A stretch of DNA of 34,105 bases from a virus, in the IMG/VR virus record IMGVR_UViG_3300037245_000350, positions 1 through 34,105 of that record; one strand, given 5' to 3'. The position numbers and the translations under genes are program-made. The notes under the pieces are model-generated. The model searched no databases. It had not been told where the DNA came from and worked only from the letters and a program-made list of their open reading frames with translations. Below, piece after piece: positions 1 to 34,105 of the stretch (position 1 is its first letter; every line of letters begins with the position of its first letter).

Positions 1-55
1 ACCCTCATTTTTATCGTGCATAAATAGGGAACAGTAAGGACAGACAAGGTAGACA

Positions 56-493
56 ATGGCAAAAGGCAGACCAAAGAAACCGACAAGCGTATTGAAGTTG
101 CAGGGGACGCTCCAGAAGTGCCGCCGTAACGACGATGAGCCTATGCCGGATGTGGTCATCCCTGATGCCCCTAAGTTCTTGAAGAAAGAGGCTTTGCGGG
201 AGTGGAACCGGATCGCTCCTTTGCTGGCTAAGAAGAAATGTTTGACCGAATGGGATCGAAGTTTACTTGCTTGCTACTGCCAGGAGTGGGGCAAGTATGT
301 GATGATAAATAAGACTTTCAATACTGACGTTGGTGTCGTGAACATGCTCAGGGAATCGACAACTTTACTCAAGAATATCAAGATAATAGCCGTTGAGTTT
401 GGCATGACGCCCGCCAGTAGGACTAATTTAAGTATGGGCAAGACAGATACTAATAATGCTTTTGCAGCGTTAATGAATAGGAAAAAGGCTTAA
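56..493 (+). CDS. terS: Terminase small subunit, P27 family
   Basis: 145 aa. The small terminase recognises the phage genome end and recruits the large subunit for packaging. The N-terminus is basic (MAKGRPKKP, usual for this family). A helical middle follows, and residues around 113-122 read EFGMTPASRT, the conserved P27-family signature (EFG-TPASR). It is the first gene of the head module, with an AAGG ribosome site 5 bases before the ATG. The stop overlaps the large terminase start (TAATG). About 55 bases lie upstream to the window edge; no clear promoter is seen there. Family assignment is by motif recall. Confidence 0.9.
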   Translation: MAKGRPKKPTSVLKLQGTLQKCRRNDDEPMPDVVIPDAPKFLKKEALREWNRIAPLLAKKKCLTEWDRSLLACYCQEWGKYVMINKTFNTDVGVVNMLRESTTLLKNIKIIAVEFGMTPASRTNLSMGKTDTNNAFAALMNRKKA

Positions 494-2313
494 TGGTAGC
501 AGTTGAGACACAATGCAGGTCAGAGGCGATAGTTCACAAGTACATTGATGATGTGCTTGATGGTACAATCCCCGCCTGTAAATATCTCAAGCTTGCGGCC
601 CGGAGACACCTTGACGACTTAGTTGATGGACATGAAAGGGACTTGCTTTTCGATCCCGCTGCAGGTCAGACCGTTATTGATTTTGTTGAAATGCTCAAAC
701 ACAGCAAGGGTAAGTGGGCCGGTCAGAATTTCATATTGGAACCATGGCAGCAGTTTATATTCTGGGTTGCCTTTGGTTGGATGATGAAAGACGAAGACGG
801 TGACGGTTATGTGAGGCGGTTTAATACCATTTACCAGGAAGTGGCAAGGAAGAACGGTAAGTCTACGCAGGTAGCGGGATTAGGGCTTTACGGGTTGGGC
901 TTCGATGGTGAGGGTGGCTCTGAGATATATTCGGTAGCAACCAAAGAAGCCCAGGCAATGCTCACGCTTACCGAAGCACAGCGAATGACAAGGAAGTCTG
1001 ACTATCTTGGTGGCACAGCTGCCGTTCACAAAAAGAGTATAACAATAGAAGATATGGATGCAACATGGAAGCCCCTAGGGAGGGATTCTAAAAATGAAGA
1101 TGGCTTGAATCCCCATATGATTTTAGTGGATGAGTTCCATGCTCACCCGGATCGTTCCTTACTTGAGGTTACTGACTCTGCGATAGGCTCACGAAGTCAA
1201 GCGATGATATATATCATTACGACTGCCGGCTTTAATGTACAGTCTCCTTGTTATTACGAGAGGGATTACGTCATTAAAGTCCTTGAGGGTTCCGTTGAAG
1301 ATGACACGTATTTTGGAGTAATATACACCCTCGATAGAGATGAAAACACTGGCGAATTGATAGACGACTGGAAAGATCCCGCTGTTTGGATTAAAGCTAA
1401 TCCTAACTATGGCGTTTCACTCTACAAAAAAGACATGAAGCGGATGTGCAATAAGGCCGCCAATGATCCCGCCGCTGTGAATAACTTCCTTACTAAGCGT
1501 ATGAACGTATGGACTACTCAGGTGACACGATTCTTCAATATGGAGAAATGGAACACATGTCCTTACTTCTGGAAAGGCGAATCTCTTGATGCAAAGACAT
1601 GTAGGGATGTAATGAATGTTAAATCTCTTAACATCAAGATACTTAGTTTCTTACATGAAGAAACAGCCAAGGCATTGATTGGTGAGGAATGTTTTATCGG
1701 CGTTGATCTTGCATCAAAAGAAGATATATGTGCTGTTGTTGCTATATTCCCTCGCCCTGACGGGCAGATTATTATACATCCTAAGTTTTATTGCCCGACA
1801 GAAGGAGCTAAGGAAAGATCTAAAAAGCACAGGGTTCCTTATCTCATGTGGAGCGACGCAGGGTTCTTGAAGCTGACCGATGGAACTAGTGCTGACTACG
1901 ATTACATCAAGAAGGATATACAATCCATGTTTTCTGATTTCGATGTCAAGAAAATAGCCTTTGACGTATGGAACTCAAGGCATATGCTGAATCAATTAGT
2001 GATAGATGGATTGCCACTCAAGAAGGTTATAGAGTTCGGCCAATCTACGGGTAATTTCACTGAACCAACGAAGACATTATCTGCATTAGTGAACGCTAGG
2101 AAGATAACTCACAACTCAAATCCAGTATTGAAATGGATGGCGTCGAATACTGCTGTTTTTACAGACGGCAATGATAACAAGAAGCCCATGAAAAACAAAT
2201 CATCTGAAAAGATTGACGGAATTGTCGCCGCTCTCATGGCTTTAGGTGTATCCTTAATTGAACCCGGCGCACAAGAATCTGTTTATGAAAAACGTGGACT
2301 AGTAATTCTATGA
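493..2313 (+). CDS. terL: Terminase large subunit (HK97-type, Terminase_1)
   Basis: 606 aa. This is the ATPase and nuclease of the DNA packaging motor. The Walker A region is ARKNGKST at residues 118-125, the form typical of the Terminase_1 family. Walker B is MILVDEF at 209-215, with catalytic E214. The RNase H-like nuclease domain opens with FIGVDLAS, where D405 is a likely metal ligand, and ends near KIDGIVAALMAL. It is slightly longer than the usual 550-580 aa. The ATG overlaps the small subunit stop, and its end overlaps the portal start by 4 bases, so the three are translationally coupled. Confidence 0.95.
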   Translation: MVAVETQCRSEAIVHKYIDDVLDGTIPACKYLKLAARRHLDDLVDGHERDLLFDPAAGQTVIDFVEMLKHSKGKWAGQNFILEPWQQFIFWVAFGWMMKDEDGDGYVRRFNTIYQEVARKNGKSTQVAGLGLYGLGFDGEGGSEIYSVATKEAQAMLTLTEAQRMTRKSDYLGGTAAVHKKSITIEDMDATWKPLGRDSKNEDGLNPHMILVDEFHAHPDRSLLEVTDSAIGSRSQAMIYIITTAGFNVQSPCYYERDYVIKVLEGSVEDDTYFGVIYTLDRDENTGELIDDWKDPAVWIKANPNYGVSLYKKDMKRMCNKAANDPAAVNNFLTKRMNVWTTQVTRFFNMEKWNTCPYFWKGESLDAKTCRDVMNVKSLNIKILSFLHEETAKALIGEECFIGVDLASKEDICAVVAIFPRPDGQIIIHPKFYCPTEGAKERSKKHRVPYLMWSDAGFLKLTDGTSADYDYIKKDIQSMFSDFDVKKIAFDVWNSRHMLNQLVIDGLPLKKVIEFGQSTGNFTEPTKTLSALVNARKITHNSNPVLKWMASNTAVFTDGNDNKKPMKNKSSEKIDGIVAALMALGVSLIEPGAQESVYEKRGLVIL

Positions 2314-3857
2314 CAAATTTTATAAAAAAAGCATTGAAGTCAATTGGTGGCTGGGCTATACGGGCATCCGGTAGCGTTCAGGCAGGCTGGCATTCTGTAT
2401 TGTCAGGCACTTTCCGTAATACGTCTGATGAGCCAGTAAATAACCAGACGGCTCTTACCGTATCAGGCTTGTACGCTTGTGTTAGGAACGTGTCTGAGGA
2501 CATTGGCAAGCTCCCTATTAAGTTGTTCCGTAAGGATGGATCTAGTCGGTTCGAGGTTACTGACCACCCGGCCGTAAGATTATTGCAGTTTCAGCCTAAC
2601 CCAGAAATGGACGCCATGAGCCTTCGGGAAACCATGAACGCTCAGGCTATGGGATGGGGTAACGCTTATGCGGAGATACAGAGAGACGTTGCTGGTAATC
2701 CTGTCGCTATTTGGCCGCTCCGTCCTGACCGTGTTACGATCCACAGGGATAGAACGACAAGTAGGATGTTTTATACGGTAACTACTGACGACGGTAAGAC
2801 TTCTGATATATTCTCCAAAGACATTTTGCATATTCATGGACTTGGTTTCGATGGGATATGCGGGTATAACATTGTCCAGCTTGCGAGCCAGACGGTCGGT
2901 GCTGCGATTGCGATGGATAAGTTTGCAGGCGCTTACTTTGCCAATGGAATGCACCAGACCGGGAACATTGAGCACCCCCTTACTCTTTCCACTCAAGCAC
3001 AGGGCAGGCTCAAGAAACAATTAGATGCTGACTATAACGGAGCAGAAAAGGCTCATCAAACGCTTATTCTTGAAGAGGGTATGAAGTTTGTTAGTAACGT
3101 GATCGATCCAAAGGCAAGCCAGATGATTGAGACAAGGCATTTCTCTGTGATAGAGTTCTGCCGTTGGATGCGTATTCCGCCGCACAAGGTCGCTGACTTA
3201 ACGAAGTCGGCTTTCAGTAACATTGAACAGCAGAACATTGATTACGTTCAGGACGGCATTACTGGGTGGTGTAAGCGGTGGGAGCTTGCTTTGTGGTCTA
3301 AGCTGTTGAGCGAGCAGGATAAGCGAGACGGTTTGTTCTTTTCTCATATAGTAGAAGGTATGCTACGTGGCGATATTAAAACAAGGTCTGAGGCGTATAA
3401 TAAGTTCTGGAATATGGGCGTAATGTCTATAAATGAAATCAGGGGATTAGAAAACATGAATCCCATCGACGGTGGTGATACCCACTTCGTACCGATGAAC
3501 TTTCAGTCATTAGAGAACGCAGAAAATAATACACAGACAAACGCGGTAATAGATGATATATCATCGAGACTTGCCAGACGTGAGATAAAGGAACTTGAAA
3601 AGCGGGTGAAACATGCGGCATCTGATATGCCGAGGTTTAAGGCGTGGTTGGATGAATTTTACGGTAAGCATGACAGTTTTATAACTGAATCTATTGGCCT
3701 TCTATGTTTTAATACGGGTATAAGTATAAATATTGATATGCTCTCGCTTAAGTTGGTCATGGAGGCAACCAATAACCCAATAGCGATACTTGAAGACCGA
3801 AAAGATAAACACGAAGATTACATAGCAAATAACTTACGGAGCTATTATGAAAATTGA
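2310..3857 (+). CDS. Portal protein, HK97 family
   Basis: 515 aa. The portal forms the dodecameric ring at one capsid vertex through which DNA passes. The N-terminal half carries the family core, including ALTVSGLYACVRNVSEDIG (about residues 48-66), and the body matches the HK97-type portal throughout, including PPHKVADLTKSAFSNIEQQ. Unlike the shorter 400-430 aa members, it has an extra C-terminal stretch of about 100 residues after the IDGGD segment, with no recognisable domain. ATGA overlap with the terminase; its end overlaps the protease start by 11 bases. Confidence 0.93.
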   Translation: MTNFIKKALKSIGGWAIRASGSVQAGWHSVLSGTFRNTSDEPVNNQTALTVSGLYACVRNVSEDIGKLPIKLFRKDGSSRFEVTDHPAVRLLQFQPNPEMDAMSLRETMNAQAMGWGNAYAEIQRDVAGNPVAIWPLRPDRVTIHRDRTTSRMFYTVTTDDGKTSDIFSKDILHIHGLGFDGICGYNIVQLASQTVGAAIAMDKFAGAYFANGMHQTGNIEHPLTLSTQAQGRLKKQLDADYNGAEKAHQTLILEEGMKFVSNVIDPKASQMIETRHFSVIEFCRWMRIPPHKVADLTKSAFSNIEQQNIDYVQDGITGWCKRWELALWSKLLSEQDKRDGLFFSHIVEGMLRGDIKTRSEAYNKFWNMGVMSINEIRGLENMNPIDGGDTHFVPMNFQSLENAENNTQTNAVIDDISSRLARREIKELEKRVKHAASDMPRFKAWLDEFYGKHDSFITESIGLLCFNTGISINIDMLSLKLVMEATNNPIAILEDRKDKHEDYIANNLRSYYEN

Positions 3858-4710
3858 AAACTGGCAGTTTGAAGGTGACATATTCAATCTTATGCCCGAC
3901 AAGATAAACGATATTGTCTCTCGCCGAGAAATGGCCATCATTGACGGCATTGACATTGAGGACGCGATAAACCGCAGGGCTACGAAATTTAAGAACGTAT
4001 CCGGCAAGGTGGTCACTATTCCGTTGCATGGGTTTATATCTCATAAGGCTACGATATGGTCTGCGATGGGATTTGAAACATCCTCAGAGACTTTCGGTAT
4101 TTGGATGGACAGCCTTGTAAATAATGGCGACGTTGGTGCAATCGTGATCGATGTTGATTCTCCAGGTGGTACAGCTTTGGGATTGTCCGGTGTGTCTGAA
4201 AAAATATTCTCAATGCGTGGCAAGAAGCCCATTATCGCGGTAGTTAACGACATGATGGCTTCGGCTGCATACTTTATCGGCTCGGCTGCTGACGAGATCG
4301 TAGCAGACCCTGACGCCATGACAGGCTGCATTGGCACGATAATGATGCATATGGATCATTCTAAGTTCCTTGAGAATCTAGGCGTTAAAGCCACTGTTAT
4401 TAAGTCGAGCAAGTTTAAAGGCGAAGGCAATCCGTTCGAGCCCCTTACTGATGAAGCGAAAGAGGACATGCAAAGAACTGTTGATGAGTTTGGTGACTCA
4501 TTCAATGCCGCTGTTGCAAGGAACAGGGGGACTAGTATTGCGGACGTAAAACAAAACTTTGGTCAGGGCCGTTGCTTCATGCCTACTCAAGCAAAGAGCG
4601 TTGGTATGATTGACCGCATCGCCACGATGGAAAATGTAATCAAAGACTTAATGCCGAAAGGCAAAAGTAAGTCAAGGGCGAAATCCGAACTTGACCTTTT
4701 AACTGTTTGA
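3847..4710 (+). CDS. Head maturation protease, S49 (SppA-like) family
   Basis: 287 aa. Predicted prohead protease that removes the scaffold (delta) domain of the capsid protein. The fold is ClpP/crotonase-like: the IDVDSPGG strand-turn, then MMASAAYF with nucleophile S139 and a likely catalytic Lys at about K191 in KFKGEGNPF, matching the SppA Ser-Lys dyad. The first 70 residues are a lead-in before the protease core. It sits between portal and capsid genes, the standard HK97-like place. The start overlaps the portal end and is preceded by ACGGAG about 6 bases upstream. Confidence 0.9.
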   Translation: MKIENWQFEGDIFNLMPDKINDIVSRREMAIIDGIDIEDAINRRATKFKNVSGKVVTIPLHGFISHKATIWSAMGFETSSETFGIWMDSLVNNGDVGAIVIDVDSPGGTALGLSGVSEKIFSMRGKKPIIAVVNDMMASAAYFIGSAADEIVADPDAMTGCIGTIMMHMDHSKFLENLGVKATVIKSSKFKGEGNPFEPLTDEAKEDMQRTVDEFGDSFNAAVARNRGTSIADVKQNFGQGRCFMPTQAKSVGMIDRIATMENVIKDLMPKGKSKSRAKSELDLLTV

Positions 4711-4717
4711 TGTATCA

Positions 4718-4727
4718 GGCTTAAGCC
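4718..4727. promoter_or_regulatory. Perfect palindrome in the capsid-gene leader
   Basis: GGCTTAAGCC is a perfect 10-bp palindrome in the 66-base gap between the protease and the major capsid gene. The rest of the gap is very AT-rich up to an AGGA ribosome site. It could be an mRNA-stabilising hairpin or a protein site; nothing in the sequence decides. Confidence 0.3.
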
Positions 4728-4776
4728 GGTATGCGGACGGAAACATAAATATTATTTTAATTAGGAATTATTCAAA

Positions 4777-6207
4777 ATGGATAAATTAACAAAACTAAAG
4801 AATGCGTATCAGGTGTGTGTTGATGATATGCAGACCCTTCTCGACGGTTCGGAAGATGTGTTGTCTGCCGACCAACAGGAGAAGTTTGATGCTTTGCAGG
4901 AAAAAGCTACTGGACTTAAGGCTCAAGTTGCTAATTACGAACAACTTGCAAAAGACAAGGCAGTAGCAGACCGAATCGTTGCATCTCCTGATGTACTGCC
5001 CCGGCAGACCGCAGCCGACAAGACTGTACTGGACGACCCTACAAACGTTAAGCAGGAAAGCCTTATCAAGATACCTGCAAAGTGTAACCGATGGGCTGGT
5101 AGGCTTCATAGCTTCAAAGGCCCTGACGCAGACGTACTTGCCTACAAAGCGGGCATGTGGTTCGCGGCAACTCTTTGCGGTAATAGATTTGCACAGAAGT
5201 TCTGTGCTACTCACGGTATCACCACAAGTTTTACTGAGTTTGGCGGCGGATCAGTTGATTCTCTCTATCAAGAGGGCGTAAACACTCAGGGCGGCTATCT
5301 TGTTTTTGATGAACTCGAAACGGCTATCATTCGTCTCGTCGAGGAATACGGTATTGTCAGACGTATTATGAAAAACGTACCAATGATGGGTGATACTAAG
5401 ATCACAAACCGACGCACAGGTGGACTAACTGCGTTCTTTGTTGGTGAAGGTGAGCAGATCGGCACAAGTACCGGCTCATGGGATCAGATTAAACTGATCG
5501 CTAAGAAGCTGGCGGCTATCGCAGTTGGAACTAATGAAGTCCAGAGTGACGCCATTATTTCTATCATCGACGATATTGTTCGCGAAATTGCCCTTGCTAT
5601 GGCTATCAAAGAAGATCTCGTTGGCTTCCAAGGTGACGGCGAATCGACATCTGGCGGGATCACTGGTGTAGTTACTCGTCTTTCTGATTTGAATGGTGTT
5701 GATGATGGTGGTGGGCTGATCTTGTCTGCCAATAACACGTATGCCGAGATCTCCGACGCGGAGTTGACTAAAGTTGTTGGTCAGGTTCCTAACTTCCCAG
5801 GCTTAATGCCAGAGTGGTATTGTTCTAAGCCGTTCTTCTATCAGGTAATGTCGAGACTTACCCGTGCAGCTGGCGGTGTTGACGCTATGCAGATGGGTGA
5901 TAAGACGCGTATGCAGTACGCTGGTTATCCTGTGAACTGGACTTCCGGAACCGCAACAATGCCAGTGACAGCGGCTAACAGTCAGATTTCTTGCCTGTTT
6001 GGTGATATGCGTATGGCTGCTCAGTTCGGTGATCGTGCTGGTATTACAATCGCACAGACCACCGAGGCAACTGTTGGATCGACAAGCACGTTCGATACTG
6101 ACTCGTTTGCTGTTCGTGGTATTGAGCGTTTCGACATCAATGTTCACGATGTCGGTTCTGCAAGTGCAGCCGGTCCTGTAGTCGGGCTTATTCTGGCATC
6201 TAGTTAA
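4777..6207 (+). CDS. Major capsid protein, HK97 fold
   Basis: 476 aa. Shell protein. Residues 1-70 are a charged helical segment (KLTKLKNAY, QEKFDALQEKATGLKAQVAN) typical of the delta/scaffold domain that the upstream protease removes. The mature body begins around residue 110-130. It contains the usual HK97 landmarks: NTQGGYLVFDE at the start of the N-arm/E-loop, an acidic EYGIVRRIMKNVPM helix, and a long P and A domain ending VHDVGSASAAGPVVGLILAS. AGGA lies 9 bases before the ATG. Position after portal and protease supports the call. Confidence 0.95.
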   Translation: MDKLTKLKNAYQVCVDDMQTLLDGSEDVLSADQQEKFDALQEKATGLKAQVANYEQLAKDKAVADRIVASPDVLPRQTAADKTVLDDPTNVKQESLIKIPAKCNRWAGRLHSFKGPDADVLAYKAGMWFAATLCGNRFAQKFCATHGITTSFTEFGGGSVDSLYQEGVNTQGGYLVFDELETAIIRLVEEYGIVRRIMKNVPMMGDTKITNRRTGGLTAFFVGEGEQIGTSTGSWDQIKLIAKKLAAIAVGTNEVQSDAIISIIDDIVREIALAMAIKEDLVGFQGDGESTSGGITGVVTRLSDLNGVDDGGGLILSANNTYAEISDAELTKVVGQVPNFPGLMPEWYCSKPFFYQVMSRLTRAAGGVDAMQMGDKTRMQYAGYPVNWTSGTATMPVTAANSQISCLFGDMRMAAQFGDRAGITIAQTTEATVGSTSTFDTDSFAVRGIERFDINVHDVGSASAAGPVVGLILASS

Positions 6208-6212
6208 TCGTA

Positions 6213-6231
6213 AATTTAACTTGAAAGGTTA
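6213..6231 (+). promoter_or_regulatory. Small hairpin holding the ribosome site in its loop
   Basis: TTTAAC and GTTAAA form a 6-bp inverted repeat around the sequence TTGAAAG, which carries part of the AAAGG ribosome site of the following gene (ATG at 6236). It may present or modulate the site. It is short and AT-rich, so chance is possible. Confidence 0.3.
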
Positions 6232-6235
6232 AAAC

Positions 6236-6760
6236 ATGATAAATGCAAATGAAGGTAAAACCGCAATTTCTCCGGGAATTGCCGTAACTAATGATACCGC
6301 TTTACACACGTTGGACCTTGTTACTAAGGGCAGCGATCAGCTTAATGTGTATATCACTTGTGGTACTCACAACTCGGCTACGGAAGCTATCGACACCGTA
6401 AGCGTCTACGAAAGTGACACTGTTACACAGGCCACTAACATGGAACTGATCGCCGCACTGTCAAGCGGTACAGCAACCAGTACGTCGGCAAGTAACATCT
6501 TGCCAACTGCTGCTGTTATGGCTCTTGGCGGGGTTATTCAGGAACTCCAAATCGACTTGCGGAAACGTAAAAAGTATGTCGGTATTGCGGTTGTATCAGG
6601 CGCAGTCGCTGCTGGATGCTCTATAAGCACCCTTGCAAGACTAACCCGCAATGAGCAGTCTGCTGATTCGGCGGCTCAGAAAGACCAGGAAGATTTGGGT
6701 GCAACCAATGTAAGCGGTTGTATGCAGGTCATTACGGTCGGTACACCAGTTGTAACTTAA
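6236..6760 (+). CDS. Uncharacterised head-region protein, possibly a capsid decoration protein
   Basis: 174 aa, directly after the major capsid gene and preceded by AAAGG at 7 bases. Rich in Thr, Ala, Ser and Val, with alternating polar and hydrophobic residues, which suggests a beta-sandwich. A basic patch RKRKK lies near residue 110-114, then a Gly/Ala-rich strand, and the C-terminus is TVGTPVVT. No signal peptide or membrane segment. No family is recognised. Position immediately after the capsid gene is where decoration or cement proteins often lie (inference). A strong stem-loop follows the gene, so it may end the abundant capsid mRNA. Confidence 0.6.
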   Translation: MINANEGKTAISPGIAVTNDTALHTLDLVTKGSDQLNVYITCGTHNSATEAIDTVSVYESDTVTQATNMELIAALSSGTATSTSASNILPTAAVMALGGVIQELQIDLRKRKKYVGIAVVSGAVAAGCSISTLARLTRNEQSADSAAQKDQEDLGATNVSGCMQVITVGTPVVT

Positions 6761-6762
6761 AA

Positions 6763-6855
6763 TCCTTTATCTTGTTTCGGCAAGAGCGGTGGTCTGGCAT
6801 CGGGTCAGGCCACCTTTAAAGGATGTTGAATAAAAGAAAGTCACAAGATAAAGGA
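6763..6855 (+). promoter_or_regulatory. 13-bp perfect inverted repeat sequestering a ribosome binding site
   Basis: TCCTTTATCTTGT (6763-6775) is the exact reverse complement of ACAAGATAAAGGA (6843-6855). The right arm contains the AAAGGA ribosome site of the methyltransferase-glycosyltransferase gene, whose ATG is 9 bases further on. The helix would enclose a second 9-bp hairpin (6788-6814). A copy of TAAAGGA at 6817-6823 offers a 7-bp alternative partner for the left arm, so two states are possible. Probable translational control element. Confidence 0.65.
6788..6817 (+). terminator. Stem-loop, possible partial terminator after the capsid genes
   Basis: GGTGGTCTG (6788-6796) pairs with CAGGCCACC (6806-6814) with one G-U pair, giving a 9-bp stem and 9-base loop, followed only by TTT then AAA. 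The weak U-tract argues for a leaky terminator or an mRNA-end stabiliser rather than a full stop. It is nested within the 6763-6855 inverted repeat. Confidence 0.5.
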
Positions 6856-6864
6856 AAATAAATT

Positions 6865-8046
6865 ATGCTTAAACTAAACCTCGGATCGGGGAAACTAAAA
6901 CTAAAAGGCTTTGAGAACATCGACAAGATGTACGGAACCAGTGTGTTCCCACTTGATTACGATTCAGGCGAGGTAGATGAAATCTACGCCTCTCATATCC
7001 TCGAACATTTCGGCAAGCATGAAACCGCAAAGGTGCTTCGTGATTGGGTAGACAAACTCCGTCCGGGTGGCGTGCTGAAGATTGCCGTACCTGACTTCGA
7101 TATAATCTCAAAGGCTTATGTTGACCAGCAAAAAATGGACCATTCGCCAAATGATTTAATTATGGGCGGACAGACAGACGAAAATGACTTCCATAAGACT
7201 ATTTTTAATAAGACCGTATTAACGCAACTATTAGAGCAAGCCGGATTGTCCGACATTCGCGTGTGGGAATCACAGATTAAGGATTGTGCGTCCATGCCGA
7301 TAAGCCTGAATCTTGCCGGTACAAAACCCGGCGGGCTTGAAACAAAGATACAGTGTGTGATGACGCTACCCAGGTTGGGCTTTACGGCGAACTTGACCGC
7401 CGCTGCTACAATAATGCCAAAACTCGGCATAGCCGTTCAAACGGCAACAGGCGTATTTTGGGGCCAAAAACTATCGAGATTGATTGATAGATACCTCAAT
7501 GACGGGACTGAGTACATTATTACAATGGACTACGATACGATGTTCCACGAAAACCACGTAAGAAGATTGATACAGTTAATGGGAGAAAATCCAGAAGTGG
7601 ACTGTATCATTCCGGTACAGGTTAAACGCGAAAACAAAACCCCGATGTTTGCTGCTGTCGACGAAAACGGCGATTGGCGTGATGTTCCATTGACTGAGTT
7701 TGAGGACGAACTCGTGCAGGTAGCGACCGGGCATTTCGGGCTTACGATTTTCCGCGTATCTGCTTTTCAGGGGCTCAAGAAGCCGTGGTTCTTGGCTCAT
7801 CCAAACGAGGATGGCGATTGGGGCGAAGGCCGGATAGATGAAGACATTCATTTCTGGCACAACTTCTACGAAGAAGGTCGGAAAGCCTGCCTTGCGACAA
7901 GTATAATGATCGGTCACTTGCAGATGATGTGCACGTTCCCCGGCCCAGCAAGAAAAGGATTTATACCAGAGCATTATTACATGAATCAGCTAGATAGCGG
8001 GCAATGGCCGGAACATTGCATACCTAAAATAGAACTTAAGAAATAA
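6865..8046 (+). CDS. Fusion of SAM methyltransferase and GT-A glycosyltransferase
   Basis: 393 aa with two domains. Residues 1 to about 150 are a class I SAM-dependent methyltransferase: LNLGSGK (SAM-binding loop, residues 4-10), ASHILEHF, then LRPGGVLKIAVPDFD, as in small predicted methyltransferases. From about residue 160 the protein looks like a GT-A glycosyltransferase: CVMTLPRLG start, MDYDTMF with a DxD-type D222/D224 for the metal-sugar nucleotide, an acidic DEDIHFWHNF near 325-334, and IGHLQ. It lies between capsid and connector genes, so a virion protein is a plausible target (inference). Its ribosome site is buried in a 13-bp inverted repeat. Confidence 0.75.
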   Translation: MLKLNLGSGKLKLKGFENIDKMYGTSVFPLDYDSGEVDEIYASHILEHFGKHETAKVLRDWVDKLRPGGVLKIAVPDFDIISKAYVDQQKMDHSPNDLIMGGQTDENDFHKTIFNKTVLTQLLEQAGLSDIRVWESQIKDCASMPISLNLAGTKPGGLETKIQCVMTLPRLGFTANLTAAATIMPKLGIAVQTATGVFWGQKLSRLIDRYLNDGTEYIITMDYDTMFHENHVRRLIQLMGENPEVDCIIPVQVKRENKTPMFAAVDENGDWRDVPLTEFEDELVQVATGHFGLTIFRVSAFQGLKKPWFLAHPNEDGDWGEGRIDEDIHFWHNFYEEGRKACLATSIMIGHLQMMCTFPGPARKGFIPEHYYMNQLDSGQWPEHCIPKIELKK

Positions 8047-8064
8047 CTTTAATAAAGGTGTATT

Positions 8065-8241
8065 ATGAAAATCAAAATAACAGACAAAAAGAGTAGTTTG
8101 GTAGTTGGTAGAGTATACGACTTATGCGACATGGCCGCAAATCATCTTATTAGTAAACGTTTCGCAGTTCTCGTGGTAGATAAAGCAACGGAACCCGTAA
8201 CAGACAAGAAAGAAAAAACCGATGCACCGAAAACCAAATAA
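8065..8241 (+). CDS. Small basic protein, unknown function
   Basis: 58 aa (MKIKITDKKS...). AAAGG lies 7 bases before the ATG. The first 40 residues look like a small beta fold (KSSLVVGRVYDL, KRFAVLVVDK); the tail is a run of Lys, Thr and Asp without structure. Short proteins of this type often sit just before the gp6-like connector gene in HK97-type phages. It overlaps the next gene by 20 bases, so its own tail codes in two frames. No function is claimed. Confidence 0.65.
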   Translation: MKIKITDKKSSLVVGRVYDLCDMAANHLISKRFAVLVVDKATEPVTDKKEKTDAPKTK

Positions 8242-8803
8242 ATCTGTCAATATTAAGACTAAGCCAACCACAGAGCCGATCACGCTCGAAGAGGCAAAGG
8301 CCCAGCTTAATGTAACTTGTGACGCTGACGATGATTATATCGAAACGCTGATAACGGTAGCTAGGACATACGCAGAGCAGTTCCAGAACCGTAGTTATAT
8401 TACGCAGACTTTGGAGTTGCGGATGGATTGCTTCCCCGCGTACTTGATCGAATTACCGCGTCCGCCGTCTATCTCTCTTACGTCGATAAAATATATCGAT
8501 ACTAATGGTGACGTACAAACGTTGGACAGTTCAAAATACACGACTGACTTCAATAGCTACGTCGCGAGATTAGTCCCGGCATTCAATGAGGTATGGCCGA
8601 CAACGCGAAGGGTAATCGACGCGGTTACAATTGAATACCAGGCGGGCTACGGGGCAGCTTCGGATGTTCCTGAGACGATTAAGCAGGCGATACGCCTTAT
8701 GATTGGTGAATGGTATCTGTATAGAGAGGCAATAATCAACGGTACTATAAATAAGATACCGTTCGGGGTAGATGCCTTGTTAACTTTAGAAAAGGTTTAT
8801 TGA
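8222..8803 (+). CDS. Head-tail connector, gp6-like
   Basis: 193 aa. Likely forms the ring under the portal. Recognisable gp6-like core: ITLEEAKAQLNV (about 20-31), DDDYIETLITVARTYAEQFQNRSYITQTLEL (34-64), then the PRPPSISLTSIKYID segment and the C-terminal IKQAIRLMIGEWYLYREA helix. All are typical of the phage connector family (HK97 gp6/SPP1 gp15 type). The start lies inside the preceding small gene; the stop overlaps the next ATG in TGATG. A start further in is possible, since the first 18 residues are not part of the conserved fold. Confidence 0.88.
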   Translation: MHRKPNKSVNIKTKPTTEPITLEEAKAQLNVTCDADDDYIETLITVARTYAEQFQNRSYITQTLELRMDCFPAYLIELPRPPSISLTSIKYIDTNGDVQTLDSSKYTTDFNSYVARLVPAFNEVWPTTRRVIDAVTIEYQAGYGAASDVPETIKQAIRLMIGEWYLYREAIINGTINKIPFGVDALLTLEKVY

Positions 8804-9144
8804 TGCGAGCAGGCGAAATGAGACATGTAGTTGAGGTGCAGACGAATACACCCACAGGCAAGGATAGCATGGGCGGCAAGGTCTACACGTGGGTTACTAC
8901 GTTTAATATCAGGGCAAAGGTCATCAATCTCACAGGCGGAAAGCTGGAAGCTGCCCGGCAGATCGACATTAAGGCGACTGTTGAGATTCAGACCCGTTTC
9001 TGCGGGACAGGCGGCGTGTCTAATATTACCGTTGCTAACCGGCTAGTGTACAACGGCAGGACTCTTGAAATTGTCCATGTTAATGACGTATTTGAGCAAC
9101 ATACTGAATTATGGCTAACTTGTAAGGAGCAGATAAGTGTCTGA
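8803..9144 (+). CDS. Head closure (head-tail adaptor) protein
   Basis: 113 aa from the ATG at 8803, which shares a base with the upstream stop; a TTG directly before it is not needed. Matches the SPP1 gp16/HK97 gp7-type head-tail adaptor: MRAGEMRHVVEVQ at the start, DSMGGKVYTWVTTFNIRAKV, a middle AARQIDIKATVEIQTRF, then RLVYNGRTLEIVHVNDVFEQHTELWLTCKE. Nearly all family landmarks are present and the length is normal. It sits in the usual order gp6, adaptor, gp10. Ends 8 bases inside the next gene. Confidence 0.9.
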   Translation: MRAGEMRHVVEVQTNTPTGKDSMGGKVYTWVTTFNIRAKVINLTGGKLEAARQIDIKATVEIQTRFCGTGGVSNITVANRLVYNGRTLEIVHVNDVFEQHTELWLTCKEQISV

Positions 9145-9601
9145 TGCTATGTCAATTACGCTCGAAGGGTTTAATTCGCTCGATACAGTATTAAAATTAT
9201 TGCCGATTAAGGTCCAGAAGAAAGTGGTTAGGCAAGCTACCAAGGCGGCGGCTAAAAACACATTAGGTGTAGTGAAATCTAACGCACTAAGTATGATTGG
9301 TGGTGACATGGGAACGTTGATAGCTAAGAATGCTAAAGTTTTCGTGTTTAAGCATCAAAGGCGTGGTTCTTGGGGCGTTCAGATTGGAATGGACCCGAGA
9401 GAAGATAAATTTATACATTATTCAGCATCCGGCAAAAGAAGCTATATACCGAGTGCATTGGAATACGGCCACGGCAAAGCAAGGCCGAGGCCGTTTATTC
9501 GCAGTGCATGGGACCAAACAAGGCGGCAAGCTATAAATATAATGAGCAGAGAACTCAGAACTGGAATTGAACGCGAAGCCCGCAAGCAACACGGGGCATA
9601 A
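9137..9601 (+). CDS. HK97 gp10-like head-tail joining / minor tail protein
   Basis: 154 aa. GTG start chosen because AAGGAG lies 7 bases before it; an ATG at 9149 has no such site. Matches the HK97 gp10 family: ITLEGFNSLDTVLKLLP at the start, a basic helix VRQATKAAAKNTLGVVKSNA, the central GxxxYIPSALEYGHGKARPRPF segment (about 100-121), and a helical RQAINIMSRELRTGIERE tail. It follows the adaptor gene as expected. It would join the tail terminator to the connector. Confidence 0.88.
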   Translation: MSDAMSITLEGFNSLDTVLKLLPIKVQKKVVRQATKAAAKNTLGVVKSNALSMIGGDMGTLIAKNAKVFVFKHQRRGSWGVQIGMDPREDKFIHYSASGKRSYIPSALEYGHGKARPRPFIRSAWDQTRRQAINIMSRELRTGIEREARKQHGA

Positions 9602-9614
9602 TAAGGAGAGAAAG

Positions 9615-9830
9615 ATGGCACAGAAGATAAAAGATATGTGGTTAAAAGTTTTGATAGGGTTGATTATCACCATGATGCTCTTAGGCGCTAAGATGATCGA
9701 AAAAAAACTAGATAAGGAAGTGTTTGGAAATCACGAAGCCCACCAAGACAAGCAATTTGAAGACATGAAAGAGTATCAGAAGGATAAATTCGAGAGCTTT
9801 GAGAAGTACATAAAAGAAGTGATTAAATAA
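9615..9830 (+). CDS. Small single-pass membrane protein
   Basis: 71 aa from the ATG at 9615, chosen because AAGGAG precedes it by 8 bases; an in-frame start at 9567 lies inside the gp10 gene. Residues 8-26 form one membrane span (WLKVLIGLIITMMLLGAKM). The rest is a highly charged helix (KKLDKEV, HQDKQFEDMKEYQKDKFESFEKYIKEV), likely a coiled coil. Such an arrangement occurs in small phage holin-like or spanin-like proteins, but position within structural genes gives no support. Function unknown. Confidence 0.6.
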   Translation: MAQKIKDMWLKVLIGLIITMMLLGAKMIEKKLDKEVFGNHEAHQDKQFEDMKEYQKDKFESFEKYIKEVIK

Positions 9831-9846
9831 ATTATAAGAGGTAATC

Positions 9847-10140
9847 ATGGCAGATAAACACAGTACAGCGATAACACCGATAGACAGAAAGACCAATAGG
9901 TTCAGTTATATCGCTACCAGAACAAATATTGCCGATCCTACAAGAGACTGCGAAGTAGCTGGCGATGTTCAGATAAATGCGGAATTCGGTAAAGCTGAAC
10001 TTCAGGCTCATATCTTAGAGCAGTTCGCTGCGATTGACCTACAGCGTCCGAAAGATGTGATTGCCGATGCGGAATTAACCACTCTTGTAGAAACATGGCA
10101 GACAGATATTGATACTTACTTAGATAACGGAGGTGCATAA
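9847..10140 (+). CDS. Uncharacterised protein in the tail-region insert
   Basis: 97 aa, preceded by AGAGG about 6 bases before the ATG. The N-terminal third is polar with Thr and Arg (AITPIDRKTNRFSYIATRTNI); the remainder is helical and acidic (KAELQAHILEQFAAIDLQRP, ELTTLVETWQTDIDTYLDN). No signal peptide, Cys, or known motif. The stop overlaps the next gene by 1 base, so it is coupled to the surface-protein run that follows. No family is recognised. Confidence 0.6.
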   Translation: MADKHSTAITPIDRKTNRFSYIATRTNIADPTRDCEVAGDVQINAEFGKAELQAHILEQFAAIDLQRPKDVIADAELTTLVETWQTDIDTYLDNGGA

Positions 10141-10562
10141 TGCCAAACGCAGCTTATGATTACACAGACTTTTCATTCGTACCGAAATCGGGCGGAGCAA
10201 ATTGGGACGCTATCTCTCTGCCAACCGCAACTACGGAATTCAGTGATCCTATGTCTATGCAGGGTACAGTGTCTAAGATTATCTCGGTGGTTGTTGTTGT
10301 GCCAAACCTTGTAATAAGTGGTGAATTACTTATCAGTATACTCAGAAAAACCGTTACAGGTACTTACCAAGAACCTCTACTTGATGTTGATAACTTCAGA
10401 CGATATAGTATTCCGATAGAGCAAAACCAGACAACTAACTGGGATATAACTTTATACGCCGAAGACCTCGACGACTTTAGAATATACCTAGACAACCTGT
10501 CCGGGCAAACGTTGACAGTATCTGTAGGTGAAGATAGTTCAAGCATAACCCCAGCGAGCTAA
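10140..10562 (+). CDS. Uncharacterised beta-rich protein, probable virion surface component
   Basis: 140 aa. Composition is that of a beta-sandwich: alternating Ser/Thr and hydrophobic residues, with KIISVVVVVPNLVISGELLISILRK forming an extended strand region near 45-69 and a closing LSGQTLTVSVGEDSSSI. Lacks Cys and any membrane segment. It is coupled to the preceding gene (1-base overlap with its stop) and lies 2 bases before the LamG gene. A structural or adhesion role is inferred only from neighbours and composition. Confidence 0.6.
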   Translation: MPNAAYDYTDFSFVPKSGGANWDAISLPTATTEFSDPMSMQGTVSKIISVVVVVPNLVISGELLISILRKTVTGTYQEPLLDVDNFRRYSIPIEQNQTTNWDITLYAEDLDDFRIYLDNLSGQTLTVSVGEDSSSITPAS

Positions 10563-10564
10563 TT

Positions 10565-11329
10565 ATGGCAACTTTAATAAAACCAGCTTTTGGAAAACTA
10601 CCACACGACATACCAAGTCGCAAGGGCTTAGTCCTCGACCTCCCTATGCTCGGCGTGGGGGATTTGTACGACTATAGCCTGAACGGTAACAACGGCACAA
10701 ACAACGGTGCTACGTGGTTGCGTGAAGGGCCTGCTTTGTCGTTTGCGGTTGGCGATGACGTTAGGATTCCATACAGCCCTATCTTAGATACTGCTAATTC
10801 TGATTTTACCATTTCTATATTAACAAGGTGGGATGATGGCTCTTTAGTTTCAAGCCGGAACGATAACACAAACTTTTGGGACATTGTGGACAGTGCCGGA
10901 AGAATAGCGGTTCAAATTTTCGGAGACAATGGTACAGACATCAACGACCCGACGCTTACTGTATATAACGGTGATGGGGTAACTCGACTTATAACTCTTG
11001 TAGTTAAATCTGAAGTGAGTTATACCTTGTATATCAACGGTGTCCTCGAACCGACTGCTTCTGGGTCATTAGTTGGGTTGTCTAATATAGGAAACGGCGC
11101 CGACGTTATGTTGGGAACATTCCGAGATTTCAGTCCAGGCGACTTTGAAGGTATTATTTACTCAGCAGAATTATATAACCGTGCTCTATCAGCAGCAGAA
11201 ATAAAAAACCTACACGATAACCCATACGCTGCATGGGAGCCAAACAACATAGCCTTATGGGTAGCTGCACAGGGCGGCGGGATAATTCCGACACAATATT
11301 ATAAACATTTCCTGCAAAGGATAGCATAA
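10565..11329 (+). CDS. LamG/concanavalin A-like lectin domain protein
   Basis: 254 aa. The central region is a LamG-like jelly roll: GLVLDLPMLG start, GNNGTNNGATW (about 38-48), SDFTISILTRWDDGSLVSS, SYTLYINGVLEPTASGS (about 152-168), VMLGTFRDFSPGDFEGIIYSAELYN, and the hallmark NRALSAAEIKNLHDNPY near 205-221. These domains bind carbohydrate in phage and secreted bacterial proteins. It lies in the virion arm among head-tail joining genes, so it is probably displayed on the particle to touch surface glycans (inference). Confidence 0.8.
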   Translation: MATLIKPAFGKLPHDIPSRKGLVLDLPMLGVGDLYDYSLNGNNGTNNGATWLREGPALSFAVGDDVRIPYSPILDTANSDFTISILTRWDDGSLVSSRNDNTNFWDIVDSAGRIAVQIFGDNGTDINDPTLTVYNGDGVTRLITLVVKSEVSYTLYINGVLEPTASGSLVGLSNIGNGADVMLGTFRDFSPGDFEGIIYSAELYNRALSAAEIKNLHDNPYAAWEPNNIALWVAAQGGGIIPTQYYKHFLQRIA

Positions 11330-11826
11330 TGCAAAAGAATGTAGCAAATCAAAAATGGACGGTCTTTGCTTTTGACCTTACTGACAATACACCAAAGACA
11401 GGATTGGCCGATATAACCGCAAAGCTGAGCAAAGACGGTGCGGCAGGCGCGGCTTTAAATGACGTAAGCCCCGTTGAACTTGAGAGTGGGTATTATGAAT
11501 TTGACCTTACGCAAGCAGAGACAGATTTTGATAAGTTGACAATTATTCCAGTGAGCCAGACCGCTGACATTCAGGTTGTCGGTTCTCCTGGTACACTGTT
11601 CACGACCCCGGTAGGGTTCCCAGACAATGTAGGAGCTACTGAGGCAAAACAAGACGAAATATTGAGCAATTTCTTCCCCGACGAAGTCTTTGATCCGTCA
11701 TTGGGCACGATTCGTTACAACAAAAAGGGAACTGTCACACAACTGAGCAAGAAAGACCTGAAAGACCCAAGTGGAAATGCGGTTGATTCGACCGAAGATA
11801 TTATTGCAGAGGCTACAGAACAATGA
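11329..11826 (+). CDS. Uncharacterised virion-arm protein with an N-terminal beta domain
   Basis: 165 aa, coupled at both ends (1-base overlap before, 4-base ATGA overlap after). Residues 1-90 look like a small beta-sandwich: ANQKWTVFAFDLTDNTPKTGLADITAKLSKDG, then VELESGYYEFDLTQAETDFDKLTIIPVS, as in N-terminal domains of phage structural proteins. The C-terminal part is charged and includes GTIRYNKKGTVTQLSKKDLKD. The beta-domain pattern recurs in several phage genomes, but I cannot name a function. Confidence 0.6.
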   Translation: MQKNVANQKWTVFAFDLTDNTPKTGLADITAKLSKDGAAGAALNDVSPVELESGYYEFDLTQAETDFDKLTIIPVSQTADIQVVGSPGTLFTTPVGFPDNVGATEAKQDEILSNFFPDEVFDPSLGTIRYNKKGTVTQLSKKDLKDPSGNAVDSTEDIIAEATEQ

Positions 11827-12644
11827 GTATAACAGCTTCAAATGTTGGACAAAATGCAGGCATAGTAATGCCGGAAGTAGCAGAGGTAGAAGTCAGCGTT
11901 GAGTATGGTTGGCCTGATACGCGAACAGGCACACTCGATCCCGGTTTTGCTCCACCTGCTGCACCTGTAATTACAGGCGTAGTAGACAACGGCGATCAGG
12001 ATAGTGTGACGGTTTCGATCACGACAACGCCGGGAACGAATACAGTCCAGCTTTATTACAGGCAAAAGACCGTTTCTGCATGGACAACGGGATTAACGCG
12101 AACAGGATCGGGCGACATTGTCCAGACGGGACTTGCTGATGGCGTTTGGTACGAAATGTACGCCACGGCACAGAACCCGAATGAGTCAGCACCGTCCAAT
12201 TTAGTTACGGTCTATCTTGCTTCTGTGGCTGGCACGGGAACGCTTAAGCAAGCTATATACGCTATCTTAATAGGCGATAGCACGTTAGAAGGCTTGGTCG
12301 ATGACAGGATTACTCCAGGCGGCGACCCTGCTGAGGGATTAACATCTGTGACGTATCACGCCATTAGCATGGACGCAGATAAGCATACGATGGACGGGCC
12401 TGACACGCTCGCTACAAGGCGATTCCAGATTAACTCTTACGGATTGTCAGAGCTATCTGCTGTTGGCGTTGCCACTGCCGTACGTAAGGCCCTGGATGGA
12501 TTCAGCGGTACAGTCAACGGAGTTCCGATCTCTTACATGGCTCTAGTAGATGAGGGAGATCTGGACGAGTTTGAGCCAGGAAATAAACCAATAAGCCGAC
12601 ACGGAATTCGGCAAGATTATGAAATAACTTATACAAGACAGTAA
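11823..12644 (+). CDS. Fn3 domain fused to DUF3168-type tail completion (tail terminator) protein
   Basis: 273 aa. Residues about 40-135 form a fibronectin type III domain: PPAAPVITGVVDNG opening, VQLYYRQKTVSAWTTG, ADGVWYEMYATAQNPNESAPSN. From about 140 it becomes a DUF3168/gp17-like tail completion protein: TLKQAIYAILIGDSTLEGLVDDRI, VTYHAISMDADKHTMDG, RRFQINSYGLSE, and a closing HGIRQDYEITY. This protein normally caps the tail tube at the head end and is about 120-140 aa alone; the added N-terminal Fn3 domain is unusual. Its place before the tube gene agrees. Confidence 0.8.
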   Translation: MSITASNVGQNAGIVMPEVAEVEVSVEYGWPDTRTGTLDPGFAPPAAPVITGVVDNGDQDSVTVSITTTPGTNTVQLYYRQKTVSAWTTGLTRTGSGDIVQTGLADGVWYEMYATAQNPNESAPSNLVTVYLASVAGTGTLKQAIYAILIGDSTLEGLVDDRITPGGDPAEGLTSVTYHAISMDADKHTMDGPDTLATRRFQINSYGLSELSAVGVATAVRKALDGFSGTVNGVPISYMALVDEGDLDEFEPGNKPISRHGIRQDYEITYTRQ

Positions 12645-12664
12645 ATTTTTGAAAGGGTATTATC

Positions 12665-13111
12665 ATGGCAGGACAAGGCGGTTTCGCAACAAGATTGAAC
12701 GGTACGATAGATTTTATTATGGATACAGCGGTAACAAATGTTACCTCACTGACTGCGTTTATCGGTGAAGTCTCAGGAATAACATTGCCGGAATTAACAA
12801 AGGGCGATATTGATGTATCTTCTTTTGATTCGGCAAGCAATTTCATGGAGTACGTTGGTGGACAAGTAGAACCGGGCGTCATTGATGTGACATTAAACTA
12901 TGACGCAGAAGAAGATGCACTCGTTGAGACGGCTTTTTTATCAGGTAACCAGAAATGGTATATTACGTTCCCAGACGACACTGGAATACAGACGGATGGG
13001 TATCTTAATAAGCGAGGTGGTGGATCTGCTCCACAGAATGGTAAAATCGACAGGGTTGTGTCAATTAAATGCAGTGGAATTCCGACGCAGACAACAAGCA
13101 TGGCTTACTAG
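12665..13111 (+). CDS. Major tail tube protein
   Basis: 148 aa, preceded by GAAAGGG. The pattern is that of phage tail tube proteins of the lambda gpV/TTP type: an early IGEVSGITLPELTKGDIDVSSFDS segment, GQVEPGVIDVTLNYDAEED, YITFPDDTG, then the GYLNKRGGGSAPQNGKIDRVVSIKCSG strand pair and a polar C-terminus. The family is mostly beta. Placement between tail completion and the chaperone genes is the standard order. Confidence 0.88.
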   Translation: MAGQGGFATRLNGTIDFIMDTAVTNVTSLTAFIGEVSGITLPELTKGDIDVSSFDSASNFMEYVGGQVEPGVIDVTLNYDAEEDALVETAFLSGNQKWYITFPDDTGIQTDGYLNKRGGGSAPQNGKIDRVVSIKCSGIPTQTTSMAY

Positions 13112-13139
13112 TGATTAAATATCTTTAAGGAGATGAAGA

Positions 13140-13532
13140 ATGTTAAGTAGACAAGACATCATTGATTGCAATGATATTGAAACTGAAGTAGTTCCGGTTC
13201 CTGAATGGAATGGCGAAGTAAATGTTCGGGGTTTAACGTTGGCTGAAAAGGACCAATGGACTGAATCTTTAATGAACGGACCCGGCAAAGAACTGGGAGT
13301 AGGTAAGGTTAACATGACCGGAGCTACTGCTAAGCTTTGTGCTTTGTGTATGCGTGGCGAAGACGGGAATATTTTGTTTGACGAGTCAGATATTCCGGCA
13401 CTACAGGCTAAATCCGCTTCGGCACTAGATAGGGTTTTTCAGGTTGCTCAGCGACTTTCTGGTATTGGCCAGGAAGAAATTGAGGAGACAGTAAAAAACT
13501 CAGAAAAGACCACGACAAGCGATTCAGATTAA
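13140..13532 (+). CDS. Tail assembly chaperone, zero-frame product (gpG-like)
   Basis: 130 aa, AAGGAG at 7 bases before the ATG. N-terminal region contains a small beta fold (EVVPVPEWNGEVNVRGLTLAEKDQW), followed by helical KLCALCMRGEDGNILFDESDIPALQAKSASALDRVFQVAQRLSG, the usual plan for phage tail assembly chaperones. It ends shortly after a slippery site where a fraction of ribosomes shift to make the G-T fusion. It guides tube protein polymerisation on the tape measure. Confidence 0.88.
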   Translation: MLSRQDIIDCNDIETEVVPVPEWNGEVNVRGLTLAEKDQWTESLMNGPGKELGVGKVNMTGATAKLCALCMRGEDGNILFDESDIPALQAKSASALDRVFQVAQRLSGIGQEEIEETVKNSEKTTTSDSD

Positions 13533-13831
13533 AGCTTTGTCGTGAGGTTTTTCATTGTACACTAGCAGAATTTGGTCAGCGTATGTCGGCCAAAGAGTAC
13601 AATTTGTGGATTGCTGAGTACAGTATCCGTCCGTGGGGCGAAGAATTGCAGGATTACAGAATTGGCATGGTGACACAGGCGGTCAGGTCTGCTAACTCTA
13701 AAGATCCGGTACATATTAAAGATTGTATACCACTGTACGAAACAGTGAAAGAAAAGAAAGAGTTTGATTGGAAGGCGGCAAGTGCCGCATGTAAAGCCCA
13801 TACACAAGCATTGGGCGGTAAGGTTGGATAA
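13140..13831 (+). CDS. Tail assembly chaperone G-T fusion made by -1 frameshift
   Basis: Joined product of 13140-13499 and then the -1 frame from 13499 to 13831. The -1 frame is open from 13484, so a shift at the A_AAA_AAC site fuses zero-frame ...ETVKN to LRKDHDKRFRLKLCREV. The T part holds LAEFGQRMSAKEYNLW and YSIRPWGEELQDYR, the signature of lambda gpT-like proteins. An ATG at 13583 has no ribosome site, so the T part is unlikely to be made alone. Fused length would be 230 aa. Stop overlaps the tape measure ATG. Confidence 0.85.
13493..13499 (+). promoter_or_regulatory. Slippery site A_AAA_AAC for -1 ribosomal frameshift
   Basis: In the zero frame the codons read GTA AAA AAC, placing the heptamer A AAA AAC exactly in the X_XXY_YYZ phase needed for simultaneous -1 slippage. 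The zero frame stops at 13530-13532 and the -1 frame continues to 13831. Together with the stem-loop 11 bases further on, this is a strong programmed frameshift signal. Confidence 0.9.
13511..13544 (+). promoter_or_regulatory. Stem-loop stimulating the -1 frameshift
   Basis: CACGACAA (13511-13518) pairs with TTGTCGTG (13537-13544), 8 perfect base pairs, plus a further GC/GC pair across a bulged T. The loop carries the zero-frame stop codon. It starts 11 bases after the slippery heptamer, slightly longer than usual but suitable to pause the ribosome. Confidence 0.75.
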
Positions 13832-15600
13832 TGGCAACAATTTCGACATTGGCGGTAAATTTAATCGCTCGCACCTCGGTCTTCGACCGGGGCATGAAGC
13901 GTAGCAGAAAAACGCTTGGAGCATTCAAGAAAAGTGCTGCTAGTACCGCAATAAATGTGGCTGCTATTACTGCCGCTGTAACGACTGCTGGATTCGCGAT
14001 AAGGTCGTTTACGAATGCCGCGTCAAGGGCGCAAGAAACTATGAACCTGTTTAACACTGTATTTGCTGAGAACTCAACGGCAACGGCTAAGTGGGCCAAT
14101 GATTTCGCTAAGAATATCGGTAGGTCGAAAACCGAAGTGAAAGAATGGGCGGCTACCTTACAGGACACTTTCGTTCCTTTGGGGTTCGCCCGTGATCGTG
14201 CTGCTGAATTAAGTAAGACACTTGTAGAATTGGCCGTTGACGTTGCTTCGTTTAAGAATATAGCAAGTGACAGGGAGGTCATTGATTCGTTTACTAGTGC
14301 TATTGTTGGTAACCACAGGGCTGTAAGAGCATATGGTGTAGTCATCACAAATGCAACAATAGAAACTGCCTCCTTCAAGGCAGGACTAGGCAAGACTTTT
14401 GCTCAATTGACGGAACTTGAGAAAGTCCAATTAAGATATAATATCATAATGGACTCAACAAAGGATGCTCAAGGTGATGCTGCTAAGACTGCTACCAACT
14501 ACGCAAACAGAGTAAAGAAGCTTAAAGGCCAAGCTGAAGACCTTAAGGAATTGTTGGGTAACGAGTTGATGCCGGTAATGTCTAGGATAGTCTCTTTCAC
14601 TAGCAATAAGATGATCCCTATATTTAAGAAACTAGGCAGGGGTTTTAATGTCCTGATTAAATTTGCCCAGAGCAACACAGTAAAATATCTAGCCATGTCA
14701 ACGGCGATAGTTTTCACCGTAAGCAAGATAGTGGTGTTGATTAAATGGGTAAAGAGTCTTAATCTTGTATGGCGTGCCGCTGTAATAACCAGAACTCTAC
14801 TATCGGCTGCTATGGGGCCTAAAGGGTGGGTTGCAATAGCTGTAGGAATTGGCGTTGCAACTGCCGCAATCGTTAGCATGAATAATGCCATGAAAGATAC
14901 CGCTACTAAGATGGATGGCATTTCGACTGCGGCCAAAAAAAGCTTACAGGCAGCTGCGACAACGATAGATGAGCTTAGGGATGAAGTGGCAAGAAAGGCT
15001 GCATTTTTAGAAAAGGTTCAAGTCAAGAAAAAAGGCATAACCGAAGCCGGTAGGAATAAAGCTGTTGATATAGCCCAGAAAAGCCTAAATCTGTCAAGGA
15101 TGCAATTAGTCAATGCAATACAGCAAGAAAGAGTAGTGCGGGACATTGCAAGGGCAGAGCGAGATCGGCTTGCACAACAAAAAAGGAACATATCCGGGCT
15201 AGATGCAATAACCGGATTCGTTACCGACTTACAGCAAAGAGTTGACGAAGTTGGACTATCTGAATTAGAAGCACAACTACAAAGGCTTGACAAGATCAGG
15301 GACGGCCTCGAAGGAGAGGCATGGAAAGAGTTTAACAAGGGAACTAAGGAAGCTGAAAGGCTAGTTGCTGAACTTATCGAAAAAGAGAAATTGTTCAAGG
15401 ATTCACAGGAAGAAAAAGAACCGCTAGGGCAATTAGCTTCCGGCCGCTTCCAAGAAATACGCTCAGAGTTTATCGACGTTGCCGCTCTTAACGCTGGCAG
15501 TTCTACTACAGGCGTAAATAAGACGAATGCTTTGATGGAAAAATCTATTTCTATACAACAGCAAACGCTAACTGAAATTACAGGGAAAGATATACTATGA
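13831..15600 (+). CDS. Tail tape measure protein
   Basis: 589 aa, which sets tail length; at the usual 1.5 angstrom per residue this gives a tail near 90 nm (estimate). N-terminal basic, Ala-rich helix with NLIARTSVFDRGMKR; a family signature GDAAKTATNYANRVKKLKG (about 215-233) followed by LLGNELMPV. Two hydrophobic stretches (about 284-305 and 328-350), as usual for proteins that may enter the host membrane, then a long coiled-coil from about 370 to 530. ATG overlaps the chaperone stop, and the end overlaps the next ATG (ATGA). Confidence 0.92.
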   Translation: MATISTLAVNLIARTSVFDRGMKRSRKTLGAFKKSAASTAINVAAITAAVTTAGFAIRSFTNAASRAQETMNLFNTVFAENSTATAKWANDFAKNIGRSKTEVKEWAATLQDTFVPLGFARDRAAELSKTLVELAVDVASFKNIASDREVIDSFTSAIVGNHRAVRAYGVVITNATIETASFKAGLGKTFAQLTELEKVQLRYNIIMDSTKDAQGDAAKTATNYANRVKKLKGQAEDLKELLGNELMPVMSRIVSFTSNKMIPIFKKLGRGFNVLIKFAQSNTVKYLAMSTAIVFTVSKIVVLIKWVKSLNLVWRAAVITRTLLSAAMGPKGWVAIAVGIGVATAAIVSMNNAMKDTATKMDGISTAAKKSLQAAATTIDELRDEVARKAAFLEKVQVKKKGITEAGRNKAVDIAQKSLNLSRMQLVNAIQQERVVRDIARAERDRLAQQKRNISGLDAITGFVTDLQQRVDEVGLSELEAQLQRLDKIRDGLEGEAWKEFNKGTKEAERLVAELIEKEKLFKDSQEEKEPLGQLASGRFQEIRSEFIDVAALNAGSSTTGVNKTNALMEKSISIQQQTLTEITGKDIL

Positions 15601-16457
15601 GTACTGCTCATTTATATAATATCAAGGGCGCAAGGGGGTCTTATGATGCCTCTATTAACGGGTTTGATTTTGTGGTTAAGGCTACACTAACAGGCGTTGA
15701 TGGGGTTGGTGATGATGCCGATGTGAAGCAGATATACAGTGCGTTGACTGACAGTGCTATTCCGCTTGCCGGTGACGATCTTTTCGCAGCTACAGGCATT
15801 ACCGACCTGAAGGGATGCTGGCTTCGTAAAATAGACGCTGATGCGATTGGTGACGGAGAATTCGCACTTACCCTCACTTACCAACAGAGCCAATTCGGTA
15901 TAACACAGATTGACGTTGGCAGTCAGTTGAGCCAGATCGAGACGACTAATTATCAGGCAGGGCCATTAGCAGGCGGATCTATTGTAACTTTTTATGAATA
16001 TCCAAGCGATTACGGCGGTACTGACCCATCGGGAGAGCAAGATAGGCGGAGAAACACGGGTTTGTTAGAGCAGGGCGGAACCGTTACGGTATTCAAGCCA
16101 GAAGGGTCAAGGATTTACACTGTAAGAGAAAACATAGACCCAGCGATACCACAAGCTCTATACGAGGGTAAAGTTAATGACGACATATGGTGGTTTAAAG
16201 ATTCAGGCGAATGGCTTTGTACTTCGATCACTGGAACAAGCGACAATAGTGGTACGTTGGTTACAATTCCTACCATGTGGGTAAACCGTTACGAATTCCA
16301 ATATAGGACAGGCGGGTGGGACCCGGAAGTTGTTTACTCGGACGATTTGACCGGCGAACCAGTACCCGATCCAATACAGGACGTTGGCAAAATAACCGTC
16401 GAATCTTACGAGAGTTTCGACTTTACCGACTTATTCCCGACTCCGATATTTATATAG
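15597..16457 (+). CDS. Uncharacterised tail protein after the tape measure
   Basis: 286 aa, coupled to the tape measure gene by an ATGA overlap. Beta-rich, acidic and Gly/Asp-rich; the first 120 residues contain repeated strand-turn patterns (SINGFDFVVKATLTG, GEFALTLTYQQSQFG). The C-terminal half has many aromatic residues (DDIWWFKDSGEWLCTS, TMWVNRYEFQYRTGGWDPE). By position it would be a distal-tail or tail-tip component, the slot where many siphophages carry distal tail proteins. No family recognised. Confidence 0.65.
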   Translation: MSTAHLYNIKGARGSYDASINGFDFVVKATLTGVDGVGDDADVKQIYSALTDSAIPLAGDDLFAATGITDLKGCWLRKIDADAIGDGEFALTLTYQQSQFGITQIDVGSQLSQIETTNYQAGPLAGGSIVTFYEYPSDYGGTDPSGEQDRRRNTGLLEQGGTVTVFKPEGSRIYTVRENIDPAIPQALYEGKVNDDIWWFKDSGEWLCTSITGTSDNSGTLVTIPTMWVNRYEFQYRTGGWDPEVVYSDDLTGEPVPDPIQDVGKITVESYESFDFTDLFPTPIFI

Positions 16458-16468
16458 GCTGAAATTGA

Positions 16469-17050
16469 ATGTTCAAACAATTTAACAAACGAATGCTACC
16501 GAAGCTCGATATAATGTGGCGTGACGTGCAGGGATTACTACAATTGCACGGCGATCCTTATATTAACGTGAGACGTGCCGGAAAAGGCGTCACGTTAAAC
16601 CTTAATATACAGGCATTGCGGCGGAGGCTTGTTCGAGGCGGCGCTGGCAGTAGTGGTGCAAGTATGGCATTTGTGAAGGATGCACCAGGAGCAGTAACTA
16701 CAGTAACTTGTTTTCTGGCTAAGGACACGACCGGTACGGAAATATCCGTCAATTGCTCCGTAATCGGTGGCAGTGGCTCTGAGAACCTAAACGATGCGGT
16801 TCCTCGATTGGTCGATGGATCGCTTATCTTCGTTGAGCAATTCGGTACTGAGTGGTGGTGTACGCAAGCGTTTATCGCTACGGATGACTGTAAGTGCGTT
16901 GATGAGAATCCGGTCTTTAATAGTGTAGCAATTGCATCGGACGAGAAGTTTGGGCTTGACGGCGGAGTCGGCGACACATTCATAAGGCATAACTCAGCGG
17001 ACGATGAAGTCGAACACGCAGTTGAAGGGGATACGGTTACAAAATGGTAA
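16469..17050 (+). CDS. Uncharacterised tail-tip or fibre-associated protein
   Basis: 193 aa. Starts with a basic N-terminal region (MFKQFNKRMLPKLDIMWRDVQG, then NVRRAGKGVTLNLNIQALRRRL). A Gly/Ser hinge GGAGSSGAS at about 57-65 separates it from a beta-rich domain, and a TDDCKCVDENP segment holds two of the few Cys. Region after residue 150 (FGLDGGVGDTFIRHNSADDEVEH) looks like an attachment motif. This basic N-terminus, hinge and beta body suggest a tail-anchored fibre part, inferred from layout. Ends TAATG with the next ORF. Confidence 0.6.
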   Translation: MFKQFNKRMLPKLDIMWRDVQGLLQLHGDPYINVRRAGKGVTLNLNIQALRRRLVRGGAGSSGASMAFVKDAPGAVTTVTCFLAKDTTGTEISVNCSVIGGSGSENLNDAVPRLVDGSLIFVEQFGTEWWCTQAFIATDDCKCVDENPVFNSVAIASDEKFGLDGGVGDTFIRHNSADDEVEHAVEGDTVTKW

Positions 17051-17337
17051 TGAGAATATTTAAAGGTGTCGAGTTTCCGTATCGTGCTATAACTGCACTC
17101 ACTACGCTTGACGATGAAGATTATCAGATCGAATGCACTGCTAATTCCTTTACTGTAACGCTCCCTACTGCGGTAGGACGAGAGGGTAGGGAGTTTTCAA
17201 TAAAGAACTCAGGAACCGGAACTATTACGATTGATGGCGATGGTACAGAAACAATAGACGATGAACTTACACAAGAAATAGACCAAGACGACAATATAGT
17301 AATCGTATCTAATAATGTGGGATGGATAATAATATGA
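17044..17337 (+). CDS. Small beta-strand-repeat protein, fibre-like
   Basis: 97 aa. Start at ATG 17044 is 13 bases after GAAGGGG; ATG 17050, which overlaps the previous stop, is the alternative. The body reads as the common phage fibre domain: FTVTLPTAVGREGREFSIKN, SGTGTITIDGDGTETID, then QDDNIVIVSNNVGWIII. That family (hydrophobic strands, IKNSGTGT and ETID landmarks, W near the end) occurs at ends of phage tail fibre and collagen-like proteins, but here it is a free-standing gene. Function in particle surface structure is likely but unproven. Confidence 0.65.
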   Translation: MVMRIFKGVEFPYRAITALTTLDDEDYQIECTANSFTVTLPTAVGREGREFSIKNSGTGTITIDGDGTETIDDELTQEIDQDDNIVIVSNNVGWIII

Positions 17338-18149
17338 GTTTTTTTAAAGAGATAAAAATAAAAGACGGATGCGGGACAGACCAGCTTGCTTGTGTTGAGT
17401 CTAACGGTGGCCTTGCTGTTAATATCCAAGACCAACATTCGGAAACAATAGACAGTCTGTTTAATCAGTCAGTGAGTAACTTCACTATCTCGGCAGATAC
17501 CACGGCAAGTACAGAGACGACTTTGAATTATGTGTTTACAGCTACAGGTGGGCATGGCATCTCAGTTGATAACGAGATATTACTGTTAGATGTAATAGGT
17601 GATGTGGCTTTCCAGGCAGTGGTAATTGTGGTAGCAACGAATACAATTACAGTTGATCGCCCAATTGACCATATATTCCCCTCAGCCTCGGCTCTTGGAA
17701 GAATAGTGACCAGCAACATGGCCGTTGTTGGTAGTATAGCGACTCCTCAGATTTACACTTTTAGGGCAGGAGCAGACGCTGTTGATATAAATAGAATGAT
17801 GCTTACTATGCTCGGTGGCTCTACAGCTATGGACGATGGTAAATTCGGCAATATTGACGCCCTCGATAACGGTCTTGTCTTGAGGACATACAATGGAATA
17901 CATAAAACTATATTCAATTTCAAGACCAATCGAGACATAAAGCAGTGGTGTTATGATGTTAATTATTCTGATAATTCCCCTGCTGGCAGCACAGGTCTAT
18001 CGTCAAGGATAACATTTAACGGGCAGGATAAGCACGGGGTATCTCTCCGGCTATCAGGCACGGAAGTATTACAATGGATAGTTCAAGACGACTTGACGGG
18101 GTTAGATGCAATAATAGCTTCAGTAGAAGGTCACAAAGTCACTGATTAA
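17334..18149 (+). CDS. Uncharacterised structural protein of the tail module
   Basis: 271 aa from the ATG at 17334, chosen for its ATGA overlap with the previous stop; an in-frame ATG at 17322 would add four residues. First 50 residues are polar; then a beta-rich core with TTLNYVFTATGGHGISVDNEILL, a strand-rich ITVDRPIDH, and a second domain (about 150-271) with LRTYNGIHKTIFNFKTNRDI and VLQWIVQDDLTGLDAI. This pattern recurs in uncharacterised phage proteins near fibre genes (recalled), but no biochemical role is known to me. Confidence 0.6.
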   Translation: MSFFKEIKIKDGCGTDQLACVESNGGLAVNIQDQHSETIDSLFNQSVSNFTISADTTASTETTLNYVFTATGGHGISVDNEILLLDVIGDVAFQAVVIVVATNTITVDRPIDHIFPSASALGRIVTSNMAVVGSIATPQIYTFRAGADAVDINRMMLTMLGGSTAMDDGKFGNIDALDNGLVLRTYNGIHKTIFNFKTNRDIKQWCYDVNYSDNSPAGSTGLSSRITFNGQDKHGVSLRLSGTEVLQWIVQDDLTGLDAIIASVEGHKVTD

Positions 18150-18165
18150 CATAAAGGAATAAACC

Positions 18166-18768
18166 ATCGCAATAAAAGCACAATACAATCCAAGTACAGG
18201 GCTAATGCACTTCACGGCTGCTACGGGGAAGGTGCAGGTGGTTGATGATGGCATAATACCCCCCGTGCCATGCTCGGAATGCGATAATCCAGACACAATA
18301 GATGTTACTATCTCCGGATTGATCCAATGCTGCTCAGTCTCAGTTGGCTTTGGCCAATCACAAGATTACATTGGCGATTTAGCAGGCGAGATCAATAAAA
18401 CACATACACTAAATAGAGAAATACCTTGTCTGTACAGTAAAATTATTGACGTAGACTCCAGCATAAGAGCAGGTGCTTACTTTAACGAGGAATGCAGTGG
18501 CACGCCATCCTTTACGAGTGTAGTAGAGGCAGCTATTAGCGTTTCGCTATCAGAAGACGGTACATTAGTCTGTAATTTATTTGCCACGCAAATCTGGACA
18601 GCTGCAAACACTCCAGTGCAATCGTTTACTGGCGTAGCTACCTTGCCTTGCTGGGATGAAACTCTGGGAAATCCATTCAGTTTAAACTGCGGAGACCCTG
18701 GGCTTCAAGATGACAATTTCACGTGCTTGTTGGCTGGTGGCACTGCTGTTATATCGGAGACCCCATAA
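18166..18768 (+). CDS. Uncharacterised structural protein, probable near-cognate ATC start
   Basis: 200 aa if translation begins at ATC 18166; 187 aa from the first ATG at 18205. The ATC is 7 bases after AAAGGA (18153-18158). It gives the N-terminus MAIKAQYNPSTGL, which looks like a natural phage structural N-terminus, while ATG 18205 has no ribosome site. An in-frame stop at 18160 excludes earlier starts. The body has a Cys pair CSECDNPD near the start, QCCSVSVGFGQSQDY, then beta-rich sequence ending CGDPGLQDDNFTCLLAGG. Function unknown; it belongs to the tail module. Confidence 0.6.
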   Translation: MAIKAQYNPSTGLMHFTAATGKVQVVDDGIIPPVPCSECDNPDTIDVTISGLIQCCSVSVGFGQSQDYIGDLAGEINKTHTLNREIPCLYSKIIDVDSSIRAGAYFNEECSGTPSFTSVVEAAISVSLSEDGTLVCNLFATQIWTAANTPVQSFTGVATLPCWDETLGNPFSLNCGDPGLQDDNFTCLLAGGTAVISETP

Positions 18769-19010
18769 TGACCTGCTGCGGAAAAACAAAACAAATAGCA
18801 AGAAAAGGAAAGAACATAGTCAAGGGCACTATTGCTCATGTACTAGGGATAAAGTACGAATTTACAGACGGACGGATAGCAATATGCAGGGGATGCCCTG
18901 ATAATTACTGGATAGCAAAAACGCTCTGGTGCAGTATATGCAAGTGTCATATACCGAAAAAGGCTAGAGTACAAGACGAGAACTGCCCAAACGATAAATG
19001 GGATAAATAA
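18768..19010 (+). CDS. Small zinc-binding protein with CPxxKW end
   Basis: 80 aa starting at ATG 18768, which overlaps the previous stop (TAATG) and has GGAGA 7 bases before it. It holds CCGKTKQIARKGKN at the start. The end has the array CRGCPDNYW, then CSICKCHIPKKARVQDENCP and NDKW. The pattern of C..C, C..CxC, basic stretch and CPxxKW is a small phage Zn-ribbon type found repeatedly near phage structural genes (recalled). It may be a tail or assembly cofactor; no function is proven. Confidence 0.65.
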   Translation: MTCCGKTKQIARKGKNIVKGTIAHVLGIKYEFTDGRIAICRGCPDNYWIAKTLWCSICKCHIPKKARVQDENCPNDKWDK

Positions 19011-19022
19011 AGGAGCTATAAA

Positions 19023-19481
19023 ATGGCACTAGAAAACAAACTGGAAATTAAAATAAGATCAACGCTAACAGGCGATGTAGGTTTATCATCAGTAAATAGC
19101 CAGGTTAACGTCAAACAAGCCACAGAACTCACTACAGTCCCCACTGACGCCATTTTCACCGTCACGGGTGTAATCGCAGGCGGAGCGGTGAGTTATGACC
19201 TTATAGGAGCTCTCACGGACCCTCTCGGCAATGCTGTAACATTCGCTAAGGTTATGTCGGTATATGTAATCAATAACGACGCAAACGCAATGGCTATCGG
19301 AGGTGCGAACAATATTCCCATGATTGCGGCGGGCGGCGTTATGAATATTGACAATGGCGGATATAATCAATTTATATCGGTAAATGGGATAACCGTAACC
19401 TCCGGAACAGGCGATTTAATAACGGTATCGGGCACAAATGACGATACGTTCGACCTTGTAGTAATCGGATCGTCAACATAG
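19023..19481 (+). CDS. Uncharacterised beta-sandwich structural protein
   Basis: 152 aa, AAGGAG about 8 bases before the ATG. Dominated by beta strands with Gly, Thr, Ala, Val; landmarks are SYDLIGALTDPLGNAVTFAK, MSVYVINNDANAMAIGG (about 79-95), ISVNGITVTSGTGDLITVSG and a closing FDLVVIGSST. The same set of landmarks appears in many uncharacterised phage virion proteins I recall (the LTDAFG-TFARVKA and GTGDLLKV patterns), so it is probably a virion surface protein. It is the last gene of the right-pointing arm. Confidence 0.65.
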   Translation: MALENKLEIKIRSTLTGDVGLSSVNSQVNVKQATELTTVPTDAIFTVTGVIAGGAVSYDLIGALTDPLGNAVTFAKVMSVYVINNDANAMAIGGANNIPMIAAGGVMNIDNGGYNQFISVNGITVTSGTGDLITVSGTNDDTFDLVVIGSST

Positions 19482-19518
19482 CAAGTGGACATCTTCCTCC
19501 TGACGGCTCCGTCTTTGA
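19482..19518. terminator. Convergent gene junction with weak hairpin
   Basis: The last right-pointing gene ends at 19481 and the last left-pointing gene ends at 19519. GACGG-CT-CCGTC (19502-19513), a very short-looped inverted repeat, is followed by TTTGATT on the + strand. This is the only hairpin in the gap; it might terminate the virion transcript, but it is weak. Confidence 0.35.
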
Positions 19519-19689
19519 TTAGGCGGGGTCGTTTATTTCCCTACGTTTCGTATATCCGCCATCCGTAATATCTTCCAGTAGGCGGTCGAGTCCCTGATTA
19601 TCCCATGCTGGATTGTAATTCTTACGCCTTACGTGGCATTCAATTTTACAGGCGGTGCATTGACCCTTGCATTTCCCTTGTTTTGCCAT
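19519..19689 (-). CDS. Small Cys-rich protein
   Basis: 56 aa, not long enough for usual gene calling. AAAGGAG lies 7 bases before its ATG at 19689. N-terminal half reads MAKQGKCKGQCTACKIECHV, with four Cys spaced C-x3-C-x2-C-x3-C followed by His, suggesting a zinc- or disulfide-bound knot; the remainder is charged (RLLEDITDGGYTKRREI). It is the last gene of the left arm. A 5-bp stem-loop (GCCTC/GAGGC, 19709-19735) precedes the ribosome site. Confidence 0.6.
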   Translation of the reverse strand: MAKQGKCKGQCTACKIECHVRRKNYNPAWDNQGLDRLLEDITDGGYTKRREINDPA

Positions 19690-19754
19690 TCTATTTCTCC
19701 TTTAATATGCCTCCCACCCGGCGAGGATGAGAGGCTGGACTGAAACATATGTTA

Positions 19755-19997
19755 TTAATCTTTACTTTCAATTTGCACAGGCACTCCGCCTATAATAGCA
19801 GTGCCTTTAATTTTATCATTCTTCGTCTTAGTCTGCCCGCTGCCGATCTTGGTGGAGTTTGGGTCTGCGACAAGAGCAAGTTCTTTAGTGTCTACAGACT
19901 TCGCAAAAGTGTAGAGGAACGCATGGTCTGTCCATAAAACCATGCACCCCGACGCCCCGAATATGAGGCAGGCCAGAAGGGTTATTAGTGTTTTCAT
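19755..19997 (-). CDS. Small putative lipoprotein, possible lysis-cassette member
   Basis: 80 aa. Signal peptide MKTLITLLACLIFGASGC ends in a lipobox-like ASGC, so the mature protein likely has a lipidated C18. The remaining 62 residues are mostly polar (VDTKELALVADPNSTKIGSGQTKTKNDKIKG). A short lipoprotein near the permuted peptidase could be an outer-membrane spanin (Rz1-like), but it lacks the typical Pro richness and no inner-membrane partner is adjacent, so this is only a possibility. The ATG overlaps the upstream stop (ATGA). Confidence 0.6.
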   Translation of the reverse strand: MKTLITLLACLIFGASGCMVLWTDHAFLYTFAKSVDTKELALVADPNSTKIGSGQTKTKNDKIKGTAIIGGVPVQIESKD

Positions 19998-20239
19998 AGT
20001 GATTCAATCTCCTTCTTGATTTCTGTGAGCGTGAATTGCAGGGCACATTTATAGCAAATGTCAAGGCAGGGAAATGCCACTAAGGTAAGGCCAATGCTTT
20101 TAATTTTATTTCCTGTATCTTCGTCAATTAAGTTTTCCCTGTTAAAATATTGCTTGTCAATGGTCTTAGCAGGTTCCTTCTCGTCTATTGGCATTTCCTT
20201 GTGACAGTAATCACATTTCTTAATATGTCTTGTACTCAT
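19994..20239 (-). CDS. Uncharacterised Cys-rich protein
   Basis: 81 aa. Two CxxC pairs: CDYCHKEMP near residues 9-17 and CLDICYKCALQF at about 58-69, spaced as in a small zinc ribbon. Between them is a helical stretch with DEDTGNKIKSIGL. AAAGGA lies 7 bases before the ATG. The ATG overlaps the stop of the upstream HNH gene, and the stop overlaps the lipoprotein ATG, so the three move as a unit. No named family. Confidence 0.6.
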   Translation of the reverse strand: MSTRHIKKCDYCHKEMPIDEKEPAKTIDKQYFNRENLIDEDTGNKIKSIGLTLVAFPCLDICYKCALQFTLTEIKKEIESL

Positions 20240-20745
20240 CTTACTTTCCTTTCAAAATTAGTTCTTGCGAATTCACCGAATAGTTCAGTTGCTTTTTTAT
20301 CGTATTCTTTTGCGGCCTTAATTATGCAAAAGAAATGGCCTAGATATATAGACTTCTTTTTGTAACGAATAGAGGCTCCCCATCTATCGCATTGCTTCTG
20401 CCAAGACACGCCTTTATATCCAGATGTATTATTGGCCGGCTTACATCTATTCATGGAGTTACCTGCCCTGCAACATATTCTTAGGTTAGCTCTTTGGTTA
20501 TTTAAACCGTTCATGTCTCGATGGTCCACCATCTCATCTTTGCCGGTTAGGTCCATGATAGCCCTATGCATAAGGATAGTCTTATTGGATTTTGACATGT
20601 GATCTCGAATGGTACGTCTAGCGTAAGTAGTGCCAAACCTTGTTAGGGTGTTCCATTTGTGTCTGTTGAGTCTCTCGTAATCATCATCGTCTACCAAGGC
20701 AAACCTGTTCCGGTGCTTCGCTGTACTAATGTCAATCTTTTTCAT
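20236..20745 (-). CDS. HNH endonuclease with AP2 DNA-binding domain (homing-type)
   Basis: 169 aa. The N-terminal half holds the DxxDYERLNRHKW start and the HNH core (LMHRAIMDLTGKDEMVDHRDMNGLNNQRANLRICC). The C-terminal half is an AP2-type domain: NNTSGYKGVSWQKQCDRWGASIRYKKKSIYLGHF, then AAKEYDKKATELFGEFA. This is the classic free-standing phage homing endonuclease plan, with AP2 binding DNA and HNH cutting. It has its own promoter and structured leader just upstream, so it is probably a selfish insert in the lysis-side cluster. Confidence 0.9.
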   Translation of the reverse strand: MKKIDISTAKHRNRFALVDDDDYERLNRHKWNTLTRFGTTYARRTIRDHMSKSNKTILMHRAIMDLTGKDEMVDHRDMNGLNNQRANLRICCRAGNSMNRCKPANNTSGYKGVSWQKQCDRWGASIRYKKKSIYLGHFFCIIKAAKEYDKKATELFGEFARTNFERKVR

Positions 20746-20836
20746 AATACTATCCCTGTAATAGTGCCTGATTAAAGTGAATAGCAGGGACGGTCAGGTG
20801 TCCGTCCTTTTCGGGTTCGATGCCCTAGCTATCAAT
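20746..20836 (-). promoter_or_regulatory. Structured leader with alternative pairings at a ribosome binding site
   Basis: Left-pointing RNA. CCCTG (from 20785-20789) can pair with CAGGG (20754-20758), which holds the AGGGA ribosome site of the HNH-AP2 gene. Alternatively CCCTGCTAT pairs with the upstream ATAGCTAGGG (20823-20832) by 9 bases with one bulge. A nested hairpin GGACGG/CCGTCC (20788-20807) sits between. The two states exclude each other, so it could switch translation. Confidence 0.5.
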
Positions 20837-20864
20837 AATATAACATATATTTCATAGAAGTCAA
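20837..20864 (-). promoter_or_regulatory. Sigma70-like promoter for the HNH-AP2 gene
   Basis: On the left-pointing strand TTGACT (20859-20864) is 16 bases from TATATT (20837-20842), matching 5 of 6 bases at each site. The spacer contains TATATGT. It lies just after the peptidase stop codon, and its start point would give a leader of about 85 bases. Confidence 0.6.
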
Positions 20865-20867
20865 GTT

Positions 20868-21485
20868 TTATTTTAGTTCAACTTCTGGTAGGTATACCAT
20901 GTCAATCACAGAATCATCAAACCAGTGGTTATTACCTCTAGTGTCGTCAGGTTCGTACTCACTTGCTTTATAACCAGTTCCAAATAATCCACAAGCCTGC
21001 AACATCATTATAACAAGCTGAGTACAGAATATACCTTCGTCCTTACCCGTATAAGTAAACCAATCTCGCCCGAACAGCCTGAAATCAAGCGAGGCCATAT
21101 ACAGTTTAAACCGCCCTGTCATTGTCTTAATGTCTGGATAGGACGATCCAAGATGCTCTTTGATGAATTCTGCTGCCATTATTTCTCTGGTTGCGTTTGC
21201 TCCATCGCTCGAATCGCCAAACTTCGGAACCCTTGCGTATACCTTGCCTGGGTAATGGGCAAGCCATGCACCAAATGCCATCATCTGAACGCCTGATATG
21301 CCCGTATGCTTATTCAATGTCGTAGACTCAAATATCATCACTTGACCAGTGACCGGATCAACAAAGACTATTGCTGTATGGCCGATCCATTTGTACGGTA
21401 GCTTCCAACTCACGCAGTTGATAACTGTAAACGTAGGCAGTTGGTCGCGTGCCTTGAGATACGGAATTACTATTTCTGTTGCCAT
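20868..21485 (-). CDS. Permuted NlpC/P60-like cysteine peptidase or amidase
   Basis: 205 aa. The catalytic pair is in permuted order: WIGHTAIVFVDPVTG with H36 first, IFES just after (E53), and then IFCTQLVIMM with C154. This is the arrangement of the YiiX/permuted NlpC-P60 family, which acts on amide bonds in peptidoglycan or lipid-linked substrates. No signal peptide or membrane span, so export would require a holin. In a phage a role in lysis or host-surface attack is plausible (inference). The stop is directly followed by the HNH-AP2 promoter. Confidence 0.65.
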   Translation of the reverse strand: MATEIVIPYLKARDQLPTFTVINCVSWKLPYKWIGHTAIVFVDPVTGQVMIFESTTLNKHTGISGVQMMAFGAWLAHYPGKVYARVPKFGDSSDGANATREIMAAEFIKEHLGSSYPDIKTMTGRFKLYMASLDFRLFGRDWFTYTGKDEGIFCTQLVIMMLQACGLFGTGYKASEYEPDDTRGNNHWFDDSVIDMVYLPEVELK

Positions 21486-21853
21486 TACTCTATTTCCTTT
21501 CCATTCTTAGTTACACCTTCGTTAGATTCGCTTGCATCGCCCATGTACCAGTCATCAGTGTAGACGCCTTCAAGTAAACCTTTACCGCTGTCGCAAGCCT
21601 TCATTGCTGCGTCTATCCGTGCAAGGGCTTGGAGTGGGCCGTCATACACCTTTTCACGGCAAGTTACGCTGTTCTTGCATAGTAATTTGTCGAAATAGGC
21701 GTCATGGTCAATCCACGGAGTTTCGCTGCCATCATTGTGAAAATCTAAGGCTTCAATCCACCAATGCCCATCTGACGTACTTATCCTTACGCCCATGTAA
21801 TTAGCCGCAAGCAACATCTTAAAGGCTTTTTCGTAGTCTATATCTTCTGCCAT
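21485..21853 (-). CDS. Uncharacterised protein
   Basis: 122 aa. Acidic with many aromatic residues: DIDYEKAFKMLLAANYMGVRI, SDGHWWIEALDFHNDGSETPWID (about 27-49), a CREKVYDGPLQALARIDAAMKAC helix and a polar C-terminus. No recognised domain. AAAGGA-type ribosome site not obvious; the ATG overlaps the stop of the upstream gene at 21853 and its own stop overlaps the peptidase ATG (TAATG), so coupled translation is likely. Confidence 0.55.
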   Translation of the reverse strand: MAEDIDYEKAFKMLLAANYMGVRISTSDGHWWIEALDFHNDGSETPWIDHDAYFDKLLCKNSVTCREKVYDGPLQALARIDAAMKACDSGKGLLEGVYTDDWYMGDASESNEGVTKNGKEIE

Positions 21854-22044
21854 TATAACTGTAACTCCCAGTTAAAGATTATGTGGGCAAGGACTTGCGG
21901 GGAAACGATTTCTCCGCTGGCATTCTCGCACAATTGTTGCATTCTATCTAGCCTTGACGCTAGGCTTGGGGGGCATTCTTTCAGATTAAGCATAGACGCA
22001 GCCTTCTCTTTTAGCTCTGTGCTGTCATATTCTATTTCACTCAT
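21853..22044 (-). CDS. Small uncharacterised protein
   Basis: 63 aa: MSEIEYDSTELKEKAASMLNLKECPPSL and a helical LASRLDRMQQLCENASGEIVSPQVLAHIIFNWELQ. AAGGAG precedes the ATG by 8-9 bases. Stop and start of neighbours overlap. It looks like a helical regulator-sized protein but no family is recognised. Confidence 0.55.
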   Translation of the reverse strand: MSEIEYDSTELKEKAASMLNLKECPPSLASRLDRMQQLCENASGEIVSPQVLAHIIFNWELQL

Positions 22045-22223
22045 TATACTATCTCCTTAAAACAGTCTGGTTTATCTTTGTAAGTGCATATAGGAGGGTT
22101 TTCACTACCCCACCACGTCTCTGCATTAGCCATGACAAACGAAGTCAAAGCCCTGTCGCACTTCAAGCCCTTTTTACATGGCATCCAGTACGAACAGAAT
22201 GTCTTGTCTTTATATGAAATTAT
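22044..22223 (-). CDS. Small Cys-rich protein, probable near-cognate ATA start
   Basis: 59 aa if started at ATA 22223, 7 bases after AAGGAG. Longer reading to 22349 lies within the upstream HNH gene and is not credible; a downstream ATG at 22178 has no ribosome site. The product starts MISYKDKTFCSYWMPCKKGLKCDRAL, holds TWWGSENPPICTYKDKPDCF, and has six Cys, so it may bind zinc. The near-cognate start needs proof; ATC (4 bases from the site) and ATT (10 bases) are neighbours in the same frame. Confidence 0.45.
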   Translation of the reverse strand: MISYKDKTFCSYWMPCKKGLKCDRALTSFVMANAETWWGSENPPICTYKDKPDCFKEIV

Positions 22224-22245
22224 GATAGTACTCCTTAATTGGATG

Positions 22246-22560
22246 TTATTTATTTTCTTGTCTTTTAGCAACCTGCTTTGCCGTCTCTGCCTTGTGGCAG
22301 TCATAGCACAATACAATTTGAGGCTTATCAAGAACTTCCTCTCGTACAACCCTGATGACGTTTTCCCAGTTGATCTCGTCTATATGGTGTACTTCTATTT
22401 TAACAACCTTACCCTTGGCTCTACTCTGTTTTTTACCGCACTGAGAGCATGAATAGTTAGCGTCCTTACGTACCTTAGCATTCTCCCGTGACTGAGTCCA
22501 GCCACGCCTTATCCAGTTCTGTATGCGGCTCTTTGGGGTGTACGGTAGTCTCTTTGCCAT
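22246..22560 (-). CDS. HNH endonuclease
   Basis: 104 aa. Basic N-terminus MAKRLPYTPKSRIQNWIRRGW, then CSQCGKKQ (a CxxC), VEVHHIDE-like core (KIEVHHIDEINW, with the HH of the active site at about 58-59) and CYDCHKAET as the second Zn pair. A full HNH fold with both knuckles. In some phages a small HNH is needed for packaging and lies near terminase; here it is in the far arm, so a homing or accessory role fits better. Confidence 0.85.
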   Translation of the reverse strand: MAKRLPYTPKSRIQNWIRRGWTQSRENAKVRKDANYSCSQCGKKQSRAKGKVVKIEVHHIDEINWENVIRVVREEVLDKPQIVLCYDCHKAETAKQVAKRQENK

Positions 22561-22563
22561 CTC

Positions 22564-23013
22564 TCAATTTCCTTCCTCTATATCACTGGGAAAGGTTCCC
22601 ATTGGGGATTTTTCCCATGCCAATCTTATTGGCTTTCCGCACCAAGTGCAAAACCTCTGTGAGTTGTTTGGGACTAGAGAGCAATGCCCACAACCCGTAT
22701 CCATCGTCCCTTTGTCATCTGGATCGTAAACGCATTCGCCTTGATGCTTTGCAAGCTCCGCCTCAAGCTCAACTATCCGCTCATTATCACGGCCGTCCTG
22801 GTCACAAGTCCCGTTCTCATTGCCATTGCAGGATAAAGGTTCGTTGGTTAGGCTGGAGATTTCCCGGGTCATGCAGTTGTTGCATTTTCTTGCCTGTTTC
22901 ATTACCGCTTCAAGCTCTTTATATGTAGGGCTACATTGATGATTTCCTATTACTGGCAATGCTTCACCACAAGCTCTGCATAAAGGCTGTTTTCCGTATT
23001 TTGTTTCATTCAT
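22564..23013 (-). CDS. Multi-zinc-ribbon protein
   Basis: 149 aa. Cys pairs: CRACGEALP at 12-20, CNNCMTREI near 44-52, then CVYDP..., TGCGHC and CTWCGKPIRL. A coiled-coil-like acidic helix (NERIVELEAELAKHQGE) sits between the second and third ribbons. The start is preceded by AGGAG with spacing of about 9 bases. Such ribbon plus coil proteins occur as accessory phage proteins; function unknown. Confidence 0.6.
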   Translation of the reverse strand: MNETKYGKQPLCRACGEALPVIGNHQCSPTYKELEAVMKQARKCNNCMTREISSLTNEPLSCNGNENGTCDQDGRDNERIVELEAELAKHQGECVYDPDDKGTMDTGCGHCSLVPNNSQRFCTWCGKPIRLAWEKSPMGTFPSDIEEGN

Positions 23014-23015
23014 TT

Positions 23016-23354
23016 CTATAATCTCCTATAGTTTTCTTTCTTATATTTTGCGAGGGTATTTTTGGTTTTCGTTACGGCTTTCATCAAGTGAGACCTACAT
23101 CGCTTAACAGCCCCATCGGTATAAACAAGAGTGTACAGTTGGCCGTCTATGTACTCAAGTGCTTTCACAAGCTCTGTAACGCCCCCAAAGTCATCAAGAG
23201 CCGCACTCATATGATCGTTAGCTGCCTTGAGCTTGCGGTTGTCTTCTTGGAGATTATCAATACGCTTAACTTGCTTGCCTATTAAAATGTGCAATTGTGG
23301 AATTTGCTTCATTTTTAAATCACAGGCTATTGTGCATTTGATTTCTTCGCTCAT
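23016..23354 (-). CDS. Uncharacterised coiled-coil protein
   Basis: 112 aa. MSEEIKCTIACDLKMKQIPQLHIL followed by an Arg/Lys-Asn rich coiled coil (KQVKRIDNLQEDNRKLKAANDHMSAALDDF) and a C-terminal basic helix (RCRSHLMKAVTKTKNTLAKYKKENYRRL). AGGAG precedes the ATG by 6 bases. No enzyme motif. Perhaps a nucleic-acid or protein-binding accessory, purely by composition. Confidence 0.55.
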   Translation of the reverse strand: MSEEIKCTIACDLKMKQIPQLHILIGKQVKRIDNLQEDNRKLKAANDHMSAALDDFGGVTELVKALEYIDGQLYTLVYTDGAVKRCRSHLMKAVTKTKNTLAKYKKENYRRL

Positions 23355-23412
23355 TCTATTCTCCTACATTGGTTAAATTTCTTACTCTTTCATTCTACTT
23401 ATGAATAGGGGG

Positions 23413-23565
23413 CTATTGGGTTTTTCTTTCGATACCATCCGCCGTACCCTGCTTAATGGCTTCAAGAATATCAGCACATGGCATATCAGTTCCACTTTTA
23501 ACAAGATCATATATCGCGTCTCTTGTTCCCTGTTTTATTGCTTCAAATACATCACTGTCGTTCAT
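23413..23565 (-). CDS. Small protein with internal duplicated motif
   Basis: 50 aa. The product contains two near-copies of the same block: FEAIKQGTRDAI at about 7-18 and LEAIKQGTADGI at about 34-45, 27 residues apart. AAGGGAATAGA precedes the ATG. It looks like two helices of the same type joined by a short linker, as in a small dimer-like DNA- or protein-binding module. Not found in usual size-filtered gene lists. No function. Confidence 0.55.
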   Translation of the reverse strand: MNDSDVFEAIKQGTRDAIYDLVKSGTDMPCADILEAIKQGTADGIERKTQ

Positions 23566-23598
23566 TCTATTCCCTTTCTATGTTCTTTATGTTTAAAG

Positions 23599-23940
23599 TT
23601 ATTTATCTGGATTGAGTATTAATTTTATTTTCCCATCAAACTCGTAATTCTTAAGCTCTCCGTTGAATTCATAAACACAACCCACTTCAAGTTTATCTGT
23701 TATTGACTGCATGAACTCCTCAACGCCGTCATAAAGCCACGGAGAATCATTTACGCCATCAAACTCACATAATAAGGCAGTAGGGTTAAGATACCCAGAC
23801 TCATAGCATCCAACAGCAAAAACTAAACGCCCATGATAAGCAACATTCTTTTTTATTGCTAGGTGTCCGAAAGTTTCAGCCATAACTTGATAATGATATA
23901 ACTGCTCGTGTTTATTAAAAGCGTCCGTCCAGTGTGTCAT
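23599..23940 (-). CDS. Uncharacterised protein
   Basis: 113 aa: MTHWTDAFNKHEQLYHYQVMAETFGHL at the start, a small alpha/beta middle (HGRLVFAVGCYESGYLNP, EFDGVNDSPWLYDGVEEF), and a closing CVYEFNGELKNYEFDGKIKLILNPDK. AAAGGTAGAGAA precedes the ATG. A repeated element with stem-loop (23997-24058) lies about 60 bases upstream. No known family. Confidence 0.55.
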   Translation of the reverse strand: MTHWTDAFNKHEQLYHYQVMAETFGHLAIKKNVAYHGRLVFAVGCYESGYLNPTALLCEFDGVNDSPWLYDGVEEFMQSITDKLEVGCVYEFNGELKNYEFDGKIKLILNPDK

Positions 23941-23996
23941 TTCTCTACCTTTCTTTGTTCTTTATGTTTATATAAACGGTTATGTACATTAGTATC

Positions 23997-24058
23997 AGTA
24001 TGCTCCCGACAACGAGCCGGGAGCTTTTAGATTCACGGCTGTAAGTATAAATATGGAC
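23997..24058 (-). repeat. Repeated intergenic element, copy A
   Basis: Consists of a 23-bp box at 24036-24058 (contains GTAAGTATAAATATGGAC on the + strand) and a perfect 7-bp stem-loop GCTCCCG/CGGGAGC at 24002-24024 whose left-strand loop is GCTCGTTGT. The same layout recurs at 28881-28939, with 20 of 23 box bases identical. It lies in the 146-base gap between the methyltransferase gene and the 113-aa gene. Confidence 0.7.
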
Positions 24059-24086
24059 ATCTCTGCCAGAAAGTATTTATCCGTGA

Positions 24087-25001
24087 CTAAAATAGTTTGT
24101 TTTCTTTTGCCTCAACAACTGCGTTTTTCAGGTTCTTTACGGCTTGTTTGTAGTATGATTCTTTTAACTCAATTCCTACAAAATTACGACCGCATTTTAT
24201 CGAAACATGGCCCTCTGATCCTATCCCCATAAACGGAGACAATACCGTATCGCCCTCGTTTGACCACATCTGCAAACCACGCTCGATCACTTCTAATTGC
24301 AATGGGCATATATGACGTTCGTCATTGTGATCTCGCGCAGATCTGTATTGCAATGTCTTCGATGGGTTTATATCCATCCATATAGGGCTTGCGTATCTCT
24401 GCCAAATGTCAATACTTAGATTGCCAGTGTGCTTAAATGTTTCTGATTCACCAGCGAAATACTGAAACTCTCCTGCTACTGGTTCTGGGTTAACTCCAGG
24501 CTTACGCATTGTAACTAAGTAATCAGGTATGCCCTGCCGACTCATGCAAGAATCTTTTTTGATCTGCTTGTGAAGTAATCCAAGTGCCTTTGTTCTTTGC
24601 ATGGCAACAACTGGGTTTTTCCATATACACGCCTCTGAGTGGTATATAAAGCCTTTACCCTGAAACAGCCTTATCATATCACCTCTAAAGTCTCGAATAC
24701 CTATAACGCCATCTCTTGACTTGCTAGTAGGCAAGTTCATGCAATGGAAAGAAACCAACCTGCCCGGCATAATGACGCGGAATAGTTCTTCGACAATAAA
24801 TCCGAAATGCTCTTTGAATTCATCATCGCTTTTGCAGTTTCCAAGATCACGCTCTGAATTTGAATAAGTATACAAAGATGCAAACGGCGGGGAGAATATA
24901 GAATAGCCAATTGAATCATCTGGGAATGTCGTTAATAATTCGCAACTGTCACCATGATATGCTGCAAAGTCTGCTGTTATTGTTGAGTTTAAAGTTTCCA
25001 T
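24087..25001 (-). CDS. DNA methyltransferase, beta-class amino-MTase
   Basis: 304 aa. Motif IV is SPPF at 37-40 in YSIFSPPFASLYTYS, near the N-terminus, and motif I (SPFMGIGSEGHVSIKCGRNFVGIEL) is at about 258-282, i.e. the beta-class order seen in N4-cytosine or N6-adenine MTases. The middle region with IWKNPVVAMQRTKALGLLHKQIKKDS matches a common phage MTase family. It starts 2 bases after the SNF2-helicase stop, so the two are made together. The base modified cannot be told from sequence. Phage role could be anti-restriction or replication/packaging control. Confidence 0.87.
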   Translation of the reverse strand: METLNSTITADFAAYHGDSCELLTTFPDDSIGYSIFSPPFASLYTYSNSERDLGNCKSDDEFKEHFGFIVEELFRVIMPGRLVSFHCMNLPTSKSRDGVIGIRDFRGDMIRLFQGKGFIYHSEACIWKNPVVAMQRTKALGLLHKQIKKDSCMSRQGIPDYLVTMRKPGVNPEPVAGEFQYFAGESETFKHTGNLSIDIWQRYASPIWMDINPSKTLQYRSARDHNDERHICPLQLEVIERGLQMWSNEGDTVLSPFMGIGSEGHVSIKCGRNFVGIELKESYYKQAVKNLKNAVVEAKENKLF

Positions 25002-25002
25002 T

Positions 25003-26391
25003 TTAACCTTTCATAAATGATGGTAATGACATTTTAATAGTAGGATTATATTTAGTCTGATCTCTTGTAGTTGCCTTGATATTCTTTTCGTTATAAACGT
25101 GCATGTTTTTAACCATGCCATCTGCCATCTCTTGAGCCTGCTTTTCTTTGCGTTTGATATTAGCCAGAACAGCACCCTCTAAAACAGATGTAATTATATA
25201 TGCGTCAACTTCTTTTTTTTGCCCGAATCTATATACCCGACGTAATGACTGATAGAATTTCTCATAAGAATCCGACAGCCCGGTAAATATAGTTTTACAA
25301 CAATGCTGCCAGTTCATTCCGAAACCACATATAGACGGTTTGCTTATTAGTCTTTTAACAGATCCGTCAGAGAATCCAAGCATAGAGTTTTCCTTATGGC
25401 TTATTGAATCTGAGCCTTTAACTTCAACAGCATCATTGATTAGTTTCTTAAGCATCGTGCTTTCGTCATTTCTATCACACCAAATCAGCCACGGCTCATC
25501 GCTACTGTTTGCTATTTCAGCAGCACGTTCGCATCTTTCCTTTAATGAGCTTTTTCTTGCTCGCTGGCGTTCCTGTAGAGTTTGTGCTTCCATCAAGAAT
25601 AGGTTGTTAACTGCTTTAGTATGGTCAACATCAACTGTAATTTCGTGCATATTTAACGATGGTAGAATAAAGTCCTTATCGTCATATCCAAGATCGGAAG
25701 GCTTACGCATCATTATTGCCCATGAGCATACCCACTTCCAATATTCTTGTAGTGCGTGCCCCTTAAGCCTCCACTTCTGAGTCTCGCCGCCATCGTGAAC
25801 AAAGAACATGGAAAGCATCTCGCCACGGCTCATAGCCCCCATGAACTCGGCATGATTGCCGAGCTCCATCAAGTCATTAGGTGCGGCAGTGGCAGTGCAG
25901 CATAGCCTATGAGGTATACTAGACCACTCGTCTATGAGTTGGGTTCTATACTTGCCTGTGTATGATTTAAGTATGCTTGATTCATCTAATACGATTCCTT
26001 CAAAATCACCAGGGTTAAAATTATGAAGCATCTCGTAATTTGTTATAGTAATCCCACAAGACGACTTACTACCATCCCTGGAGTAATTGGCCTCAATCCC
26101 GAACTTTAAACCCTCACGGTGCGTCTGCTGGCTTACAGCTAAAGGAGCAACTATAAGCACGTCTCCTTTTTTGCGTAGGACATTATAGGCCCATACTAAT
26201 TGCTGAGGCGTCTTGCCAAGTCCGCAATCTTCCAACAAAGACGCTCGGCCTTTTGCAAGTGCCCACCTGACAATATCCTCTTGCCAATCAAAAAGGTTAT
26301 TTTTAGCACCATCTACAACTAAATCGTCAATGTCAAATCCTGATGGTATATCGGTTAGTGCTTTATTTTTTAAAAAATCTTTATAACTCAT
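25003..26391 (-). CDS. SNF2/DEAD-type superfamily 2 helicase
   Basis: 462 aa from the ATG at 26391, chosen because AAAGGA precedes it and it fits the ATGA-like overlap with the upstream gene. Motifs: DWQEDIVRWAL (Q-motif region), Walker A DCGLGKT at 55-61, Walker B LDESS at 135-139, CTATAAPN as motif III, and QSLRRVYRFGQKKEVDAY (motif VI). This is the SNF2-like set common in phage accessory helicases. Directly followed by a DNA methyltransferase. Likely remodels DNA or clears protein; substrate unknown. Confidence 0.88.
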   Translation of the reverse strand: MSYKDFLKNKALTDIPSGFDIDDLVVDGAKNNLFDWQEDIVRWALAKGRASLLEDCGLGKTPQQLVWAYNVLRKKGDVLIVAPLAVSQQTHREGLKFGIEANYSRDGSKSSCGITITNYEMLHNFNPGDFEGIVLDESSILKSYTGKYRTQLIDEWSSIPHRLCCTATAAPNDLMELGNHAEFMGAMSRGEMLSMFFVHDGGETQKWRLKGHALQEYWKWVCSWAIMMRKPSDLGYDDKDFILPSLNMHEITVDVDHTKAVNNLFLMEAQTLQERQRARKSSLKERCERAAEIANSSDEPWLIWCDRNDESTMLKKLINDAVEVKGSDSISHKENSMLGFSDGSVKRLISKPSICGFGMNWQHCCKTIFTGLSDSYEKFYQSLRRVYRFGQKKEVDAYIITSVLEGAVLANIKRKEKQAQEMADGMVKNMHVYNEKNIKATTRDQTKYNPTIKMSLPSFMKG

Positions 26392-27188
26392 TCTATTCCT
26401 TTCCTGCATTCTTTGCATTTATATTCTTTTTTATTAGTACGCGTATTCATGCCAAACTTATGACCCTCAGCATACGCCGCACCGCATTCAATGCAATCCT
26501 TTTCTTTCGCTTCTGCCGACTCACTCAATACATCTTCCCAGTGACGGCCTGACAGCCATGCCTTGAAGTTCTTCCAAGGGGGGCGCCAAGCTAGATCGGA
26601 ATTATTACGCCACTCGATTTGCTTCTGGATCGCTGGCAATAAGAGCGGCAAGTCATTTTCCCAATCGAAATTACCCATCTGGAAGTCGGCAAGCTCTGTA
26701 ATAGATTCCCGCTTGAGTCCTGGATAAAGCAAGCAAGCAGCATTAAAAATTAAAAATTCGCTGTCTTTATCTTGCTCTTGATCCTTGTCTTGAGCTTTAT
26801 CTTTATCTTTAAGGGTATAGATACCCTTTGGATACCCTTTGGATACCCTTTCAAATAAATCGTGCTTTACAAGTAGTTTAATAACTGCTTTGTGTGGTCT
26901 GCTCCCTTCTGATAGGGTTCCGTACTGGAAATCACAGAAGCCAATAATGAAATACTTACCCACTTTCATCATCTCAATCCATTCATATCCGACTAATATT
27001 TCAAGATTTTTATTGATCTCTGGTATATCACAGCCGATAACTAATGAAGCTAATTTGTCGCTGAATTTAACAACGCCAGATATGTCGCATTTAGATAGTA
27101 GGAATAACCATAGAGCTTTGCCAGATGGGTTCAAATCAATAAACTCTGGATCGTCGACCAGTTCTGTTGTAAAGAATCGTTTAGCCAT
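26388..27188 (-). CDS. Replication initiator-like protein with internal iterons
   Basis: 266 aa. N-terminal half (1-120) resembles winged-helix phage replication organisers: AKRFFTTELVDDPEFIDLNPSGKALWLFLLSKCDISGVVKFS, then the FIIGFCDFQYG block. A KDKDKAQDKDQEQDKDSE linker (about 129-146) follows, then a helical domain with WRPPWKNFKAWLS, and a C-terminal C..C zinc ribbon (CIECGAAYAEGH, CKECRK). The gene's 113-126 codon region contains three tandem 11-bp DNA repeats, as lambda O holds its own origin. Overlaps the helicase ATG. Confidence 0.7.
   Translation of the reverse strand: MAKRFFTTELVDDPEFIDLNPSGKALWLFLLSKCDISGVVKFSDKLASLVIGCDIPEINKNLEILVGYEWIEMMKVGKYFIIGFCDFQYGTLSEGSRPHKAVIKLLVKHDLFERVSKGYPKGIYTLKDKDKAQDKDQEQDKDSEFLIFNAACLLYPGLKRESITELADFQMGNFDWENDLPLLLPAIQKQIEWRNNSDLAWRPPWKNFKAWLSGRHWEDVLSESAEAKEKDCIECGAAYAEGHKFGMNTRTNKKEYKCKECRKGIE
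26811..26852. repeat. Iteron cluster, candidate replication origin
   Basis: Three tandem 11-bp units GATACCCTTTG (26820-26830, 26831-26841, 26842-26852, the last ending C), preceded by an inverted copy AAGGGTAT (26811-26818). The inverted copy and the first unit form AAGGGTATAGATACCCTT. Eleven is not a multiple of three, so the repeats code three different peptide pieces; selection is for DNA. The side toward 26761 is strongly T/C-biased and AT-rich. It lies inside the initiator-like gene, as in lambda O. Confidence 0.7.
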
Positions 27189-27745
27189 TACTTAGCACCT
27201 TTTTTGCTATTGCAAGATTTACATAAGACTTGAAGATTACCAGGGTTATCTTCGCCGCCTTTAGACACTGGGATTACATGATCCAAAGTCAAGTCTGTAG
27301 TGGCTCCGCATGGCTTACATACCTTACCGTCCCTTGTGAATATCATTAGCCGAATATCTTTCCTTGCTGTATATCTACAAGCTTCTGCTCGGCGTCTTTC
27401 TTTGATTGCTTTGTCCGACATGAGTTGTGCAGAATGTTCTATATGGACCTTTATGTCCTGAATGATTGCCATGCTATGAATATTATAGATGTCCCAAAAT
27501 GTCTCATTTCTTAGGGATGATTCAAATAACATTGCATTCTCCGGCGAAACAATAGAATTTTCGTCGAAGTCTGCCATCCAGTAAAGGGTGTCATATTCTT
27601 CGAGATGCCCACTTCCACCATTTGCAATATCGTCCATAGCGGGTAATAAGACACTTTTCGGCACGTTGTAATTTCCATTCCTATAGTAGCAACCGCCTGT
27701 ATAGAGAAAGTCTACGATCTTACCTATTAAAACGTTATTGTCCAT
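27188..27745 (-). CDS. HNH endonuclease with N-terminal extension
   Basis: 185 aa. Residues about 125-185 are a canonical HNH domain: RLMIFTRDGKVCKPCGATTDLTLDHVIPVSKGGEDNPGNLQVLCKSCNSKKG, with CxxC, DH, N and CxxC all present. The first 120 residues (GGCYYRNGNYNVPKSVLLPAMDDIANG, MLFESSLRNETFWDIYNIHSMAIIQD) are unrecognised. AAAGGA is 5 bases before the ATG. It lies between the leader-controlled 51-aa gene and the initiator, sharing its transcript. Confidence 0.85.
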   Translation of the reverse strand: MDNNVLIGKIVDFLYTGGCYYRNGNYNVPKSVLLPAMDDIANGGSGHLEEYDTLYWMADFDENSIVSPENAMLFESSLRNETFWDIYNIHSMAIIQDIKVHIEHSAQLMSDKAIKERRRAEACRYTARKDIRLMIFTRDGKVCKPCGATTDLTLDHVIPVSKGGEDNPGNLQVLCKSCNSKKGAK

Positions 27746-27784
27746 AGCGTTCCTTTCTATGTAGTTTTATCCAGCCTTGCATGG

Positions 27785-27940
27785 TTAACTCTCTAAATCG
27801 CATATAGCGACATTCTCATAGGCGTTAGTCTGTAACTCATTCAGCAAATGAAACGAATGTAACAAGCAATCCTCTGTTTCGTTTTCTGGGGTTACAACTA
27901 ATTTCAAGTTATCGCCTGATCTGGTTATTTCAACTTTCAT
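27785..27940 (-). CDS. Small protein controlled by a leader RNA
   Basis: 51 aa. Starts MKVEITRSGDNLKLVVTPENETED and ends HLLNELQTNAYENVAICDLES. GGAG is 7 bases before the ATG at 27940. It is the first gene after a promoter, a pairing leader and a terminator (27953-28073), so its expression, with the HNH, initiator, helicase and methyltransferase genes that follow, may depend on that element. No recognised family; beta-alpha plan. Confidence 0.6.
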   Translation of the reverse strand: MKVEITRSGDNLKLVVTPENETEDCLLHSFHLLNELQTNAYENVAICDLES

Positions 27941-27952
27941 AATTTACTCCAT

Positions 27953-28004
27953 AAAAAAACCCTAAGCGCCAGAAGTCCGCTACAGACGTGGGAGCGCGAA
28001 GGGT
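27953..28004 (-). terminator. Rho-independent terminator in a leader
   Basis: Left-pointing RNA: ACCCT (28000-28004) and CGCGC/GCGC parts pair with GCGC and AGGGT (27959-27963), giving two stacked stems around a 24-base loop, followed by seven T (27953-27959). It lies immediately before the ribosome site of the 51-aa gene, so it must be read through or regulated for the downstream genes to be made from the upstream promoter. Confidence 0.75.
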
Positions 28005-28033
28005 ATAATTTGATTGTATTGGTAGCGAACTTC
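27972..28033 (-). promoter_or_regulatory. 12-bp long-range pairing in the leader (antiterminator candidate)
   Basis: GAAGTTCGCTAC (positions 28033 down to 28022) can pair with GTAGCGGACTTC (27983 down to 27972), which lies in the loop of the terminator. The one imperfect position is a G-U pair in left-pointing RNA but a C-A mismatch on the other strand, so the pairing is meant for this transcript. The order of the arms interleaves with the terminator stems; the 2-base gap to the terminator's right arm makes both together unlikely. It could act as an antiterminator or pseudoknot. Confidence 0.6.
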
Positions 28034-28045
28034 ATAGTTACTTAA

Positions 28046-28073
28046 AATATAACACATATAAACCAAATTGCAA
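28046..28073 (-). promoter_or_regulatory. Sigma70-like promoter of the replication operon
   Basis: On the left-pointing strand TTGCAA (28068-28073) is 16 bases from TATATT (28046-28051), 4 of 6 and 5 of 6 matches. The spacing and a TATATGT-containing spacer are shared with the promoter at 20837-20864. The predicted start is near 28039, giving a leader of about 87 bases up to the T-run at 27953. Confidence 0.6.
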
Positions 28074-28090
28074 GAACTAATTTCAAATTA

Positions 28091-28420
28091 TTAAAAGAAA
28101 CTTTCCTTCCCCATCCCGCCAGTCATCCACTTCTTAGGTTTTGGCTTCGGTTGGGGCTTTGGATCCGGCTTAACTGGATCCGGTTCTTTCTCCCGTGGTA
28201 GCCGGCTATGCACGGAGTATATATCCCTAGCGTCATGCTCGGTAAAGTTACGGCTATTCGCACATCGATTCACACACTGGCTACCCGGACAGCTAAGCCA
28301 GCAACGGGTTAGCATAGTCTTCTCTGTACCGCTGTAAAGGCCCTGGATATTTGCCTTGGATATTTCACGTAGGCACTGCCTGAGCTTTACGCTTTCTTGG
28401 TCTGAGGTGAAGCCGTGCAT
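28091..28420 (-). CDS. Uncharacterised protein with Pro/Lys-rich tail
   Basis: 109 aa. N-terminal region has CLREISKANIQGLYSGTE and a Cys cluster (TRCWLSCPGSQCVNRCANSRNF, about 38-59). The C-terminal third is repeated Pro-Lys (EKEPDPVKPDPKPQPKPKPKKW), an extended linker, ending in TGGMGKESFF. AAGGGAG precedes the ATG by 5 bases. Downstream lies a promoter and a leader for the next unit. Function unknown; possibly a Zn-binding module on a flexible arm. Confidence 0.6.
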   Translation of the reverse strand: MHGFTSDQESVKLRQCLREISKANIQGLYSGTEKTMLTRCWLSCPGSQCVNRCANSRNFTEHDARDIYSVHSRLPREKEPDPVKPDPKPQPKPKPKKWMTGGMGKESFF

Positions 28421-28421
28421 G

Positions 28422-28613
28422 TCAACTCCCTTTTATTCGCTTGTTGAATTTCTTTAGTAGCTCAATCCGCTGCTCCCGTGTGGCACTCAGAAAACATTCC
28501 AGCCCTATCTTGACCGGAACAGACCTTGCCCATCCGTTGTTGTCGCATTCAGTTTCGATTGATTTGCATAGCTTGGCCGGTAAAGTAACGCCCATACGTC
28601 TCTGTTTGTCCAT
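28422..28613 (-). CDS. Small ribbon-helix-helix-like DNA-binding protein
   Basis: 63 aa: MDKQRRMGVTLPAKLCKSIETECDNNGWARSVPVKIGLECFLSATREQRIELLKKF. Basic start, a short strand (RMGVTLP) and two helices are the plan of Arc/CopG repressors. Its ATG has AAGGAG near 9-10 bases upstream. A good candidate for a regulator of this arm, but no operator assignment is possible. Confidence 0.55.
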   Translation of the reverse strand: MDKQRRMGVTLPAKLCKSIETECDNNGWARSVPVKIGLECFLSATREQRIELLKKFNKRIKGS

Positions 28614-28634
28614 GCTACTGCTCCTTATTAAAGT

Positions 28635-28865
28635 TTACTTGTTTCTTTGAATGAGTCTCTTGAATGCACATTTGTCTATAGAAACATGAAAGTCAACATC
28701 AATGTACTCGGTCAGGTTATCTGCTATCTTTTCAAGCAGTGATCCCTCGCAAGCAATATCTCCTGTTAATATTTCAATGTGTTGAATTAAATCCAAGCAA
28801 TCCTGATCTGTGGATTCATTGTGATATGCCCTGTGTTTAATGCCGTCCAATTCTATATTATTCAT
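28635..28865 (-). CDS. Small acidic uncharacterised protein
   Basis: 76 aa: MNNIELDGIKHRAYHNESTDQDCLDLIQHIEILTGDIACEGSLLEKIADNLTEYIDVDFHVSIDKCAFKRLIQRNK. Acidic and helical with four Cys. CAGGAG is 7 bases before the ATG. Copy B of the repeated intergenic element (28881-28939) lies immediately before the ribosome site, so the stem-loop ends about 10 bases from it. No known family. Confidence 0.55.
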   Translation of the reverse strand: MNNIELDGIKHRAYHNESTDQDCLDLIQHIEILTGDIACEGSLLEKIADNLTEYIDVDFHVSIDKCAFKRLIQRNK

Positions 28866-28880
28866 ATCGTCTCCTGTTAA

Positions 28881-28939
28881 AGTATGCCCCCTGCAACGAG
28901 CAGGGAGCGTTAATAGCGGTTGAAAGTATAAATAAGGAC
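28881..28939 (-). repeat. Repeated intergenic element, copy B
   Basis: Layout as copy A at 23997-24058. The 23-bp box is at 28917-28939 (contains GAAAGTATAAATAAGGAC). The stem-loop is at 28886-28908, with arms GCTCCCTG and CAGGGGGC on the left strand, where one pair is G-U; the same position is C-A on the other strand, so it is meant for left-pointing RNA. Its loop is CTCGTTG. The gene start follows at 28865. Confidence 0.7.
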
Positions 28940-28949
28940 GCTGTACGCC

Positions 28950-29375
28950 CTAAGAGATATAACCCGCTTGCTTTGGTTTCTTGTTCTGACGCCAATCTTT
29001 ATCTGGAAGCGGTACATGAATACCCCCTGTTTGCGCCCAATCTACTACGTTATCTATCCATTCGTTAGTTTGTTTGACTGACAGTGAAGTCTTTGAAAGT
29101 ACGAAATGCTGGTCGCCGATCTTCTTTATAAACCACTGATTGCCCGCATGTCGCTTGCAGTCGAACTCAGCCTGCCATAACGAGCAATGGGTTTCCTTTG
29201 CGAGTAACGGGAAAACTACAGCGTGCAGGTACTTCATCTGCTGGTTGCTTATGTCCTTATCGGAATCAATTTCATTTACCTCAACAACGAAACGCTCGTA
29301 TTTCCTGCACTCATCGTGAATTGCGGGCCAATTGCTGCATGGCTGAAGATCTCTTGTCATTCCTTTAAATCTCAT
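28950..29375 (-). CDS. Possible NinB-like recombination protein
   Basis: 141 aa. The pattern DKDISNQQMKYLHAVVFPLLAKETHCSLWQAEFDCKRHAG is followed by FVLSKTSLSVKQTNEWIDNVVDWAQTGGIHVPLPDKDW, which fits the NinB/Orf type in general plan (a helical middle and conserved polar end) but not enough motif is present to be sure. It lies directly next to a DUF1364 nuclease gene, as NinB-type proteins do in lambdoid nin regions, and the recombinase genes are nearby. The ATG overlaps the upstream stop. Confidence 0.45.
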   Translation of the reverse strand: MRFKGMTRDLQPCSNWPAIHDECRKYERFVVEVNEIDSDKDISNQQMKYLHAVVFPLLAKETHCSLWQAEFDCKRHAGNQWFIKKIGDQHFVLSKTSLSVKQTNEWIDNVVDWAQTGGIHVPLPDKDWRQNKKPKQAGYIS

Positions 29376-29668
29376 AGTTTTCCTTCGTCCATCAATAGTT
29401 TCTGAGTCCTAAAAACGCCTTCCCAGAACATTATTTTCATTTGGTCGTCTGTGAATTCAGTAGCAAATCGCCGTCCATCTATTGCGTCATGGCAAGAGCT
29501 GCAACTGTGCGACCCGAACCGGTCTGGCACTTTCTGTCCCATGCCACACCGGAACAATCTTTTGCTGTTCATATGAGCCAGTACTACTGTTTCAGGATTA
29601 CCATTGCAGATACCCGGAATCATCACCTGGCACTGTCGTCCTTTCGCTTCTTTTCGTAAATCAGTCAT
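29372..29668 (-). CDS. DUF1364 nuclease-domain protein
   Basis: 98 aa. Starts MTDLRKEAKGRQCQVMIPGICNGNPETVVLAHMNSK and continues HSCSSCHDAIDGRRFATEF. The CQV...PGICNGNPET and CSSCHDAIDGR landmarks match DUF1364, an HNH-like Zn nuclease domain found in lambdoid phages. Length is normal (about 95-100). Its start overlaps the ASCH gene stop by 4 bases and its stop overlaps the next ATG by 4, so all are coupled. Confidence 0.88.
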   Translation of the reverse strand: MTDLRKEAKGRQCQVMIPGICNGNPETVVLAHMNSKRLFRCGMGQKVPDRFGSHSCSSCHDAIDGRRFATEFTDDQMKIMFWEGVFRTQKLLMDEGKL

Positions 29669-30273
29669 GGCTTATCTGTCCTCTCGAAATCGTAAACAAA
29701 ACACCAGTCGTTAAAGTCCCATGCACCCTGTCCGTAGCAATCATCCCAGAGCTTTGAGAAATGTGCTCTAAATCCATCACTACAGCAATACGACATGGCC
29801 TGTTCGAGCGTGATCCCCTCTGCCATTGCGTCATCATCGCTTATGTCCTGAATCCGATCAATCCTTACCCCTGTAACCTTAAGGAATATACGGGCAAGCT
29901 CTCGGAAGCAACCGTTGGGGACGCAGTGGCCGATTCCAATCTCTTTGATTCTTTCCGGTATTTCTATGAAATCGCTCTTTTTCCCGTCTGCTTCATAAGT
30001 GAACTGATACCTACAATCCAACGTGAAATTAGTCAGCCTTGCACGCTCTCGGATATAGAGGACGTCCCCGAGTTTGTATTTAGCGAAGTCGACAATGTAA
30101 GACTCGTCATTTGGTTGCAAGCAGCCATTGTCCATGAAATAACTTATCTCTCCGATTTCCGCAGCAAGCCTCATTTTAGCTAAAAACTTCTCAGTCATGG
30201 GCATTCTCGTTTGAGTCTTACGATCCTCAAGTACAGCCAGTACCATTTCAGGTTTTAGGTGTTTTGGTTTCAT
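29665..30273 (-). CDS. ASCH (PUA-like) domain protein
   Basis: 202 aa. RKTQTRMPM near residue 17-25, YKLGDVLYIRERARL (about 85-99), RIFLKVTGVRIDRIQDISDDDAMAEGI (about 146-172) and the helical region after it match the common phage ASCH plan, a small RNA-associated beta-barrel fold. Usually found as single-domain phage proteins of 180-220 aa. Its substrate is not known. The ATG overlaps the upstream stop by 4 bases. Confidence 0.75.
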   Translation of the reverse strand: MKPKHLKPEMVLAVLEDRKTQTRMPMTEKFLAKMRLAAEIGEISYFMDNGCLQPNDESYIVDFAKYKLGDVLYIRERARLTNFTLDCRYQFTYEADGKKSDFIEIPERIKEIGIGHCVPNGCFRELARIFLKVTGVRIDRIQDISDDDAMAEGITLEQAMSYCCSDGFRAHFSKLWDDCYGQGAWDFNDWCFVYDFERTDKP

Positions 30274-30815
30274 TTAGTACGCTCCATTCTTGCCTTGACT
30301 TTAAGCCAGTAAGCTTTTGTCGATTCCTTAAGGTATCCCTTTGGACCGCCGTTGTGAATCCTGGCAATCACCTCTCCCTGTTCCATGTCAATTGGAATGT
30401 CTAAAGACTTTTCTGCTTTCACGTAATAATAAAACGAATACCTGTACATCATATACATTGCGTCCATGATATTTACGCTGTCTTGATGTTTGTATATGCG
30501 ACGTACAGGAGTGTCATTGAGTTTGATTATCCTATTGACATCAGTGACGTAAATCCTCCTAAGCTGAAACGCGCCCAATTCGCCATTTTTACCTATGGCA
30601 TTGCAGTCGAAATTACTCTCAACTTTCCCTATAGCAATAAATAGCTCTATAAGTGAGTCGAGCGACTTGTCCCGTGTGGCTTCAAGAGCAGAGACTTCAT
30701 CCCGTGCTACCGCTTCCCCGCCCAGCCCCTGCATTGACCAAGCCCAGCCAAAGAGGATGAGGATGGCGAGTATGATTATTACGATTCTTTGTTTTGTGGT
30801 CGTCTTAGTATTCAT
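30270..30815 (-). CDS. Membrane-anchored lytic transglycosylase (endolysin candidate)
   Basis: 181 aa. N-terminal membrane segment (RIVIIILAILILFGWAWSMQG, about 10-30), then AVA/RD, a possible signal cut or a signal-anchor-release type. After residue 55 the SLT-like core: AIGKVESNFD with likely catalytic E66, GELGAFQLR (about 78-86) and ARIHNGGPKGYLKESTKAY near 150. These are the usual glutamate, GxxGxxQ and NGG landmarks of lytic transglycosylases. In a phage this could be the endolysin. It is in the early arm, far from the peptidase and lipoprotein. AAAGGA precedes the ATG. Confidence 0.78.
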   Translation of the reverse strand: MNTKTTTKQRIVIIILAILILFGWAWSMQGLGGEAVARDEVSALEATRDKSLDSLIELFIAIGKVESNFDCNAIGKNGELGAFQLRRIYVTDVNRIIKLNDTPVRRIYKHQDSVNIMDAMYMMYRYSFYYYVKAEKSLDIPIDMEQGEVIARIHNGGPKGYLKESTKAYWLKVKARMERTK

Positions 30816-30816
30816 T

Positions 30817-31035
30817 TTATAGATCCTTTAATTTCAATTCGTATACACCAGCCCCTAAGCTCTTTGCTACAATGCGCCTGAGACTCCCTTTAGTAATAAG
30901 CTCATCTTTACCTGTCAACAGTATATGCTTCCATACCTTAGTTACTACCCTGTAGGATGCAGATTCATTGTCGAAAAACACATCCCTTGCTCTCTCGGAC
31001 GCAGAAACTATGCTGTTATATTCACCTATCTTCAT
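30817..31035 (-). CDS. Small uncharacterised protein
   Basis: 72 aa: MKIGEYNSIVSASERARDVFFDNESASYRVVTKVWKHILLTGKDELITKGSLRRIVAKSLGAGVYELKLKDL. Mixed helix/strand with basic patches near 45-60. AAGGAG is 7 bases before the ATG. It sits just upstream of the transglycosylase gene in transcription order. No known family. Confidence 0.55.
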   Translation of the reverse strand: MKIGEYNSIVSASERARDVFFDNESASYRVVTKVWKHILLTGKDELITKGSLRRIVAKSLGAGVYELKLKDL

Positions 31036-31580
31036 TTTACTTTCTCCTTAGTAGGTTTAGCACAGTTCTTAGAGCAAGGCCCCGCAAATCTAAAATTGTA
31101 CGGATCTCTGCATTTAACAGGCGATCCCTTTGATTGGAATTTGCACGGCTGTAGGAATGATACCGGGTTTCTGCCGATTGTGTCCCTAAGCTGGGTGTCT
31201 TCCGTAATACCGAGGACGTCATTGAACTTTTGTAACATGGTAGACAATGCTTGGCCTTCGGTTCCATTGGATAGGTAGTCATCATGGTTGTAAGTCCACA
31301 AATCCTTGATTCTTATGGCTGCTTCTATTGCATCTGTAGCTTCCTTCAACGCCTCCTCTGCTCTCGCCAACTTCTTGTTCGCCAGTGCAAGGGCGGTTTC
31401 TTTCTCGCCGGGATCTGTGTGCGTCGCGTCTACTGTGAAAGGGTCAGGCAGTAGATCATCAACAACCGACAATAACCTCTCAACGTCGTCATTTGCCAGA
31501 GATATGCTTTCGTAGCAATGGATATTACGTTTAACCATAGCAATCAGTTCGAACCATGGCCCTCTTTTTTGTTCACTCAT
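31032..31580 (-). CDS. Uncharacterised protein with coiled-coil middle
   Basis: 182 aa from the ATG at 31580, the one with AAGGAG upstream (spacing 10); a longer reading to 31610 has no ribosome site. N-terminal helix (SEQKRGPWFELIAMVKRNIHCYES), an acidic linker, then ETALALANKKLARAEEALKEATDAIEAAIRIKDL (coiled-coil, about 67-100), and a C-terminal Cys/basic region (CRDPYNFRFAGPCSKNCAKPTKEKVK) that may be a zinc site. No family recognised. Stop overlaps the next gene's ATG by 4 bases. Confidence 0.6.
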   Translation of the reverse strand: MSEQKRGPWFELIAMVKRNIHCYESISLANDDVERLLSVVDDLLPDPFTVDATHTDPGEKETALALANKKLARAEEALKEATDAIEAAIRIKDLWTYNHDDYLSNGTEGQALSTMLQKFNDVLGITEDTQLRDTIGRNPVSFLQPCKFQSKGSPVKCRDPYNFRFAGPCSKNCAKPTKEKVK

Positions 31581-31778
31581 AATTCTTATTCTCCTTAAAG
31601 TTACCCCCAAGACAGCTAATCCTTTAATTGCCCTGGAGGTGATAGCTGGTAGAGTTACACTTCCTTTGTAAACGTTCTCAGCCGGTTAGATTAAAATACT
31701 CGACGACCAGAGAGTCGGCAAACAGCCTGACCGCCGAGTTGATGACTCACGCGAGCCATCCGGTTTGTTTTAAATAAG
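31581..31778 (-). other. 198-base noncoding leader with stem-loop
   Basis: Nothing codes here. On the left-pointing strand a hairpin ACCTCCA/TGGGGGT (31634-31640 with 31603-31609, one G-U pair) ends about 6 bases before the AAGGAG of the 182-aa gene. The G-U pair is C-A on the other strand. Further stems such as TCGGC/GCCGA (about 31710-31740) suggest a structured leader. No clear promoter; a TTGCCG-17-TATTTT pair is weak. Confidence 0.45.
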
Positions 31779-32423
31779 CTATATTACATTTTTATACAAT
31801 TGCGTGTCTTTGAATTTCCCAAGCAACCATTCGATGATACCCACAATCTTTGTTATGTCATTTGGGTAGTCCTTAGGCACTGAAACGCTGTTTATATAGC
31901 ACAGTCGCCCTATACTTTTATTATCTGGAGTGAAACCTTCTTTTGCTGGCATTTTTTTACATATTTCGTCTATTATCAATTGTTGGTCTTCTGTTGGTTT
32001 TTCAATTTTAGCCGCTTCTCTCGCAGCTGCTTTGCCGTCATCATCGTCCGAAGGGATTACACCAATGGCTTGCAGGCCAAATCTCTTAGAGTACGTAATA
32101 CCTGAACCTAAAGCAGTTGGATCGTTCAATTGCTTGCAGAATACAGGCGTATTAGAACTAAAAAACTGTGATGTTTCGGCGTGAATTAGCGATGTTATAA
32201 TAATTACTTTGTCATCCCCATTTTCAGTTCGGGATATATCAATTGCTTGTATAATCAAGATGCCCTCTGCGTTCAATGGTTTTTTGATGACTTCCATAAC
32301 CTCAACTAGGTCAGCGTACTTTCCGTAATGCCCCTCTTTGGTCTTAAGGGCTGTTTCAATATTAGGTTGCGCTTTTAAAAAGGCTTTCGCTATAGCTCCA
32401 AACTCTTTGCTTCTTTCGATCAT
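31779..32423 (-). CDS. ERF-type single-strand annealing protein
   Basis: 214 aa. GHYGKYADLVEVMEVIKKPLNAEGILIIQAID (about 27-58) and the block LGSGITYSKRFGLQAIGVIPSDDDDGKAA (about 105-133) are the ERF superfamily signature. The C-terminus is helical. It anneals complementary strands in phage recombination. Next to it, transcribed first, is the lambda-exonuclease-like gene, a typical exo-annealing pair. Separated from the next gene by a 198-base noncoding stretch. Confidence 0.9.
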   Translation of the reverse strand: MIERSKEFGAIAKAFLKAQPNIETALKTKEGHYGKYADLVEVMEVIKKPLNAEGILIIQAIDISRTENGDDKVIIITSLIHAETSQFFSSNTPVFCKQLNDPTALGSGITYSKRFGLQAIGVIPSDDDDGKAAAREAAKIEKPTEDQQLIIDEICKKMPAKEGFTPDNKSIGRLCYINSVSVPKDYPNDITKIVGIIEWLLGKFKDTQLYKNVI

Positions 32424-32434
32424 TGGTAATTCTC

Positions 32435-33058
32435 CTAAAACGGCGATTTATTTAGTCTTGTTAATTCTCTTTTCATTAGCTCTACAAAAGCATTAACTTC
32501 TTTCTCTATTTTCTTTATCATATCCTCATCTCTTTCAACGCGAATATGCCAGAATGAATGCTTTGATCTTGGGTCGAATGAAACAAAATCACACCACTTT
32601 CTCCCACTAACCCACAATTGCCCTTGAACTTGTTTAACATATGTAGCAGGGAATTTATCTTTTCTGCGGTACTTCATGTGAGTAGAAGACTTAGGGCATT
32701 TGATTTCTATCAATCCATCATCTCCAACCAACCCATCTGGAGATACTCCTACAAATTCGTTTAGCTCGATGAAACCTACCTGCTTAACTTCTAATCCAAG
32801 CTGTTCTTCGTATTCATCCCTGGCTTTGGCTTCCGTTTCTGTGCCCCACTTCATGTACTTATTGGAGTATGATGATTCTTTTTCGGCGTCTTCTATTTGG
32901 TCTAAGTCAGATAGAAGGTCATTCATTAGAGTGTCCTTTGACGCTCCTGAGCCACCGGCCATAGCATCTTTAAATCGAGACGCAGTAACTTTACCCATGC
33001 GGACAGCAGACCACTCATCGCTGCCCTGTTCCATGTCGTGATATATCGGAAACTTCAT
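32435..33058 (-). CDS. YqaJ/lambda exonuclease-like recombinase nuclease
   Basis: 207 aa. WSAVRMGKVTASRFKDAM (about 16-33), MKWGTETEAKARDEYEEQLG, VGVSPDGLVGDDGLIEIKCPKS with D108, E118 and K120 as the catalytic D-ExK, and YVKQVQGQLWVSGRKW. This is the YqaJ/lambda exo family, 5' to 3' exonuclease on double-stranded ends. It feeds strands to the ERF protein next door, 11 bases away. AAGGGA precedes the ATG. Confidence 0.92.
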   Translation of the reverse strand: MKFPIYHDMEQGSDEWSAVRMGKVTASRFKDAMAGGSGASKDTLMNDLLSDLDQIEDAEKESSYSNKYMKWGTETEAKARDEYEEQLGLEVKQVGFIELNEFVGVSPDGLVGDDGLIEIKCPKSSTHMKYRRKDKFPATYVKQVQGQLWVSGRKWCDFVSFDPRSKHSFWHIRVERDEDMIKKIEKEVNAFVELMKRELTRLNKSPF

Positions 33059-33069
33059 CTTACTATCCC

Positions 33070-33252
33070 TTATTCAAAAGTAATATTAGTTATAGATTCA
33101 ATCGTAATCCCGTCCTTTTCAAGCCCTTCAAGATTCCAGGGCAGGTCGGATTCAATGAACTGTTCAAGTTCTTCGTCCTGCACGTGCTCGCTACTGTCAT
33201 TGTCTATGGTGGCAGTGAGGGCGAAGCTGACTATTTTCTGTAATCGTCTCAT
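33070..33252 (-). CDS. Small acidic protein near the recombinase
   Basis: 60 aa: MRRLQKIVSFALTATIDNDSSEHVQDEELEQFIESDLPWNLEGLEKDGITIESITNITFE. An N-terminal strand (VSFALTATID), acidic helix and short beta end. ATG overlaps the upstream stop; GAGG is close upstream. A possible recombination accessory by position; no family. Confidence 0.5.
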   Translation of the reverse strand: MRRLQKIVSFALTATIDNDSSEHVQDEELEQFIESDLPWNLEGLEKDGITIESITNITFE

Positions 33253-33395
33253 CGCTCACCTCGCTGCGAGCATCGCCTGCATATCCAACCCTGTTCAGTC
33301 TTTTCCATTGTACAGGCAGCAAAGGTAATACTGCATTTCATACATGTACCTTCCAATGGCCTCTTGACTTTGCCTTCGTCTTTCAGGTCACTCAT
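33249..33395 (-). CDS. Small zinc-ribbon protein
   Basis: 48 aa starting at ATG 33395, chosen because AAGGAG lies 10 bases before it; the longer reading to 33440 overlaps the upstream gene. CMKCSITFAAC and CRRCSQ form C..C pairs with a short basic tail (RGER). A typical very small Zn ribbon of phage early genes. Stop overlaps the next ATG. Confidence 0.55.
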   Translation of the reverse strand: MSDLKDEGKVKRPLEGTCMKCSITFAACTMEKTEQGWICRRCSQRGER

Positions 33396-33396
33396 C

Positions 33397-33762
33397 TTAT
33401 TTGATCTCCTTAGCTTTGTCGTATACTGCTTTGGTTGCATTCTTGGCTATAACCCATTTACCGGGCGTACTGCTATCGTCGTAGAGATCGTGAAAAGTTA
33501 GCTCAATAGCACTAAACATCTCGTCAAACAACCGCTCCTTAGCCTTAAGCGCGTCGTGTTCGTTCACAGCAGTAGCGATAAAATGGCAATTGCCTTCCCA
33601 TTCCCTCAGCTCACGTTCATATCTTTCATCTTGCCCTTGATAATGAAAAGGCTTTGTCTTTAAAAAGCATATAAACCCATCTTCGTTGCGGATTCCACCT
33701 GCATTAACACCATCTGAAGCAAACCACGGCAGTTTACTGTGAGGTAATTTACTATGTTCCAT
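33397..33762 (-). CDS. Uncharacterised protein
   Basis: 121 aa. MEHSKLPHSKLPWFASDGVNAGGIRNEDGFICFL then a helical GNCHFIATAVNEHDALKAKERLFDEMFSAIELTFHDLYD and a short C-terminal helix. AAGGAG is 8 bases before the ATG. The pattern (SKLPW..., IATAVNEHDAL) recalls common phage proteins of about 100-150 aa of unknown function. A CCCC/GGGG mini-hairpin (33784-33795) precedes the ribosome site. Confidence 0.6.
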   Translation of the reverse strand: MEHSKLPHSKLPWFASDGVNAGGIRNEDGFICFLKTKPFHYQGQDERYERELREWEGNCHFIATAVNEHDALKAKERLFDEMFSAIELTFHDLYDDSSTPGKWVIAKNATKAVYDKAKEIK

Positions 33763-33795
33763 AATACATCTCCTTAAAGTTATCCCCGTGGGGGG

Positions 33796-34105
33796 CTATT
33801 TCTTTGCTTCGTTACGTAGGTGGGTTGCGTGCATCTGACGGAGTTTCATGATCGCGTCAGGGTTCTTGCTTAAGTACATATTTGTCACATGCCCGTCGTT
33901 GTTGTCATGGAATTGGATGCAATCTCCGATTAACTCTACATTAATAATCTTGCCATCATTTCTTACTAGCGTAAACTCTGTCACGTCCTCCTGTAGAGAT
34001 GTAAGGTCGTCGAAGGCCGCTTGGACGTTACCAATGCAAGTCAGTCCGACTTCATTAGGCTCGGCAAGGTCACACAAGAAAGTTGGCCCAGCGACACAAT
34101 CGGGA
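33796..34105 (-). CDS. Uncharacterised protein, cut by the window edge
   Basis: The frame stays open to the window end with PDCVAGPTFLCDLAEPNE, so the start is off the right edge; the TTG at 34077 is not convincing. Visible part (103 residues) has TFLCDLAEPNEVGLTCIGN, an acidic stretch (LTSLQEDVTEFTLVRNDGKIINVELIGDCIQF), and a C-terminal helix. No known family. Confidence 0.55.
   Translation of the reverse strand, partial: PDCVAGPTFLCDLAEPNEVGLTCIGNVQAAFDDLTSLQEDVTEFTLVRNDGKIINVELIGDCIQFHDNNDGHVTNMYLSKNPDAIMKLRQMHATHLRNEAKK

Follow-up and report, generated by a model that had tools for sequence, protein, structure and literature searches.

In our study, the leader in front of the replication operon of an uncultured phage is read, on balance, as a probable cis-acting transcription attenuator in which two helices interleave in the order A-B-A'-B'. 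The window, that is, the whole stretch of 34,105 nucleotides which was analysed, is an IMG/VR record of 34.1 kb, and the leader lies on its minus strand. As a feature of the predicted RNA, the interleaved architecture is well supported. The layout is kept with quite different letters in relatives, which argues for a real RNA switch that is absent from the RNA catalogue and whose mode of switching we infer. What the sequences themselves show is the set of elements with its order and spacing, its recurrence before replication genes and the joint replacement of both arms.

Parts of the leader and the operon behind it

All leader coordinates are on the minus strand. The promoter-like site (28046-28073) consists of TTGCAA (28073-28068), a spacer of 16 nt and TATATT (28051-28046) preceded by TG; it is weak by consensus, and TATATT lies at a similar distance in the two relatives L013 and L003. 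Arm A (GAAGTTCGCTAC, 28022-28033) is close to the predicted 5' end of the RNA, whose start is placed near 28039, and is followed by a G-free linker of 17 nt (CAATACAATCAAATTAT, 28005-28021) which includes CAATACAA. The 5' strand of the terminator stem, B (27993-28004), is composed of ACCCT (28004-28000), TC and GCGCT (27997-27993), and the 3' strand, B' (27959-27970), of GGCGC (27970-27966), TT and AGGGT (27963-27959), giving 5+5 bp which flank a 2x2 internal loop. The terminator loop begins with CCCACGTCT (27984-27992) and continues into arm A' (GTAGCGGACTTC, 27972-27983), which is joined to B' by a single T (27971). A run of seven T (27953-27959) forms the predicted 3' end of an RNA of about 87 nt. 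The A:A' helix has 12 bp with one G-U, and the two helices are fully interleaved along the leader RNA. Re-reading of the minus strand returned every coordinate of the first-pass annotation, together with its 12-bp pairing with one G-U, the partner inside the terminator loop and the seven U. The join which it had described between A' and the right arm of the terminator was also found, with a length of one base rather than two once the closing U-G pair of the inner stem is included.

The terminator (28004-27953) precedes the first gene of the operon, which starts at 27940 and encodes a 51-aa protein of unknown family (27785-27940). The genes behind it, all on the minus strand, encode an HNH endonuclease (27188-27745; PF01844, E 1.5e-13), an initiator-like or helicase-loader-like protein (26388-27188; weak match to the DnaD-like phrog_186, E 0.004), an SNF2-type DNA helicase (25003-26418; phrog_62, E 2e-58) and an N6/N4 DNA methyltransferase (24087-25001; PF01555, E 2.9e-18). 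The simple terminator scan gave no minus-strand terminator-like site between the start of the 51-aa gene at 27940 and position 24087. A possible leader ORF of 32 codons plus stop (27937-28035, minus strand) spans the entire leader including the terminator; it starts with an ATG directly adjoining arm A, and its stop codon overlaps the start codon of the 51-aa gene. Frames of this kind that stop just short of the next start also occur in L003, L117 and L139. Among the 13 members of the leader class (described below), such run-through ORFs numbered 4 against 1.3 expected in the shuffle test with ATG starts and 5 against 2.3 with ATG or GTG, which is a hint at most. In the window, L013, L003 and L117, an AUG lies within arm A, next to it or slightly upstream of it. 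Upstream of the leader, inside a 109-aa ORF, two exact copies of TGGATCCGG are present 15 bases apart (28160-28183), which make a terminator-like hairpin on the plus strand.

The A:A' score was matched in none of 5000 shuffles of the upstream and loop sequences. In a scan with the same geometry no place on the plus strand reached this score, and on the minus strand 4 of 4858 overlapping scan positions did so, presumably the leader element itself counted repeatedly. The promoter match alone is at background level (29 promoter-like sites versus 32.5 expected), and the terminator, which has a 2x2 internal loop and a long loop, was not picked up by the simple terminator scan. It is the minimum free energy structure of the 88-nt RNA (-20.1 kcal/mol, z -1.9). 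The exact arm pattern had no match in viral contigs, as is expected from the divergence of the arms. Against known phages, the leader DNA gave partial short matches and nothing more, and the region 24000-34105 had no near match.

Recurrence of the layout in related phages

Relatives were found through the helicase and methyltransferase of the window, and L013 and L003 are the two closest which have upstream DNA; for L014, the other close methyltransferase match, only 172 bases precede the methyltransferase gene on its contig. The L003 helicase is 68% and the L013 methyltransferase 76% identical to that of the window. Both leaders have a promoter-like -10, arm A, a G-poor linker, the terminator and A' before the same helicase-methyltransferase genes, and CAATACAA is present in the linker of all three loci (3/3). 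In L003 the order is TATATT, TGCGATGCAG, a G-free linker with CAATACAA, AAAGCCAGACGGAG, a loop with GGGTTTACACCC, CTGCATCGCA, one base and CTCCGTTTGGCTTTTTT. The L013 leader runs from TTGACA-16-TGTATATT through AGCCATGAAAG, a linker with CAATACAA and AACCGCAGCCGAT to a loop with a GGGA/TCCC hairpin, CTTTCATGGCT, eight bases and ATCGGTTGCGGTTTTTT. The arms of the three loci are unrelated in sequence, and within each locus they are perfect or near-perfect partners. The first-pass annotation had looked to conservation or covariation of the arms in related genomes for its support, and the layout indeed recurs with different arm sequences. In L013, a second copy of arm A (10 nt, GCCATGAAAG, 6376-6389) overlaps the ribosome-binding region of the next gene past the terminator, so that A' could pair there too, as C4 RNA does with a2b2 of P1. 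No such copy was found near the next start in the window and L003, and L049 has a 7-nt match.

A scan that used the L129 and L139 initiators as queries found two homologous leaders, L217 and L218. L129, L217 and L218 have their flanking sequence and the 3' end GAGGGCTTTTCGTTTA in common, and in each of them no other helix is as strong as the terminator stem and A:A'. Both helices are kept, though both are rewritten in L218: the arms GCATAGTGG/CCACTATGC of L129 correspond to CATACGGA/TCCGTATG plus TGGTTGGTGG/CCACCAATTG in L218, and the stem AACTTTCGGGGCGCTGG/CTAGCGTCTCGAAAGTT to ATTTGTGGGCGTT/AGCGTCCACAAGT. The arm changes were taken from per-sequence helix lists, the MAFFT alignment being out of register for L218. 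As read from this small set of sequences, the changes are covariation of both interleaved helices.

The pairing was also evaluated over 175 unique terminators with a strong stem and a loop of 14-70 nt, nearly all from helicase or methyltransferase relatives; the terminator of the window is outside this set (internal loop). The score was the best pairing of the 60 nt upstream with the terminator loop, and permuted upstream pieces and the 60 nt downstream served as controls. A score of at least 22 was reached by 18 of 175 terminators, compared to 3.9 expected from permutation and 3 with the downstream control, and a score of at least 26 by 7, compared to 0.76 and 0 (Poisson 2e-7 to 2e-5 for the excess). 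The shuffled-upstream test agrees, with 8 terminators at p<=0.0083 versus 1.5 expected, and reversal of the loop strips most of the excess (8 instead of 18 at the lower threshold, 1 instead of 7 at the higher). Qualifying terminators were found in 17 of 93 cases among helicase relatives and in 1 of 49 at unrelated phage loci (Fisher p 0.006). The summed scores upstream of the helicase are bimodal, with one group at 54-96 and the others at or below 47, and a reading by eye gave stems of 19-25 bp and two-part arms in L106, L116, L129 and L218. Most phages with a related helicase had no such element at the thresholds used, which indicates that it comes and goes. The scanner gave no clear case in six GenBank phages with related helicases, and a pattern from the promoter region of the window and L013 found no new member. 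Apart from CAATACAA in three linkers, there is no sequence similarity across the members.

The members are mostly located between genes of the same direction, a short distance before replication genes; they are followed by HTH_36 proteins (L129, L139), Phg_2220_C proteins (L138, L106) or the helicase (L013, L117). The candidates in L049 and L239 adjoin structural genes. The same architecture directly follows the gene for the terminase large subunit in L049 (11251-11342), where the stem has 22 bp and the inner hairpin is GGGA/TCCC; the design is thus not confined to replication operons. A pattern from the 3' end of the L129 group brought up no new homologue and one unrelated candidate, L239 (5100-5003, minus strand), whose arms pair perfectly over 11 bp (GTGGGAGACGA/TCGTCTCCCAC) and which lies between two tail-cluster genes. 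The strong interleaved pairing in L010 (12070-11976, minus strand), on the strand opposite the helicase, arises from repeated GGCAACG-type elements and looks like a different, repeat-rich kind of structure.

Probable attenuator model and rival readings

That the leader is transcribed and terminated, which way it switches and what triggers it are the inferred part of the attenuator model. When the RNA was cut before B', folding gave A:A' a probability of 0.99-1.00 in all 13 members, and the complete RNA favoured the terminator, a result that is partly expected because the scanner picked members for strong arms. By this prediction, A would pair with A' during synthesis, before B' exists. The order of synthesis would thus make A:A' the natural antiterminator, and a cover on arm A the terminating signal. 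As A:A' ends 1 nt upstream of B' and holds B in its loop, its formation would hinder B:B', and the polymerase would then tend toward read-through into the replication genes. If a ribosome at the adjacent AUG or another RNA, the most plausible candidates, were to cover arm A, B:B' would form, and transcription would stop at the U-run with release of the RNA of about 87 nt. A:A' interleaves with the terminator and is retained with changed sequence, and the competition between the two is predicted. The replication genes of these uncultured phages would in this manner appear to be gated by RNA structure. Since the leader class is recognisable by its pairing pattern and not by sequence, it is missed by similarity searches and by covariance models without pseudoknots. 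Its recurrence next to initiators from different families, in sequence that is otherwise unrelated, suggests that the design is kept by phages or invented anew.

A pseudoknot in which A:A' and the terminator form together is equally conceivable. By an estimate from helix lengths, both helices could be spanned by linkers of 17-25 nt, as present in the window and L003, and hardly by the A-B linker of L116, which is zero. It is possible, though doubtful, that the main product is a short trans-acting RNA folded as a stable pseudoknot of A:A' and B:B', which would offer A' either to arm A of new transcripts, leading to termination, or to the start of a downstream gene. Both ends of the predicted RNA would be paired, as it starts near arm A and ends in the terminator; the second arm A copy at the L013 ribosome-binding site repeats the plan of P1 a1b1, C4 and a2b2, and a leader that serves as sRNA and mRNA at once is already known from IsrK. 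The absence of this copy in the window and L003 speaks against such a product, as do the lack of a loop-pairing excess in the 60 nt downstream (3 versus 3.9 expected at 22 or above) and the difficulty of building the full pseudoknot with the zero linker of L116. We consider it unlikely that the members form a fast-evolving phage leader class with two disjoint interleaved helices, in which A' of the terminated RNA pairs in trans with nascent arm A and enforces termination. If true, this pairing would let the RNA control phage replication by feedback without any further component, and the diverging arm pairs would give each phage a specificity of its own. Trans-acting arms might further provide sequence-specific immunity or copy-number control similar to that of P4 CI.

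The remaining readings are far less probable. The members adjoin replication genes and their arms are inverted repeats at the DNA level too, as would be seen if the repeats were a DNA element (a replication origin or a site for the initiator beside its own gene) with incidental RNA pairing. This is very improbable, as a T-run always follows B' on its own strand, a protein would find no sequence common to the arms, and it is hard to see what the placement of A' within the loop of the terminator would mean for DNA; the count of G-U versus A-C by strand points to RNA as well, but is biased by the scanner's choice of members. Equally little weight is given to an ordinary terminator with chance upstream complementarity. 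Consensus scans rate both the promoter and the terminator of the window as weak, and many phages with the replication operon lack the element, but the shuffles, the layout shared with the nearest relatives and the strong family-wide excess are against chance. The least probable is a metabolite riboswitch with an aptamer embedded in the terminator: the members share no sequence for a binding site except CAATACAA in three linkers, although the terminator loops are unusually long with inner hairpins and the HMP-PP riboswitch is a precedent for this arrangement. The first-pass annotation had left the choice between attenuator, riboswitch and pseudoknotted RNA. Its leader, promoter-like site, terminator and competing or pseudoknotting pairing before the named genes are retained, whereas the riboswitch is disfavoured by the lack of conserved ligand-binding nucleotides.

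Comparison with known RNAs

The Rfam search of the window gave no family at the gathering score and, at a lax cut-off, weak matches alone (E 3-8), which is in line with the earlier statement that no described leader matches. The L003 and L049 leaders gave nothing above chance in Rfam, and the literature search found no description of the interleaved leader. In skipping-rope RNA (RF02924), which a 2017 survey reportedly describes, a pseudoknot is combined with a terminator. It had no match in the window at the gathering score or at E<=10, and no match in 57 records of related phages passed the family cut-off; the comparison with the window leader was made through this Rfam model.

In phage P4, CI controls the replication operon through termination, and the CI RNA is held to act on seqA of new transcripts, leading to termination. 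The C4/c4-a1b1 (P1, N15) and CI (P4) leaders (RF01695) resemble the window in being early operon leaders with a short upstream sequence (a1b1, seqA) complementary to a structured RNA downstream, as compared from the P1 annotation, complementary pieces of P4 and Rfam matches. C4/CI is a separate processed RNA past the leader terminator, whereas the complementary arm of the window sits inside the leader's own terminator loop. The second copy of the upstream arm at the downstream gene start, typical of the C4/CI plan, occurs over 10 nt in L013 and neither in the window nor in L003. The models of C4 (RF01695) and IsrK (RF01394) had no match in the window at the gathering score or at E<=10, and both match P4 and N15.

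IsrK is an operon leader of the Gifsy-1 phage in which some transcripts end at an intrinsic terminator to give a short RNA and others read through, and it has an upstream ORF that shares the sequence AUGA with the next start (PMC4825925). The stop of the possible leader ORF of the window overlaps the next start as in IsrK (Gifsy-1 and related enterobacterial prophages). The IsrK model differs: it has two hairpins and a single-stranded stretch, its terminator is short with a loop of 5 nt, and that loop has no pairing partner; moreover, IsrK precedes an antirepressor whereas the window leader precedes replication genes. The HMP-PP riboswitch (thiS motif) is a terminator-embedded aptamer in which an alternative pairing opposes the terminator (PMC6478431). 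It is similar to the window in the functional sequence within the terminator loop and in the pairing against the terminator, but its loop is well conserved and binds the ligand, whereas the loops of the leader class differ in every member. The IsrK and c4-a1b1/CI leaders are functional analogues, the nearest functional relatives among phages, and the terminator-embedded riboswitch is the nearest structural idea, minus the conserved aptamer. Given the lack of an Rfam match, the different build of the IsrK model and the lack of a conserved aptamer, we class the leader as a variant of transcription attenuators outside the described RNA families. IsrK (RF01394) was also found above the gathering cut-off upstream of C4 on the minus strand of phage P4 (L182, 8615-8692) and phage N15 (L184, 8415-8490).
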